Assembly (NCBI GenBank): GCA_900314605.1 | Contig: OMVX01000010.1 | Location: 1-61,502, forward strand | From: an uncultured Methanobrevibacter sp. | GTDB lineage: Archaea > Methanobacteriota > Methanobacteria > Methanobacteriales > Methanobacteriaceae | DNA: 61,502 nt | Direction: 5' to 3' | Notes under the pieces: model-generated | Told to the model about the DNA's origin: nothing | Databases searched by the model: none | What the model saw: the letters and a program-made list of their open reading frames with translations, nothing else | Shown: piece by piece, positions 1 to 61,502 of the stretch | Position numbering within the stretch: the stretch's first letter is position 1 | How the letters are laid out: every line of letters starts with the position of its first letter | Translations under genes and position numbers: made by a program

Positions 1-2
1 TA

Positions 3-80
3 AATGTATTTTTAGGAGCCTTAATCATATCACAAGGTTTTAATACAAAAACAGCCATACAACAATTATCTGAGAACTAA
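3..80 (+). CDS. C-terminal fragment of an unidentified protein (runs in from the left edge)
   Basis: A frame open from the window edge gives about 25 residues ending in QGFNTKTAIQQLSEN and a TAA at 78-80. The base composition is less AT-rich than the surrounding spacers, and 25 stop-free codons are uncommon in spacer DNA here, so this is probably the real end of a gene. It converges on the minus-strand gene ending at 155. No domain can be assigned; a transposase tail is possible but is not shown by anything visible. Confidence 0.4.
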   Translation, partial: NVFLGALIISQGFNTKTAIQQLSEN

Positions 81-154
81 AAAATTCAGACCCCTAAAGT
101 AGAAGTAAAAAAGTGAAAAAACATTTCCACAATAATATGCCTAAATATTATATA

Positions 155-1213
155 TTATAATTTATTACCACAGTTGACACAAAAATTTGATTTTTCTTTA
201 ATTGCTGTTCCACAATTTGGACAGAAACCTGTTTGATTTACTGCATTTTCATAATTTTGTTCTACATTCTCTTCAGTAGATGTATTCTCTTCTTGTAGTG
301 ACGTATTCTCTTCAGTAGATGTATTCTCTTCTTGTAGTGATGTATTGCTTTTATCAGTTATAGGATTTCCTAATAATTCTGCTTTTTTCATATTAAATTC
401 TTCTTTAGTTAATAATCCTTTTTCATATAATTCTGCATATTTAAGGATTTCATCTGCAGCACTTGTTGTTGAATAGTTTTCTTGTATATTCTGTGACTTT
501 TCAATATAGGATTCAAATGCATTATTCATATACTGCACATATTCTTTAACATGTTTTAAAGTGATATGTTCATTACTTTTAGTATTAATCACAACACTGC
601 TTGATAAATTAAACTTACCCCTTGCATCAAAATCCAAACTAGTTATATTTTGGAAATAGATTTTACGAGTCCCCATGTTTGATTTAATAAACATACTTTC
701 TTTTAAAATCTCAAAATTGTCTTCATTAATAATCACATATGCATCCATTAAATCCCTTTCTGGGGCGTTAGAGAAAGTTCTATACCTGATCTCTTCTAAA
801 GTACATTTAAACCATGTTTTATTAGTTAAATCAACATTATATTTTTCTTCAATTTTTCTTTTAATTTTTAATTGCTTTTCTTTAGTTTTATTTCCATGTT
901 CCAATTCAATTTGTTGATTGAATTTATTAAGTTCTTCTAGTGCTTGTTCTTGGCTCATAGGTTCTCCATATTTTTCAGTTAGGAGTTCATGTATTCTTCT
1001 TTCAATATCATCAGTTTTCGTTTCGTTGTTTTCAATTTCTTTTCTTATTGTAGTAATTATATGATTATAGCACTTTAAATCATCCGTTTCTTCTTTCATT
1101 ACACCATATCTTGGTATTATCTCTCTATACCTCAACCTTTTATTATTAGTATAAGTTTTTAGTTCTCTTAATGCTTCTTTTTGTTCCTCTGTTTTTTTAC
1201 TGAATATTCCCAT
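155..1213 (-). CDS. SHOCT-domain protein with C-terminal zinc ribbon
   Basis: 352 residues. The first 125 residues are highly charged and probably helical. Residues about 155-240 look like a PH-like beta domain. Residues about 251-282 (DEILKYAELYEKGLLTKEEF) match the SHOCT motif found at the ends of bacterial and archaeal membrane or cytosolic oligomerising proteins. Residues 290-316 are two copies of a 13-residue Thr/Glu-rich unit. Residues 331-350 form a zinc ribbon with two CxxC knuckles. The start has a strong ribosome-binding site (GGAGGGG). It is a single gene between the left edge and the K+ channel gene. The function is unknown; it is likely a protein-interaction or scaffold protein. 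Confidence 0.75.
   Translation of the reverse strand: MGIFSKKTEEQKEALRELKTYTNNKRLRYREIIPRYGVMKEETDDLKCYNHIITTIRKEIENNETKTDDIERRIHELLTEKYGEPMSQEQALEELNKFNQQIELEHGNKTKEKQLKIKRKIEEKYNVDLTNKTWFKCTLEEIRYRTFSNAPERDLMDAYVIINEDNFEILKESMFIKSNMGTRKIYFQNITSLDFDARGKFNLSSSVVINTKSNEHITLKHVKEYVQYMNNAFESYIEKSQNIQENYSTTSAADEILKYAELYEKGLLTKEEFNMKKAELLGNPITDKSNTSLQEENTSTEENTSLQEENTSTEENVEQNYENAVNQTGFCPNCGTAIKEKSNFCVNCGNKL
266..343 (-). repeat. Two tandem copies of a 39-bp unit inside a coding region
   Basis: Units at 266-304 and 305-343 are nearly identical (one difference near the end of the unit). They encode the duplicated 13-residue linker NTSLQEENTSTEE of the SHOCT/zinc-ribbon protein. The unit is a multiple of three, so copy number can change without breaking the frame. 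Confidence 0.9.
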
Positions 1214-1322
1214 AATAACCCCTCCTTAATATGAAAATTTTAAATGATTTAATAGCTTTGTAATATATATTAATTTTTAATATTTTAATTATTGTTAACA
1301 TTGTTTTATATAATTTTCCAAA

Positions 1323-2138
1323 TTAATCCATCTTATTCATTATTAAATATTTTAATTCATTAATTTCATCTTTTAATTGTTTATTTTCATCTTTAAGACT
1401 TTGTAAGTCATTTATAATATTATCAGATTTTTCAATGACACAATCTATTTCTTCTTTAATATCCTTATTATCATCTTCCAATATACGGTCAGTTAAAAAT
1501 GAAGATATTGCAGCAGTAATTGATGAAAATATGAATATCCCAATTAAAATTAAAATTATAGACAATACTTTTTCATTATATGTTTGTGGAGTAACATCCC
1601 CATAACCAACAGTAGTTAAAGTAACTACTACAAAATAGAAATCATCAAATAAATTATAAGAAGGACCAAAAAGATATAATAATAAAGTAAATATTCCTAT
1701 AGTGGCAACTACTCCCGCCAATATTTTATGCAACCCTGTTTTTTTAAATAAATCACCGATAAAACTTAATCTACTTGATAAAAGAAATATTCTAATTAAT
1801 TTAAGAAGCCTAAGATATCTTAATAAGGTAAACCCTGAAACAGTTTCAATTAAAATAAAATCAAAAGGAATAGATGCAATTAAACCAAGTATATTCATAG
1901 GGTCTAATATAAAATCTTTTTTTGATGGTGCTGAAAATAAATTTATTGTATATTCCACTAAAAGAATTAAACAGATAATTAAATCGAAATATTGGATATT
2001 TAAAGCAATATGAGCTGGAATTTGAAAAATCAGAGCAATTGTAATTAAAAACATATCTATTATTATTAAACTATTAAAACAATAATTCAAAAGAAATTTT
2101 AAATTAAATCTTTGAAAAATCTGTTTCAAAAAATTCAT
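1323..2138 (-). CDS. Voltage-gated-type potassium channel
   Basis: 271 residues. The hydrophobic segments are arranged as S1-S6 of a tetrameric ion channel. An S4-like helix with spaced positive residues (LLRYLRLLKLIRIFLL, about 105-120) is followed by a pore loop with the K+ selectivity filter TTVGYGD at 175-181. After S6 there is a cytoplasmic coiled coil of about 60 residues (EKSDNIINDLQSLKDENKQL) that probably helps tetramerisation. No RCK/TrkA-N domain is present, so gating is likely by voltage rather than by nucleotide or Ca2+. The ribosome-binding site is weak. It is monocistronic. Confidence 0.9.
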   Translation of the reverse strand: MNFLKQIFQRFNLKFLLNYCFNSLIIIDMFLITIALIFQIPAHIALNIQYFDLIICLILLVEYTINLFSAPSKKDFILDPMNILGLIASIPFDFILIETVSGFTLLRYLRLLKLIRIFLLSSRLSFIGDLFKKTGLHKILAGVVATIGIFTLLLYLFGPSYNLFDDFYFVVVTLTTVGYGDVTPQTYNEKVLSIILILIGIFIFSSITAAISSFLTDRILEDDNKDIKEEIDCVIEKSDNIINDLQSLKDENKQLKDEINELKYLIMNKMD

Positions 2139-2230
2139 ACTATTAAACTCATTATTTTTTGTAAGAAATAATTTAATTTATTAATAGATATAATAAAAAA
2201 TAAAGTAATTTAAGGTTATTTAACCCTAAA

Positions 2231-3424
2231 CTAGTTTTTAATATATTTTTTTAAGTCCTCTACTTTATTGGTTTGTTCCCATGGTAAATCAGGATTACCA
2301 AAGTGACCATATTTAGCAGTTTGTTTATAAATAGGACGTCTTAAATCAAGTGTATTGATTATTCCAAGTGGAGTTAAATCAAAGTTTTCTCTAACAATTT
2401 CTTCAAAACTTTTATCTCCAATATCAGCACCAGTACCAAAAGTATCGACCATAATACTAGTAGGCTCTGCTACACCAATCGCATAAGATACTTGTACTTC
2501 ACACTTCTCAGCAAGACCACTAGCTACAATATTTTTTGCAACATATCTTGCCATATAACATGCACTTCTATCAACTTTAGTACAGTCTTTACCTGAAAAT
2601 GCTCCTCCACCATGTCTTGCATATCCACCATAAGTATCTACAATGATTTTCCTACCGGTTAAACCTGCATCTCCATGAGGACCTCCTATTTCAAATATAC
2701 CTGTAGGATTAATATATTCTCTTGTTTCATCAGTAATATATTCTTGTGGAAGGACTTCTTTAAAGACATAGTTTCTTATATCTTCTTTTAAAGCTTCCTG
2801 ATTATCAGACATAGTTTTATCATGTTGTGTAGATAAAACAATAGTCCCTAAAGAAACTACATTACCTTCTTTATCATAATTTACAGATACTTGAGCTTTT
2901 GCATCAGGTCTTAAATAAGAAAGAACATTATCTTCTCTAAGTTGAGTTAATTTACTAGTTAATCCACGTGCAAGATAAATTGGATAAGGCATATATGTTT
3001 CGGTTTCATTAGTTGCATAACCAAACATCATACCTTGATCTCCTGCACCAATAGATTCTTCAGAATCTTCCTCATCACGAACTTCAATAGATTCATCAAC
3101 ACCTTGTTTAATATCTGCAGACTGTGAATGAAGTAAATTTAAAACTTTACAAGTATGACCATCAAATTTAATCTCAGGATTATCATAACCGATTTCAATA
3201 ATAGTATCTCGAATAATTTTTTCAACATCGATTTCAGCAGTGGAAGATATTTCTCCAAAAACAAGACAAAAATCAGTAGTTACACTAGTTTCACAAGCAA
3301 CATGAGCATATGGATCTTCTGCCATATAAGCATCTAATATTGCATCAGAAATAATATCTGCAACTTTATCAGGATGCCCTTCAGTTACAGATTCAGAAGT
3401 AAATGTTCTATATATTTTAGTCAT
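2231..3424 (-). CDS. metK: S-adenosylmethionine synthetase, bacterial/eukaryal type
   Basis: 397 residues. It makes S-adenosylmethionine from methionine and ATP. The hallmarks of the bacterial/eukaryal MetK family are all present: [16 protein letters not shown] near the N-terminus, [16 protein letters not shown] in the middle and GGGAFSGKD toward the C-terminus. Most archaea instead use a very different archaeal MAT enzyme, so this gene is probably a transfer from bacteria. The frame is intact and the ribosome-binding site (AAGGAGAT) is good. It lies upstream of hemA and other tetrapyrrole and MCR-activation genes that depend on SAM chemistry. Confidence 0.95.
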
Positions 3425-3676
3425 TATTTATCTCCTTAAAAAATTTTAAAATAAAAATCCAAATAAAATTAATATTTAATGAATTATTAAAATATTTATT
3501 ATATAAAGTTATATTAGAGTTTTTAAATATAAAATACTTTTTTTATTGTTTTAAATATAAAGTTTTTGACAAGAAATTAAAAATACTTAAAAAATAATTA
3601 TTTAATAAAATTAAAGTTACAATATATTCTCCTAATATTTTCTTAATCATGAAAGTATCATTTTAAAAATAAAAAT

Positions 3677-4918
3677 TTAATTATCATCTTTTAAGAAAAA
3701 TTTCTCTGCTGCTCTAATTAATGCCTCATCTTCATCAAAAGCAGCTTTTTTAATATTTTGACTAATGTCATAAAATATTTTATTGACAATAGAGTTTGTT
3801 AAATTATCAAGAATCTTAATATTACTATCGACATCTACATCAACCATCTTCATGATAGCTTTTTGTGATTCACGTTGGCGTATCTCTTCCATAGATGACC
3901 TTAAATTAGCAAGTATGCTATCAATTTCCATTATCTTAAAGGAACTTTTAAGTAAATCCATCTCATTGTCAATTATATTTTCAGCTTCCACAACTTCTTT
4001 TTTTCTTTCAAGAGTTGTTTTTTCTGCAATCCCTCTTAAATCATCAATATTATATAATATAATATCTAAATCTTTAACAGCTTCTGAAACATCACGAGGA
4101 TTAGCAATATCTATAATAATAGATTTTTTATTAAGTTCAAAATTACAATCTTCATTTTTAAGAGTTTCAATAGCTTTTAAATAACGTTCCTTTGTAATAA
4201 GTGTATGAGGAGAACCTGTAGCACTAATAATAACATCACAAACAGGAAGGAACTTATTTAAATCATCAAAGAATATTGCTTCTCCACCTAATTCATCAGC
4301 TAATTTAGTTGCCCTATAATATGTTCTGTTTGCAACAACAATAGCTTTAAGATTTTTCTCAGCTAAAGCCTTAGCAACAAGTGCACCCATTTTTCCAGCA
4401 CCAACTACTAAAACAGATTTATCCTGAAGATTGCCTAAATGTTCTTCAGCTAAATCAACAGCAGCAGAACCTATAGAAATATGGCCTTTATTAATATTGG
4501 TTTTATTTCTAACTTCCTGACCTACATGAATAGCCTTAGTAAACAAAGTATCTAAAACTTTACCTAAATGACCTTCCTTATTAGCCTTATTTTTAGCATC
4601 TTTAATTTGTCCTAAAATCTGGTCTTCTCCAACGATCAAAGATTCTAATGAGGAACTCATACGAAATAAATGAAAAACAGAATCTTCACCAGTTTCAACA
4701 ATAATATTATTAAAGTCAATAGAATCTAATTCATCTTCAATACCGAAAGCATCAGAATGTATATAAAATTCATGCCTATTACAAGTAGATATCTCTACAT
4801 ACTCATTAACATTAAATTTATTTTTAAAATTGATAAAAATATCTTTTAAATCGTTATAAATATTTTCCATAGTTATAACATCTGTTGTTGTGTGATCTAC
4901 ACGAATATTAATAATCAA
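3677..4918 (-). CDS. hemA: Glutamyl-tRNA reductase
   Basis: 413 residues. It reduces glutamyl-tRNA(Glu) to glutamate-1-semialdehyde, the first committed step of tetrapyrrole synthesis, here serving F430 and cobamides. The catalytic cysteine is C46 in STCNRHEF. A Rossmann NADPH-binding loop (VLVVGAGKMG) lies near residue 170, followed by a helical dimerisation domain at the C-terminus. The start is a TTG at 4918, preceded by GAGGAATTAAA, which is an acceptable ribosome-binding site; no in-frame ATG lies near it. Next downstream on the same strand is the metK gene. Confidence 0.95.
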   Translation of the reverse strand: MIINIRVDHTTTDVITMENIYNDLKDIFINFKNKFNVNEYVEISTCNRHEFYIHSDAFGIEDELDSIDFNNIIVETGEDSVFHLFRMSSSLESLIVGEDQILGQIKDAKNKANKEGHLGKVLDTLFTKAIHVGQEVRNKTNINKGHISIGSAAVDLAEEHLGNLQDKSVLVVGAGKMGALVAKALAEKNLKAIVVANRTYYRATKLADELGGEAIFFDDLNKFLPVCDVIISATGSPHTLITKERYLKAIETLKNEDCNFELNKKSIIIDIANPRDVSEAVKDLDIILYNIDDLRGIAEKTTLERKKEVVEAENIIDNEMDLLKSSFKIMEIDSILANLRSSMEEIRQRESQKAIMKMVDVDVDSNIKILDNLTNSIVNKIFYDISQNIKKAAFDEDEALIRAAEKFFLKDDN

Positions 4919-5148
4919 TTTAATTCCTCATAAATTTGAATACTGATTTTAAAATAAAATTTTATCAAGAATATTTAATAAAATTTAAATTATATATGAT
5001 TATATTTTTAAAATAATATAAATTATTTATAATCTTATAAATTTTTTACTTTTTATAAATTATTAAATTGGTTTTATATTAACATTAAATTATCATAAAT
5101 AAATATAATTAAATTTGATTACATCCCCTTTTAATATTTAAAATAAAA

Positions 5149-5820
5149 TCAAAGATCCTCTATGTATTTTCTAACTTCTTCTTTTGCTTTAATCATATTT
5201 TTGTCATTGAAAACTCTAATAAATTCAGGATTATCAAATATTTCATATAATATTTCTCTTCTTCTTTTAGAAGAAGAAACCTTAGATTTTAAAAGTTCTC
5301 TTGCATAACTTTGAAGTTCAATTTCAAAAACATCATAGTCAGTTATAATGTTTTGTATCTTTTGACGTAAATATTTAGCCATAAGAGGGCTTTTACCTCC
5401 GGTATAAATAGAAAACTCTACATCCCCAATATAAAAACTTGTTGGAACAATAACATTTCCATCAAAAGGCTTATCAGCTCTGTTAACCAATTTATCCCCT
5501 GAAATTTCACAAACATAATCTGCAAGGGAATAGTCTCCTGTTGCAATAACTACAATATCTGATTGTTCAACTTCTCTTTTAATTATATTTTTATTTTCTT
5601 CAATGAGACCGTCTGAAAAGTTAAGTTCTGATTTATCAGTGTGTATTTTAACAAATTTAGCTCCCTTTGATATTATTTCATCATCTAAATTAGCCCCAGC
5701 TAATTTAACATTAGCACCTTTATCTAAAAATTTACCTGCTCTTCTAAGGGCAACTTCACCAGTACCTAAAATAAATATATTTTTATCGGTAACATCAAAA
5801 TAAAGACTTAAATAACTCAT
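5149..5820 (-). CDS. Precorrin-2 dehydrogenase / sirohydrochlorin ferrochelatase-like protein
   Basis: About 223 residues, similar to the N-terminal half of CysG and to Met8 and SirC. It oxidises precorrin-2 to sirohydrochlorin with NAD+, the branch intermediate for F430, sirohaem and anaerobic B12. A dinucleotide-binding motif (ILGTGEVALRRAGKFLDKGA) sits near the N-terminus and a helical dimerisation domain follows. An upstream in-frame GTG at 5829 is possible, but the ATG at 5820 gives the normal family start (MSYLSLYFDV). It is placed before hemA on the same strand with a 230-bp AT-rich gap, so separate promoters are likely. Whether it also chelates iron cannot be told from the sequence. 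Confidence 0.88.
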   Translation of the reverse strand: MSYLSLYFDVTDKNIFILGTGEVALRRAGKFLDKGANVKLAGANLDDEIISKGAKFVKIHTDKSELNFSDGLIEENKNIIKREVEQSDIVVIATGDYSLADYVCEISGDKLVNRADKPFDGNVIVPTSFYIGDVEFSIYTGGKSPLMAKYLRQKIQNIITDYDVFEIELQSYARELLKSKVSSSKRRREILYEIFDNPEFIRVFNDKNMIKAKEEVRKYIEDL

Positions 5821-5981
5821 AAAAAACACTTAATATCTAAAAAATATAAAAACATGAAAGCTCTAAAAAATGTAAAATTAGAAAAAAACTAAAAAGAATA
5901 TGAATAATTAAAAGGATTAAAAGTTAAAATATAATAATAATTATAAATTAAGTAAAAATATTTCTTAAAAAATAAAAAAAA

Positions 5982-6467
5982 TTAAGAATCATCTTTTAAT
6001 GTTTTTACTCTTAAAAGTTTAATAGCCTTTCTTAAATCATTTCCACAATCATTTAAGATTTTTTTAGCTTCTTCCTCATCAATATCAAAAGCACTTGTAA
6101 GAGCAGTAACATCTTCATTTGAAACTGATTGAGATTTTTTACCTACAAGTTCCTCAGCCATCTGTTTTTTTAATGAAAGATATTCATCAACACTCATATT
6201 AATGCTTTTCATAGACATATCTCTTAATGGACAAGGCTTTGAAGTTTTACAACACCAAACCATAGAACCGAAACAAGTTCCTGGACCTTCACCTAATCTT
6301 GTTTCACGAGCATATTTATTTTTAATTTCAATATATTCTTGAGGAGTAATATCTACTTCTTTCAAAGCATTTACAATTGGGCAAGGTTTAACTGGAGGGC
6401 AACAAAAAGCCAAAGCTCTTACATCTCCGCCTCGACATATATGTGATGGTGCATCATCCCACGGCAT
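5982..6467 (-). CDS. Methanogenesis marker protein 9
   Basis: 161 residues. It contains the Cys-rich blocks [20 protein letters not shown] and [16 protein letters not shown], typical of the small methanogen-specific family known as marker 9. The cysteines suggest a metal or Fe-S site. The last 45 residues ([20 protein letters not shown]) look like a UBA-like three-helix motif. The ribosome-binding site GGAGGA is well placed. It sits between the precorrin-2 dehydrogenase and atwA genes, in a block devoted to F430 and MCR activation, which agrees with a role in MCR function. The biochemical role is unknown. Confidence 0.8.
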
Positions 6468-6744
6468 AACAATTTCCTCCGAATCAATTAAGAAAATAAT
6501 AGATAATTAATAATATTAATTTTTAAATATTATATTAAATTAATCAAATGAATAATAGCTTATAATAATCAATTTAATATTAATTCTTATTATTTATAAA
6601 ACTAATTGTTTTAATAAAAATTAAGAAAAATAAATAAAAATAGAATTTAATAAATAATAAATAAAAAAATTAAACACTTTAAGATTTTATAATAAAAATA
6701 ATTAAAACTTAAAATAAAAATATTAGTAAACAATTAATAATTGC

Positions 6745-8346
6745 TTACCTGTTTCTTAACATATCCTCTTTCTCATCACTAGTAAGTTGTTTTACGATTT
6801 CTTCAGGTTTACCTATATCAAGGATAGAACCGTCTCTCATTAATGCTGCACGATCACAAACATCTAAAACGAAGTCCATATCGTGAGAAACTATGATAAA
6901 TGTTTGGTGTAATTCTTCCCTTGCTTTAAGAATAGAATCAGAAACAACGACTCTTGTGATAGGATCCATTGTACCGGTAGGTTCATCTAAAACAATGATA
7001 TTAGGTTCTTTAATAAGTACCTGTGCAATAGCTACCCTATGTCTTTCACCGGCACTTAATTCATCAGGATATTTATTTAAAATTTCCTGAACTTTCTCTT
7101 GGGAAAAGCCTACTGCTTCAAGAACATGAATAGCCTGCATTTTTGCAAATTCAGCAGGTAAATTAAGACTAATTGCATCTGACAAATTACCAAGAACATC
7201 TCTGTGAGGATAAAGTGAAAATTCCTGGTGAAGTAGACCAATATAGTGAATTGCACGACCTCTATTCATAGGTCCACGTACAGTCATATCAACCCAATCA
7301 TCACCTACTTTTACCTCAAGTGAACCAGAACTTGGCTCTGTAAGTCCAGTTAACATTTTTGTTAAAGTTGTTTTTCCAGCACCACTTAAACCAACAAGGC
7401 CAAATATTTCCTGTTGATTAATTTCAAGGTCAACATCATCTACCGCTTTAACGACCCCTCTTTCAATAGAGTAATAATGTTTTTTAACATTTTCTAATTT
7501 TACAATAGGTCCTCCTACTTCATGATCTTGAACTTTTTGTGGAAGAGGAACAGTTTCTAAAAACTCTTGAACAACTTTATGAGGATCTCCAGATTTAACT
7601 AACTGCCCATCTTCTAACCATATAACATTATCTGCTAATTGTTCCATTACTTCAGGCCAATGAGAAGTGATTACCATAGTGGTACCTTTTTCTTTTACTG
7701 CATCTTCCAATGTTTGATGAAGTGATTCTGCAGTTTGGGGATCAAGTGTACCAGTAGGTTCATCTGCTAAAAATAACATTGGCTCTTTAGCAATTTGTCT
7801 TGCAAGAACTACTCTTTGTTTTTCTCCCCCACTTAAATCTCGTGCAATATGAGTAATCCTATGACTCATCTGTACCATTTGAAGAATTTCTAGAGCCTGA
7901 GCAAGATTATTTTCAAATTCGTCATTATCCCCCATTGCTTTAAGGACATTTTCAATTACAGATGCTTCATCATATAAAGCAAAATTTCTCTGTAACATAA
8001 TAGCAATTCGTCTTTTAACAGCTGTAAATTCTCTTCTTTCACTGTTCCAAAAATCAACATCTTTTGATTCAAAAGTTGATTCACAATGAGGACATTTTTC
8101 TCCAGTTTTAGATGGTGATTCGACAAAACCACATTTAGGACAGACAGCTACATGAAAAATCATTTGTCCACTATCTGGAGCATACTCTTGAGTTCCACGT
8201 AACATATTAATAAGAACAGACTTTCCAGAACCACTACGGCCTAAAATACCTAATGTTTCTCCTTCGTTTATTTCAAGAGTTATGTCTTTAAGAACTTGAA
8301 CATCATTAAATGATTTAGTAATATTTTTTAAACTAATGAACTTCAT
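6745..8346 (-). CDS. atwA: Methyl-coenzyme M reductase activation component A2
   Basis: 533 residues. It is a soluble tandem ABC ATPase that binds ATP during reductive activation of MCR. First nucleotide-binding domain: Walker A GRSGSGKS and signature [15 protein letters not shown], with a two-knuckle zinc ribbon (CPKCG...CPHC) inserted between them. Second domain: Walker A GLSGAGKT and signature [14 protein letters not shown], with Walker [11 protein letters not shown]. There are no membrane segments. The start is the ATG at 8346, preceded by AAAGGTGAAGGT; the in-frame extension to 8403 is low-complexity and has no ribosome-binding site. Length matches the family (about 530). Confidence 0.95.
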
Positions 8347-8777
8347 ACCTTCACCTTTATAATAAAAATAATAATAAATTATTATAATTTTAAGTATTTT
8401 CAAATATTGAAAATTTTTTTTAATTACATATATTTATAATATTATTATTTATAAAAATTTCTAAATGGTTTAAAATATTTTTTCTTAATAGGGAAAAAAA
8501 GTAAAATATTAATATCTAAGATAATAGTTTTTAAAAATAAAGATAATAAAAAATTTTATAAATAATTAACAAATAAATAGATAATTTTAAAAAGAATAAA
8601 TTTAATATAACTATGTTATATGATTTAGAATAAACTAAACAATAAGCTTAACGGAAAATGTAATTTTACAATTTAATCCTAATAAACAAAATTAAAAAAT
8701 GAAATTTAAATACAATGAAAATAAATATGAACCTTAAAAATTAAGGATAAAATAAAATTTTTAAAAAAAATAAGTTT
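8347..8777. other. AT-rich spacer upstream of atwA
   Basis: About 430 bases with no credible reading frame. It should hold the atwA promoter on the minus strand; TATA-like stretches are so frequent in this DNA that none can be singled out. No RNA gene or inverted repeat of note was seen. Confidence 0.6.
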
Positions 8778-9488
8778 TTATAATTCTTTTAAATTAAAAT
8801 CTAATTTACCTTTCAGTGTAGCCCTTCCAATAGAAACACCATGAGCACCTGCATTAAACATATCTTTTATATCTTTCAAACTATTTATTGAATTATTTCC
8901 AATTAGAAATATATTAACATTATTAGCGACTTTTTTAATTAAATCTAAATCTGAAGAGTGAACACCAGGTTTCATTGCATCAATATGTAAATAATCACAG
9001 TTAGACTGAGAAATTAATTTGGAAATAGCTAAATCATCAACTCCATCAACATTTCCCCGAATTTTAACAGAAACCTTAGATGAAGATTTTTTGACAACCT
9101 TTTTAATATAAGATTCTAAATCATCTCTTTTAAGCATTCCCTGACCACAGCCAATTGATTGTAACTCTGGCTGTCTACAATGACAATTAATCTCAACAAT
9201 ATCTACAGAGGGAATTTTACTTATTTCTATGATTTCTTCTGGATTAACACTTCGAAGATTAACAGAAACATTAACATCTGGAAAATGTTCCTTAACTTTT
9301 AGAGATTCTCCTTCAATAAAGTCATATATTTTATCTTCGTTAATGTCAAATTCTTTTCTTCCTCTTTTAATAATTTTTCTACCTGCAAGAATAGTGTATT
9401 TATCAATGTTAAATCCTCCTAATGTAACGGTATCAAAACCATAAGGAATTAATTTAACTGCAAAATCACCATTACAAATACCTGCCAT
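8778..9488 (-). CDS. TIM-barrel protein related to dihydrouridine synthase / dihydroorotate dehydrogenase
   Basis: 236 residues. The alternating strand-helix pattern fits a beta/alpha barrel. Landmarks are VEINCHCRQPELQSIGCGQG, VSVKIRGNVDGVDDLAISKL, and a C-terminal phosphate-binding-like segment (MFNAGAHGVSIGRATLKG) that suits FMN binding. It opens with MAGICNGDFA like a Dus-type barrel but is shorter than tRNA-dihydrouridine synthases (about 320) and lacks their C-terminal RNA-binding domain. It lies 130 bp downstream of GTP cyclohydrolase III on the same strand. The substrate is unknown; a role connected to flavin or F420 metabolism is an inference from position. Confidence 0.65.
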   Translation of the reverse strand: MAGICNGDFAVKLIPYGFDTVTLGGFNIDKYTILAGRKIIKRGRKEFDINEDKIYDFIEGESLKVKEHFPDVNVSVNLRSVNPEEIIEISKIPSVDIVEINCHCRQPELQSIGCGQGMLKRDDLESYIKKVVKKSSSKVSVKIRGNVDGVDDLAISKLISQSNCDYLHIDAMKPGVHSSDLDLIKKVANNVNIFLIGNNSINSLKDIKDMFNAGAHGVSIGRATLKGKLDFNLKEL

Positions 9489-9617
9489 AGGTGCTAAAAC
9501 TATTATAATAAAACTCCCTTTTAAAATATTAAAAAAAAAATGAATAAATTGTCTATAAAACTTGAAATTTTAAAATATAAAAAATAATTAATGATTGAAT
9601 AATATGAAATTTAAAAC

Positions 9618-10379
9618 TTAACAACCTTTTTCAATTACTTCAGTCCATTTAACATTATTCCCTGCTCGTATATTTTCCAAACCTATATCTGCCATATAAG
9701 CTGCATCTTCAGCATTTCGTCCTCTACCAATTCCCGCCTTAAGACCAATACCGATTTCATCATTTATTTCCATTAAAATTTCTTCGATTTCTTTCTCAGA
9801 CAATCCATTACATGGAGACATGAAATTATCCCCGCCTATAAAGAACAGCAATGCTCCTTTTTTAATTAATTTAGTCATTAAGTAATGCTGAGCTTTATTA
9901 ACCATAAAACTAGTATCAAATGCAGATTCAACATCCGTTAAAGTTTCAGTAACACTATTAATATCAATATGAGCAACTTGAACATAACCACTATCTTCAT
10001 CTACAAGTGAATCAATTGCTAATATTTCTTTTCGCTCTGATGATTGTGCTCCTCCTTCATTTTGTAAAGCTACTGTTGCTAATTTTTGTGCTTCATGAGG
10101 AGTTTCAGCCGCACCAACACCCATACTTATAGTAACAGGATATCTATTTTTAATTGACCTTTGAATTCTTAAATGATCTTCTTCATTTATACCATTAGTA
10201 ATCGCTAACATATTGTCAAACCGAGTAAAGAAAACTAGACCCTTTTTAGTAGCAAATTGTTTTTGTATATCTGCAAATAATTCAGCTTGTAAAATTTGAA
10301 GGTCAGATTCATTCCTGGGTTTTGGAGTCACAGTCCAGGGACCATAATTATCAATTTGTATTAATGTCATTTGAATCAT
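9618..10379 (-). CDS. gch3: GTP cyclohydrolase III (archaeal ArfA type)
   Basis: 253 residues from the preferred ATG at 10379, which has GGTGA five bases upstream; an in-frame ATG at 10391 overlaps that site. The enzyme opens GTP to 2-amino-5-formylamino-6-ribosylamino-pyrimidinone phosphate, the first step to riboflavin and the deazaflavin of F420 in many archaea. It has two ferredoxin-like, GGDEF/cyclase-related halves. The first carries [15 protein letters not shown] and [15 protein letters not shown]. The second carries [12 protein letters not shown] and [16 protein letters not shown]. The next genes upstream on the same strand are cofD and cofE, which together make an F420 group. Confidence 0.93.
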
Positions 10380-10475
10380 ATTATTCACCATTATTTAGTA
10401 TATAATTATTAATACTATATAATAATTTTACATAATTAAAAAAACACAAAAATTATAAAGAATAATAAATTATTT

Positions 10476-11384
10476 TTATTTTTTTAAATCAAGGATAAAT
10501 TTAGCTAAATCTATTTTAATATCTAAAGATTTCATCATAATATTAGTAACACCTACATTAGGAACAATATTTTTAAGATTATCTACTAAATCCTTATCCT
10601 GATTATCTATAACTAAGTAGTCAACAAAGTCTTTATACATTTCTCCAATTCCAATAGGAGAAATTTCATAACCTAATGCATTCATAAATTTTCCTGCAGG
10701 ACCACTAACAGGTTCAGTGCCAACAATTGGAGAGACCGCAACAACAAATTTATTTTTTAAAGCCTCTTTTACCCCTTCAATAGATAAAATAGGCATTATA
10801 GAAGTTATTGGATTTGACGGACCCAAAATTACCATATCAGATTCTTCAATAGTTTGTATAAGTTGGTTTGAAGGAGGTACATTAGAATATACAACATCTA
10901 AAACTTCAGGTTCACACTGTTTATCGATTAGAAAATCATGAAAATCCAATTCTCCAATATCAGTAACAATTTTAATATCAGAATCAACATCACTCATAGG
11001 TATAATTTTAGATTTAATATTTAAGTTATTTTTTTGAATCTCTACAATTTCAGATAAAGTGTATCCTTCAGATAAGCGTATAGTTTTTTCAATCTTAGTT
11101 GCCCTATCTCTATCACCAATTTTAAGAGGTTCAGGACAACCTATTTCCTCAAGAAAATTATTTGTAATAAAAGTATCTCCTTTAATACCATACCAGAATT
11201 CTTCATTAATCATATCTGCTAAAGTATACATTACAACATCAATATCTCCACTAACATATACCCCAGAAAAATAATTATTTTCTACAGTATTCACAATAAT
11301 ACTTAAATCTTCACTGTCAAGAACTTCTTTTAATCCTTGAATTAATTTTGGAGTTCCAGTACCTCCACTTAATACGCAAATCAT
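10476..11384 (-). CDS. cofD: 2-phospho-L-lactate transferase
   Basis: 302 residues from the ATG at 11384 (an in-frame GTG at 11393 overlaps the likely ribosome-binding site AAGTGAA). CofD joins the activated lactyl group to the deazaflavin FO to give F420-0. The start MICVLSGGTGTPKLIQGL is the family nucleotide-binding loop. Further conserved blocks are VNTVENNYFSGVYVSGDIDVV and MVILGPSNPITSIMPIL, and the C-terminal part has AVSPIVGTEPVSGPAGKFM. It is followed 85 bp later by GTP cyclohydrolase III and preceded by cofE, so F420 precursor and side-chain steps are encoded together. Confidence 0.95.
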   Translation of the reverse strand: MICVLSGGTGTPKLIQGLKEVLDSEDLSIIVNTVENNYFSGVYVSGDIDVVMYTLADMINEEFWYGIKGDTFITNNFLEEIGCPEPLKIGDRDRATKIEKTIRLSEGYTLSEIVEIQKNNLNIKSKIIPMSDVDSDIKIVTDIGELDFHDFLIDKQCEPEVLDVVYSNVPPSNQLIQTIEESDMVILGPSNPITSIMPILSIEGVKEALKNKFVVAVSPIVGTEPVSGPAGKFMNALGYEISPIGIGEMYKDFVDYLVIDNQDKDLVDNLKNIVPNVGVTNIMMKSLDIKIDLAKFILDLKK

Positions 11385-11441
11385 AATATTCACTTTATTA
11401 AAATTAGTATTTTATCTTAAATAATTAAAATATAAAAAAAA

Positions 11442-12206
11442 TTATTTTCTAAAAACATCAAATTCCTTAGGACGTAATAATGGACTAATAGTACTATCAG
11501 GATTTCTTAAATTATTAAATGCTTTAAATCCTCTAACGATAACTATAGGTAAACCTTCATCCGCTTGACCTTGAATTAATGATGCTGCAGCTGCAAGTTC
11601 ATCAGCAGTTGCTACCTCAGTTGTTTGAAGTTCTCTACCATAAAGATCCTTTTCACCTTGTCTTTTCCACAAGGGGTCAATACCAGAGCATCCAAGTGCC
11701 ACTCCAACAGCACCTACACGGAAGGCTCTTCCTTGAGTGTCTGTAATGATAATTGCAAGATTTTTACCTGATGCTTCTTCTAATTCTTCTCTAATTCTTC
11801 TTGCAGACAAATCTGAATTTTCAGGAATAGGAGTCGCAAGGCCATCATCTACATTAGATTCATCTATTCCGGAATTTGCACAAACAAATCCTTGTTTAGT
11901 TTCAGTTATAATAAAATCAGGTCCGACTTCAACTACTTCTCGTGCTTCTTGAATAATTGCTTCAACTAATTTTGAATCTTTTTGGGATTTTTTAGCAAAA
12001 ATAATTGCATCATCAGATGGTAAAATATCACCAAGTTTAATAAAATTTCCTTCCGCTTTTGAAATTAATGTTTCAGCGATTAATATGATGTCTCCATCTT
12101 CAAGAGTTTGATTTTCCCTTTTTAACGCATCTAGAATTAAATTTGCTATATTATCCCCTTCCTGAACAAGAGGTATTCCCTGAAGTCCAAATAATTCTAA
12201 ACTCAT
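11442..12206 (-). CDS. cofE: Coenzyme F420-0:L-glutamate ligase
   Basis: 254 residues, the usual length of the archaeal single-domain enzyme. It adds the gamma-linked glutamates to F420-0 using GTP. Visible family blocks include the N-terminal GIPLVQEGDNIANLI, IILIAETLISKAEG, ANSGIDESNV and IITDTQGRAFRVGAVGVALG. It is immediately upstream of cofD on the same strand (57-bp gap). There is only a weak ribosome-binding site (TGTGAT). Confidence 0.95.
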   Translation of the reverse strand: MSLELFGLQGIPLVQEGDNIANLILDALKRENQTLEDGDIILIAETLISKAEGNFIKLGDILPSDDAIIFAKKSQKDSKLVEAIIQEAREVVEVGPDFIITETKQGFVCANSGIDESNVDDGLATPIPENSDLSARRIREELEEASGKNLAIIITDTQGRAFRVGAVGVALGCSGIDPLWKRQGEKDLYGRELQTTEVATADELAAAASLIQGQADEGLPIVIVRGFKAFNNLRNPDSTISPLLRPKEFDVFRK

Positions 12207-12244
12207 TATATCACAATAAATAATTAAATAAATTAAAATAAAAA

Positions 12245-12877
12245 TTAAATATCAGGATTGTAAGCAACGGTTTTCCACTGTCCATCAAATACAGATGCAA
12301 CAGAGTTTACAGGGTTTTCAAATTCTTTAAATTCACCTTGGTCAAATATATAATGAGCAGCATCTTCACTATTTAATGCTTTAAATTCAAGAAGATGAGG
12401 TTCTTGACATTCATATACAGAAATATAAGCTGCAGAGCCATATTCTAATTTTTCAACCCGTAATTTAGAGTCGGTTACGATTCCAATATAAGCCTCATAT
12501 TTATCTTCAGTAGAATCTGAAGTGACAACCCCTGCAATTCTAGGAGTATTATAATCATCTTTTTCATAATCCATTGTAAGTAAAGAATATGCAAGAGCAT
12601 CTCTAATATTCATACCCACACTAATTTTATCTGCAATAATATCCGTATGAGAACCATTAGATACAATGATTAAATCATCAACAATCCTTATACAATTATA
12701 TGCAATATATGCATTTTCAAAAATATCAGTTTCAAAACCTTCCTTTGGAATAATAGCAGCTTCATTATCAAAAAGTTTCACTTGTCTATTTGGAAAATGT
12801 CTGCTTGAAACTCTATATGCAACAAAAGGTTTACCTTCTGTGTTCATTCCTAATGCTAAAATTCTACCTAAATACAT
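12245..12877 (-). CDS. purO: IMP cyclohydrolase, archaeal type
   Basis: 210 residues. It closes the purine ring (FAICAR to IMP), replacing the cyclohydrolase half of bacterial PurH. The start at 12877 is chosen because GGAGGG lies just upstream and the protein then begins [20 protein letters not shown], as in the family; the longer frame to 12919 reads through low-complexity residues. Other blocks are [13 protein letters not shown] and [16 protein letters not shown]. It is downstream of exbD on the same strand with a 38-bp gap and upstream of cofE. From memory, Methanothermobacter has a similar gene order around purO. Confidence 0.93.
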
Positions 12878-12915
12878 CTTAACCCTCCAAAAAAATAATA
12901 AATTAATCAAGCCCC

Positions 12916-13332
12916 TCATTGATTAGGCTTTCTTACTGCTTGATTTGGCGACATTCCACTTGGAGTTGTAATCTCAATAGACTTATCCTTATTATTAACA
13001 GTAATTTGTCCCTGATCAATTACTCTGGCGTGAATAGCGATAGCATCATCCTGAATTAAATAAGACATATCCTTTCCATTGACAATAACATGTTGTAGAC
13101 CATCTACAGGAATAATATAATATTCAGAATTCCCTGATGTATCTGTTACATTAGGTTTTCCAGTAGCATCAGAAGTCTGATGAGAATTTGCATCAGTAGC
13201 TGTACCTGCAAAACTACTTGTTACAACTATAAATATTAAAATTGTAAATAAAATATCAATAAAAGGTACAAGATTAATATTAACATTATCTTTTTTTAAT
13301 TTTTCCCTTCTTGATTTAATATCTAAACTCAT
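12916..13332 (-). CDS. ExbD/TolR-family biopolymer transport protein
   Basis: 138 residues. The N-terminal cytoplasmic segment is followed by one membrane helix carrying the family aspartate ([18 protein letters not shown]26), the proton-path residue in ExbD, TolR and MotB relatives. A Thr/Ser/Asn-rich linker then leads to an extracytoplasmic domain of about 70 residues. Partner ExbB lies 17 bp upstream on the same strand. The organism type has no outer membrane, so the classic TonB-linked role cannot apply; the energised process is unknown but may act on the wall or surface. Confidence 0.88.
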
Positions 13333-13349
13333 TTTATCACAAAATTTAA

Positions 13350-14189
13350 TTATTGTTTAAGTTTACTTTCGACTATCTCAGAACCTACGTTACACATCTC
13401 TAAAATAATATTGCTTATACTCTTTTCCAACATACTTGGTTTAAATGATATTTGTATATTAGCATTAGGTTCTGATATTTCACGAACATTAACAACACCT
13501 TCACCCTCTTTTAATGAATTAATTACACAAGGTAAATTTTCATTAACATTAATTTTTGCTACAGCATAATTCCAGTTAGTCATTTTAGTAGCAAGTTCAA
13601 TTTTATCCATTTCCCTTTCAATTAATGTTTTAATATAAGTCATAATAGGAAGTAAAACAATTGCTACAAATAACCCGGAAATGGTAGTGATTAACGCAGT
13701 ATAAATACCCTCTGCCATAGCTGAAGGACTAGGATCAACACCTAATGATTTAAATGTAATCCATATACCAATAACAGTACCAATCAAACCTAAAAAGGGG
13801 GCAATTTCAATAATTGTTTTTAAAGTCTCCAATCCTTTAGTCATTTTACCTGTTTCGACAATAAAAATCTGTTCCATACTTTCTTCTACTTCAGTTTTAT
13901 TTTTATAACCAATTTTTAAAGCTTCAGAAATTATTCTTGAAACAGGATTTTGATAAGGACTAATTTCTTTTAAAGCCTCAATAGCACCACCTCTTTCCAT
14001 AGCAACAGACACTATACCCATTATTTCAGTAGCATCAACATTACTAATACGGCGAAGGTATCTTATTTTCTGAATTGAAAGTATGAACCCATATATTCCA
14101 ATAAAAGTAATTATGTAGGTAATAATTCCTCCATTTCTAAAGAAATCTGCTATACCTGATAAAAAACCATTAAATATTTCGAAAATCAT
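13350..14189 (-). CDS. MotA/TolQ/ExbB-family proton channel protein
   Basis: 279 residues. There is one membrane helix near the N-terminus (GIITYIITFIGIYGFILSI), a cytoplasmic region, and two more helices with the family signature (APFLGLIGTVIGIWITF and ISGLFVAIVLLPIMTYI). The GLIGTV stretch and the threonine in the last helix pair line the proton path in ExbB and TolQ. A cytoplasmic tail of about 60 residues follows. Together with exbD it should form a five-ExbB/two-ExbD-type motor. It is the first gene of the exbB-exbD-purO string. Confidence 0.9.
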   Translation of the reverse strand: MIFEIFNGFLSGIADFFRNGGIITYIITFIGIYGFILSIQKIRYLRRISNVDATEIMGIVSVAMERGGAIEALKEISPYQNPVSRIISEALKIGYKNKTEVEESMEQIFIVETGKMTKGLETLKTIIEIAPFLGLIGTVIGIWITFKSLGVDPSPSAMAEGIYTALITTISGLFVAIVLLPIMTYIKTLIEREMDKIELATKMTNWNYAVAKINVNENLPCVINSLKEGEGVVNVREISEPNANIQISFKPSMLEKSISNIILEMCNVGSEIVESKLKQ

Positions 14190-14504
14190 ATTTTTCCTCG
14201 CTTAATGATTAAATAGTAATTATAATAAAATATAGTTTTGAAAAAATAATTCTTCAAAAAATATATATTTTAAGTATAGTTTTATTAATTTAAATATATT
14301 TCTTTATTAAGAAGATTTTTATTAAATTTATTAGATTATTAAAAATAATAAAATTAGATTAAAAAGATTTTTCATAATAGATAAATAAAATAGTTCAAAA
14401 ACCCTACTTGATTTTAATTTGTAAAAAATATTCTAACACATATAATACTCAATTAATTTATAATTATGAGGCAAAAATTAATAAATTTCTAAGGATATAA
14501 AACA
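14190..14504. other. AT-rich spacer with the presumed exbB promoter
   Basis: 315 bases between exbB and rnhB without a reading frame. The upstream face of exbB must hold its promoter. No hairpin or RNA gene was recognised. Confidence 0.5.
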
Positions 14505-15131
14505 CTACTTATTTTTCATCTTATCTACCGTAGCCCAACTACGCCTTACAAAATCAGGAAGTTCCTCATATTGAAAATTAGATAAAAATGCTTTGGTTTT
14601 TGGGTCACTTGGATAACCCGAACCAATACCCCCCATATTAATATATTCTTTATTAATTTTTTCAACAATTAAATCCCTGTTAAATTTGGCAATAATTGAA
14701 GCAGCAGCAACTTGAATATGATTATCATCTGCTTTATGTTCTGCAATAACTTTTATATTATCCCCTACGATTTTTTGAACTTCATTTTGAAAACGTGTAG
14801 GTTTAACATCTACAGCATCAATAATAACTTTTTCCGGTTGTAATTTTTTGATAAGTTGAACCATTCCCCTTTTTTCAATGTCATTAAGATTTACACCTTC
14901 AGCTCTAAGTTTATCAATTTCCTGAGCACTTATAATAACCATATCATGTTCAAACATTTTTGTTAACTTACGTGCAAGAATTAATCTCCTTTTAGGAGTT
15001 ATTTTTTTAGAATCCTTAACCCCCATTCTCTCAAGAATTTTATTTTTACTTTCAGGTATGATAATACCACCAATTACCATAGGACCAAGAACTGGCCCTC
15101 TACCTGCTTCATCAACACCCATAATATCCAT
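14505..15131 (-). CDS. rnhB: Ribonuclease HII
   Basis: 208 residues. It cleaves the RNA strand of RNA/DNA hybrids and single ribonucleotides embedded in DNA. The metal-binding DEAGRGPVLGPMVIGG (D7, E8) is at the N-terminus, IIDAVDV carries the third acidic residue, and DDNHIQVAAASIIAKFNRD the fourth. GSGYPSDPKTKAFL is the conserved C-terminal block. The start at 15131 has AAGGTT six bases upstream. It stands between the ExbBD pair and the MreB-like gene. Confidence 0.95.
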   Translation of the reverse strand: MDIMGVDEAGRGPVLGPMVIGGIIIPESKNKILERMGVKDSKKITPKRRLILARKLTKMFEHDMVIISAQEIDKLRAEGVNLNDIEKRGMVQLIKKLQPEKVIIDAVDVKPTRFQNEVQKIVGDNIKVIAEHKADDNHIQVAAASIIAKFNRDLIVEKINKEYINMGGIGSGYPSDPKTKAFLSNFQYEELPDFVRRSWATVDKMKNK

Positions 15132-15287
15132 ATAATAACCTTAAAAAAATTGTTAAATTTAAAGAATGATATTTAATGATTAAACTTTAAAAAAAATGAG
15201 ACAAATATAAATTAAAATAAATAAAATTTATAAAAAAATTTAACTAAAAATTGAAAAAAAATATATTAAAATAGAAAAAATAAAAAA

Positions 15288-16358
15288 CTATTTCATAGCT
15301 TTAAGACGAACTTCTGGTTCTAAAGCTAATGGTTCTGCAGCAACAATAGCTGTACCTTTAGCCACAACAGTCATAGGATCATCTGAAATTGTAACTGGTA
15401 TTTCAATTTCATCATATATTCTTTCCTTAAGACCACGTAATCTTGAAGATCCTCCAACAGCTACAGTATTTTTATAAACTCCCATAATTAAGTCTGGAGA
15501 CATTCTTTCCAATATAATGTTTAATCCATCAAGAATATTTTGAATTACAAATTCAACTGCATCTGCAACGAGCATAGAATCAATAACAACTTTTTTAGGC
15601 CTATTAGTTTCTAAAGATTTACCTATAACTTCTACAGATAAATTTTCTAAGGTTTGACTACAGTGAACCATACCTACTTCCATTTTTGCATTTTCTGCAT
15701 CATGTATACCAATTGCAACATTATACTTTTCAGCAATTAAATCTACAATTCTATTATCAATATCGTCTCCACCATATCTTACAGTTTCAATATCAGTTAT
15801 TCCACCAAGAGAAATAACTACTAAATCTGTAGATCCTGCACCTAAATCAATAATCATTGTACCATGAGGTTCAGCAATAGGTAATCCTGCACCAATAGCT
15901 GCTGCTAATCCTTCACTAATAACAATAACTTCACTTGCTCCAGCTTTTCTTCCAATTTCTTCAGCAGCATTCTTTTCTACTTCAGAAGAATCTCCAGGAA
16001 TTCCTATAACAATTCTTCCAACAGTTTCATCATCATTAATACCTATTTGAATTGCTCTTATAAGTAAAGATTGTGCTTGTATAATATTTTCAATAACTCC
16101 TTTTTTAAGAGGTCTAACAGCAATAATATCCTCAGGGGTTCTTCCTAACATTCTTTTAGCTTCTTCACCAACAGCTAAAATAGATGAATGGTCATCTTTT
16201 TTAACAGCAACAACAGATGGAATTTGGTATAAATCAAATTTATCTCCAGATGGTTTAGCGATTACGGTATTCAATGTACCTAAATCAATTCCTAAACTAT
16301 TACGAACAACGGATTGTTGAGGTTTCTCGTTATCATCATTATCTCCAAAAATGCTCAT
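15288..16358 (-). CDS. MreB-like actin-family ATPase
   Basis: 356 residues. Actin/Hsp70-fold phosphate loops are clear: LGIDLGTLNTVIAKPSG near the N-terminus (phosphate 1), MIIDLGAGSTDLVVISLGG in the middle (phosphate 2), and VAVGGSSRLRGLKERI near the C-terminus (adenosine motif). Length and the VRPLKKGVIENI block fit the MreB group more than DnaK. MreB-like genes are known in pseudomurein-walled methanogens, where a cell-shape role is assumed from bacteria. Its ATG overlaps the stop of the unknown gene upstream (4-nt overlap), so the two are translationally coupled. DnaK-like alternatives are unlikely at this size. Confidence 0.85.
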   Translation of the reverse strand: MSIFGDNDDNEKPQQSVVRNSLGIDLGTLNTVIAKPSGDKFDLYQIPSVVAVKKDDHSSILAVGEEAKRMLGRTPEDIIAVRPLKKGVIENIIQAQSLLIRAIQIGINDDETVGRIVIGIPGDSSEVEKNAAEEIGRKAGASEVIVISEGLAAAIGAGLPIAEPHGTMIIDLGAGSTDLVVISLGGITDIETVRYGGDDIDNRIVDLIAEKYNVAIGIHDAENAKMEVGMVHCSQTLENLSVEVIGKSLETNRPKKVVIDSMLVADAVEFVIQNILDGLNIILERMSPDLIMGVYKNTVAVGGSSRLRGLKERIYDEIEIPVTISDDPMTVVAKGTAIVAAEPLALEPEVRLKAMK

Positions 16359-17008
16359 TTATAATCCTCCATATCAATATTTTTAAAATCTATTACAAAA
16401 ATTTTATTTGACACAGTAATCTTTTGAACTTTTTCTATATCTTTATCTTCATCAACAGATATAAGAATTGTTTTTAAAACAACATCACTCATTTTAAATA
16501 AAGGAGCAAATGTGTTTTTTAAAAATTTAGGTAATGTAAATCTAGTGTTAATATCTGTTTCAATATAACCAGTAGTCTGATCATCTAATAAAATACCAAA
16601 TTGAACTCGTTCCCTTTCAATTTTAGAAACAGCTTTACGAATAGTATCTTCAGGGCCAACTAAAACCATTAAATTTTGTTTTTCTTTAATATAAAATGGA
16701 GAAATTTGGATTAATGCCCCTCCACCTTCTTTACACTCGTAACAAAATCTTTTAATAATAGAGGAAATACCATACAACATGATAAAATCAAATTTTTTAT
16801 TGACTTTATCCTCTTTTAAAGTTACGTGTTCACGAAATAGTATTTTAACGCTATCTCTTGATGAGATAGCATCATATGCTATATCATCAATTAAAGCATC
16901 ATTTCCAGCCATCACACACCATAACTTATCAGGAGATGAATCACCCGCATCCTTATCATTAGAGACTTTAGCGGCTTGTCTTAAGGCTCGAATACTATCT
17001 TCAATCAT
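16355..17008 (-). CDS. Unknown protein coupled to the MreB-like gene
   Basis: About 217 residues from the ATG at 17008; an in-frame GTG at 17017 is the alternative. No family was recognised. It is soluble, mixed alpha/beta, with a Cys pair at FCYECKEGGG and a repeated pattern of short hydrophobic strands (FDFIMLYGI, NLMVLVGPED, TILISVDED). The last four bases overlap the mreB-like start, indicating a two-gene operon. An accessory or regulator of the filament protein is a reasonable guess, but only from position. Confidence 0.7.
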   Translation of the reverse strand: MIEDSIRALRQAAKVSNDKDAGDSSPDKLWCVMAGNDALIDDIAYDAISSRDSVKILFREHVTLKEDKVNKKFDFIMLYGISSIIKRFCYECKEGGGALIQISPFYIKEKQNLMVLVGPEDTIRKAVSKIERERVQFGILLDDQTTGYIETDINTRFTLPKFLKNTFAPLFKMSDVVLKTILISVDEDKDIEKVQKITVSNKIFVIDFKNIDMEDYK

Positions 17009-17952
17009 AATACACACTCAAATAATTTTAAAGTTACTTTTGACAAATTTACATAAACATTAAAGTATTTACCTAATTTATAAAAAAATTAAAGTATTAA
17101 AATACAAAGTCTTCAATAGACTATTATATAATTATAATTGTATAATATTATATATATTTATTCATAATTAATAATATATTTTAAAAAATATTATAATTTG
17201 GCTCTTTCAAAAACTTGTGTGATAAATTTTATTTCCATTTTTTTACCTTAGAAAAAATTTGGTTTAACAAGTTCAAACATATACATAGAGCTTTTATTTT
17301 TATATAAAATAAATAATATATGAGTACAACTTATATATTAAGTTATCAGGTTTTAAATTAACAATAGAGAATAATTGACAAAAAATTTTCGTTATTTGTA
17401 AATAATCAAAATTCAAATCACACAAGTTTTTGAAAGTGGCTATAATTTTCCATGATTAATCAATAAAGTATCAAATAATAATTAAAATGATATGGTTAAG
17501 TAATTTATGTTTAATTTAACTAATTTTCAAAAAAATAATTTGAAATAAACTATATTTGAAAAATATATAATAATATATTTCTCTATTTGTAATTTAAAAA
17601 TTTAAAATCAAAGAAAAAAATAATAAAAATTATTCTAAATATTATAAACCAATCTAAATTTTTTAGTGATAAAATGAATTTTTAAGAAATCATCTTTTTT
17701 ATGAATTCAGATATATAAAAGATATTATTTAAGTTTAAAAGTATATAAACTAAAATATGAAAAAGCAAATTAATAAATGAAAATTAAAATAAAGAAATTG
17801 TTTAAAAAATAAATACAATTTTAAATTAAAAATTATTTAAAAATATTAATAAATATCATTTAAGAGAAATATAATTTTAAATATCAAATATTTTAATTTG
17901 TAAGTAGTAAAAATAATATAATATTTAAAAAGACATTTAAGAAGGAGTCAAT
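17009..17952. other. Long AT-rich divergent spacer holding a MITE
   Basis: About 940 bases between two divergently transcribed operons. The only structure recognised is the inverted-repeat element at 17200-17440. The remainder (17441-17952) has no reading frame and should hold the promoter for the archaetidylserine synthase gene; AAGAAGGAGTC at its end is that gene's ribosome-binding site. Confidence 0.6.
17200..17440. mobile_element. MITE family A, copy 1 (241 bp, 8-bp target duplication)
   Basis: The ends are 24-bp inverted repeats: GGCTCTTTCAAAAACTTGTG on the left, and the complement of GCCACTTTCAAAAACTTGTG on the right, both continuing TGAT. The flanks carry a perfect 8-bp duplication TATAATTT (17192-17199 and 17441-17448). 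There is no transposase frame. Read on the minus strand, its start matches the left end of the insertion sequence at 61246, including a region like the transposase start, so it looks like an internal-deletion derivative inserted in this orientation. Its other end matches the right end of copy 2. Confidence 0.9.
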
Positions 17953-18639
17953 ATGAAAGAACAGAAAACAAACATAGGACATTTCATAGGTATACCTGAT
18001 GTAATTTCACTATTAAATTTAACATCAGGTTTTTTATCCATAATATTTGCTATAAATAATAACCTGAAAGTAGCAGCATTACTTATAATTTTGGCTATGA
18101 TTTTTGACTCAATTGATGGATGGACAGCGAGAAAAGTTGGTAAAAATGATCAATATGGTTTTGGAAAGAATATTGATTCCTTATCTGATGCAGTTTCATT
18201 TGGTACAGCTCCTGCAATTTTATTTTATATGATAGGTAAAACATATAATGCTAATTTAGAAATTCCGATACTATTAACAAGTTTACTTATGCTAATATGT
18301 GGAATATTAAGATTAACTCGTTATAATGTAATATGTGATTTAATCGATTATAAAGGATTTATTGGATTTCCTATTCCAGGGATTGGATTTATATTATCTA
18401 CATTCTATTTAACTGGCCTTTATAATATTTATCTTAGTATGATTATAATGATAATAGTATCATTACTTATGATAAGTAATATAAAATATCCTAAATTTTC
18501 AAATATGAAAGTATTAGGTTTTGGACTGTTAATGATCGTATTAATGATAATAAACTGGCCCGTATATAATAATATTAGTATACCTGCAGTTATTCTTCTT
18601 TTAATTACACTATACTATTTAATAAGGAATATATTCTAA
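17953..18639 (+). CDS. Archaetidylserine synthase (CDP-alcohol phosphatidyltransferase family)
   Basis: 228 residues, an integral membrane enzyme with about six to seven helices. The CDP-alcohol phosphotransferase motif is complete: D52..D55-G56..A59-R60 ... G71...D75...D79 (within FDSIDGWTARKVG and GKNIDSLSD). It most resembles the PssA/archaetidylserine branch, which replaces CMP of CDP-archaeol with L-serine, and it shares the wide spacing and hydrophobic tail of those enzymes. A good ribosome-binding site (AAGGAG) is 5-6 bases upstream. A DUF515-like membrane protein follows 96 bp later. The exact head group is inferred. Confidence 0.85.
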   Translation: MKEQKTNIGHFIGIPDVISLLNLTSGFLSIIFAINNNLKVAALLIILAMIFDSIDGWTARKVGKNDQYGFGKNIDSLSDAVSFGTAPAILFYMIGKTYNANLEIPILLTSLLMLICGILRLTRYNVICDLIDYKGFIGFPIPGIGFILSTFYLTGLYNIYLSMIIMIIVSLLMISNIKYPKFSNMKVLGFGLLMIVLMIINWPVYNNISIPAVILLLITLYYLIRNIF

Positions 18640-18735
18640 TTCTAACTCTTCAAGTAATTATAAAAATTGTGAAATCTAATTACATGACTACTTTTACCAA
18701 CTTATTGTTGTTTTAAAAATAGGGTTTGGTAAAAG

Positions 18736-20376
18736 ATGAATGATAAGAGAAAACCTGCAAGAACATTAAAACCTATTAATTATAAAGAAAAAGAAAATTC
18801 TAAAGATAAATTTAAATTAAAATCTATAATTAAAAGATTAAGTAATTTTTTTGAAATTGCAGAAGATAATAGAAATAAAGATGAAAATAAAAATTTAAAA
18901 CAAAGCTATAAAGAGTATAATGATTTTAAATATGAAAATTTCATTAAAGATAAATATCCTAGTAATGGTACCCAACTATCTAAACCATCTGATAATAAAA
19001 GATTTTATGAAAAAGAAATCGACTATAATAAAACAAAAACATCACATGAAAAAGATTTAATCTATTCTAAAATAAATAAAGTTAGTAATATTAAAAACCA
19101 GCAAAATAATGATTTAATTAATAAAGAAAAATTAAATGAATTAAGCTACCCTCGATTAAAAAAAGAAAAAAGAAATCTTAAAAATAAATCTCCTCTCAAA
19201 TCAATTCAATCTAAAATTGAAGAATATGAGAAAACCGGACATTTTGGTTTTAATTTAACAAAATATGAAAAAAATAAAATGGGAATTATAATATTCTTTA
19301 TACTTTTTATCATCATAATCGGAGGGTCATACTATTTTTTTATATATGAACCTAATTTAAAGGAATTAAATAAAGGAAAAATTACTAAACTAGATGAAGT
19401 AAACTTATTATTTAAAGGACCTCTAACAAGTTCCCAAGAAGCAATTATTTTAGAAGATAAAATTAATAAATGTAATAGCAAAGTGGAACTAGAGGAAATA
19501 GATGTTTTAAGACCTGCAACTAATCATTGGAAAGATTATCATTTGAAAAAAATCAATGATAGCTGTGATAGTGGAGGTCGTGTAATGATAAGCTCTACTA
19601 TAGCAAATAAAAAAAATATTATAAGTGTAGATGAGGCTAAAAGAGTTGTTTTAGATAATGACGGATATGTTCTATCAAATATTGAGTTTGAAAAACCAAA
19701 TACTGTAGCAGTACCTATTCAAGTTTCTAGACTTCAAGCATGTAATGGACTTATTAAAACTGGTAGCAAAATTGACATATATTGTGTAAATAACACAGAA
19801 CTCCAAACTAATGAAAATACAAATAATATTACAAATAACTCTATAAATTATAATAATACTCTTCAAACTAATAATACAAATCAAAACCCCTATATTTTCA
19901 ATAATGAGATTAGTAGTAATCTAACTAATGAATCTTCAATAAGAGGATGTACTGTACTTGCAATAATAAGATCTAAAGAAAGTGGAACAATAAATACTGA
20001 AATAAGTCAAAGTAAATCATTAAATAATGATAAAAGAAATAAATCATATGAAAATGATTATACCTACAGTAACGATGTTTTAGAAGATTTAAAAACATAT
20101 GCTATAGAGGATTATAATGGAGATTTAACTGAAGAATCATTAAATGAATATGGAATAAAACTATCTGAATATGAAAGAGAATCTAATCTGGGAGATTTAA
20201 ATTGTGAATATTTAATATTAATTGAAATGCCAAGAGAAGATGTGCAATATACATTAAACAATATGAATAATATAATCCTAACTATACCAACCCAAGAGGG
20301 ACCTGACTGGATGATTAAAGAAATAAAAGAAAATAATAATGTTAAAAACAATACCGAAAAATTTAAAATTTTATAA
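18736..20376 (+). CDS. Membrane-anchored DUF515-like protein with CpaB/RcpC-like region
   Basis: 546 residues. A long Lys/Asn-rich cytoplasmic N-terminus (1-181) leads to one membrane helix (about 182-205, GIIIFFILFIIIIGGSYYFF), so the remaining 340 residues are outside. The outer part has VAVPIQVSRLQACNGLIKTGSKIDIYC, which resembles the SAF/CpaB-RcpC element of pilus assembly proteins. An Asn/Thr-rich low-complexity insert follows (about 355-400), then an alpha/beta domain ending TIPTQEGPDWMIKEI. I believe it is the methanogen DUF515 family. Function is unknown; the CpaB likeness points to secretion or surface assembly. It probably shares a transcript with the archaetidylserine synthase gene. 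Confidence 0.7.
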   Translation: MNDKRKPARTLKPINYKEKENSKDKFKLKSIIKRLSNFFEIAEDNRNKDENKNLKQSYKEYNDFKYENFIKDKYPSNGTQLSKPSDNKRFYEKEIDYNKTKTSHEKDLIYSKINKVSNIKNQQNNDLINKEKLNELSYPRLKKEKRNLKNKSPLKSIQSKIEEYEKTGHFGFNLTKYEKNKMGIIIFFILFIIIIGGSYYFFIYEPNLKELNKGKITKLDEVNLLFKGPLTSSQEAIILEDKINKCNSKVELEEIDVLRPATNHWKDYHLKKINDSCDSGGRVMISSTIANKKNIISVDEAKRVVLDNDGYVLSNIEFEKPNTVAVPIQVSRLQACNGLIKTGSKIDIYCVNNTELQTNENTNNITNNSINYNNTLQTNNTNQNPYIFNNEISSNLTNESSIRGCTVLAIIRSKESGTINTEISQSKSLNNDKRNKSYENDYTYSNDVLEDLKTYAIEDYNGDLTEESLNEYGIKLSEYERESNLGDLNCEYLILIEMPREDVQYTLNNMNNIILTIPTQEGPDWMIKEIKENNNVKNNTEKFKIL

Positions 20377-20473
20377 AAGTATATTAGAACATATAAATTG
20401 TTTTAATATCTTTAATAAAATTTATAAATCTAAAAATTTTATTAAAATATAATAAAAATAAAAAATAACTAAT

Positions 20474-20575
20474 TAATATTTTAAAAAAAAATATTTGATA
20501 AAACTTAATAATATTTTAAAAAAAATATTTGATAAAACTTAATAATATTTTAAAAAAAAATATTTGATAAAACTT
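20474..20575 (+). repeat. Three tandem copies of a 34-35-bp AT-only unit upstream of mptD
   Basis: Copies start at 20474, 20509 and 20543. Each contains AATATTTT, a run of A, AAAATATT and then GATAAAACTTAA, so each can fold into a short hairpin and carries TATA-like DNA. Copies differ only in A-run length. The block ends about 50 bases before the mptD start. Confidence 0.85.
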
Positions 20576-20626
20576 AATTTAAAAGAGTTAAATGGTTATA
20601 ATAACTTATTAGATCGGAGGCTAATC

Positions 20627-21001
20627 ATGGATGTAAATGAAAAATATTTTTCAAATATAAACTCAAGAGAAAGAGCAATTTTTGAAGGCGCTATTACAAT
20701 GGGAGCTTTATTTCACCAATTTATTGGAACTCCTATAAATAAAGAATCTGCGCCAAGTTTAGAAAAAGCAATGAAAGAATCACTTGAACTTCAACCTGCC
20801 ATTGAAAAAGTAGATGCAAAAATAGATTTAGATAGATTAAATTCCACATTAAGTACTTTCGAATACACTTCATTAAATGGAGATATGCTTGATATAAAAA
20901 TCTATACAAAAGTAGATAATGTAACTGCAATTATTCGAATAGAATTTATTGAAGAGTTAAACTATCCTTTAATGTATGTTGAAGATATTCAAGAAGAATA
21001 A
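20627..21001 (+). CDS. mptD: Dihydroneopterin aldolase, archaeal type (DUF372)
   Basis: 124 residues from the ATG at 20627, chosen because GGAGG lies just upstream (20617-20621); the longer frame from 20564 runs back into the tandem repeat. It cleaves 7,8-dihydroneopterin to 6-hydroxymethyl-dihydropterin and glycolaldehyde for methanopterin. Family blocks seen: SRERAIFEGAITMGALFHQFIGTP, ESLELQPAIEKV and EFIEELNYPLMYVEDI. It is convergent with the zinc-ribbon membrane protein that follows. Confidence 0.88.
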   Translation: MDVNEKYFSNINSRERAIFEGAITMGALFHQFIGTPINKESAPSLEKAMKESLELQPAIEKVDAKIDLDRLNSTLSTFEYTSLNGDMLDIKIYTKVDNVTAIIRIEFIEELNYPLMYVEDIQEE

Positions 21002-21074
21002 AATTTATTTTATAATATCTAAAAAAACATTAAAAAAAAACTAAAATTAAGTTTGTTCATAATACTTAAAGACC

Positions 21075-22031
21075 CTAATCTTTAGACTCTTCCTGAACAA
21101 TAGAATTTAAACTATGAGAAACATCCTCAGACTCTTCTTTAGATTCATTATTAAAAGTTATATCAGTATTTAAGTTAATTTTAGCTTTCTCTTGAACAAA
21201 AACATTATGATTATCCTTGGTATTTGGTTTTTGTAAATCCTTTTGAGTTTCATTAGTACTTTTATTATCCATTGATTGGGTATTAACTTCCTGATTAGAT
21301 TTATTTTGATTATTTACATTAGAAATATGTGAATCATTATTTAAATTATTAGGAATTTGTGCATTTTTATTTGAATGGTTACCAATAATTTTACCAATTA
21401 ACCAAGCAACAACATATACAGGTGCCGTGAAAATTAAAGCCATAATTATTGAAACAAAAATATCAATAAATTCTAAATGGCCATATTGAGAGTTAAGTAC
21501 AGAACATGTCAAAATTATCCAAGATATAAACCATACCAAAGAAATTAATTTTCCTTTAGAAATTCTATATAATCCTGTTACTGCATCAGATTTATATAAA
21601 AATATTTTTAAAAGTGGATTTATTTCATAATAATTATTAACTCTAGGTGATTTTGAAGAATTAATATTAACCCTATGTGATTTTGAGCAGTTATTATTTT
21701 CATAATTTTTATTTTGATTTATCACACTATTATTAGATTTAAGATTAAATCGTTTATCTGTCTTTAAATCTATTTTAGTTTTTTGCCTCTCTGAGTTCTC
21801 GGTTGAAAAATTATATTGTGTTAATTCTTCTAAAATTGTCATTTTATTAGGAGTTAATCTGACATTAAATACCTTATGACAATCATGACACATAATAGCA
21901 TTTTCATTAACACCCTTATCTTTAGCAAGACGTGCAGCACTTTCAAATGTCAAAATTATACCGCAATTAGGACAAGTTGCTTGGACATTCATTAAATTAT
22001 CAATAATATCTTTATCTTTTTCTTGATTCAT
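21075..22031 (-). CDS. Zinc-finger membrane protein of unknown function
   Basis: 318 residues. The N-terminal zinc finger has C20PNCG and C48HDCHKVF, a pattern seen in MJ0042/zinc-ribbon sensors. An Asn/Ser-rich linker with an imperfect repeat (SHRVNINSSKSPRVN) is followed by two membrane helices (about 162-178 and 190-216) and then a long Asn/Gln/Ser-rich tail. No catalytic motif is visible. Low-complexity segments suggest fast evolution. It is a single gene between mptD and mfnA. Confidence 0.65.
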   Translation of the reverse strand: MNQEKDKDIIDNLMNVQATCPNCGIILTFESAARLAKDKGVNENAIMCHDCHKVFNVRLTPNKMTILEELTQYNFSTENSERQKTKIDLKTDKRFNLKSNNSVINQNKNYENNNCSKSHRVNINSSKSPRVNNYYEINPLLKIFLYKSDAVTGLYRISKGKLISLVWFISWIILTCSVLNSQYGHLEFIDIFVSIIMALIFTAPVYVVAWLIGKIIGNHSNKNAQIPNNLNNDSHISNVNNQNKSNQEVNTQSMDNKSTNETQKDLQKPNTKDNHNVFVQEKAKINLNTDITFNNESKEESEDVSHSLNSIVQEESKD

Positions 22032-22171
22032 ATTTATTCCCCCTTACTTAATCAAAGAATTAAAAAAATATTTTTATTAACGTTTCAAATATGATTAAAT
22101 TATTAATTATTAAATTAGACATATTATAATACATTTAATTAATATATAATATATTTAATTAGATATAATAT

Positions 22172-23335
22172 TTAAACACTGTTAGCAATAATCTTTAAAT
22201 CATTAAGAAAATCATTAATATTATCTAAGGTAACATGGTTCATAAGAATTATACGAATAGCTTTTGGATAAGATGAAACAGAAACACTCCAATTTTTTTC
22301 TTCTAAAAGTTCAGCTAAAGAATTAGTGTCTATATTAGGATGATTAAATGCGATTATATTAAGTTCTGGTTCTACAACTAGTTCATAACCTATTTTTAAA
22401 AGTCCTTCTTTTAATACTTTAGTTTTCTCCATAGCTTCTAATGCTAATTTAGTATAACCCTCTTTTCCCATATACTCCATAACAGCATAAGTTGCAGCAG
22501 CAGATGCTCCACTACGAGTTCCTACAATAGTAGATTGAGATTTTTTTGTAAGATATGGAGATGCAACTTCCATAACCTCTAAATACTTTTTATCCCTAAA
22601 TAAAATACAACCTGAAGGAATAGTAGAAAGACCCATTTTATGAGGATCTATTGTCATTGAAGAGACTCCTTCAAGAGAAAAATCAAAATGAGGAAAATTA
22701 TAACCAGATTCTTTCAAAAATGGAAGGATGAATCCTCCAAAAGCAGCATCAATATGAAGAAATATATCGTGTTTTTGAGCAATATCTGCAATTTCTTCGA
22801 TAGGATCAACTAAACCTAATTCTGTTGTACCTGCAATTGCAACAATAGCTATAGTATTTTCTGTAATTTTACTTTCCAATGAATTTACATCTATCTTAAA
22901 ATTATCCATATCTGCATTAATTAATTTTATGTTAAATATATCCTCTGCTTTCTTAAATGAAAAATGAGATGATTTAGGAACAATTACTTCAGCATGGTCA
23001 ATATTTTTATAATCTCTAGCATAATTACGAGCTGCTCTCATTGCCATAAGGTTAGCTTCTGTACCTCCAGTAACAATATGACCATAAGGATTATCGATTG
23101 AAAGTAAAGACCCTATATTTTTTATTGTATAATCTTCAATAAGTTTAGTACCTTTAAATAAACCAGGGTCTCCAAGATTAGAACTAATAAACTTATTAAA
23201 TGCTAATTTAGAAATAGCATCTGATTCTGTACACATTGAACCAAGAATCCTACCATCTGAATAAAAAAGGTCTTTTTGTTGGTACTTATCTAAGATTTTA
23301 AAAATTTCATCTTTAGATTTAGGTTTATCGTCCAT
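22172..23335 (-). CDS. mfnA: L-tyrosine decarboxylase
   Basis: 387 residues. A PLP-dependent group II decarboxylase making tyramine, the starting amine of methanofuran. The schiff-base lysine is K233 in [29 protein letters not shown] is the cofactor-phosphate region and HIDAAFGGF carries the aspartate that pairs with the PLP nitrogen. The length fits archaeal MfnA (about 380-395), which may also act on aspartate to give beta-alanine in some species. It is monocistronic, on the same strand as ppsA. Confidence 0.93.
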
Positions 23336-23461
23336 AAAACCACCTAAAAGGATAATAATAAAATAATAATAATAAATAAATAATTAATATAAAAAAGTAT
23401 AATCAATAAAAAAATGATTTAAAAAGAATGAATATTTAAAATTTTTCTAAAAAAATAAAAT

Positions 23462-23517
23462 TAAAAAAAAAAATAAGAGAACAAAATTATTTGTTTAATT
23501 GTTCTCTAGCAGCATCA
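23462..23517 (-). terminator. Hairpin terminator overlapping the end of ppsA
   Basis: On the minus strand AGAGAACA at 23517-23510 pairs with TGTTCTCT at 23483-23476, followed by a long U-run. The left arm lies within the last codons of ppsA, so the stop codon sits in the loop. Confidence 0.75.
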
Positions 23518-25775
23518 AGAATTAACTTTTGTTCTGCTTTAGCAACTGTTTTTCTAACATCACTAATAGCATCAGCATTTGAAGAAACACTAGTAATTCC
23601 AAAGCCTACTAATTTTTCAACAATACGTGGAACACTTCCTGCTTGACCACAAATACTGCAAGTAACACCATTTTCAACACATATTTTAATTGTTCTTTCA
23701 ATTAATTTCATAACCGCTGGGTGTTCCTCTTTATAGTTTTTAGCAGTAAATTCATTGTTTCTGTCAATAGCTAAAGTATATTGTGTTAAGTCATTAGTTC
23801 CAAGACTTACAAAATCAAGACCTTCTGCAATATAATCTTCAATTATTAAAGCTGCTGCTGGGGTTTCTACCATCATTCCAAATTCAACATCTTTATGTGG
23901 AATAAGACCTACATCCGCACATAATTCTTTTGCTTTTTTAAGTTCAGCAACATTTTGAGATAGAGGTATCATAATACCTACATTAGTATAACCCTTCTCA
24001 TGAAGTTTTTTAATTGCTTTAAATTCACATTGAATAAGTTCTGGCTCATCTAATTCTCTTCTGATTCCTCTCCAACCTAACATAGGATTGTGTTCAATAG
24101 GTTCATTTTCTCCACCTTCCATAGTTACAAATTCATCAGTTGGAGCATCCATAGTCCTATACCATACTGGTCTTGGATAAAATTCATCAGCTACTTTAAT
24201 AATACCATTTATTAATTCTGATATAAGTTCATCTTCTTTACCATCATCAATGAACTTTTTCGGATGTGCACCAAGCCCTAACATCATATGTTCAGCTCGA
24301 AGTAAACCTACACCATCAGCACCAGTAGCTGCTGCTTTTTTCGCAGCTTCAGGCATACTTACATTAACTTTGACATCAGTAACCGTAATAATTGGTGCTG
24401 CTGCTTGAGATGTAGATGTTTCAGATTGACTAGATTGAGATTCTTCTGTTTTAATAATACCTTCATATACTAAACCTTTTTTACCATCAACAGTTACTTC
24501 TTGAGAATCTTTTAAAGTAGAAGTTGCTTCACCAGTACCAACAACACAAGGAATTCCAAGTTCTCTTGAAATAATAGATGCATGACAAGTTACTCCTCCT
24601 TCATCAGTAACAATTCCTGCAGATTTTTTCATTGCTGGAACCATATCCGGAGTAGTCATAGCAGTAACCATTATGTCTCCATCTTCGATTTTATCAAGTT
24701 CATCTAAATCAAAAATAACTTTAACAGAACCTGCTGCCATACCTGGACTTGCACCTAAACCTTTAACAATAACATCTAAATCCGTAGCATTATCAGATGA
24801 AGTAGGCTCATCAACATTATCTAATGTAGTAATAGGACGAGCTTGTAACAAGTAAAGTCTGCCTTTTTGCATAGCCCATTCAGTATCCATAGGTTTTTTA
24901 TATAAATCTTCGATGGTTTTTGCCATATCGAGTAATTTTTTTAAATCCTCATCCGATAAAACTCTCTCATTACGTTTTTCTTCTGGAACTTCAACTTTTA
25001 AACTAGTTCCTTTATCATCATTAATATACATGAATTTTTTATCACTAACAGTGAGAGTTTCTATTTTACCAGATTTCTTATCAACATCATAATGGTCTGG
25101 TGTAACATCTCCTGAAACAACTGATTCTCCAAGTCCCCAAGAACCTTCAATCATTGCAACTTCTTCACCAGTTGAAGGATTGACAGTAAACATTACTCCT
25201 GCTTTTTCAGCTTGAACCATTTGTTGGACACAAACAGCAATATAAACTTTTTCATGATCAAAATCATTTTCTTCTCTGTAGAAAATAGCCCTTGCTTCAA
25301 ATAAAGAAGCCCAAACTTTTTGAACATATTCTAATACTTGGTCTACACCTTTTACATGTAAATAAGTATCTTGTTGACCTGCAAATGATGCATCAGGTAA
25401 ATCTTCTGCAGTAGCAGATGACCTTACAGCTACATCTGCATCATCTTCATCCACAGATTGAGATAATTGATTGTATGCCTCTACAATCATAGTTTCAATA
25501 TCTTGAGGCATTTTAGTGTTAATAATAATTTCTTTTATTTTATCTGAAGCCTCTTGAAGAGCTTTAGTATCATTAACATCAGTATTTTTAAGTATATCCA
25601 TAATATTTGTATTAATTTCAGTGTCACTCATGAATTTTTCATAAGTTTCAGATGTGATAACAAAACCTGGAGGTACAGGAATACCTGCTTGGGTTAACTC
25701 ACCTAAGTTAGCACCTTTTCCTCCAGCAATATCAATGTCATCTTTACTTATTTTTTCAAACTTTGCAACAAACAT
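23487..25775 (-). CDS. ppsA: Phosphoenolpyruvate synthase
   Basis: 762 residues, the family length. It converts pyruvate, ATP and water to PEP, AMP and phosphate, the gluconeogenic step from CO2-derived pyruvate. It has an N-terminal ATP-grasp domain (GGKGANLGELTQAGIPVPPG, VRSSATAEDLPDASFAGQQ), a swivelling phospho-histidine domain (GGVTCHASIISRELGIP, His near residue 396), a Ser/Gln-rich linker with an Ala-Pro end, and a PEP-binding barrel with GADGVGLLRAEHM and CSICGQAGS near residue 709. The ribosome-binding site is GAGGGA. Confidence 0.97.
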   Translation of the reverse strand: MFVAKFEKISKDDIDIAGGKGANLGELTQAGIPVPPGFVITSETYEKFMSDTEINTNIMDILKNTDVNDTKALQEASDKIKEIIINTKMPQDIETMIVEAYNQLSQSVDEDDADVAVRSSATAEDLPDASFAGQQDTYLHVKGVDQVLEYVQKVWASLFEARAIFYREENDFDHEKVYIAVCVQQMVQAEKAGVMFTVNPSTGEEVAMIEGSWGLGESVVSGDVTPDHYDVDKKSGKIETLTVSDKKFMYINDDKGTSLKVEVPEEKRNERVLSDEDLKKLLDMAKTIEDLYKKPMDTEWAMQKGRLYLLQARPITTLDNVDEPTSSDNATDLDVIVKGLGASPGMAAGSVKVIFDLDELDKIEDGDIMVTAMTTPDMVPAMKKSAGIVTDEGGVTCHASIISRELGIPCVVGTGEATSTLKDSQEVTVDGKKGLVYEGIIKTEESQSSQSETSTSQAAAPIITVTDVKVNVSMPEAAKKAAATGADGVGLLRAEHMMLGLGAHPKKFIDDGKEDELISELINGIIKVADEFYPRPVWYRTMDAPTDEFVTMEGGENEPIEHNPMLGWRGIRRELDEPELIQCEFKAIKKLHEKGYTNVGIMIPLSQNVAELKKAKELCADVGLIPHKDVEFGMMVETPAAALIIEDYIAEGLDFVSLGTNDLTQYTLAIDRNNEFTAKNYKEEHPAVMKLIERTIKICVENGVTCSICGQAGSVPRIVEKLVGFGITSVSSNADAISDVRKTVAKAEQKLILDAAREQLNK

Positions 25776-26075
25776 TGGCTTTTCCCTCTTTTAAATAATT
25801 ATTTTGGAAAATAACTTTTAAAATATTCAATGAAGTATAAAAATTGTACTTTGAGAATCTGTTTTAAAATTCAAAAGAAGTCATACAAATATTAGAACTA
25901 TGATGTAAAAAAAAAGTAAGATATTTTAAATTTTAAAACTATTTAAAAAAATTTAAAAACTAAAAAATATCTTTAATAAATTTTTACAACATTGTTTAGT
26001 TAAATATTGTAGAAAAAACAGAATCATACAAATTTTAACTAAATGAATAATACTAAATTAAGAATTTAAATTAAT
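25776..26075. other. Spacer between L10e and ppsA
   Basis: About 300 AT-rich bases. It should contain the ppsA promoter, since ppsA is the first gene downstream on the minus strand. There is no reading frame and no RNA structure that stands out. Confidence 0.5.
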
Positions 26076-26558
26076 TTATAAAACTAATTCATTACCTTTA
26101 TCAACGATAATTCTAGTTCTAGCAGGTAATTTCATAGAAGCTCTTTTTAAAGCTGTTTTAGCATCAATAAAGTTTGTTTTATTACAGTCAATAGTAATAA
26201 CTCTTTGACCACGTTTAACAATTGCTTCCACACTAACTGCTTTACCAAAAGCATTTCTCATACCACTTTGAACCCTATCTGCACCTGCACCAGTTGCCAT
26301 AGGATTTTCTCTTACAATTTGATGAGGGTAAGTTCTAATTTTCAAATGATAACCATACCTACCTGCTTTTCTTTGCATAAATCTGTTAGCTGCAATCCTT
26401 GCAGCCTCTAATGAGTTGTGAGTAATTTCAGCATTTTCTTTAACAGCTAAAGAAAGAGAAATTGGAAACTCATCTTTTAAATTACCCATATCATATTGAA
26501 CTATTCTTGAATTAGGGGTTTTTCTAATATATTCTCTTCTTGAATAAGCACGAACCAT
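26076..26558 (-). CDS. rpl10e: Large-subunit ribosomal protein L10e (uL16 family)
   Basis: 160 residues. A structural ribosomal protein near the P site and tRNA elbow, equivalent to bacterial L16. Recognisable blocks include [37 protein letters not shown] and [16 protein letters not shown]. The ribosome-binding site GGGAGG is strong. It is divergent from pcc1 across a 521-bp spacer. Confidence 0.97.
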
Positions 26559-27079
26559 AATAATCCTCCCATTAATTTTTTATATAAATAAACTTCTAAT
26601 TATTAATGATAAATAGCTATAAATAAGCTATATAAAATTTAAGTAAAAAATTATAAATAAAATATTTACCTATGAAATAGTAATTAGATAGAATAATAAT
26701 TTATTTTTAATTAACAATTAATAAATGTTATTATAAAATTAGATAATATCATAAAAATAATATTGATTATATAATATATAATTATTAAGGATAAGTGTTA
26801 TACTTAAAAAATCTGTCAATGACTTAAAATCTTACAAAATCCTGTTTAAAATTTATTAACTTTTATAAAACATATAATGATAAAAAATAAAAAGAATTTA
26901 AGATAAAATAAAAAAATATAATAAAAACTAAGGTAATATACACTAATTTAAAATATTAAGACAAAATTTAAAATTTAAAATTTAAAAATGCTTAAAATAC
27001 ACATTTAAATTTTTAAAAAAATAAAAAATAAAAAACATTAAGAATAATTATTTTACACAATAAAAAAAAAAGGCTAATT
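26559..27079. other. AT-rich divergent spacer between L10e and pcc1
   Basis: About 520 bases with no reading frame. At about 26964-26990 there is a small tandem run of AAAATTT (three copies). Promoters for both flanking genes must lie here; no specific box stands out against the AT-rich background. Confidence 0.5.
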
Positions 27080-27310
27080 ATGAAAATTGAATCAAATCTT
27101 AAAATAAAATACAGCAAAAAAGAATTTGCAAATATAAGTTTTAAAACTCTAAAAATAGATAATGAAGGATTTGTTAAATCTCAACTAAATGATAATGTTA
27201 TAGATTTTGAAATAAATAGTAATTCAATTGGAACTTTTTTAAATACTACTGATGATCTTATTGCAAATGAAATTTTAGTTGAGGAAATTCTACAGAGTCA
27301 AATAAAGTGA
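27080..27310 (+). CDS. pcc1: KEOPS complex subunit Pcc1
   Basis: 76 residues. A small dimerising subunit of KEOPS, the machine that makes the t6A modification at A37 of ANN-decoding tRNAs. The pattern of N-terminal beta strand, KTLKIDNEGFVKSQL, and a C-terminal helix after SNSIGTFLNTTDDLI fits the archaeal Pcc1 family in size and order. The ribosome-binding site is weak (AGGC). It is short, so the call rests on pattern and on its place next to a ribosomal gene. Confidence 0.75.
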   Translation: MKIESNLKIKYSKKEFANISFKTLKIDNEGFVKSQLNDNVIDFEINSNSIGTFLNTTDDLIANEILVEEILQSQIK

Positions 27311-27848
27311 TCATGCAAAATAAAGAAAAAACTTCATTATAAAATAATAAATTAAAAAAATTAAAAAAAATTTCCATTATGAAAAAACTGTAAAAATAAA
27401 AAAATCTAATATGTTAAAATAAAGCTTGAAAATAGATAATATGCTAAAAATGAAAAATATATTCTATAAAAAAAAATATAATTTAATATAAATTATTAAA
27501 ATTCAATAATAAAATCTATTTGATATATATAATATTTAATAAAAATGAATTCATAAATTTTAAATAAAAATAGAAATATTGTAAGAAAATTAAAGAAATA
27601 ATGATTATATAACTGTTTGAATAAAACAATAAAATTCTATATATTTATATACATAATTAAATAAAATTAAAGATTATGATTATTTAATTTTTTTAATTTG
27701 AGTGTAGGTCAAAATTAAAAAAATATTTTCTGAAAATATTTAGTAATAATTTGATTATTAAATAATATCATTTATATAATTACCCAGATGATACACTTAT
27801 AAAATTAAAAAAAATAATAAGATCCTGAAAAGGATGGAGTAAATAATT
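27311..27848. other. Spacer with two hairpins
   Basis: About 540 AT-rich bases before the next plus-strand gene. Two structures stand out. At 27685-27724 ATTTTTTTAATTT and AAAATTAAAAAAAT flank a short GAGTGTAGGTC loop, and at 27722-27740 AATATTTT-CTG-AAAATATT is a perfect 8-bp stem. No protein-coding frame was seen. Confidence 0.5.
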
Positions 27849-28604
27849 ATGAAATGTCATTATCATGAAGATAGAGAAAGTGCAAATAATTGTGCTATCT
27901 GTGGAAAACCAATTTGTTCTGAATGTGGTATGGAAATTGGTGGAAATATTTTATGTAAAGAATGTGTAAATGCTTTAATTAGCGATAATTTATCTCAAAA
28001 AGTTACACAAACACAAAATTATGAGAGCCCAGAAGAAATTGAAAGACCTGAATTTAGTCAAAGTGCGCCGGCAGGATATAAAGAAGCTCCAAATGTACAT
28101 AGTCAAGGTGCAATATATCAAGAATCTCCATCTACATTCGCTAATGAAGGTACACAATATTACACAGAAGAAAATTTAGAAAATAAATATGAAAAATATT
28201 TAGATGATCTTTATTATGATGAACCTGAAAAACATGAGTATTCACTTAAAGAACAATTAGCTCGTGATAAAGATCTTGAGAGTATTGCTCCTGTTCATGA
28301 GGCTTATGAAGAATATATGCCTTCAAATAGTTATAACGAGTGGGTCCCTGAAAATAATAGGATGAATTCATCTATAAGAAGAACAAACTTCCATAGAATT
28401 CCATCTCGTCAACAATCAGAACCTTATAGTGCTGTAGATATTATACTTACAATTATACTTGTTATATTAATTTTATTAGTAATATTCTATATAATATACT
28501 TGTTTGTATTATCTTCTAGTTATCCAACTTTCCTTGATGCATTATTTGGATTATTTACTGATCCTGGAAAGTTATTTGGAAGTTTATTTGCAAAACCTTC
28601 CTAA
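27849..28604 (+). CDS. B-box-like zinc-finger protein with C-terminal membrane helix
   Basis: 251 residues. The N-terminal 40 residues have a dense Cys/His pattern (CHYHEDRESANNCAICGKPI then CSEC and CKEC) like a B-box or related double zinc finger. An acidic, Tyr/Glu/Pro-rich middle leads to a single strong membrane helix (about 195-223) and a short tail (DALFGLFTDPGKLFGSLF). This is a cytosolic finger on a tail-anchored protein, if the usual inside-negative rule holds. No enzyme motif. Ribosome-binding site GGAG. Confidence 0.7.
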   Translation: MKCHYHEDRESANNCAICGKPICSECGMEIGGNILCKECVNALISDNLSQKVTQTQNYESPEEIERPEFSQSAPAGYKEAPNVHSQGAIYQESPSTFANEGTQYYTEENLENKYEKYLDDLYYDEPEKHEYSLKEQLARDKDLESIAPVHEAYEEYMPSNSYNEWVPENNRMNSSIRRTNFHRIPSRQQSEPYSAVDIILTIILVILILLVIFYIIYLFVLSSSYPTFLDALFGLFTDPGKLFGSLFAKPS

Positions 28605-28629
28605 ATTTTTTATTTTATTCTTTTTTTTG

Positions 28630-29089
28630 ACTTATTTAACTTTTTTTTACATAATTGTTTTAGATATTATATGTTCAAATTCATCCTTCTTTACTCCTGA
28701 AAGCACAAATAGTTATCCTTTTGGTCAACTATCTGAACCATTAATATTTGTAATAATACTTCCCAAACATATTTAGAAAACTGTAAACTTAGTAATGGAT
28801 GGAAAAGTACCGGTGCACCTTATATAAAAGCATTTGAAAATTCAATAGTCATGATTGTTAATTCTCCTACATTTTCTTATAATGAGGATTGTATTCAACA
28901 GAATGACGAACCAATGATATTATATAGAGATGATTTTAAAACGACAAATATAATATTCTTATTGATATTACCACTTCTTTAGTAGAATTCTCTGATTGGA
29001 TTAATAACAAAAATCCGGAATATGAAATTATCAATGATACCTTTGTAAAAGGTGATTATATTATTAAATCGAAGACAAACTATTATTAA
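28630..29089 (+). pseudogene. Decayed gene for a membrane-anchored or secreted protein
   Basis: Three consecutive coding-like segments lie in different frames. A hydrophobic leader and SSFFTPESTNSYPFGQLSEP run to about 28752. Then NNTSQTYLENCKLSNGWKST to MILYRDDF run to about 28938. Then NDKYNILIDITTSLVEFSDW run to the TAA at 29089. Restoring a single base near 28752 and a single A in the run at about 28937-28941 joins them into about 150 residues. The leader resembles a signal or anchor helix. The base composition is codon-like, unlike the nearby spacers. No family was recognised. The start is not defined. Confidence 0.6.
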
Positions 29090-29345
29090 ATATGAAATAT
29101 GGTACCTTAATATTACATCAACAAAATAATAAAAATTAAAAAATATCAAAAACATATAAAAAGGAAAAAATATAGCAAGAATTTATAACTGATTAAATTT
29201 AAAAAAAAAGTAATATATAATAAGTAAATCTTAAAAAAAAAGTTGATTATAGTTGTTTACCAAATTTTCATTATAAATCATTTATAAATAGGTATAATAA
29301 AAGTTTAGTATTTACTATAAAAAGATAAAGATAGAAACTATTTTT

Positions 29346-30077
29346 CTAATCTTCATCTGCTTGTTCATCTTCACCAGTTTTCTTTTCAAAAGTGTCAACA
29401 AATTGAACCTTTTCAACATCCATGTTTTCCCAAATATCTTTTGCTATTCTAAATCTTGCAAGGGTAACATCCATATAAGGTTTTTGATCAAAACGGGTAA
29501 TTTCATCTAATTTAATTTTTACAGTATCATCTTCAAAATCCACTTCAGTTTTATCAATATCCATATTTGGATATGCATAATGTAATTGGATCATACTTTT
29601 AACTTTTTCATTATCCCCTTCAACTATTTCAGCAACTTTAACATCATAAGTAAGATTTTTACCAGCTAATTCGTGATTAAAATCAAGTTTTACTCTTCCT
29701 CCACTGACAGTTAAAACTTTAGCATTTTGACCTTCAGAGGTAATTCTCATACCAGGTACAGGTTTTATACCTTGTTTTTTAAATTCTTTCATAGGAACTA
29801 ACTGAATTAAGTTGGAATTTCTTTCTCCAAAACCTTTTTCTGGAGTTACTTTAACTTCTTTTTCATCTCCTTCTTTTAATCCAACAATTGCTTCTTCAAT
29901 AGCAGGTAATAAATGATTTCCACCAACGACTATTGGTATTGGAGCATATTCTTTATTTTCAACAAGAATTCCTGCTTCTTCTGCTACATCTTTATAGGTT
30001 GTATCAAAAACATCTCCAGTTTCATCAATTTTACCTGTAAAATTAATTTTAACAAAATCTCCATTTTCTATTGGCAT
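29346..30077 (-). CDS. FKBP-type peptidyl-prolyl isomerase (SlyD-like, long archaeal form)
   Basis: 243 residues. It speeds cis-trans isomerisation of proline bonds and acts as a folding helper. N-terminal FKBP core: [19 protein letters not shown], then an insert-in-flap region ([18 protein letters not shown]) as in SlyD, and [20 protein letters not shown] closing the core. An extra domain of about 90 residues follows, typical of the long archaeal FKBPs. The start overlaps the end of the upstream nucleotidyltransferase gene by 10 bases, so they form an operon. Ribosome-binding site GGAGA. Confidence 0.93.
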
Positions 30078-31198
30078 AATATTAATCTCCTATTAGTTAT
30101 TCTATTTTTAAATTCATTTAATACATCTTCATTTTTATAATCTAAGATGCGTAGAGTATAAGGATATTTTTCAATATAATTGAATATTATATCTTTATTA
30201 ATATTAGCTTCTAATATACTTAAAATCCTATTTTTATAATTTGAAGAAAATCCATAAGAAATAGAATTTGACAATTCTTCTAAGGTCTCAAAAGGATTTA
30301 CTTCACGAATTTCAATTAATTTTGAAGCTAACTTATCATCAAATAAGTTTAAAGAGGATAATTGATCAAAAGATAAATTATTTGCATTGTCCAAAATAGT
30401 TTCCACATCTCGAATCATATGTAATGGTCCATGAGATAATTCCATGTCCCTTTTTAAGATTTTAATAGTTTCATCAGGCATCATATTTTGAACATTAGAA
30501 AAATTATTTTCTTCTACAGCTTTACGTATTAAAGTACCACTTACACCTTCAATTCTAGGAACAAATATAAATTTATCTTTAAAGTCAAAGCCTAATTTTT
30601 TTAAAGATTTTGAAAAAGATACAATTACATAATTATCTTCTTCTAATTTATCTTTCATTATAATTTCATTTGTATCCATATCAATAATTTTATAAGGTTT
30701 AGGTGCAATTCCATGACCTAATCTTATACGATTTAATATATCATCAAAACTTTCAAATGGATTATATCCTCGAGGAATAAAATCAGTGTTTAAAGCCTGA
30801 AAGATCTTACATAAACATAAGGAGTATTGACCTGAACCCATTATACCCATAGGAGGACCTTCAATCACAATATCTGCACCAACATTTACTGCAATTTCGG
30901 CTCTTGAATATCTATGTAATATATAGGGTAGTCCTCTACCACTTCTTTCAAACAATCCGGGGACTATAGCTACAAAAAGACCATTAGGTACTTTTTCTTT
31001 AGCTACTTTCATACAATGAAAATGACCATTATGTAAAGGATTATATTCAGTAAAATCTGCTATTAAAGGCATATGATTATTAGGATTATAATCATCAACT
31101 TCATCAGATAAATTATTAGATTGTGAAACTTTATAATCTTTCAAAAATGTCTTTCTATCATTTAGAATAATATCTTTTACATAATCATTTGAAAGCAT
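30068..31198 (-). CDS. TmcAL-like nucleotidyltransferase
   Basis: 376 residues. The N-terminal HIGH-type nucleotidyltransferase motif is in [17 protein letters not shown] (about 48-64), very close to TmcAL (tRNA-Met cytidine acetate ligase, COG1323), which adenylates acetate to acetylate C34 of elongator tRNA-Met. [13 protein letters not shown] near residue 230 corresponds to the second nucleotide-binding motif. The C-terminal region is helical. The archaeal relatives are uncharacterised and archaea have TmcA-type enzymes, so the substrate is not certain. No ribosome-binding site is visible (possibly leaderless). It overlaps the FKBP gene by 10 bases. Confidence 0.75.
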
Positions 31199-31520
31199 AA
31201 TATTATATTATGAAATAATATTTATATAATATTCTATTAAAAGATTATGTTATTTTAAAAAAAACTTAAAGAAAATGTCTATAATTTAAAAAAATAAAAT
31301 TTTAAACAATGACAAATATATTGATTTAAAATAAAAAAATTAAATATTAATATTAAAAAATTAAGAATTATATGCTCTTTATAAGATAAAAATCAGAAAA
31401 AAAAGTTAATTAAAATAAAATTTAACAAATAAAACCAAAGTTATTGCTTAAATTAAATATTTAATTAATAAATTAAATAATATAAAAATAAAAATGATTG
31501 GATAAAAAAAGGTAATATTT
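31199..31520. other. Divergent AT-rich spacer
   Basis: 322 bases between the TmcAL-like gene and pyrC. It must contain both promoters. No reading frame, repeat or RNA structure was recognised. Confidence 0.5.
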
Positions 31521-32786
31521 ATGAATAATCTACTAATTAAAAACTGTAAATTAATAGGTAAATCTGGAGAATACTGTATTAAAATTGAAGATGGAAAAAT
31601 AACAAAGGTTTCAAAACTTAGTGAGCCCTCAGATAAGATTATTGATGTTAAAGGCCAAATCGTTCTACCTGGTTTAATAGATCCTCATGTACATTTTAGA
31701 GACCCTGGTCTAACATATAAAGAAAATATGAAAAGTGGATCTATGGCTTCAGCAAATGGTGGGTTTACAACTGTTATTGATATGCCCAATACAATTCCTA
31801 AAACTAATACATTAAAAGCATACAAAGAAAAATTAGAAATATCCAAAAAGAAAAGTGTAATAAATACATTGATTCATGCAGGAGTAAATACTTTTGAAAA
31901 TATGAATGAAATTGCTAAATTAAATCCAGTATCCTATAAAATATTTACAGATTTAGAAAGTGATAATTCTCTTAATGAAATTTTTTCTAATATTTCAAAA
32001 TTAAAGATGGATAATCCCTTAGTAACAATTCATTGTGAAGATAAAAAGATTGTGGAAGATTCAACAGAAATGATGAAGAATAAAGGAACAAATAAACCTA
32101 TTGACTATGCTTATGCAAGACCTTCTCAAGCAGAAGATACTGCAGTTATGAAAGTCATTAATTTAGCTAAAAAATATAATCTAAAAATACATATTTGTCA
32201 CTTAAGTAGTAAAAAATCTTTAGAAATTATAAAAAATAAAATAGATGATGTGGATATTAGTTATGAATTTACACCACATCACTTACTACTTAATGCAAAT
32301 GCATTTAACGATTATGGAAACATAGTTAAAACCAATCCACCACTCAGATTAGAGGGTGAAAATTTAAGTATTTCTAATGTAAATGAGAGTTCAATTATTG
32401 GAACTGATCATGCACCTCACAGTCTTGATGAGAAAAATAATATTGTTTGGCAATCACCATCAGGTATGCCTAATATTGAAAATATATTAAGTTTAATGTT
32501 AACTGAAGTAAATAATAAAAAATTAGATTTAAGAATCATTCCTAAAATATTATCAGAAAATGCTGCAGAAAGATTTAATTTAAAAGGAAAAGGAAAAATA
32601 GAAAAAGGTTATGATGGAGACTTAACCGTAATAGACCTTAAAAAAGAAGGGCAATTTGATGTTAATAAATTTTATACTAAAGGAAAATACTCAGCATTTG
32701 ATAAAACAAATTATAAAGGTAAAGCAACAATGACTATTGTAAATGGAAAAGTAGTTATGGAAGATAATATAGTTTATGATAATTAA
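31521..32786 (+). CDS. pyrC: Dihydroorotase
   Basis: 421 residues. It closes carbamoyl aspartate to dihydroorotate in pyrimidine synthesis. Amidohydrolase metal motifs are present: DPHVHFRDPGLTYKENM near residue 55, TIHCED in the middle, KIHICHLSS, and GTDHAPHSLDEK toward the C-terminus. Length fits the class-I/bacterial-type archaeal enzyme. The upstream sequence AAAAAAAGGTAA may serve as a weak ribosome-binding site. It converges on the mvh operon. Confidence 0.95.
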   Translation: MNNLLIKNCKLIGKSGEYCIKIEDGKITKVSKLSEPSDKIIDVKGQIVLPGLIDPHVHFRDPGLTYKENMKSGSMASANGGFTTVIDMPNTIPKTNTLKAYKEKLEISKKKSVINTLIHAGVNTFENMNEIAKLNPVSYKIFTDLESDNSLNEIFSNISKLKMDNPLVTIHCEDKKIVEDSTEMMKNKGTNKPIDYAYARPSQAEDTAVMKVINLAKKYNLKIHICHLSSKKSLEIIKNKIDDVDISYEFTPHHLLLNANAFNDYGNIVKTNPPLRLEGENLSISNVNESSIIGTDHAPHSLDEKNNIVWQSPSGMPNIENILSLMLTEVNNKKLDLRIIPKILSENAAERFNLKGKGKIEKGYDGDLTVIDLKKEGQFDVNKFYTKGKYSAFDKTNYKGKATMTIVNGKVVMEDNIVYDN

Positions 32787-32872
32787 AATAATCAAATACT
32801 TATAAATATTATATTTAAAAACAGAAAATTTTTGGAAAATCAAAAAACTGAATAATTTGATTTTAAAAAAAA

Positions 32873-32910
32873 ATTAAAAAAAGAAAAAAAGATAGATGGA
32901 AAATCCATCT
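32873..32910 (-). terminator. Terminator after mvhB
   Basis: On the minus strand AGATGGA (32910-32904), a three-base loop, and TCCATCT (32900-32894) form a 7-bp hairpin followed by U-rich sequence, just beyond the mvhB stop. Confidence 0.75.
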
Positions 32911-32920
32911 AATTATTTGC

Positions 32921-34168
32921 TTATTTCATACACAAACCATCTTTTGGACATGCATCAACACATTGACCACAAAGGGTACAGAAACCAACAACAGGTAAGT
33001 TGCCGTCTTCTTTAAATTTCAACATGTCATATGGACAAGCAGAGATACAATCTCCACATTCATCACATTTAGATGGGTTAGCAGAAATCCTATTTCTCAT
33101 TACAGTCTCATCACCAATGGTTACTTCAAATTCATCTAAAATTAAAGCATCATTAGGACAAGCTGCTGCACATGCACCACATCTAGCACACATAGTAAAT
33201 GATGGTTTATCATTACTTTCTACTTGTTCTGGTAATTTCATACCAGTTTTACTAACTACACGAATAGCTTCAGTAGGACAAGCAATAGCACATGCTCCTG
33301 TGAAATCACATTTTTCAGCATCTCTAGAAATACCTAAAGCATCAGCAGGGGATGCTTCACCATATTCAACATCTAAAGAAATTGCATCAACAGGACATAA
33401 TTGTTCACATAAACTACATGCTGCACAAACAGCAGGAAGTTTTACAGACAAAGTAGTTCCTTTACTTTCAATGAAATCTCCAGGACATGCTTCAACACAA
33501 GTGTTACATCCAAGACAAGTACTTTCATTGAGAGTGAAAGATTTAATTTCTTTAGAACGTTTGGAAGGATACCTGTTTTCAGAAATAAATACTGCATTCC
33601 AAGGACAAGTTTGAGCACATACAGCACATTTAATACATTTGGTTTCATCAATTGAAATTGAATCACCAATTTTATCTAATGTGATTGCTTCAGCAGGACA
33701 CTCAGAAACACAAGTTCCACATCCAACACAATCTTGGATAAATATAGGTCCAGTAATTTCAATATCTCTAACTTCAGGTTCAATTAAACCTGGAATACCA
33801 ATAACATCCATTGGACAGATTTCTACACATTGTTTACACATTACACAGAAACCTTCAATAGGCATGTTTTTAGCATCTTTTAATTCAAGAGTTTTAGGTG
33901 GACAAACATCCATACATTTAGGTTCTCCACCACATTTATCACAGAGGGCTGGATTATATGATATTCTGACTTGTGTATTACCTTCATCATCAACAGCTAC
34001 TTCATCGACTGTTAGTGCACCATTTGGACAAATTTCAGCACATTTAGGTTCTCCACCACAAGTATCACAGAAAACAATTTGTTTTTCTCCTACTTGAATA
34101 GCAGATGAAGGACATGTACCTTCACAAGCTCCACATTTGATGCAGTCGTCTTGATTGACTACTATCAT
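32921..34168 (-). CDS. mvhB: Polyferredoxin MvhB
   Basis: 415 residues with twelve ferredoxin-type Cys motifs in six tandem two-cluster units, the normal count for the F420-nonreducing hydrogenase polyferredoxin. It is an electron-carrier store linked to Mvh hydrogenase and heterodisulfide reductase or formylmethanofuran dehydrogenase. Eleven motifs carry all four cysteines (two with a longer CxxCx5C form). The ninth reads CDFTGACAIACP, where T290 stands in place of the second cysteine. It is the last gene of mvhDGAB, 12 bp after mvhA, with ribosome-binding site GAGGTG. Confidence 0.95.
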   Translation of the reverse strand: MIVVNQDDCIKCGACEGTCPSSAIQVGEKQIVFCDTCGGEPKCAEICPNGALTVDEVAVDDEGNTQVRISYNPALCDKCGGEPKCMDVCPPKTLELKDAKNMPIEGFCVMCKQCVEICPMDVIGIPGLIEPEVRDIEITGPIFIQDCVGCGTCVSECPAEAITLDKIGDSISIDETKCIKCAVCAQTCPWNAVFISENRYPSKRSKEIKSFTLNESTCLGCNTCVEACPGDFIESKGTTLSVKLPAVCAACSLCEQLCPVDAISLDVEYGEASPADALGISRDAEKCDFTGACAIACPTEAIRVVSKTGMKLPEQVESNDKPSFTMCARCGACAAACPNDALILDEFEVTIGDETVMRNRISANPSKCDECGDCISACPYDMLKFKEDGNLPVVGFCTLCGQCVDACPKDGLCMK

Positions 34169-34180
34169 ATATTCACACCT

Positions 34181-35605
34181 CTAGATTTTTTTAACTAAAT
34201 TACCGTCACTATCAATAACTTCTAAAGTTGAAAGTCTCATTTGACTATCCATACTGTGAGTAGCACAGGATAAACATGGGTCGTATGCTCTGATAACCAT
34301 TTCCATTAAGTTGAAAATTGAATCATCTACTTCTACACCAGGTTTAATGTGGTTTCTAGCTACTTGATCAATACCCATTTCCATAGCAGGGTTGTTTTGA
34401 ATAGTTGCAACAACAATATTTGCTTTAGTAACTAAACCTTTATCATCAGTTGCATAATGGTGGATTAAAGTACCACGAGGAGCTTCTACAATACCTGCAC
34501 CTTCTCCAGCAGTTAATTCTAATTCATCAGGGAATTTTTTACCAGATAAATCTTCTTCTAATGCATTAGCTGCACATTCTGCGGAAGCTAAGATTTCAAT
34601 AAGTCTAGCCCAATGGAATAATAAAGTTTCTTGAGCATATCCGAAAGTGTCACGGAATTCTTTTAATCTTTCTTGTGCAAGAGGAGCTTCTTTAGGCATG
34701 CTGTCACAAACATTTATCCTTGATAAAGGAGCAACTCTGTAAATACCTTCAGGGTAGCCTAATTCTTTAATGTAAGGGAATTTTAACCAGGAGTAAGGTT
34801 TTACGTGTTCTGCAACAATGTTTTGATATTCTAAATTGTTGTATTCGTATTCAATATCTCCTTCTTTACCACAAATTCTTACATTACCATTGTAAACATC
34901 CCATACACCATCTTTAACTAAACCACAGTGACGGGTAGGAGCAAAATTACCTAAATCTTTAACTAAATCAATATTTTCTTCAAAAATAGGAATAGCTAAA
35001 TCTAAAGTAGCTTGTGCTAATTCAACATTGTCTTGTGCTCTTTTTAATAATTCTTTTTGTTTATCATCAGATAACTCAGTAGAGATTCCACCAGGAGTAG
35101 ATGAAGTAGGGTGAATAGGACGACCACCTATTTCTCTTACCATTTCCAAACCGTTTCTTCTCATATTAATTGCTTGTAAAGCAAGTTCTGGTTGATCTTT
35201 AATAATTTGGAAAACATTTCTAGTTTTCCTGTTTGCATTAGGAATGATTAAATCAGGAGCTGAAAGGAAGTAGAATGAAAGTGCGTGTGAGTGCATATAT
35301 GAACCCCAGTTCATAATTTCTCTCATTCTGTAAGCAGTAGGTAAGATTTCATCATCATCAAATCCGTAAATTTGATCAACAGCTTTAGCTGCAGCTAAAT
35401 GGTGTTGTACATCACAGATACCACAAATCCTAGGTACTAAACGTGGTAATTCTTCTGCTGGCCTACCTTGTAAAAATTTCTCAAATCCTCTAAATTCCAT
35501 AACATGTAATCTAGTTTCATCAACATTACCTGCATCATCTAAAAGAACGGTAATTTTTGCGTGACCTTCAATACGAGTTACAGGTTCCATAGTTAGTTTT
35601 GCCAT
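34181..35605 (-). CDS. mvhA: F420-nonreducing [NiFe] hydrogenase large subunit
   Basis: 474 residues. It holds the [NiFe] active site that splits H2. The four Ni-binding cysteines are in [11 protein letters not shown] near the N-terminus and DPCLSCATH near the C-terminus. About 24 residues follow that histidine and would be removed by the maturation protease. Ribosome-binding site GGAGGC. The gene is one base after mvhG, so translation is probably coupled. Confidence 0.97.
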
Positions 35606-35606
35606 T

Positions 35607-36533
35607 CTATTTGCCTCCTTTTTGCATTTTCATCGGTACTAAAGCAGCTGGTAAAGTGTAAGAATAGAAAGTACCAACTAAATCATCTAATTGTCCTGCA
35701 ACTTCTTCAGGATCAACAGTTTTATCATCACCGACACGGTAATCTGAAGCAATAGCACTAATCATTTTTGCTCCAGCATCAACGATTTTTGCAGTAGGTC
35801 CGTAACATCCTCTACATGGGATAGCTATACCTGGACATTCAGCACCACATAATGATACTGTTGCAGGTCCTAAACATACTAAACCTTGTGCAATTAAACA
35901 TAAATCATCTTCAGGTTTACCAACTTCCATTTGTCTTTTAACAAAGTCCATAGCTAAACCTTCAGGTGGTTTTTCTCTAGGACAAACTTCACATAAGTTT
36001 GTAGTAGGTAACTCAATAGTACCTCCTTTAAGTAAAGTTAATACAGCTTCTGCAATAACATCAGATCTTGGAGGGCAACCAGGAATAATTAAATCTACAT
36101 CAATAGCTTGTGGTAATGATCTTACCCTATTTTCTAAATGAGGTACTTCTTCATTAGGAATAAGTCCTTCATCATTAGGAGTAGATACTGAGTTAATATA
36201 TGCTTCAGTAGTTAATTCGTCTACAGTGTGTAAGTTTCCAAGACCTGGAATACCACCATATACAGCACAAGTACCGAATGCAATAACTAAATTAGATTTT
36301 TCTCTTAATAATTCAGCTAATTCTCTGTTTTCATCATTTCTGATTCCACCTTCAATGATACAAACATCTAATTCAGGAATTTCATCATATTTTGTATCAC
36401 ATAAAACTGGACTGAATTCGAAATCAGCTAATTCTAAAATATCAATTAATGATTCGTGGAAATCTGCAATTGCTAAGTGACAACCTGAACATCCACCTAA
36501 CCACATGGTTCCAATTTTAATTTTATCTGCCAT
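35607..36533 (-). CDS. mvhG: F420-nonreducing hydrogenase small subunit
   Basis: 308 residues. It carries three Fe-S clusters that pass electrons from the NiFe site. The proximal-cluster cysteines are in [10 protein letters not shown] at the N-terminus and PGCPPRSDV, and others in [10 protein letters not shown] and [18 protein letters not shown]. There is no twin-arginine leader, so the enzyme stays in the cytoplasm. It sits between mvhD and mvhA. Confidence 0.97.
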
Positions 36534-36547
36534 TATATTTCCTCCAC

Positions 36548-36967
36548 TTAAGCCTCAATTTGTTCTTTTAAAGGTGAAGGTCCTAAATCTTTAATTTTAG
36601 CAACCATCATTCTTACAGTGTTCGCGAATTTTTCACCTTCAGATGCGGAAATCCAATCGTGGTATAATCTTTCTCTTTCAATACCTAATTCTTCAATTAA
36701 GTTGTAAATTATTCTCATTCTTCTGTCTAATTTATAGTTTCCTGCATCATAGTGACAATCACCCATGTGACAACCTGCTACAATTACACCATCAGCACCT
36801 TCTCTAAATGCTTTTAATACAAATTGTGGGTCGATCCTACCAGAACACATTACACGAATAACCCTTATGTTAGGTGGGTATTGCATCCTAGCAGTACCAG
36901 CAGTATCTGCTCCTCCATAGGAACACCAGTTGCAACAAAACATTACAATTTTTACTTCTTCTGCCAT
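36548..36967 (-). CDS. mvhD: F420-nonreducing hydrogenase iron-sulfur subunit D
   Basis: 139 residues. It carries a [2Fe-2S] cluster and connects the hydrogenase to HdrA in the electron-bifurcating complex. Cysteines are in [18 protein letters not shown] and [13 protein letters not shown]. It is the first gene of mvhDGAB, with a long leader upstream. The protein is the normal size of the stand-alone MvhD family. It is on the same strand as the sufBC genes that lie upstream beyond a 545-bp gap. Confidence 0.97.
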
Positions 36968-37512
36968 AGAGTTTAACCTCCTCTACTATTAAATTTTTTT
37001 CAAAATATCTCTTTAAAAATTTAAAGAAGATATTTGATTTTTTCTTTTATTAAAACGTTTTAATTAATGAAATATTTTAAAAAAATTTTTTTAAAAAAAA
37101 CCGAAAATATATTCATTAATACTTTTTTTGTACCTCAATGAGCTAGCTCAGCTTTACATTAATGTACTAATAAAATATTACTTCAAGATTTAATATAAAG
37201 GTTACTTGGAAATTAAAATCGAAATCTTTAAATATAATAAAAAGATTTTTAGGTATACCAAAATATAATTAAAAGGTTTTAAAATCCCTGTTAATAAAAT
37301 AAGTAATAAAATGAGAATATAATTTAAAAAAAATCCATAAAAAAGATAAAAATAAAAAATCAAAATAATAAAATTAATTCATTAAGATACGAAGTAAAAA
37401 TATAATAAATAAAAAAATTCCTAAAAAAGTAATAAGAAAATTAAATTAAAATTAAATGAATAAATCAATGTTTGAAAATAAATAAAAAAAATTAAATAAA
37501 GAAAAAAGGTAA
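36968..37512. other. Long spacer and mvh leader region
   Basis: 545 bases between sufB and mvhD without a reading frame. The proximal part holds the presumed mvh promoter and two palindromes (separate entry); the distal part has T-rich tracts on the minus strand after the sufB stop that could end its transcript. Confidence 0.6.
37139..37200 (-). promoter_or_regulatory. Presumed mvh promoter and twin palindromes in its leader
   Basis: On the minus strand CTTTATATTA (37200-37191) is a good archaeal TATA box. About 25 bases further is the expected transcription start (near 37168). Just downstream lie two perfect 12-bp palindromes, TACATTAATGTA (37155-37166) and TGAGCTAGCTCA (37139-37150), separated by four bases. 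They would be in a leader of about 200 bases, as operator-like sites or hairpins. Promoter position is inferred, not measured. Confidence 0.55.
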
Positions 37513-38769
37513 TTACATACCTTTAACACTCATATCAATCATTTTTTTAGTATAATCTGCAAGAATAGGTGGAAGACCAGTAATATCCATGTTTAAAAAT
37601 CCTCTAACTATCATAGAAGCTGCTTCTTCTTCACTGAATCCTCGAGAAGTAAGATAATAAATTTCATCTTCATCTATTTTACCAACAGCTGCTTCATGTG
37701 AAAGTTCTAAACCTGTAGAATTAGCTTCCAAAATTGGAACTGCATAAATAGAAGAATCATCAGATAAAACTAAACCATTACATTCTACATGACCTTTAAC
37801 TTCTTGTTTATCTCCTTTGATATGTCCTCTTGCAAATATTTGAGCAGAATCATTAGCAACAGCACGAGAAATAGCTTCAGCAGAACTATTATGACCTGTA
37901 AGAACAGCACGAGAACCCATATCTATATTAGAAGTTTTCTGTCCAGACATAATACTCTGGAAAAGAGCCTTAGAATTAACACCTTCACAATAGGTAGTAG
38001 GGTATGATTGTATGGAATTAACAGGACTAGTTAAAATATAATTGTTAATATAAGTAGAATTATCTGCCTGTTTAATAGCTGTTCTTGGACGAACCTCAAC
38101 TTGTTCAGCCCAATTATGAACCATAGTGAAAGTAATTTTAGAACCTGGTTTAAGATAAATTTCACTAACACCTACATGAAGTGCAGAAGAAATATCCTCT
38201 CCAGTTGCACAACCGGTAATTAGATGTAATTCAGAATTTTCCTCAGCAATAATGATATTGTGAGCGGTTTGCATAATATCAGTATCTGCAATAAACATAC
38301 AAGCTTGAACAGGGAAAAATTCCTTAGTTCCAGGTTTACTTCTTACAAAATAACCACTAAAAGTCCCATCTTCTTTTTCTTTAAGAGCAGCCTCAGCAGT
38401 ATATTTATCTGCATCTGGTTTTACAGCATTCCATAAATAATTTTCTAACCAATCATATTTCTCTAAAGCAACACCTGTATTCATTAATTCAATATTATCA
38501 GATAATTCAGATGTGAAAATATTACTCTGGTCCATTTGAAGAAAAGAACCTGCTCTATCACTTTCATCAGAATCGACTCCAACAGAAAGTAGAGTATTTT
38601 GATCTTTTTTAGACAAATCATTTAAATCATCAATTACATCAATAGCATTTACTTCTTCAGATGAAAAATTCTCAATAGTAATATCTGTACCTAATGCTGC
38701 TTTTTTATCTTTTGCATTTTCTGCATCTTCATAAACATTGCGCACACTTAACACATCCTGTAAAACCAT
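37513..38769 (-). CDS. sufB: SufB-type Fe-S cluster assembly scaffold protein
   Basis: 418 residues. A SufB/SufD beta-helix scaffold that with the SufC ATPase builds Fe-S clusters, needed in bulk for the hydrogenase and polyferredoxin proteins here. Blocks seen: MIVRGFLNMDITGLPPILAD at the C-terminus, SRAVLTGHNSSAEAISRAV, and EDEIYYLTSRGFSEEEAASM. There is no separate SufD gene, so this is the archaeal SufBC minimal system. The start at 38769 overlaps sufC by 41 bases and lacks a clear ribosome-binding site; later in-frame GTG codons at positions 6 and 9 are alternatives. Confidence 0.92.
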   Translation of the reverse strand: MVLQDVLSVRNVYEDAENAKDKKAALGTDITIENFSSEEVNAIDVIDDLNDLSKKDQNTLLSVGVDSDESDRAGSFLQMDQSNIFTSELSDNIELMNTGVALEKYDWLENYLWNAVKPDADKYTAEAALKEKEDGTFSGYFVRSKPGTKEFFPVQACMFIADTDIMQTAHNIIIAEENSELHLITGCATGEDISSALHVGVSEIYLKPGSKITFTMVHNWAEQVEVRPRTAIKQADNSTYINNYILTSPVNSIQSYPTTYCEGVNSKALFQSIMSGQKTSNIDMGSRAVLTGHNSSAEAISRAVANDSAQIFARGHIKGDKQEVKGHVECNGLVLSDDSSIYAVPILEANSTGLELSHEAAVGKIDEDEIYYLTSRGFSEEEAASMIVRGFLNMDITGLPPILADYTKKMIDMSVKGM

Positions 38770-39484
38770 TCTTACGGATTTCTAGTAAAATCTCATCAGG
38801 ATTTCCTGAACAAGCAATTTCACCATCCATCAACACATGAGCCTTATCAGCTTTAACAAAATTTAAAATATAACCTAAATGAGTAATAAGTAAACCTGAA
38901 CGTTTACGTTGTTTTATTCTTTTATGTTTATCTAATATTACATTTAACTCTTCAGCAAGAAGTTCAACGTTTTCAATATCAACACCAGAGTCCGGTTCAT
39001 CAAACATAGTAAAATCTGGTTGTTGAGCTAAAAGTTGAAGAATCTCTGATCTTTTAACTTCTCCTCCAGAAAAACCTAAATTTACATCCCTATTTAAGAA
39101 ATCTTCACTAAATTTAAGTTTATTAGCTAATTCTTTCATCCTAGGATTTAATTCCTCATTTTCATTTTGACCAGATTCATATTTTAAAAGGTCTTTAACA
39201 GTTATACCTCTGATTGCAGGAGGATTTTGGAAACTAACACCTATTCCTAAAGCAACTCTTTCAGAGGTAGGTAAATTTGTAATATCTTTACCCTTAAATT
39301 TTATACTTCCCTGAGTAATATTATATTTTGGAAAACCTAATATAGATAAAAATAATGTACTTTTACCAGCACCATTAGGACCTAAAAGTACATGAGTCTC
39401 TCCCTCATCTATTGAAAGATTAACATTTTTTAAAACTTGTTTACCCTCAACTTCAACAGCTAAGTTGTTTATTTCAAGTAACAT
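38729..39484 (-). CDS. sufC: SufC-type ATPase
   Basis: 251 residues. ABC-type ATPase that drives Fe-S assembly on SufB. Walker A GPNGAGKS, signature GFSGGEVKRSEILQL, and Walker B FTMFDEPDSGVD are all present. The C-terminus ends in a Cys-rich tail (GCVKCAQCL, a CxxCxxC pattern). The gene precedes and overlaps sufB. The ribosome-binding site is GGTGAT. Confidence 0.95.
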   Translation of the reverse strand: MLLEINNLAVEVEGKQVLKNVNLSIDEGETHVLLGPNGAGKSTLFLSILGFPKYNITQGSIKFKGKDITNLPTSERVALGIGVSFQNPPAIRGITVKDLLKYESGQNENEELNPRMKELANKLKFSEDFLNRDVNLGFSGGEVKRSEILQLLAQQPDFTMFDEPDSGVDIENVELLAEELNVILDKHKRIKQRKRSGLLITHLGYILNFVKADKAHVLMDGEIACSGNPDEILLEIRKNGFTGCVKCAQCL

Positions 39485-39810
39485 AATCTATCACCATTAA
39501 ACTTATAAAATAATCATTAAATAAACAATAAAAATGAAAATTATATATGATAATTTTATAAAATCTGCTAATAAAAAAAATTATTTTTAAATATATTTTT
39601 GAATTTAATTCTTATAAACATTATTAATATGAATATGAAAATTTTCAAAAGATATTAAAAATATTTTAATGAAATATTAAAAGAAAAAAGTATATGAATA
39701 AAATAAAGTAAAAATATATAAATTTATGCTAAAATAGGAAAAATAGAATAATAATATAGAATTTAACTAAAATATTATTAAATAAATAGATAAAAAAAGT
39801 AGATAATAAT
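39485..39810. other. AT-rich spacer upstream of sufC
   Basis: 326 bases with no reading frame; presumed to hold the sufCB promoter. Nothing else was recognised. Confidence 0.5.
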
Positions 39811-40080
39811 TTATTCTGTAACTATAATAAATTCTCCAACTTTTTCAACTTTAGAGAATGGTACAAGTAATAAATCATCTTTTCTTTTTGCATCTTTAAT
39901 ATGGATATTATGACCATCTTCTACTTTGATTGCAATATCTACAATTTTACCAGTTTTATCATTAATAATAAGCTCATCAAGAACACCAAGAATACGAGCA
40001 TTATTAGATGCTACTTGATAATTCTTAACTTCACTCCATAATTTTTCTTCTCTTTTTTGAACACTTTTTCTGTTTTCCAT
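39811..40080 (-). CDS. PRC-barrel domain protein
   Basis: 89 residues from the ATG at 40080, which is preceded by GGTGG; an in-frame GTG at 40110 is the only longer start and lacks a site. The sequence after residue 25 (ARILGVLDELIINDKTGKI ... LLLVPFSKVEKVGEFIIV) has the six-strand PRC-barrel pattern found in RimM, photosynthetic H subunits and many small archaeal proteins. Role unknown; such archaeal PRC proteins have been linked to RNA metabolism or, in haloarchaea, to cell division. Confidence 0.8.
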   Translation of the reverse strand: MENRKSVQKREEKLWSEVKNYQVASNNARILGVLDELIINDKTGKIVDIAIKVEDGHNIHIKDAKRKDDLLLVPFSKVEKVGEFIIVTE

Positions 40081-40325
40081 GATTCCACCATGATAAAATT
40101 TAATATTCACTAAGATATTTAATTTTTATAATATTTAAATTAAACTAAAATTTAGAAAAAATAAAAAAAAAATCTATTAAAAATATGAATAATTATAAAA
40201 AAATAAATTTAAACTTATAAAAGAAAGAAAAATATCTTATAAAAATATCTTTGAAAATAGTTAATTGAAAAAAAATTATCTAAAAAACAGAATTATATTA
40301 AAAATTGAAAAAGAATTGAAATAAA

Positions 40326-40961
40326 CTATTTTAAATCTTCTAGAAGCTTATAAGCTAAATCAACATCTTCAAGAGAGTTTAAATTAATAGCAAGTTCCAT
40401 ATCCTCTCTAATTAATTCATATTGATCTTGAATCGTATTAACTGATTTTAAAATATTTAAACCTACTGGAACGAGACCCTTATACTCAAATTCAAAAGAA
40501 ATATTATACTTTTTATAAACTTCAACTGGTATTTGAACAGATAATGCCTCTGTATTAATTTTAAAATACTGTCTTATTATATCATCAATAATATTATTGT
40601 TAATAAATGGTAAATCAGCATTAATTATAACAAGAGTATTTTCAGTAGAAATTTTTTCAAAAAGCTCTAATAAATAGGATAAATCTTCAAGATAACCATT
40701 ACCTGGAGTTTCAATATAATAATTTGAATCAGCTAAAATAGAATCATCAAATTTTAAAAATTTATTAGATATTAAATATTCCTTAGTATTAGGAGTATTT
40801 GGACTTACTGCAGCAACAATTGAATCTATATATTGAGATGATTCTAGATTAGAAGTAACATAATCAATTAAAGGAGAATTATTAAATTTAAAAAGGGTTT
40901 TTTCGGTATTTCTTTTTAATCTAGTAGATAATCCTCCTGCCATTATAACTGCAATAATCAT
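40326..40961 (-). CDS. cobY: GTP:adenosylcobinamide-phosphate guanylyltransferase (CobY type)
   Basis: 211 residues. It activates adenosylcobinamide phosphate with GTP for attachment of the lower ligand of cobamides, the cofactor of MtrA. The nucleotidyltransferase start MAGGLSTRLKRNTEKTLFKF is the GTP-binding loop, VIINADLPFINNNIIDDI carries the metal-binding aspartate, and PVGLNIL sits toward the C-terminus as in CobY. The size matches the archaeal enzyme (about 195-210). A MobA-like molybdenum-cofactor enzyme is the main alternative. Confidence 0.85.
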   Translation of the reverse strand: MIIAVIMAGGLSTRLKRNTEKTLFKFNNSPLIDYVTSNLESSQYIDSIVAAVSPNTPNTKEYLISNKFLKFDDSILADSNYYIETPGNGYLEDLSYLLELFEKISTENTLVIINADLPFINNNIIDDIIRQYFKINTEALSVQIPVEVYKKYNISFEFEYKGLVPVGLNILKSVNTIQDQYELIREDMELAINLNSLEDVDLAYKLLEDLK

Positions 40962-41026
40962 AAAATCACTAAAAAAGGAAATAAAAAAAGTAAAAAAAAA
41001 CTAAAAAATTGAAAAAATATTAAAAA

Positions 41027-42493
41027 TTATTTACCTTTACCTTGGAGTTTCATTCTTTTACCTAAAATACAGTTTCCACCTTGATGACCTCCAATAGGAT
41101 TTTTAGTAGTACCCATAGAGTTCATACAACGAGCCATGATTGCTGAACCAAGAGCTAAACCATCTTCAACAAAAACTGTATTTGCAAATTTATCCTCTGA
41201 ATATTCTAAAATTAATTCTGGTTTACGACCAGTAATTCCTGCTCTACCTGTAATACCAAGAACTGAATCTTCAGTAATAGCATTTTCAGCAAATGCAACA
41301 TCAAGAGTCCTATATACAATATTAGCAGAAACATAATCCATAGTAGCAACTAAAGTAGCAAGGCCATCATTTTCATATATTTCATGACCTAAATTCATTA
41401 AATCTTGTAATTTATCACCATTTACTCCAACATCACAACCAATTAAAAGAGTACCTGCTTCTTCTGCAGCTTGAGGATTAATTGGAACTGTTCCAAATCT
41501 ATCTACATCACTAGGAACTTTACGAATATCAATAAGTTTGTGGACTTTATCAGCATTAGCTTTAGCTTTATCCTTATCTCCTTTTTTATCTAATTTAGGA
41601 TCATATAAATCTAAAGCAGCCCCATTTTTTGGATCAACCTTATCAGTACCTTTAGCAAGAGAATCAGATACAACACCTGCAAGACCTAAAAAGTTACCTA
41701 CAGTATTAGCATATGGCCTATCATCATTAACTATACGACCAGCTAATGTTGAACCAAAATCAAGTGAAACACAAGGATTTCTATAATCAACATCAGTCCA
41801 TTTTGAACCTAATTTAATACCTGCAGTTACAAGTTCTCCTTCCATCTCATTTGCAGTTTGTTGCTTACCTTTAGGAGGTTTGACACTTACTACTGCACCA
41901 TCAAATATTACATTATCAAGTAAAGTAAATTTTTGTAGTCTTTCAGGAAGTTGTTGTGGACTCATTGCAGGAGACATTTTCTTAGGAGGAATTCCTATAT
42001 CTAAACAACCATCTGCAAGAGCAATAACAAGTTGACCTGCCTCTTCAGCAGTAGCAAAACCTGCAGTTACACCAGTACTTCTTACAACGAAATCTAAATC
42101 TTCGTCTTTATCAACACCTGCTTTTTTAAGAGACTGTAAAACAGTTTCCCCAATCATTTCAGCAACAGCTTCTTTGGTTAACTCTATTCCCCAAACAGTT
42201 TTACCAAAAACTTGTTCACCTGGTTTTGGAGCTCTAATATCCCTTGTCATACGGACAGTTTTATTTAATAAATAACATTCACTATTATTTAAATTAGTAG
42301 CAGTTAAAACACATTTGGTAGTAGTGTTACCTAATTCCACAGAAGCAGTAACATAATAAACATCTTCTTTTACTTGATAAGCTGCACTTTGAGGCCTATT
42401 AGTACTAGCTTTAAGAGTAGCCAAATCTTGAGGTTGACTATGAGCAATTATAGGTTTAGGACCTCTTTTAAATAAATTACTAAAAAATGACAT
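41027..42493 (-). CDS. Methanogenesis marker protein 14
   Basis: 488 residues. A methanogen-specific protein with an actin/Hsp70-like nucleotide-binding fold, as in activators of 2-hydroxyacyl-CoA dehydratases. The first phosphate loop is VTASVELGNTTTKCVLTATN, a second lies around VSLDFGSTLAGRIV, and DYVSANIVYRTLDVAFAEN and GITGRAGITGRKPELIL lie near the end. The C-terminus GGHQGGNCILGKRMKLQGK carries one cysteine. The function is unknown, though conserved presence in methanogens suggests cofactor or MCR-related activation. Ribosome-binding site GGGAGG. A MITE lies upstream, between this gene and mtrH. Confidence 0.88.
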   Translation of the reverse strand: MSFFSNLFKRGPKPIIAHSQPQDLATLKASTNRPQSAAYQVKEDVYYVTASVELGNTTTKCVLTATNLNNSECYLLNKTVRMTRDIRAPKPGEQVFGKTVWGIELTKEAVAEMIGETVLQSLKKAGVDKDEDLDFVVRSTGVTAGFATAEEAGQLVIALADGCLDIGIPPKKMSPAMSPQQLPERLQKFTLLDNVIFDGAVVSVKPPKGKQQTANEMEGELVTAGIKLGSKWTDVDYRNPCVSLDFGSTLAGRIVNDDRPYANTVGNFLGLAGVVSDSLAKGTDKVDPKNGAALDLYDPKLDKKGDKDKAKANADKVHKLIDIRKVPSDVDRFGTVPINPQAAEEAGTLLIGCDVGVNGDKLQDLMNLGHEIYENDGLATLVATMDYVSANIVYRTLDVAFAENAITEDSVLGITGRAGITGRKPELILEYSEDKFANTVFVEDGLALGSAIMARCMNSMGTTKNPIGGHQGGNCILGKRMKLQGKGK

Positions 42494-42591
42494 TTAATTA
42501 CCTCCCAATATAATAAAATTTATTAAAAAAAATTTAATATTAATTAAGTTTATTTTTAAAATCGGAATAATATAAATTTTATTAAATAATT

Positions 42592-42774
42592 GGCACTTTC
42601 AAAAACTTATGTAATTTTAATTTTTACAAGTTACACAACCCAAAAATTATCCATCGATTTATGATTTATTTTTAATTTAAAAATTTATAACTTAATATAT
42701 TAAGTTGAAATTCTTAATTTTTCTAAGGTAAAAAAATGGAAATAAAAGTTATCACACAAGTTTTTGAAAGTGCC
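42592..42774. mobile_element. MITE family A, copy 2 (183 bp, 8-bp target duplication)
   Basis: It begins GGCACTTTCAAAAACTTATG and ends with the complement of GGCACTTTCAAAAACTTGTG. A perfect 8-bp duplication AAATAATT flanks it (42584-42591 and 42775-42782). Inside is a palindrome AACTTAATATATTAAGTT like one in the insertion sequence at 61246. The last 55 bases are nearly identical to the equivalent end of copy 1. There is no reading frame of its own. It sits between the divergent ends of mmp14 (start) and mtrH (stop). Confidence 0.92.
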
Positions 42775-42989
42775 AAATAATTTTAATAAAATAAAAAAAA
42801 TTATGAATCAAATAATTAAAGATTAAAAATATGAAATAAAAACAAAATTAGGGTAAAAAAAAATACAAAAAATTATTAAACAACATTAAATTAAAAATTA
42901 ATTCAATTACAAACATAATAAAAACAGAATATAAAACTATAATTTTAAAAAAATGAGTAAAACAAGGAAAACAACTAAAAAAAACTTTA

Positions 42990-43027
42990 AAAAAAAAATT
43001 GAAATGATTAGATGAAAACATCTAATC
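42990..43027 (-). terminator. Terminator after mtrH
   Basis: On the minus strand GATTAGATG (43027-43019), a TTTT loop and CATCTAATC (43014-43006) form a 9-bp hairpin followed by a U-run. It ends the mtr operon just after the mtrH stop codon. Confidence 0.85.
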
Positions 43028-43036
43028 TAAACATAT

Positions 43037-43969
43037 CTATAACAATTTGTTGTATGGATGGTCTTCAACACATTCAGTTCCAATATCCGCAGCAGCTTCA
43101 GCCATAAACATATCGTTCATTGCAACAGCAGGGAAAACTTTGGAAGTGTTTTCAATAGGACCGTATAAACAGAAGTCCCCACCAACAGTAACTTGTATAA
43201 GATCAGAACCAATATCACAAACAGGCCAGGATTCTGGATTTTCTTTTTTCCATCCTTTTAACCAGTCCCATGCAGAAGGTACGTTGTGGATACCGGAACC
43301 TACAGGGTAACCCCATTTGGATTTTTCTGCAAATGTAGTCCTTACAGCAGGACCTGCACCTTGTCCGATAGGAGTAACAGCTACGTCCATGAAGTATTTG
43401 GATACTCCACATTCTTCAGCCATTTGAAGTACACCTTTATCGATGACACTTCCACCAGTTTCCCAAATATCAATTTTACCTTCAACACCAGCTTGCATTG
43501 GGTTGAATCCTAAAATAATAGATGCTTCAATATCAGTAGCAGTTAAAGCATCTAATTCTTCTTGTTCACAAGACATGTTTAAAGAGTTGTAAATACCTCT
43601 GTCACAAAGACCAGCTTCTTGACAGTATTCTACACCAGCAATTTTTGCATCTGCACCAGTTGAATCAATCAAGAATGGTTTGTCAGAAATATCTCCAACA
43701 AATTCTAAATATTTAACCATAGATTCTGGGGTAGGACCGAAAGTTTGAATAATACATGGGTTTCCTGTAACATCCGCCATTTCTTCCATTTCTTTGATTA
43801 ATCCTTCAGCAGCATCTTTATCAAATACACCTGCTTTAGGATCACTAATAATTTTATGTCCACCATAAAAGATTGTTCCACAGAGTACGGTTGGATATTC
43901 ACCAGGTTGTCCACCGACTTTTACTCCAGCAACATCTACAACGACTTGTTCTTTTTCAAATCTAAACAT
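43037..43969 (-). CDS. mtrH: Tetrahydromethanopterin S-methyltransferase subunit H
   Basis: 310 residues from the ATG at 43969, which follows GGAGG (the GTG at 43984 overlaps that site). MtrH is the soluble TIM-barrel subunit that transfers the methyl group from methyl-tetrahydromethanopterin to the cobamide on MtrA. Recognisable blocks are MFRFEKEQVVVDVAGVKVGG, GTIFYGGHKIISDPKAGVFD, DSTGADAKIAGVEY, and VTPIGQGAGPAVRTTFAEKS. It is the last gene of mtrEDCBAFGH. Confidence 0.97.
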   Translation of the reverse strand: MFRFEKEQVVVDVAGVKVGGQPGEYPTVLCGTIFYGGHKIISDPKAGVFDKDAAEGLIKEMEEMADVTGNPCIIQTFGPTPESMVKYLEFVGDISDKPFLIDSTGADAKIAGVEYCQEAGLCDRGIYNSLNMSCEQEELDALTATDIEASIILGFNPMQAGVEGKIDIWETGGSVIDKGVLQMAEECGVSKYFMDVAVTPIGQGAGPAVRTTFAEKSKWGYPVGSGIHNVPSAWDWLKGWKKENPESWPVCDIGSDLIQVTVGGDFCLYGPIENTSKVFPAVAMNDMFMAEAAADIGTECVEDHPYNKLL

Positions 43970-43985
43970 TATATTAACCTCCACT

Positions 43986-44204
43986 TTAAATAATTCCAGC
44001 CATCAATATAAAGACGACTATTGCAAGACCAATTATTAAACCGTATAATATACCTATATCCCTACCAGTTTGTTGGCCTAAACGTTGAGAATATTCTCCT
44101 AAAGCAAAATCTACTTTTTCTTCAGCTTTATCTAATTTTTCCATAGCTGCTTGAAATTCTTCAGGATTGACCATTACAGATGGTATTGTATTATCATCAG
44201 CCAT
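43986..44204 (-). CDS. mtrG: Tetrahydromethanopterin S-methyltransferase subunit G
   Basis: 72 residues. A small subunit of the Na+-pumping methyltransferase. It has a helical cytoplasmic part ([20 protein letters not shown]) and one C-terminal membrane helix ([19 protein letters not shown]). Gene spacing to mtrF and mtrH is short, as usual in this operon. Confidence 0.95.
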
Positions 44205-44215
44205 TTATAACACCT

Positions 44216-44419
44216 CTATAATCCGCAAAGTTTAACAATACAAGGAAGAAGTACTAATATAATAAATGCTGCAACAATTCCCCAACCAATACCTCTAACT
44301 CTTGTGAAATTTAAAGCAACAATAGCTCTTCCTTCTCTTCCAATAAGCTTTGAAGAATAATCAATTTCTTCTGATACTTTTTTTATACTTTTAGTGTTAG
44401 GACTACTTGAAATTTTCAT
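44216..44419 (-). CDS. mtrF: Tetrahydromethanopterin S-methyltransferase subunit F
   Basis: 67 residues. A small subunit resembling the C-terminal helix region of MtrA, with a membrane helix at the end (GIGWGIVAAFIILVLLPCI). Its start overlaps the mtrA stop by four bases, so translation is coupled. Confidence 0.93.
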   Translation of the reverse strand: MKISSSPNTKSIKKVSEEIDYSSKLIGREGRAIVALNFTRVRGIGWGIVAAFIILVLLPCIVKLCGL

Positions 44420-45162
44420 AATAACCCTCCAATGTTGTAGAATATGATTAGACTAATACCACAAATAAGCATAGCAAATACCATACCTACCATAATACCT
44501 TGGACTTTACCTGCATAATCTCCAGCTAAATTCCTTTGAATAGCACCAATCATTTTTATTTCAGTTTGAATATTCCTCATTCTAGCTTCGATTAAAGCAG
44601 TTTCAGGTGATACCACTTTAACTTCTTCTCCACTATCTTCATCATCGTCACTGTCAGAAACTTCAATAACCATAGCTTCTTCTTCAAAAGCACCAGGGTC
44701 TTTTTCTACACACTCTTTAACTTTGGAAGTTATTGAACCAGTATCTTCATTATCAATCATTGAAACAAGTTCTAATTGTTGTTGGAATCTTTCAACACCT
44801 TCCATTGGAACGTTTTCTACGAAAGGAATAGCTCCAGTAGCACCAATAACTTTTTTCTTCTCTGGGTCACATCCATTAGCATGTAAAGCTTCGAAACATT
44901 GACCTGTAATATGTCCTTGTACTTCAGATCCACAAATAACTAAGAATCTAATATTAGGATTAGAAATAATATTACCGACAACTTTTTCTACACCAAGATT
45001 TTCTGTGTGACATGGGCCTGCAAGTGCAGCTCCTGCATCTACACATTCTTCAAACATTTCAGATGCTAAAGTTACTACAGCAACAGGACTTTCTGGGTCA
45101 CCAACTGAATATTCACCAGTGACAATAGGCCATCCACTTGCAGGTGATTTTTTATCAGCCAT
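44416..45162 (-). CDS. mtrA: Tetrahydromethanopterin S-methyltransferase subunit A
   Basis: 248 residues. It binds the cobamide that carries the methyl group between MtrH and coenzyme M. The cobalt-binding histidine is H84 in SEVQGHITG, matching the reported position. An acidic Asp/Glu linker (about 168-185) leads to the single C-terminal membrane helix (VQGIMVGMVFAMLICGISLI). It begins one base after mtrB ends. Confidence 0.96.
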   Translation of the reverse strand: MADKKSPASGWPIVTGEYSVGDPESPVAVVTLASEMFEECVDAGAALAGPCHTENLGVEKVVGNIISNPNIRFLVICGSEVQGHITGQCFEALHANGCDPEKKKVIGATGAIPFVENVPMEGVERFQQQLELVSMIDNEDTGSITSKVKECVEKDPGAFEEEAMVIEVSDSDDDEDSGEEVKVVSPETALIEARMRNIQTEIKMIGAIQRNLAGDYAGKVQGIMVGMVFAMLICGISLIIFYNIGGLL

Positions 45163-45489
45163 CTATAAAACCCCCAGTTTCATTAATATTGGCATAATTG
45201 CAAATATGATTAAAGCTGCAATTAAAAATCCATATACAAAGTTTGTTAACGCACCTGCAGTTACATATGATCCTTCCCTATTAGGAGCAGCACCGACTGG
45301 AGAACTATGAGGATCTAATGAATTTATTAATTCTTCTGCAGCGTCATCAATTTTATCTATTTCTGCATTAATATCATCCATAGATAAAATAACTAAATCT
45401 GATCCACCAGCACCTAACATACCAGAAACTGGATCTAAGTTGAGATTCATTTCAGGTATAATATTAATAAATGGTAACATTTCTGCCAT
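45163..45489 (-). CDS. mtrB: Tetrahydromethanopterin S-methyltransferase subunit B
   Basis: 108 residues. A soluble N-terminal part with an amphipathic helix (DINAEIDKIDDAAEELINSL) and one C-terminal membrane helix (FVYGFLIAALIIFAIMPIL). The stop codon abuts the mtrA start. Confidence 0.95.
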   Translation of the reverse strand: MAEMLPFINIIPEMNLNLDPVSGMLGAGGSDLVILSMDDINAEIDKIDDAAEELINSLDPHSSPVGAAPNREGSYVTAGALTNFVYGFLIAALIIFAIMPILMKLGVL

Positions 45490-45500
45490 AATTATTCCTC

Positions 45501-46313
45501 CTATTGCTCAACTTCTGGCCATAATCCTGACCATTTAACTTCAGAAGCAGCATCATATGAAGCTTTAATGAAACTTCTGAAGGATATAATCCAACAAATT
45601 AATCCGACTACAATAATAGGTAAAGCGACATAGTGTAAAGTGAGTATGGAACAAATACCAACTATAGTCATTGATATAAATGCAGTATGACAAGCACATT
45701 TAAATGTTCTTACAGGATCTTCATTAGGACCTAAACATGCGTTATAAGGATGTTGAACAGCCATAGTGTTTAAGATAAATAATAATCCTATAATTCCAGA
45801 TAAAACTACAGTATTTAAAATAACACCTAAATCAAGACTACCTGCAATAGCTACAGAAAATCCAATTAAAGATAAAGCAGCTGCACCACCAAGTTCTGCA
45901 GTACATCTTATCATAACAGGGATTTTCATACCTATAAGTTTTTTAGCAATAACTGCAATTACTAAACCGATGAATAAACCAATGACAAGTGCAATAACTG
46001 GTCCAATAAATTCTGCACTAAGGCCTCCTAAAAATTTAACCAAATATTTATGAGCAATAACTAAACCAGCTAATGAAGAAATAACTCCCCCACCTAAAGA
46101 CATATATCCTATAGATGGTACACCAGTACCTAAACCGTAACTAGCAACTCTACTAATAGCATTTGCTCCCCATAAGATTGCACAAACTGCACCAAGTGCA
46201 GCTAATAAAGGACCTATTGTAGGGTTAAATGCTGATAAACAAATTAAGACTAAACCGCCAACAATACCTAATATTAACATAAAATTTTCATTAGTTACAA
46301 CACTGTCAGCCAT
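45501..46313 (-). CDS. mtrC: Tetrahydromethanopterin S-methyltransferase subunit C
   Basis: 270 residues. A polytopic membrane subunit with about seven to eight hydrophobic helices, part of the Na+ path of the complex with MtrD and MtrE. Blocks include ILGIVGGLVLICLSAFNPTI and PYNACLGPNEDPVRTFKCAC. The gene sits 11 bp before mtrB and 1 bp after mtrD. Confidence 0.96.
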   Translation of the reverse strand: MADSVVTNENFMLILGIVGGLVLICLSAFNPTIGPLLAALGAVCAILWGANAISRVASYGLGTGVPSIGYMSLGGGVISSLAGLVIAHKYLVKFLGGLSAEFIGPVIALVIGLFIGLVIAVIAKKLIGMKIPVMIRCTAELGGAAALSLIGFSVAIAGSLDLGVILNTVVLSGIIGLLFILNTMAVQHPYNACLGPNEDPVRTFKCACHTAFISMTIVGICSILTLHYVALPIIVVGLICWIISFRSFIKASYDAASEVKWSGLWPEVEQ

Positions 46314-46314
46314 T

Positions 46315-47028
46315 TTAAATACCTCCTACAATAAAACAAGTGAAAATTGCAACAACTAAAGATGCAATGATACTAGCAAGAGCACCTTTTGGAATTCTTT
46401 TGAATTTAGGATCATGGAAACCTTCAATGGTTCCACCAATATTATAAGAAGCAATTACTGAATTGACAAAGAACAAACCAATTGAACAAATAGCAGCAAT
46501 AATAATAATAGTTTCAGGACTTGGATTTGCAACAATAGTTTTGAAAGACTGTTTAGCTACATCAGAAATAGCATAGAAAGATAAACCTCCCCCTAAACCA
46601 CCAAGAGCACCACCAATAAGTCCACTAACAAAGGATACTGTAGGTACACCGTGACCTTCAGTACCAGGAGTTTTATAAGCTTCTTGTGGTAATTTAGTAA
46701 CAGGATCCTTTTCAACTTTAGCAGAAACAGGAATAACACCTGCACCATATACGTAGATAAGGTTTGCAAAGTACATTGTAATACCCATCATCATAGCTGC
46801 ACCTATAGCACCTGCAATAATAATTATTATTGGATTTTCATTTGCCATTGAAGCAGCAGTAATAAGACCAGTCATACCTGCACCAGCAGCTAACATAGCA
46901 GTACCAGTACCTACACCAGTTGCAGTAGCCATAGCCGCAGGAGCTCCTCCTACAGGAATAAAATGTACTCCAGCACCCATTGCTACACCAGCTATTACTA
47001 ATAATATAATCATTAATATAATACTCAT
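46315..47028 (-). CDS. mtrD: Tetrahydromethanopterin S-methyltransferase subunit D
   Basis: 237 residues. A polytopic membrane subunit with about six helices rich in Gly and Ala (GVHFIPVGGAPAAMATATGV; FVSGLIGGALGGLGGGLSFY). It belongs to the Na+-translocating core. Confidence 0.96.
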   Translation of the reverse strand: MSIILMIILLVIAGVAMGAGVHFIPVGGAPAAMATATGVGTGTAMLAAGAGMTGLITAASMANENPIIIIIAGAIGAAMMMGITMYFANLIYVYGAGVIPVSAKVEKDPVTKLPQEAYKTPGTEGHGVPTVSFVSGLIGGALGGLGGGLSFYAISDVAKQSFKTIVANPSPETIIIIAAICSIGLFFVNSVIASYNIGGTIEGFHDPKFKRIPKGALASIIASLVVAIFTCFIVGGI

Positions 47029-47040
47029 GATATAACCTCC

Positions 47041-47934
47041 TTATTCGTCTTCATATGGTCCATAAGTATTCCTTGCAAAAGTCTCTAGTTTGTAATTTAA
47101 GATAATTAAAATAAGAATAATTATGATACCTGCGATTTGACCGCCAGTTACACCGAATACTACAACAATCCAGAAACTTAAAAATACAACTAATCCGAAA
47201 CAGAATCCAGTGAAAGGTCCACCGAATCTAGCACAGAATCCAACTACATCAATAGAGTTTCTAGCACCTAAAGCATTTTTATTAACGATATCTCCTTGAA
47301 TAGCTACAGGAGTACCTTCACCAAATTTGAATTTTTGATATAAACTTTCGGTTCCGTAGTAAACATCACCGGTTCCAGAACCAATAGCTCCAATAGTAAT
47401 ACCCCAAAGTACACCTAAAATTGGTAAAGTGAAAGTATGTAACGGAGCAATATTACTTCCAGATCCGAGTGGAATAGTCATTAAATAAGCCATACCTGTA
47501 ATACAAAAAGTAGCTAAAAATCCATGAGCTGCAATAGGTCCAAGACATTCAGTCAATGCATCCATAAATAAAGGTTGATTGAATTGTTTTGATTGACCTA
47601 CGATACGTCCCATATAGGAAGATACTGCATAAGCAGAGAGAACAATAGCAGCAATTAAAGATCCAATAGCGATTGAAATAATAGGTATGATTCCTAATTG
47701 CATACATACAAAAGCAACAGATGCAGAAGTACCACACCATACACCGTATGAACATGGTTCACCGGAAGCTGCCTTATTTATAAGTCTATGTAAATGTCCC
47801 ATTTGTGGAGCTAACTGAACTTGTGAGTTAGGGTTACTTTGTGATCCGACATCAGATTCTAAATCTTCTGCAGCACCACCAATAGTTGCAGCTACACCCA
47901 TCAATGCGACAACACCTAATGTTAAAGGGTCCAT
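47041..47934 (-). CDS. mtrE: Tetrahydromethanopterin S-methyltransferase subunit E
   Basis: 297 residues. A polytopic membrane subunit with about six helices and a long loop between helices. An acidic residue within a membrane helix of MtrE has been proposed to bind Na+; the segments here keep the family pattern (AEDLESDVGSQSNPNSQVQL near the N-terminus, then VVFLSFWIVVVFGVTGGQ late). It is the first gene of the mtr operon, with ribosome-binding site AAGGAGG. Confidence 0.97.
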   Translation of the reverse strand: MDPLTLGVVALMGVAATIGGAAEDLESDVGSQSNPNSQVQLAPQMGHLHRLINKAASGEPCSYGVWCGTSASVAFVCMQLGIIPIISIAIGSLIAAIVLSAYAVSSYMGRIVGQSKQFNQPLFMDALTECLGPIAAHGFLATFCITGMAYLMTIPLGSGSNIAPLHTFTLPILGVLWGITIGAIGSGTGDVYYGTESLYQKFKFGEGTPVAIQGDIVNKNALGARNSIDVVGFCARFGGPFTGFCFGLVVFLSFWIVVVFGVTGGQIAGIIIILILIILNYKLETFARNTYGPYEDE

Positions 47935-48055
47935 ATTTTTTTCCTCCTTAGTTTTTATTAAATTGATTATTTAATAAACGTGAAATAAAGATTTAAGTAA
48001 ACTTGTATAAAATAACAAGAAAAAAAATTTTTTTTATATACTTATTCTCTAAAAT

Positions 48056-48092
48056 CATCAGTCAAAGACTAATGTATATAATAAATATTTAA
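48056..48092 (-). promoter_or_regulatory. Presumed mtr operon promoter and leader hairpin
   Basis: Between the mcr terminator and mtrE lie 245 bases. On the minus strand TTTATTATATAC at about 48090-48079 is a TATA-like box, and an imperfect 8-bp hairpin (CATTAGTC-TTT-GACTGATG, 48074-48056) falls about where the transcript would start. Position is inferred. Confidence 0.4.
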
Positions 48093-48138
48093 AGTTTTTT
48101 TATAAAAACTTTTCCAAAAATTTTATAAAAATTATGTA

Positions 48139-48184
48139 AACTTAAAAAAATAAAAAAGAAAAAATAGGTGTTAATACACCTATT
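48139..48184 (-). terminator. Terminator at the end of the mcr operon, spanning the mcrA stop codon
   Basis: On the minus strand AATAGGTGT (48184-48176), loop ATTA and ACACCTATT (48171-48163) form a 9-bp hairpin followed by a U-rich run. The first arm contains the TAG stop of mcrA (48182-48180). It separates mcr from mtr transcripts. Confidence 0.9.
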
Positions 48185-49832
48185 TAGCTGGAATAATTAA
48201 AGATCTTTCTCCATCAGGTTGGAATTCTCTTAAAGCACCTTTTGCGAATTCAGCACGAGGTTGAGTGAAGTCAAAACTTAAGTTTTTATCAGCAAATGCA
48301 ATTTTAATTAATGGGTTGTATACAAATGCATCTCCACGTGCAGCGTGAGGAGCTTGTGAAATACCTGCGTATTCACCTTGGTGACCTACGTTCATTGCAT
48401 AGTTAGGATAGTTAGGACCTCTCATTTCAAGTGGTAAACCTTCATCGTTTCTGAATGAGAATACGTTAGATGCACCACATTGATCTTGTAAATCGTAACC
48501 GTAGAATCCTAATCTGGAATGTTGTTCTTTGTGTAAGTATTGGGATAAGTACCAAGCACTTAAACCGGTTTGAGCATTTCCAGTTGCAAATGCAGTAGAA
48601 CAACCTGCAGCAGCTGCAACAACAGCAGCCCTTTGAGATCCACCAAATTGTGTTTCAAGTAATGCAGGGAATTCTTCGAATTGTTCTAAGGAATAGAAAG
48701 TAACTTCAGAACCAACATCAAGTACAGTGTCCATGTTGTTAGGTGCTTCAGTTAATCCGTATTTATCTTCAACATAATCTTTACCATAGTAGGTGAAGTC
48801 ATCAAGTACATTATCAGTATATGCTGCAGTAGCATATTGAGTGAATCCTACACCACCAGACATGTAAGAACCTAACCAAATTTGGTCGTATAATCCAGCA
48901 CCGGTAGCTACTACATCTAAGGTTATTCTTACAGGATCATCTGGGTTTACTCTGGAAGATTGACAGATATCAGCTAAGAAACCGAATGGAACTCCACCAG
49001 GTTCGTTTTCTGCTCTTGCTCTTCTTTGAGGTAAAGCAGTACCCATGTGAATAACTTCTGCGTGTTTGGATGCATATGCGAAATCTCCAGTTGCACCTTC
49101 ACCAGCACATTGGTTGTATGCAGAAATCATTGACATACCAATTTGCATAGCAGACCATCTAGAGGTAGTACCTCCATCACAAACTCTTCCTACTAAAGAT
49201 GGAATCCTTACAGCTTGCCAAATTTTATCTCCAACTTCAGCTTTAAGAGCTGCTGCTTGAGCTTCTGGGAATTCTTTGTTAATGTCTAAAACATAACATT
49301 TATCAATTTCATCAGCTAATTCATCGTCACCAGTAAAGATTTTTACGTAACTGTCTGCTACTAAGTATGGGTTAGTTTCTACCATATGTTCTTGGACAAC
49401 TGCTGCACCAGGCATAGAGTGGTTAACAGTTTCTAAGTAATTGGTAATAGTTTCAGGAGTTACTTCCATACCTAATCTTCTTTCAAGAACGTTGTGAGCA
49501 GTGTTTAATCCTACAATAACAGTTCTTCTAATATCATCCCACATTTGTTGCATAGCAGCGTTGTTGATGAAGTGTAAATCGTCCCCTTCTACATAAGTAT
49601 CAGTAGTAGATAATTGGTAAGGCATTAAAGTCCTTTGTCCTAATGGACTACCAACATCTGGGTTGTACATAGGAATACCTCTTTTATCTGCAATGTCTTT
49701 ACCTGCATTGTAGAATTCGGTTTTCCTTTCAGATTGTTTCCAACCACCTAAATTATAGAAAGTGGTGGTTTTTGCATCTGGGGATTCTTTGAATTTTTTA
49801 TTTAATGCATCAATGAATTTTTTATCAGCCAT
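48180..49832 (-). CDS. mcrA: Methyl-coenzyme M reductase subunit alpha
   Basis: 550 residues, exactly the Methanothermobacter length. It contributes most of the F430 active site that makes methane. Q147 (axial ligand, AAVVQEH) and Y333 (GFTQYATAA) are in place, as are residues that are modified in the known enzyme: H257 (YASKHAEV), R271 ([13 protein letters not shown]), Q400 (FGGSQRAAV), G445 (FYGYDLQDQ) and C452 (DQCGASN). Ribosome-binding site GGGGAGG. It is the last gene of mcrBDCGA. A mcrC-containing operon next to mtr is the MCR I arrangement. Confidence 0.99.
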
Positions 49833-49846
49833 AATAACAACCTCCC

Positions 49847-50596
49847 CTATTCAGGGCAATATCCTCCTTGGGATCTGGTGACATGGATTTTGTGTAATAC
49901 TTCAACAGCATCTTTATCATCTTTGTATGCGTCACCATCTACTCTGTAAATTGTGGTAATGTCTTTTAATTTTTCTTCATCTAAAGGTTCACCTAAGTCA
50001 ATAGGTTCATCTAAAGGAATTCCAATTTGATCTTTTACCATTTCTACGTGACCGGTTTCTTTGTTCATAAGTTGTCTTCTTAACATATCGAACATAATAC
50101 CGTCTTCGTCTAATCTTAAGGAGTGACCGTGTACAGATTTACCTCTGATTCCAGTTCTTGCTGGGTCAAAGAATTCTGTTTCTAATAACTCTTTTGAGAG
50201 TTTTTCAAGGTCTCTTTCCCTTCTTTCGATAACTTGTCTTCCGGATAAAGTACCGGTATCAATTCCTCTGTATCTGTTCATGTATGATCTAGCTCTTACA
50301 TAAGGTTGAGCTGGAGCGAAGTACATGGAATCAGCGAATTGAATATATCTTACTCTGTCTCCTGCTTTTGCACCATCAATTGGTGTAACAATTTCTCTTA
50401 CAATGTCTTCAGGCTCATCCATTTCATCTAAAGGAGGGTGAACTGATTTATAATCTTCACCTGGAGCCCTGTGACCTAATATTTTTACTATATCTTCATC
50501 TGAAATTTCTCTTAATTTTTCTAAATCTTGCTCTGGGTCAGCAAAATGTCTTCTATTTTCAGAAACTTTAGATGTACCTGGGTAATATTGTGCCAT
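49847..50596 (-). CDS. mcrG: Methyl-coenzyme M reductase subunit gamma
   Basis: 249 residues. Gamma subunit of the (alpha-beta-gamma)2 enzyme. It contacts F430 and closes the channel. Recognisable: [59 protein letters not shown] and [14 protein letters not shown]. It lies between mcrC and mcrA with very short gaps. Confidence 0.99.
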
Positions 50597-50598
50597 AA

Positions 50599-51195
50599 TT
50601 ATGCATCTCCTAATGCTAATTTAACTTTTCTAATAATTTCATCTAATTGTTCTTGAGAAACAGTTTGTCCTCTTATAACACCACTAATTATATTAATAAT
50701 GGTTCCTTTTGTTTGAACTTCATCAGGCATAACCTTTGAAGTTTTAATCCCTATTTTTGCGAAATCCTCAAAATCAACAGGATATTCACATATAATCACA
50801 CAAGGTTTATTTACATTTCTTAAGATTAAACGTGCTTTATAAATAATATGGTTTCTTACTCCTCCTAAATGAATAACTAAAAGTTTATATTGATTTAATT
50901 GTTCAATTTCTTCAGGAGTTAAACCAAACAAACTAGAAGCCCCAACACCTGGAGCATCACCAGGAACACCAGCACCAGCATTTAAAATCATAGTACTAGT
51001 TAATAAATTTGCTTCACGTAAAGCAAAGGTTATTTCACAAACAGGTTTAGTGATATGTCTTCGACCAGGAGACATTGCTACAGCAATAACATCACTTCCA
51101 CATTTAGCAAAAGTTCCTCTTTGAGCAATTCCTCCACCTTCACCAAGACCCATGGTCTCACGGCAGTCAACTACATGTGTTGTTCTTCCAATCAT
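50599..51195 (-). CDS. mcrC: Methyl-coenzyme M reductase operon protein C
   Basis: 198 residues. Part of the MCR activation machinery, where it works with component A2 and marker proteins such as Mmp7. The N-terminal [20 protein letters not shown] is typical. [20 protein letters not shown] and [20 protein letters not shown] are other conserved blocks. Its presence marks the operon as MCR I rather than MCR II, which lacks C. Confidence 0.96.
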
Positions 51196-51200
51196 ATTAC

Positions 51201-51662
51201 CTATTCCACTTCATCATAATCAATGTAATCAAGATTTTCTGCTAGTTGTCTAGTTTGATCAGTCATACCAATCAATTCATCTGGAAGATTATCCTCTCCA
51301 ACGCCATATTTAATAGCATCACTAACAGTTTTGTGTTTTCTAATATATTCAGTTCGACTTGTGTTAATATCATATCCAAATGGAAGTACATCATCACAGA
51401 TTTTTTCAACTTCTTTAATAGCAGATTCAGAAGTTAATTCAACAAAGATACGACCAACACGAATTTTAAGTTCAATTGGTTTACCTTTAACTGTAATTTC
51501 TCTTCTATCTTTATATTTTGGATTTAAATCAGGAACATCAGGGGGGAGTCTAGGTCCATGAATAACAGTCCTTTTAACATCATCCAAACTTTCAATACCG
51601 TTTAGTAATTTTTCAGTTGTGTCTGCACCAATGATTCTATAAGGAAATATTTCGATATCCAT
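51201..51662 (-). CDS. mcrD: Methyl-coenzyme M reductase operon protein D
   Basis: 153 residues. A chaperone-like protein that binds immature MCR, shown to affect cofactor insertion or assembly in other methanogens. Family blocks: [40 protein letters not shown], and [20 protein letters not shown]. Five bases separate it from mcrC. Confidence 0.96.
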
Positions 51663-51704
51663 TTTTATACCCCATCAATTAGATGTAAATTTTATTAAAA
51701 ATAA

Positions 51705-53036
51705 TTAGATATCTCCTTTTATGTCTGAAGCAGCTTCTGCGACATATTTAAGAGGTTCTCTGAATTCATCAATTCTACTGTATACTTCTTTAATTAATCC
51801 AGATGTTGCTTCTGGAGAGAAGAGTTGAGTACCAGCATCTAAAGACATACCTGCAGCTACACAAGGAATTGTGAAACCTTTACTATGTCTTGTTACGATA
51901 TGGTTTCCGTTGAATAAACCAGGACCTCCTCCACCATAGATAGAGTGAGAGAAGAAACTGAATCCTACAGCTACACCTTCACCTCTACCGAAGTCAAGAC
52001 CAGGTAAACCGGTAGCAAATTCGATAGAATCGTTGAAGTATAAAAGAGTAGATGGAATACCTTGAGCAGCACGAGCAGCAGCTACGTTTACCATAGTTGC
52101 AGCAACAGAACCAGCAGCTACGTAAGCGTTCCATTTAGCTAAATCATCAGTTTGGTATACATTGAATCCATTTAAATCTTTTTCAACACTGATAATTCCA
52201 TCATCACTAGCTTTTGCAATAGTATCAGTCATAATGTCACCAACAGATGAGTTAGTAGCATTATCTTGTACTAATCCTAAAACTAAGTTATCTGCATTCA
52301 TACCTTGGTAAGCTAAACCTAATAAATGCATTCTTTCAAATGCACCAATAGCATCTCCCATTTCAAACATAGCAGTTTGTTCTAAGATACTAGCTAATGC
52401 GGTAGCTTGGAAAGAGTTTTTAAGGGTAGCAGCAACAATATGGTTTGCAGTAATGTTCCTGAATGAGTAACCAGGACCTTCTAATTTTTGAGGTACGTTT
52501 AACATAGTTGCAATGTTAGATCCACCATAATCTACAGATTGCGGATAAGTACCTAAAACAGCCGCTTTTACCATATTAGCATCATACATACTAACATCTA
52601 AATTATTAATAATAGATTGGATTAAAGCATTAGAAGTAGCTAAAGTTGCAACAGAATATTCTGCAGAAGCATCTATCCTTTTACTTGGAACTTGGACTAA
52701 AATCCTTTTACCGTTAGAAATGAGTTCAACATTAGTATCATCATCATCGGTAACTTTAATCATATCTTTTAAGGATGCTGCAATAGCATCAGCATTACCA
52801 GTAATATCAAGGTCCATTTCTCTTCCTAAGATTTTACTAGATTTACCACCGACAGCAGCATTTCTTAATGAGTTTTCTATACCTTCTAAGTTTACAGCAA
52901 CAGTTCTTTTAATACCAGTTACAATTTTTTGAATAGCTGGGTTACGTACTGGACTTAGAGCTTCAATAGGCACATTGGAATCGACTAATGTACCTCTATC
53001 GTCGTATAAATCGACTTTATCATCAAACTTCGCCAT
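51705..53036 (-). CDS. mcrB: Methyl-coenzyme M reductase subunit beta
   Basis: 443 residues, the reference length. The catalytic tyrosine Y367 is in [18 protein letters not shown]. It binds the polypeptide-like coenzyme B channel with gamma. First gene of the mcr operon, with ribosome-binding site GGAGGGA and a leader of about 120 bases upstream. Confidence 0.99.
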
Positions 53037-53080
53037 TTTTTCCCTCCTAAATAAATAGAGTTACTAATATACCACTCAAC

Positions 53081-53199
53081 CATAAACTTATGAATTTTTA
53101 TAGTTTATGTTAAGTAAGCTACAAAGCAAGTTTTTGCATAGCAAGCCATATGGTATACAAATTTTAATATCTTAAAGATATAATATAAATATTACCTTT
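53081..53199 (-). promoter_or_regulatory. Presumed mcr promoter and structured leader
   Basis: On the minus strand AAAGGTAAT (53199-53191, BRE-like) and ATTTATATTA (53190-53181, TATA box) precede an expected start near 53158. The leader of about 120 bases has palindrome CCATATGG (53146-53153), a GC-richer stretch with repeated GCTTGC and GCAAG words, and a hairpin of CATAAACT (53109-53102) with AGTTTATG (53088-53081). Position is inferred from sequence. Confidence 0.5.
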
Positions 53200-53366
53200 T
53201 TTTATAATTAGTAAAGTTTATATGTAATAATTATGTAGATTTTTTTTAATAAAAATAGGGATAAAATTAATAATTTTTTAATATTGATTAAAAAATATAA
53301 ATATTTTGATAAAAAAAATCATTATATCTGAAAATTCAATCATAATACAGAATTTATTTAAAAATT

Positions 53367-53523
53367 GACTTTGTAGAAATCCTATTTGATTTTTGAAAAA
53401 TTTTTAGAAAAATCAATTTTTTCTATTTTTACATTAAATTTTAAAAAAAAATCTTAAATTTAATTATTTTTATTGTTTATTGTTTAACTCTAAAACAATA
53501 AAAAATATGATTTCTACAAAGCC
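53367..53523. mobile_element. MITE family B (157 bp, 8-bp target duplication)
   Basis: The ends are GACTTTGTAGAAATCCTATT and, on the other strand, GGCTTTGTAGAAATCATATT. A perfect 8-bp duplication TAAAAATT flanks it (53359-53366 and 53524-53531). There is no reading frame. The ends differ from family A, so a different transposase must have moved it; none is in the window. It lies about 330 bases upstream of mcrB and 270 bases upstream of mmp10. Confidence 0.88.
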
Positions 53524-53794
53524 TAAAAATTAAAAAAAAATTCAATAAAAATAAAATATCTATTAATTAGAAATGAAGAAAAGAATCTGATATTCGAAAA
53601 GAAAATAAAAAAAATTGAACTAATTTTTATAAAAACTTAAAAATAAATAAAATAAAATCTTAAAATGAATATTTAAATAAAAAAAAGGTAAATTAATAAA
53701 TCAAATAAATTATAAAATATAAAATATAAAACAATATATATAATAAAAAAATACTAATTTTAAATAAAAATATTAATAAAAAATAGACGATAAT

Positions 53795-55051
53795 ATGCAA
53801 ATTTTAGCAGATGTAGGTGGAATACCTGGAAAAGATTGTAGAGGATTTTGTAAATACTGTTATTTTAAAAAAGTAAAAGAAGTAAAACCTCTAGGGTGTC
53901 AATATTGCCCTCCAAAAACTATCGGATGTGAAAAATGTTCAATAGGTATTCAAGATGCTATATCAGAATTTAAACCTGTTTTTTTAGTAACTAATGATAT
54001 TCAATCTACCTTAATGTTTAATCCTGTTCGTGATAATAATCTTAAAATAAACATTAGTGGAGGAGGAGATGTAAGTTGTTATCCTCAAATACAAGAACTT
54101 GCAGCAACAATAAATCAACTTCAAATTCCTATACATTTAGGATATACTAGTGGAAAGGGTATTGATAATATTAAATGGGCAGAGGATTTAATTAGAAATG
54201 GTGTAGATGAGGTAACATTTACCTTATTTGCAGCTGACAGTAAACTTAGAAGAGAATGGATGGGAGATACTAATCCTGAGATTTCTATTGAGGCAGTAAA
54301 ATTATTTTCAGAAAACACTGAACTACATGCTGCAATGGTAATTATTCCTGGTGTAAATGATGGTGAAGTCCTTAGAGATAGCTGTGAAAAATTAGAAGAA
54401 TGGGGTGCACATGCAGGAATTTTAATGAGATTTGCAAATTCTACTGAAGGAGGTCTTGTACTTAATAATGGACCGATTGTAAAAGGTATAGACTCCCAAT
54501 CTGTTGAAAGTTTTGAAGAACTTGTAAAAGATATTAATACAGAATTTCCTAAACTCAGAATCACAGGAACACCAGTATGTGACCCTGAAACTGGAGCTCC
54601 ATTTGCAATAGCTAAAGATGGAAATGAAATATATCTACAATTTATTCCAAAAGTTACAGGTTATGCAACAATTATATCTTCAAAAATAGCAGGTCCAAGA
54701 ATTGCTAAAATATTTGAAAAAATAGGTGCTGAAGACCATGTTAATGTAATATCAACTAAAAAAGATATTGCATGTCTTATTACAAAAGATGATCTTGAAG
54801 ATATTGATTTATCTCAAGTAAAAGATACTGTTTTAATACCTGGCAGGTCCTATATTCACCAATTAGATGCTGAAAGAATCTTTTCAAATGATGGAAAAGA
54901 AAGATTAGTTGCACGAGGACCAGATACACTTAGTGTTGATGGAGAGTTAAGTGGTAATTTAACTGAAGAAAATGTGATTGAAAGAGAATTAGAACAATTT
55001 AATGATCTTGTAGGTGCAATTAACTTTTATGGAATGGAAGTTCCTAAATAA
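53795..55051 (+). CDS. mmp10: Methanogenesis marker 10, radical SAM methyltransferase for McrA arginine
   Basis: 418 residues. It makes the 5-(S)-methylarginine of McrA, at R271 here. The N-terminal cluster motif is C15-x3-C19-x2-C22 (DCRGFCKYCYFKK), with a further set of cysteines (GCQYCPPKTIGCEKC) just after it. NISGGGDVSCYPQIQ and GYTSGKGIDN mark the radical SAM barrel. A C-terminal domain (about 270 on) is as in the family. It is divergent from mcrB, its modification target's operon, across 758 bases. A weak start region (GACGATA) was seen. Confidence 0.95.
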   Translation: MQILADVGGIPGKDCRGFCKYCYFKKVKEVKPLGCQYCPPKTIGCEKCSIGIQDAISEFKPVFLVTNDIQSTLMFNPVRDNNLKINISGGGDVSCYPQIQELAATINQLQIPIHLGYTSGKGIDNIKWAEDLIRNGVDEVTFTLFAADSKLRREWMGDTNPEISIEAVKLFSENTELHAAMVIIPGVNDGEVLRDSCEKLEEWGAHAGILMRFANSTEGGLVLNNGPIVKGIDSQSVESFEELVKDINTEFPKLRITGTPVCDPETGAPFAIAKDGNEIYLQFIPKVTGYATIISSKIAGPRIAKIFEKIGAEDHVNVISTKKDIACLITKDDLEDIDLSQVKDTVLIPGRSYIHQLDAERIFSNDGKERLVARGPDTLSVDGELSGNLTEENVIERELEQFNDLVGAINFYGMEVPK

Positions 55052-55133
55052 ATATTTAGACCTTAATTTTTTAAAAAATAAGCAAATTAAAAAAGATAGA
55101 ATAAAAATTTTAAATAAAGAATGAAAAATGAAA

Positions 55134-56057
55134 TTAAACATCGTCAGAGATTAATGAACTTTCAGATAATAATTTTACAAGAGTATAATTATACATATGA
55201 GATTTTGTTATATCTGCAATTTCTGAAAGTTTTCGATCCCCAACTTCAACATTTTGAATTTCTTTATGATAGGTATCATAATCAAGTTTAATTCTAACAC
55301 CATCTAACTGACTTGTAACAGGAGTTGGAGTATAAGTTGTTTCAATTGCAGGAATTTGTGTTTCAATAGCATTTTTAACCATAATAGGAGGTACTAAAGG
55401 AGAATCTTCTGCCATATATTTTTTCTTCTTATTTAAAATATCCTCTGTAGTTTGAACTAACCTTTTAAGAGCCCTAATATTTTCCCCACGTTTAAGTCTT
55501 CGAGGAATTCTACCTAAACCACCTACATATGCATCTACACCGGGTAGTTCATCTACATCTATTTCAGGAGCACCTGTTACAATGACAGGAATATCTATAT
55601 CTTCATATAAAAATGATTTTTCAATTATACAGTCTTTAAAACTTCCAAGAGCAAATATTGCAACATCATGTTCTTCTATTAAGTATTTTTCTTCTTGAGA
55701 AATACCACTTGTTCCTTTTCCATGGCCTCTTGCTAAACCAACCATATTATCTTTTGCACCATACCTTCTAAGATATTCAGAAATATCACATGCTGCATGT
55801 GGAAGGTGATGTCTTGCAAGAGTAGGAGAAACAATTGCAATTTCAGTTCCAGCCATAGGAGCAAATGTAATTTCACCTAATAATTCTTTTGATTTTTCTT
55901 TGATTTTTCCTACATCATCAATAGGAACAGCCATATTTACTACAAGATCCATTTGTATAATATTTTCCTGTATAATAAATCCACCTAAATCCTCAATTAA
56001 TTCCCTCATTTCATTACTTTTATGAATTCCACCAGTATATGTCAAAGTTTCATACAT
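55134..56057 (-). CDS. Methanogenesis marker protein 7
   Basis: 307 residues. One of the marker proteins found with McrC and component A2 in the MCR activation complex of Methanothermobacter. Blocks: [60 protein letters not shown], and [20 protein letters not shown]. Ribosome-binding site AGGAGA. Convergent with mmp10 (83 bp apart). Confidence 0.9.
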
Positions 56058-56150
56058 AATAACATCTCCTCTAATAAAAAAATACTCCTAGACTATATAT
56101 ATTAAAATATTATTTTTATAATTAATAAATTATTTTAATTTAAGTAAAAT

Positions 56151-56723
56151 TTAATAAAATTTAAAATCAAGATTAGATGGGTTAATATTTAATAAAATAG
56201 AATATCTTAATTCTGCCTTTTCTATAGGATTTTTTGATATATTATCATGAGTTGGAAGCTCTACAAGAGTGTACTTATTACTTTCTTCTACATCCATATA
56301 ATCTGGATAAATTAAAAAATCAAAATCCTTATCCGTGATTGTAAAGTTCATATCTTCTACAATATCTTTTATAAATTTAGATAAAACTGATACTTTAATG
56401 TTTTTATTTTGATTTTTAATTTTTTGAACATTTAAAGAATTATTAATCCACTCATCTGCAATTTTATAGTTTTTAAAGTAATCTTTAATATCACTGTCAG
56501 TTAATTCATTTGGAGAATATTTGGATACTCTTTTAATACTTTCAAATATTTGAGCGAATGTGTTTATTTTAATTCTTAAAGTATCAATATCTTCAACTTT
56601 ACTTTCAGATAATAATATAGCAAAATCCCCATACTCAGATGAAGGATGTTTAGTTAAATTATAATCTGTTATTCCTACAATATCAAGGATTTCTCTACAC
56701 ATTGGAGTAGTAACAATTTTCAT
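56151..56723 (-). CDS. Unrecognised protein in the MCR maturation block
   Basis: 190 residues. No family was recognised with confidence. It begins MKIVTTPMCREILDIVGITD, has a Lys/Asn-rich helical middle (KNYKIADEWINNSLNVQKIK) and ends with two short beta-like segments (TLVELPTHDNISKNPIE, SILLNINPSNLDFKFY). It is upstream of mmp7 on the same strand (93-bp gap) and so probably cotranscribed with it. A link to MCR activation is an inference from position only. Confidence 0.65.
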   Translation of the reverse strand: MKIVTTPMCREILDIVGITDYNLTKHPSSEYGDFAILLSESKVEDIDTLRIKINTFAQIFESIKRVSKYSPNELTDSDIKDYFKNYKIADEWINNSLNVQKIKNQNKNIKVSVLSKFIKDIVEDMNFTITDKDFDFLIYPDYMDVEESNKYTLVELPTHDNISKNPIEKAELRYSILLNINPSNLDFKFY

Positions 56724-57107
56724 ATTTTTCCCAAAAATATTTTTTAATAAATAATTAGTTTTTTAAAATATAAATTTTATGAATATTAAAAAAATGAATA
56801 AAGACAGAGTAATTAGATATTGATATGTATATGCAATAGCCTAAATTTAAGGTTTTATTAAAAAAAAAATTTTTTAAAATTATAGAGATTATTTTTAAAA
56901 TAAAGATTAATAAATAATATAAAATTTATTTAAATATTAAATAAAATTAATAAGTATTAAAATATGTGAAAAATTATTTAATTTATATAAATTATAAAAA
57001 AATATATTTAAAATAAAAAATCAAATAAAATTATCTATTAAAAAATAATAAGAAATAAATATAGAAATTTTTAAAATTTTTAAAGAAAAAAAAACTAATG
57101 TGATATA
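56724..57107. other. Divergent AT-rich spacer before comB
   Basis: 384 bases without a reading frame or recognised RNA. It should hold the promoters of the unknown gene and of comB; TGTGAT just before the comB ATG may be its ribosome-binding site. Confidence 0.5.
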
Positions 57108-57803
57108 ATGGAAGTAAGTTTAAGTTTTGAGAAAAGTTCATCAGATGATTTATCAATTATGGTTGATGAGTTAAGAGCAAGTACAACAATTATAGCAGCA
57201 TTAGAAAAATTTGAAATGGTAATACCAACATTTACCCCAGAACAAGCAATTAAAATGAGTAAAAAGCATAATGGAGTTCTTGCAGGTGAACGTAACGGGA
57301 AAAAAATAGAGGACTTTGAGCTTGGAAACTCTCCTGTAGATGTTAAAAATTATGAAACTAAAAAGAAAGCCTTTATTTTAACAACAAGCAATGGTACAAG
57401 AATATTAGAAGATATGACTGCAAAAAACATATTAATCGGAGGATTAATAAATGCTAAAGCAGTTGCTGAAAGTGCAATTGAAAAAGCAGATAATCATATT
57501 GATTTAGTAATGGCTGGTTGGAAAGGTAATTTTACAATAGAAGATTATCTTGCATCTGGAGAAATATTATACCAGATAAGTAAAATTAACAGTGAAAAAA
57601 ATTTAGATATTAAATTTAGTGAATATTCGCAAAGTGCAATACTTGCAAGTAGAGATGAAAATGCAGTTATAGAACATATATTAAATTCTACATCAGCAAA
57701 ACGTTTAGAAAGCCTAGGTTTAAGTAAGGATACAGAATTTTGTCTTAAAAAGAACATTTCAAATAAAGTAGGATTTTATAATAACGATGTTATCAGATCT
57801 TAA
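57108..57803 (+). CDS. comB: 2-phosphosulfolactate phosphatase
   Basis: 231 residues. It removes phosphate from 2-phosphosulfolactate in coenzyme M biosynthesis, suggesting that the organism makes its own coenzyme M. Family blocks: IMVDELRASTTIIAALE, GVLAGERNGKKIEDFELGNS, AFILTTSNGTRILEDM, and LVMAGWKGNFTIEDYLASGE. Size is normal for the family (about 230). Monocistronic. Confidence 0.93.
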   Translation: MEVSLSFEKSSSDDLSIMVDELRASTTIIAALEKFEMVIPTFTPEQAIKMSKKHNGVLAGERNGKKIEDFELGNSPVDVKNYETKKKAFILTTSNGTRILEDMTAKNILIGGLINAKAVAESAIEKADNHIDLVMAGWKGNFTIEDYLASGEILYQISKINSEKNLDIKFSEYSQSAILASRDENAVIEHILNSTSAKRLESLGLSKDTEFCLKKNISNKVGFYNNDVIRS

Positions 57804-58031
57804 TATAATTATAACAAAAACATTAAAAATTAAAATATTAAAAGTTTAAAAATTATCAATAAAATTTAATATTTTTAAAATAAAAAGTGAAAACTAATCT
57901 AAAACAAAGATTTAAATATTTATAAATATTTATATTATTATTTAATATTTATTATATAAATTTAAAAATGAATATTTTTTAAATTAAACATTTGTTAATT
58001 ATTAATTATTTTATTATAAAGAAGTGTTATT

Positions 58032-59204
58032 TTGCTAAAAGAAAATTTAACTATTATAGGAACAGCCCATGTATCAAATGAAAGTGTTGAAGAAGTTAAA
58101 AATGCCATATATGAAATTCAACCAGATGTAGTAGGTGTTGAATTAGATTTTAAAAGATACCAAAGGCTAAAAAATGAAATGAATGGTATAGAAACAGATG
58201 ATACCATCTCTATGAAAAAAATCATTAAAGAAAATAAGGTTGGAATATTTCTTGCAAGTACTATCCTAGGTTATATACAAAACAAAATTGGTAAAGATGT
58301 TGATGTTAAACCAGGTTCAGAAATGATAAGTGCAATACAAGCAGCAGAAGATTTAAATCTTAAAATCGCACTACTTGATAGAGATATTAATATTACATTA
58401 CAGAGAACCTTAAATACTATGAGCCTATGGGAGAAACTTAAATTTGTATTAGGTATTCTTAAAGCTTTTATTGTAGGGGATGAAGAAGAAATTGATATTG
58501 AAGAGTTAAAAAAACCAGATACTATTGATGAGGTAATGGAATATTTTAAAGATGAATCTCCAGGAGCTTATGAAGTTTTAGTCCATGAAAGAGATGCATA
58601 CCTTGCACAAAGTATATTAAATATTCCAGAAGAAACTGTTGTAGCAGTAGTTGGGGCAGGACATAAAGATGGTATTGAAAAATATTTAGACAATCCAGAA
58701 ACAATTCCAACACGTGAAAAATTAACAGATATATCAACATCCCGTAAGATTCCATGGCTTAAAATAATAATTGGTTCTATTCCAGTAATTTTTATTTTAA
58801 TATTTGTCCTTGCATTTATTCATGGGATAAATATTACAAATGACCTTTTAACCTGTTTAATTGTCTATTTTATTACAGGATTTATAGGATCCATTTGCTC
58901 TGGATCTAAGATAGTTTCTGGAATAGCAGGAGGTCTTTCTGCACCAATTACTGTAATGCATCCAATACTTGCTGCAGGTATGTTTTCAGCACTTGTTGAA
59001 CTACATTACAGACCTATTAGAAAAAGAGACATACATCAACTTGGAGAAATTGATACATTTAAAGACCTGTGGCATAATAATGTATTTAGAATACTTCTTG
59101 TTTTTATTGGAACAAATCTAGGAGTAAGTATAGCAACAATTTTTATTTTACCTGCAAATGTATTTATTCCGCTGTTTATGAAAGTATTTAGTCTTATATG
59201 CTGA
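58032..59204 (+). CDS. TraB/PrgY-family membrane protein
   Basis: 390 residues with a TTG start at 58032 (no nearer ATG; GAAGTG upstream). The N-terminal TraB/GumN-type domain contains IIGTAHVSNESVEEVKNAIY and GVELDFKRYQRL, and VAVVGAGHKDGIEKYLDN is the second conserved block. From about residue 238 there are four to five membrane helices. The EREX-type domain was linked to pheromone shutdown in enterococci and mitochondrial protein in eukaryotes. The archaeal role is unknown; a metalloprotease-like fold has been proposed. Confidence 0.85.
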   Translation: MLKENLTIIGTAHVSNESVEEVKNAIYEIQPDVVGVELDFKRYQRLKNEMNGIETDDTISMKKIIKENKVGIFLASTILGYIQNKIGKDVDVKPGSEMISAIQAAEDLNLKIALLDRDINITLQRTLNTMSLWEKLKFVLGILKAFIVGDEEEIDIEELKKPDTIDEVMEYFKDESPGAYEVLVHERDAYLAQSILNIPEETVVAVVGAGHKDGIEKYLDNPETIPTREKLTDISTSRKIPWLKIIIGSIPVIFILIFVLAFIHGINITNDLLTCLIVYFITGFIGSICSGSKIVSGIAGGLSAPITVMHPILAAGMFSALVELHYRPIRKRDIHQLGEIDTFKDLWHNNVFRILLVFIGTNLGVSIATIFILPANVFIPLFMKVFSLIC

Positions 59205-59430
59205 AATATTCAAATTTAAAAATATATACTTTTTTAATGAAAAAATATGTTTTTTTAAAAAAAGTAGAAAAAAAGTAATTTTAAATATTATTTAATTATT
59301 TTTATTAAAAAAATAAAATTTAAAAAGTATTTTTATAATAAGAATTACATAAATACTACTAATATTTGATTTATTTGCGAAAAATAAAAAAGTGTATTAA
59401 ATAATTTCTTTTTAATAAAGGAGAATTTAA
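59205..59430. other. Spacer before the DUF1922 gene
   Basis: 226 bases, AT-rich, without a frame. AAAGGAG before the next ATG is a strong ribosome-binding site. Confidence 0.5.
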
Positions 59431-59649
59431 ATGTATCTAATTTTTCGTTGTGACTGTGGAAGAGTATTATATGCAAAAGAAGGACGAAAAACTAGAAAAT
59501 GCGTCTGTGGTAAGGTTTTAGAAGTAAAAACTAGAAGAATTTTTCAAAAAGTTGAAACAAGAGAAGACGCATCTATAGCTGTGCAGAATATGCAAGAGGA
59601 AATTCACGGCTTTACAGGTTTTCAAAAAGCAAGTGACTTAAAAAAATAA
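59431..59649 (+). CDS. DUF1922 small zinc-ribbon protein
   Basis: 72 residues. It resembles the structurally characterised Methanothermobacter protein MTH1184. Two zinc-binding knuckles (FRCDCGRVLY and KCVCGKVLEV) form one rubredoxin-like ribbon, followed by a helical part (DASIAVQNMQEEIHG). Function is unknown. It is 51 bp before the CNNM/CorC-like gene on the same strand. Confidence 0.88.
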   Translation: MYLIFRCDCGRVLYAKEGRKTRKCVCGKVLEVKTRRIFQKVETREDASIAVQNMQEEIHGFTGFQKASDLKK

Positions 59650-59700
59650 TACACTTAAATAGAAAAAATAAAAAGAATTATATTTTACTAAGGTATTTAA

Positions 59701-61023
59701 ATGATTACAGAAATTATTGAAATTATTATTATCATTATACTAATAAGTATAAACGGCTTTTTAACAATGGCCGAACTGGCAATTATCTCGTCTAGAAAAC
59801 ATAAACTTCTTAAATTAGAACAAGAAGGATATAAAGGAGCAAGAATATCCATAGAACTGTTAGAAGATTCTACCGACTTTTTATCTGCAGTGCAAATTGG
59901 GATAACTGTAAGTAATATTATTATTGGAGTATTTGGTGGAGCAACCTTAGCAGCACCATTATCTGCATATCTACAGCCATATATTCCTAACTCATATACT
60001 GTTAGTTATGTTTTAATAATAATTCTTTCAACATACTTTACCCTTATAGTAGGTGAGATTGCACCAAAACAAATTGCAATAAATAATCCTGAAAAAATTG
60101 CTATAAAATTTGCAAAAGAAATGAAGTTATTAAGTAAAATATCTGCACCTATTGTAAAAGTCTTAAGTGATTCAACTAAAATCCTTCTTAAAATAATAGG
60201 ACAAGACAAAATTAAAAAACATGAAGTAACCGAAGAAGAAATTAACCTTTTAATAGAAGAAGGTATAGAAGAAGGTAATATTGAAGAAGATGAAAAAGCT
60301 ATTATTGAAAGGGTTTTCAGACTTGATGCACAAAAAGTAGATATGATAATGACACCAAGAAATGAAATTGTATGGTTAGATTTAGAAGACAGTGACGAGG
60401 AAAACAAAGCAAAAATCATCGAAAGTAAACGTTCAATATTCCCAGTAGCAACAGAAGAATTAGATAACTTTATTGGTGTAGTGCAAGCAAAAGACATATT
60501 AAGCTCTCTATTTAATGATGAAAAATTAGAGCTAAAAAAAGTAATTAAAACCCCTCTTGTAGTACCTGATAACCTCTTATCTATGGAACTATTAAATAAA
60601 TTCAAAGCTAATGAACATTATGTTCATATGGTACTTGTTGTAGATGAATTTGGTACTGTTTTAGGACTAATTACATTAAATGATCTACTTGAAGGAATTG
60701 TTGGAGATATACCTGGAATAGATGAACTTGACGACCCAAAAATAACCCAACTAAAAGATGGATCCTGGTTAATAGATGGTAGAATTACAATAGATGTATT
60801 TAAAGACATGTTTGATATTGATGAGGAATTACCTAACGAAGAAGAAGATAACTTCTCAACAATTGCAGGTTTTATATTAGGATATCTTGAAAAAATACCT
60901 ACACAAGGAGAAACATTCCAATGGGACAAATATTATTTTGAAATTTTAGGAATGGATGGAAGTCAAATCGATAAAATCCTTATAAAAATTGTAGAACCTA
61001 TAAAACAAACAAAAGATGATTAA
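59701..61023 (+). CDS. CNNM/CorC/HlyC-family membrane protein
   Basis: 440 residues. Domain order: a DUF21/CNNM membrane domain with about four helices (1-150, with AELAIISSRKHKLLKLEQEG and GEIAPKQIAINNPEKIA), two CBS domains (about 205-330, starting MTPRNEIVWLDLED), and a CorC_HlyC domain at the C-terminus (about 345-430, DGSWLIDGRITIDVFKDMF). Relatives act in Mg2+/Co2+ efflux or as Mg2+/Na+ transporters; the older name hemolysin is not a functional statement. Ribosome-binding site AAGGT. Confidence 0.9.
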   Translation: MITEIIEIIIIIILISINGFLTMAELAIISSRKHKLLKLEQEGYKGARISIELLEDSTDFLSAVQIGITVSNIIIGVFGGATLAAPLSAYLQPYIPNSYTVSYVLIIILSTYFTLIVGEIAPKQIAINNPEKIAIKFAKEMKLLSKISAPIVKVLSDSTKILLKIIGQDKIKKHEVTEEEINLLIEEGIEEGNIEEDEKAIIERVFRLDAQKVDMIMTPRNEIVWLDLEDSDEENKAKIIESKRSIFPVATEELDNFIGVVQAKDILSSLFNDEKLELKKVIKTPLVVPDNLLSMELLNKFKANEHYVHMVLVVDEFGTVLGLITLNDLLEGIVGDIPGIDELDDPKITQLKDGSWLIDGRITIDVFKDMFDIDEELPNEEEDNFSTIAGFILGYLEKIPTQGETFQWDKYYFEILGMDGSQIDKILIKIVEPIKQTKDD

Positions 61024-61245
61024 ATTCTATTTATAATATTCTTAAATATTTTTTATTCAAATAGGACCATAATAAAACAAAATACCTCATAAATTTTTTT
61101 TAAACACCATAAATTAAACTAATTAAATATGTTGAATTAGAAAATTAAGTATTATGCATTGGTAAAAAAAAAAAAGTATAAATTTAAAACCTTAAATTAA
61201 ATATTTGATACCTAATTTTCAAAACTTTTATTAAATATAAAAATA

Positions 61246-61502
61246 GGCACTTTCAAAAACTTGTGTGATTTGAATTTTCACATTTTATTGTGACACGAAA
61301 TTTTAACGTGTAAATTTTTCTTTATTTTTAATTTGAAAATAGTAAACTTAATATATTAAGTGGAGCTTATATATTAATATGTTTAAAACAAAAATAAAAG
61401 CTTCATATCAATGTATGGACTTAAAAGAATATAAACTTTTCGATTTTGTACCTGCGTTTTCTGAATTCCGTCAATTTGATGATCTTTCACGTTTTGGTTT
61501 TG
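61246..61502 (+). mobile_element. Left end of an insertion sequence, parent of MITE family A (runs off the window)
   Basis: It begins GGCACTTTCAAAAACTTGTG, the terminal repeat of both family A MITEs, and contains the palindrome ACTTAATATATTAAGT. The transposase frame starts at 61379. The right end is outside the window, so the target duplication (would be TAAAAATA, 61238-61245) cannot be tested. The 8-bp duplications of the MITEs agree with ISM1 of Methanobrevibacter smithii, reported to make 8-bp duplications, but kinship is not shown here. Confidence 0.85.
61379..61502 (+). CDS. Transposase, N-terminal fragment (cut by the window edge)
   Basis: 41 residues visible: MFKTKIKASYQCMDLKEYKL, then FDFVPAFSEFRQFDDLSRFGF. 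The transposase call rests on its position inside the terminal repeat of an insertion sequence, 133 bases from the tip. There is GGAG 12 bases upstream. The catalytic domain is not in view, so the family is undecided. Confidence 0.7.
   Translation, partial: MFKTKIKASYQCMDLKEYKLFDFVPAFSEFRQFDDLSRFGF

Follow-up and report, generated by a model that had tools for sequence, protein, structure and literature searches.

A conserved gene neighbourhood of pseudomurein-walled archaea probably comprises three separable modules: an ExbB-ExbD motor, an MreB shape pair and lipid/surface genes

What is understood of motors of the ExbB-ExbD type comes almost entirely from cells in which their force is delivered to an outer membrane or a flagellum. 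What might such a pair be doing in an archaeon that has a single membrane beneath a pseudomurein wall? The question is raised by a contig of an uncultured Methanobrevibacter sp. (OMVX01000010.1, assembly GCA_900314605.1), of which we analysed a stretch of 61,502 nucleotides, here called the window; its source genome (G000 in our set; Methanobacteriaceae) measures 2.37 Mb and is 99% complete. A preliminary description of this DNA named an ExbD, an ExbB, an MreB-like actin, an archaetidylserine synthase and a DUF515/CpaB-like protein, and proposed that together they might form one proton-driven envelope system. Profile matches place all five genes where they had been described (Table 1), and it is a real puzzle that an ExbBD motor should occur where there is no outer membrane. 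Two further genes lie within the same interval and had been passed over, RNase HII and a gene that we call o220. The answer that we consider likely is that three modules, each separable from the others, share a conserved neighbourhood here: the ExbBD motor, an o220-MreB shape pair, and a set of lipid and surface genes.

Table 1. Features of the locus, with positions in the window and supporting profile matches
Feature	Positions	Strand	Evidence
PurO (IMP cyclohydrolase)	12245..12919	-	overlaps exbD end
ExbD-like protein, 138 aa	12916..13332	-	PF02472, 29.3 bits (cut-off 25.4), N-terminal part only
ExbB/TolQ-type proton-channel subunit, 279 aa	13350..14189	-	PF01618, 102.7 bits (cut-off 22.9)
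ExbB C-terminal cytoplasmic domain, about residues 199-279	13350..13595	-	no Pfam or convincing PDB match in profile searches
RNase HII, housekeeping, between MreB and ExbB	14505..15131	-	TIGR00729, 226 bits
MreB-like actin, 356 aa	15288..16358	-	PF06723, 322.7 bits
o220, soluble MreB-paired protein, 220 aa	16355..17017	-	no Pfam family
Archaetidylserine synthase	17953..18639	+	NF038087, 289 bits (cut-off 240)
DUF515 protein	18736..20376	+	PF04415, 46 bits; weak RcpC/CpaB stretch

To follow the gene order, we took about 55 loci surrounding ExbB or MreB, covering every genus of the phylum, and called their genes with profiles of the window proteins. In full, one arm reads GTP cyclohydrolase III, CofD, CofE, PurO, ExbD, ExbB, RNase HII, MreB and o220, and the divergent arm reads (decarboxylase), archaetidylserine synthase, DUF515, (unknown), (sortase) and dihydroneopterin aldolase. 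This order recurs across the Methanobacteriales, from Methanothermobacter to Methanobrevibacter, and with ExbB of the window's type (ExbB-279) present in 131 of the 152 genomes of the phylum that we scored, the arrangement exceeds chance by far, so that the envelope-gene neighbourhood of the preliminary description is indeed real and conserved in pseudomurein archaea. Median gaps are 2 nt between o220 and MreB, 16 nt between ExbB and ExbD and 161 nt between RNase HII and ExbB; in the window o220 sits directly upstream of MreB and overlaps the mreB start. The sortase adjoins the CpaB-like gene in relatives and is absent from the window genome, where it was lost, and from Methanosphaera. A scan for sigma-70 promoters gave matches at chance level only, with a consensus that, to our knowledge, archaea do not use. 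Adjacency alone is weak evidence for joint function, because purely metabolic genes show the same synteny, although long adjacency over the order could still reflect a loose functional link. The housekeeping genes in this synteny are RNase HII, PurO, CofE, CofD and GTP cyclohydrolase III.

More telling than adjacency is how the neighbourhood comes apart. In genus g5, o220 and MreB have been relocated as a unit and now lie beyond the lipid genes, while RNase HII and ExbBD stay behind; in the Methanobrevibacter ruminantium group (g4), ExbB-ExbD-PurO has been inverted alone, as one block. In the coccoid Methanosphaera, RNase HII, ExbBD, the lipid synthase and DUF515 are all in place and exactly o220 and MreB are missing (20/20 genomes). 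MreB and o220 occur in 119 and 118 of the 152 genomes, respectively, and among the 91 good genomes (completeness at least 90%, contamination at most 5%) the two agree without exception, with 76 having both and 15 neither. MreB and ExbB, by comparison, are independent (71 genomes with both, 5 with MreB only, 14 with ExbB only and 1 with neither; Fisher p = 1), although these co-occurrence tests take no account of phylogeny and a single event in Methanosphaera explains most MreB losses, so that the strength of the result rests on its direction and on the independent rearrangements. Some single absences (e.g. in G002 and G050) coincide with the end of a contig and may reflect gaps in the assembly. 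Methanothermus and genus g13 have kept MreB without ExbB-279; Methanothermus carries o220-MreB-RNase HII, and ExbB is represented there only by two weak paralogues elsewhere. Motor and shape pair have thus been gained and lost independently, and ExbBD is not tied to MreB. The hypothesis of a single block was rejected on these patterns and rearrangements, and with it goes the original proposal that ExbBD, MreB, the lipid synthase and DUF515 act as one system.

A stronger version of that proposal is an integrated elongation machine, in which ExbBD energises MreB-guided pseudomurein synthesis and DUF515 and the lipids serve as envelope parts. The conservation of the neighbourhood over the order and the presence of Mur-ligase genes in every ExbB-279 genome found are what one might expect of such a machine, but the independence of ExbB and MreB, the motor without MreB in Methanosphaera, the MreB and Mur ligases without ExbB-279 in Methanothermus and g13, and an ExbB in Methanopyrus that is unlinked and of a different type together make it a very improbable reading.

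Methanopyrus also bears on whether the motor follows the wall, since conservation with pseudomurein genes was the expectation if the whole cluster served it. Mur-ligase-domain genes mostly number 4-8 per well-assembled genome, with or without ExbB or MreB (6 in Methanothermus, 5-7 in Methanosphaera, 4-6 in g13), and the family is a rough marker for pseudomurein because it also matches in M. jannaschii and H. volcanii. ExbB-279 is missing from Methanothermus and from six g13 genomes despite their 4-6 Mur-ligase genes. Five Methanopyrus genomes, reached through topoisomerase V, all have MreB, and in each of the three loci examined (3/3) an o220 homologue lies directly upstream of it with archaetidylserine synthase and DUF515 facing away; a decarboxylase-like gene precedes the synthase in both loci read in detail. 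The single ExbB of each Methanopyrus genome differs in type from ExbB-279 (202-206 aa wherever the start is intact); it adjoins a DUF2162 predicted transporter, and in the complete genome it lies about 100 kb from MreB. As to S-layer-only archaea, the MotA/ExbB family as a whole has matches in Methanosarcina acetivorans. Because Methanopyrus has the o220-MreB/lipid/DUF515 arrangement, and Methanothermus o220-MreB-RNase HII, without ExbB-279, we conclude that this arrangement, which matches the published cluster C, is old in pseudomurein archaea and that ExbBD joined it later, only within Methanobacteriales. The expected tie to pseudomurein failed for this ExbB, absent as it is from three wall-bearing lineages, and this ExbBD is not needed for pseudomurein.

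Not being needed for the wall is a different matter from acting on it. ExbBD might work on the pseudomurein wall or on wall-bound proteins, independently of MreB, for instance in wall remodelling or separation at division in rods and cocci alike, and we regard this as a possibility worth holding, if a doubtful one. It likens the pair to TolQR/MotB-type motors acting near peptidoglycan, and the pair persists in both rod-shaped and coccoid members of wall-bearing lineages, its outer ExbD domain is small and close to the membrane, and ExbB-279 is the sole MotA/ExbB-family protein of the window genome. Against it stand the wall-bearing Methanothermus, Methanopyrus and g13, which do without ExbB-279, and an ExbD in which Pfam and PDB searches recognised no wall-binding domain.

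What the proteins themselves look like argues for a motor. ExbB has three transmembrane segments (hydropathy peaks 21-39, 126-144 and 165-183) with invariant Thr138 in TM2 and Thr169 in TM3 that align with TolQ, its closest solved structure among PDB relatives that include TolQ, ExbB and MotA. Its conserved C-terminal extension of about 75 aa carries invariant NW, KPsML and ESkLxQ motifs and, read by eye, may follow a ferredoxin-like beta-alpha-beta-beta-alpha-beta pattern. We also asked whether this domain shares a fold or homology with o220, which reads as ferredoxin-like too; profile comparison gave nothing, and the idea was dropped. ExbD has one transmembrane helix (about 21-42) with invariant Asp26 and aligns with the ExbD of solved structures over that helix and the first part of the linker only, just as its PF02472 match spans positions 2-34 of 128 only. 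An AlphaFold model built from 22 sequences predicts a disordered linker followed by a compact extracytoplasmic all-beta domain (71-122; pLDDT about 90 or more over 71-138), for which no PDB fold matched at E < 0.001 and no ExbD or TolR was among the matches listed. No TonB, TolA or outer-membrane partner was found among the neighbour genes identified at this locus or at those of relatives. The puzzle as first put, a motor in want of an extracytoplasmic partner, stands: the motor residues are kept, no evident TonB/Tol partner adjoins, and the predicted output domain is unlike known ExbD/TolR.

Could the pair be something other than an independent motor? The reading as an ion channel without motor function, or as a decayed remnant that chance has preserved in a housekeeping operon (ExbBD-PurO-CofE-CofD), would fit an ExbD that has only its transmembrane part in common with known ExbD and a position at the head of purine/F420 genes; with motor residues and the ExbB C-terminal domain strictly conserved over the whole order, there is little to recommend it. 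That ExbBD powers transport into or out of the cell by way of a membrane partner, on the model of iron or cobalt uptake, we think unlikely, if somewhat less so. We know of no outer-membrane receptor in archaea of this kind, no transporter or TonB gene adjoins ExbBD, and the DUF2162 predicted transporter adjoins 215-aa paralogues and not ExbB-279. The family annotation does point this way, and a published metapangenome study, going by homology only, assigns the exbB of Methanobacterium to iron uptake (PMC10350532), but the proteins score far under every NCBIfam equivalog cut-off for ExbB, ExbD, TolQ and TolR (e.g. tolQ 54.8 vs 221).

Most likely, judging from sequence, ExbBD is an independent, unusual proton-driven motor of the TolQ/ExbB type with a lineage-specific output domain, sited under the pseudomurein wall. 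Because the MotA/TolQ/ExbB family works in this way, the pair would be expected to form a 5:2 complex in which protons pass ExbD Asp26 and the ExbB threonines, the ring of ExbB subunits rotates about the two ExbD subunits, and the beta-domain outside the membrane moves, passing that motion to a putative partner between membrane and pseudomurein. The ExbB C-terminal domain may regulate the motor from the cytoplasm. We speculate, tentatively, that single-membrane archaea run a proton-driven motor that does work under the pseudomurein wall through a new ExbD all-beta output domain and is gated by that cytoplasmic domain. The genomes sampled in a recent survey of the motor family were bacterial (PMC12505986); a strictly conserved ExbBD in single-membrane, pseudomurein-walled archaea, single-copy in the window genome, offers a clean test case without outer membrane or flagellum.

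The other two modules can be read apart from the motor. MreB matches PF06723 over its full length and has the actin phosphate motifs GIDLGTLNT and IDLGAGSTDL, and it scores under the curated bacterial cut-offs (TIGR00904 263.9 vs 365.75; a second model 279.4 vs 293). o220, soluble by hydropathy, is predicted to have a short uncertain helix and then two ferredoxin/ACT-like domains; Pfam and PDB profile searches gave no convincing match, and Foldseek finds tandem-ACT proteins (E about 1e-5) with low whole-length TM-scores, which support the domain type and not detailed homology. The role of archaeal MreB has been described as unexamined (PMC7613921), and o220, given its strict co-occurrence, is a candidate partner of MreB; its joint loss with MreB in the coccoid Methanosphaera suggests a role in shape and makes it a concrete candidate for work on archaeal MreB. 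The two would form a rod-shape pair, MreB as filaments and o220 as a dedicated cytosolic cofactor. In the third module, (decarboxylase)-archaetidylserine synthase-DUF515-(sortase) would provide serine/ethanolamine lipids and surface-protein handling. The DUF515 protein has a long charged cytoplasmic tail, one transmembrane segment and a CpaB/RcpC-like outer part; a literature search found no paper on archaeal DUF515.

How do these modules compare with known systems? Like bacterial MreB, the archaeal protein matches its family over the full length, but its partner gene here is o220 and not mreC/mreD. Cluster C of pseudomurein archaea was reported to hold a Flp pilus RcpC/CpaB, sortase E, a 'coiled coil protein' and MreB, in a paper that makes no mention of ExbBD and sees no connection between the cluster and wall synthesis (mSystems 2025, PMC11915815). 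The window and Methanopyrus share its o220-MreB and DUF515 (with the sortase in relatives) in the same order and divergent layout; the window genome differs in having lost the sortase, and o220 differs from the 'coiled coil protein' in being predicted mainly as two ferredoxin/ACT-like domains, so the published label could fit its N-terminal helix only. The ExbB paralogues of about 215 aa in methanogens and Methanopyrus belong to the same channel family as ExbB-279; they have no C-terminal domain, adjoin the DUF2162 predicted transporter, have a different small partner, and score about 110-170 bits on the ExbB-279 profile against about 430-480 for the ExbB-279 type, and they might replace it in some lineages that lack it. 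With TolQ-TolR and ExbB-ExbD (PF01618 and PF02472) the archaeal pair shares adjacent genes, a three-TM A subunit with threonines in TM2 and TM3, and a one-TM B subunit with an aspartate in its helix. Unlike TonB-ExbBD and Tol-Pal, it has no TonB, TolA or Pal among the neighbour genes identified, and no outer membrane; its ExbB adds a C-terminal domain of about 75 aa, and its ExbD ends in a predicted small all-beta domain where TolR and ExbD have a mixed alpha/beta one.

The 279-aa ExbB is absent from all six genomes of one genus (g13), and RNase HII, MreB and o220, the 220-aa protein paired with MreB, are retained together in the three loci of that genus that were examined (L052, L071 and L072). 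In one further genome (G147, locus L078) mreB is duplicated in tandem, with neighbouring copies of 379 and 355 aa, and o220 lies several genes upstream of the pair. A second ExbB type, of 202-214 aa, adjoins a DUF2162 predicted transporter (L079, L087, L093 and L095), and is also found beside an ExbD-like protein of 114-128 aa in the last three of these loci and near beta-helix surface proteins in L079 and L087.

Most relatives carry a sortase gene between DUF515 and dihydroneopterin aldolase. None was found at 20376-20564 of the window or elsewhere in its genome, in contrast to three sister species, which have one; none of the Methanosphaera genomes does. In the window, the cytoplasmic tail of the DUF515 protein (18736-20376) is long, charged and of low complexity; the protein is 546 aa in length, its M. 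smithii counterpart 390 aa.

The gap between o220 and archaetidylserine synthase holds a short element that we regard as MITE-like, with perfect inverted ends that match the window five times (0.03 expected). Neither the window nor M. smithii has a phosphatidylserine-decarboxylase-type gene ahead of the synthase; Methanothermobacter does, and the gene in that position in Methanopyrus appears, judged by sequence, to be of the same type.

Coordinates of the inverted-end elements and decarboxylase-type genes
Feature	Location	Positions	Remark
Element with 20-nt CTTTCAAAAACTTGTGTGAT ends	window	17204-17436	between o220 and synthase
Second copy	window	42596-42770	
Single CTTTCAAAAACTTGTGTGAT end, alone	window	61250-61269	
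Phosphatidylserine-decarboxylase-type gene	L077	12254-12925	precedes archaetidylserine synthase
Phosphatidylserine-decarboxylase-type gene	L103	6010-6663	precedes archaetidylserine synthase; type judged by sequence
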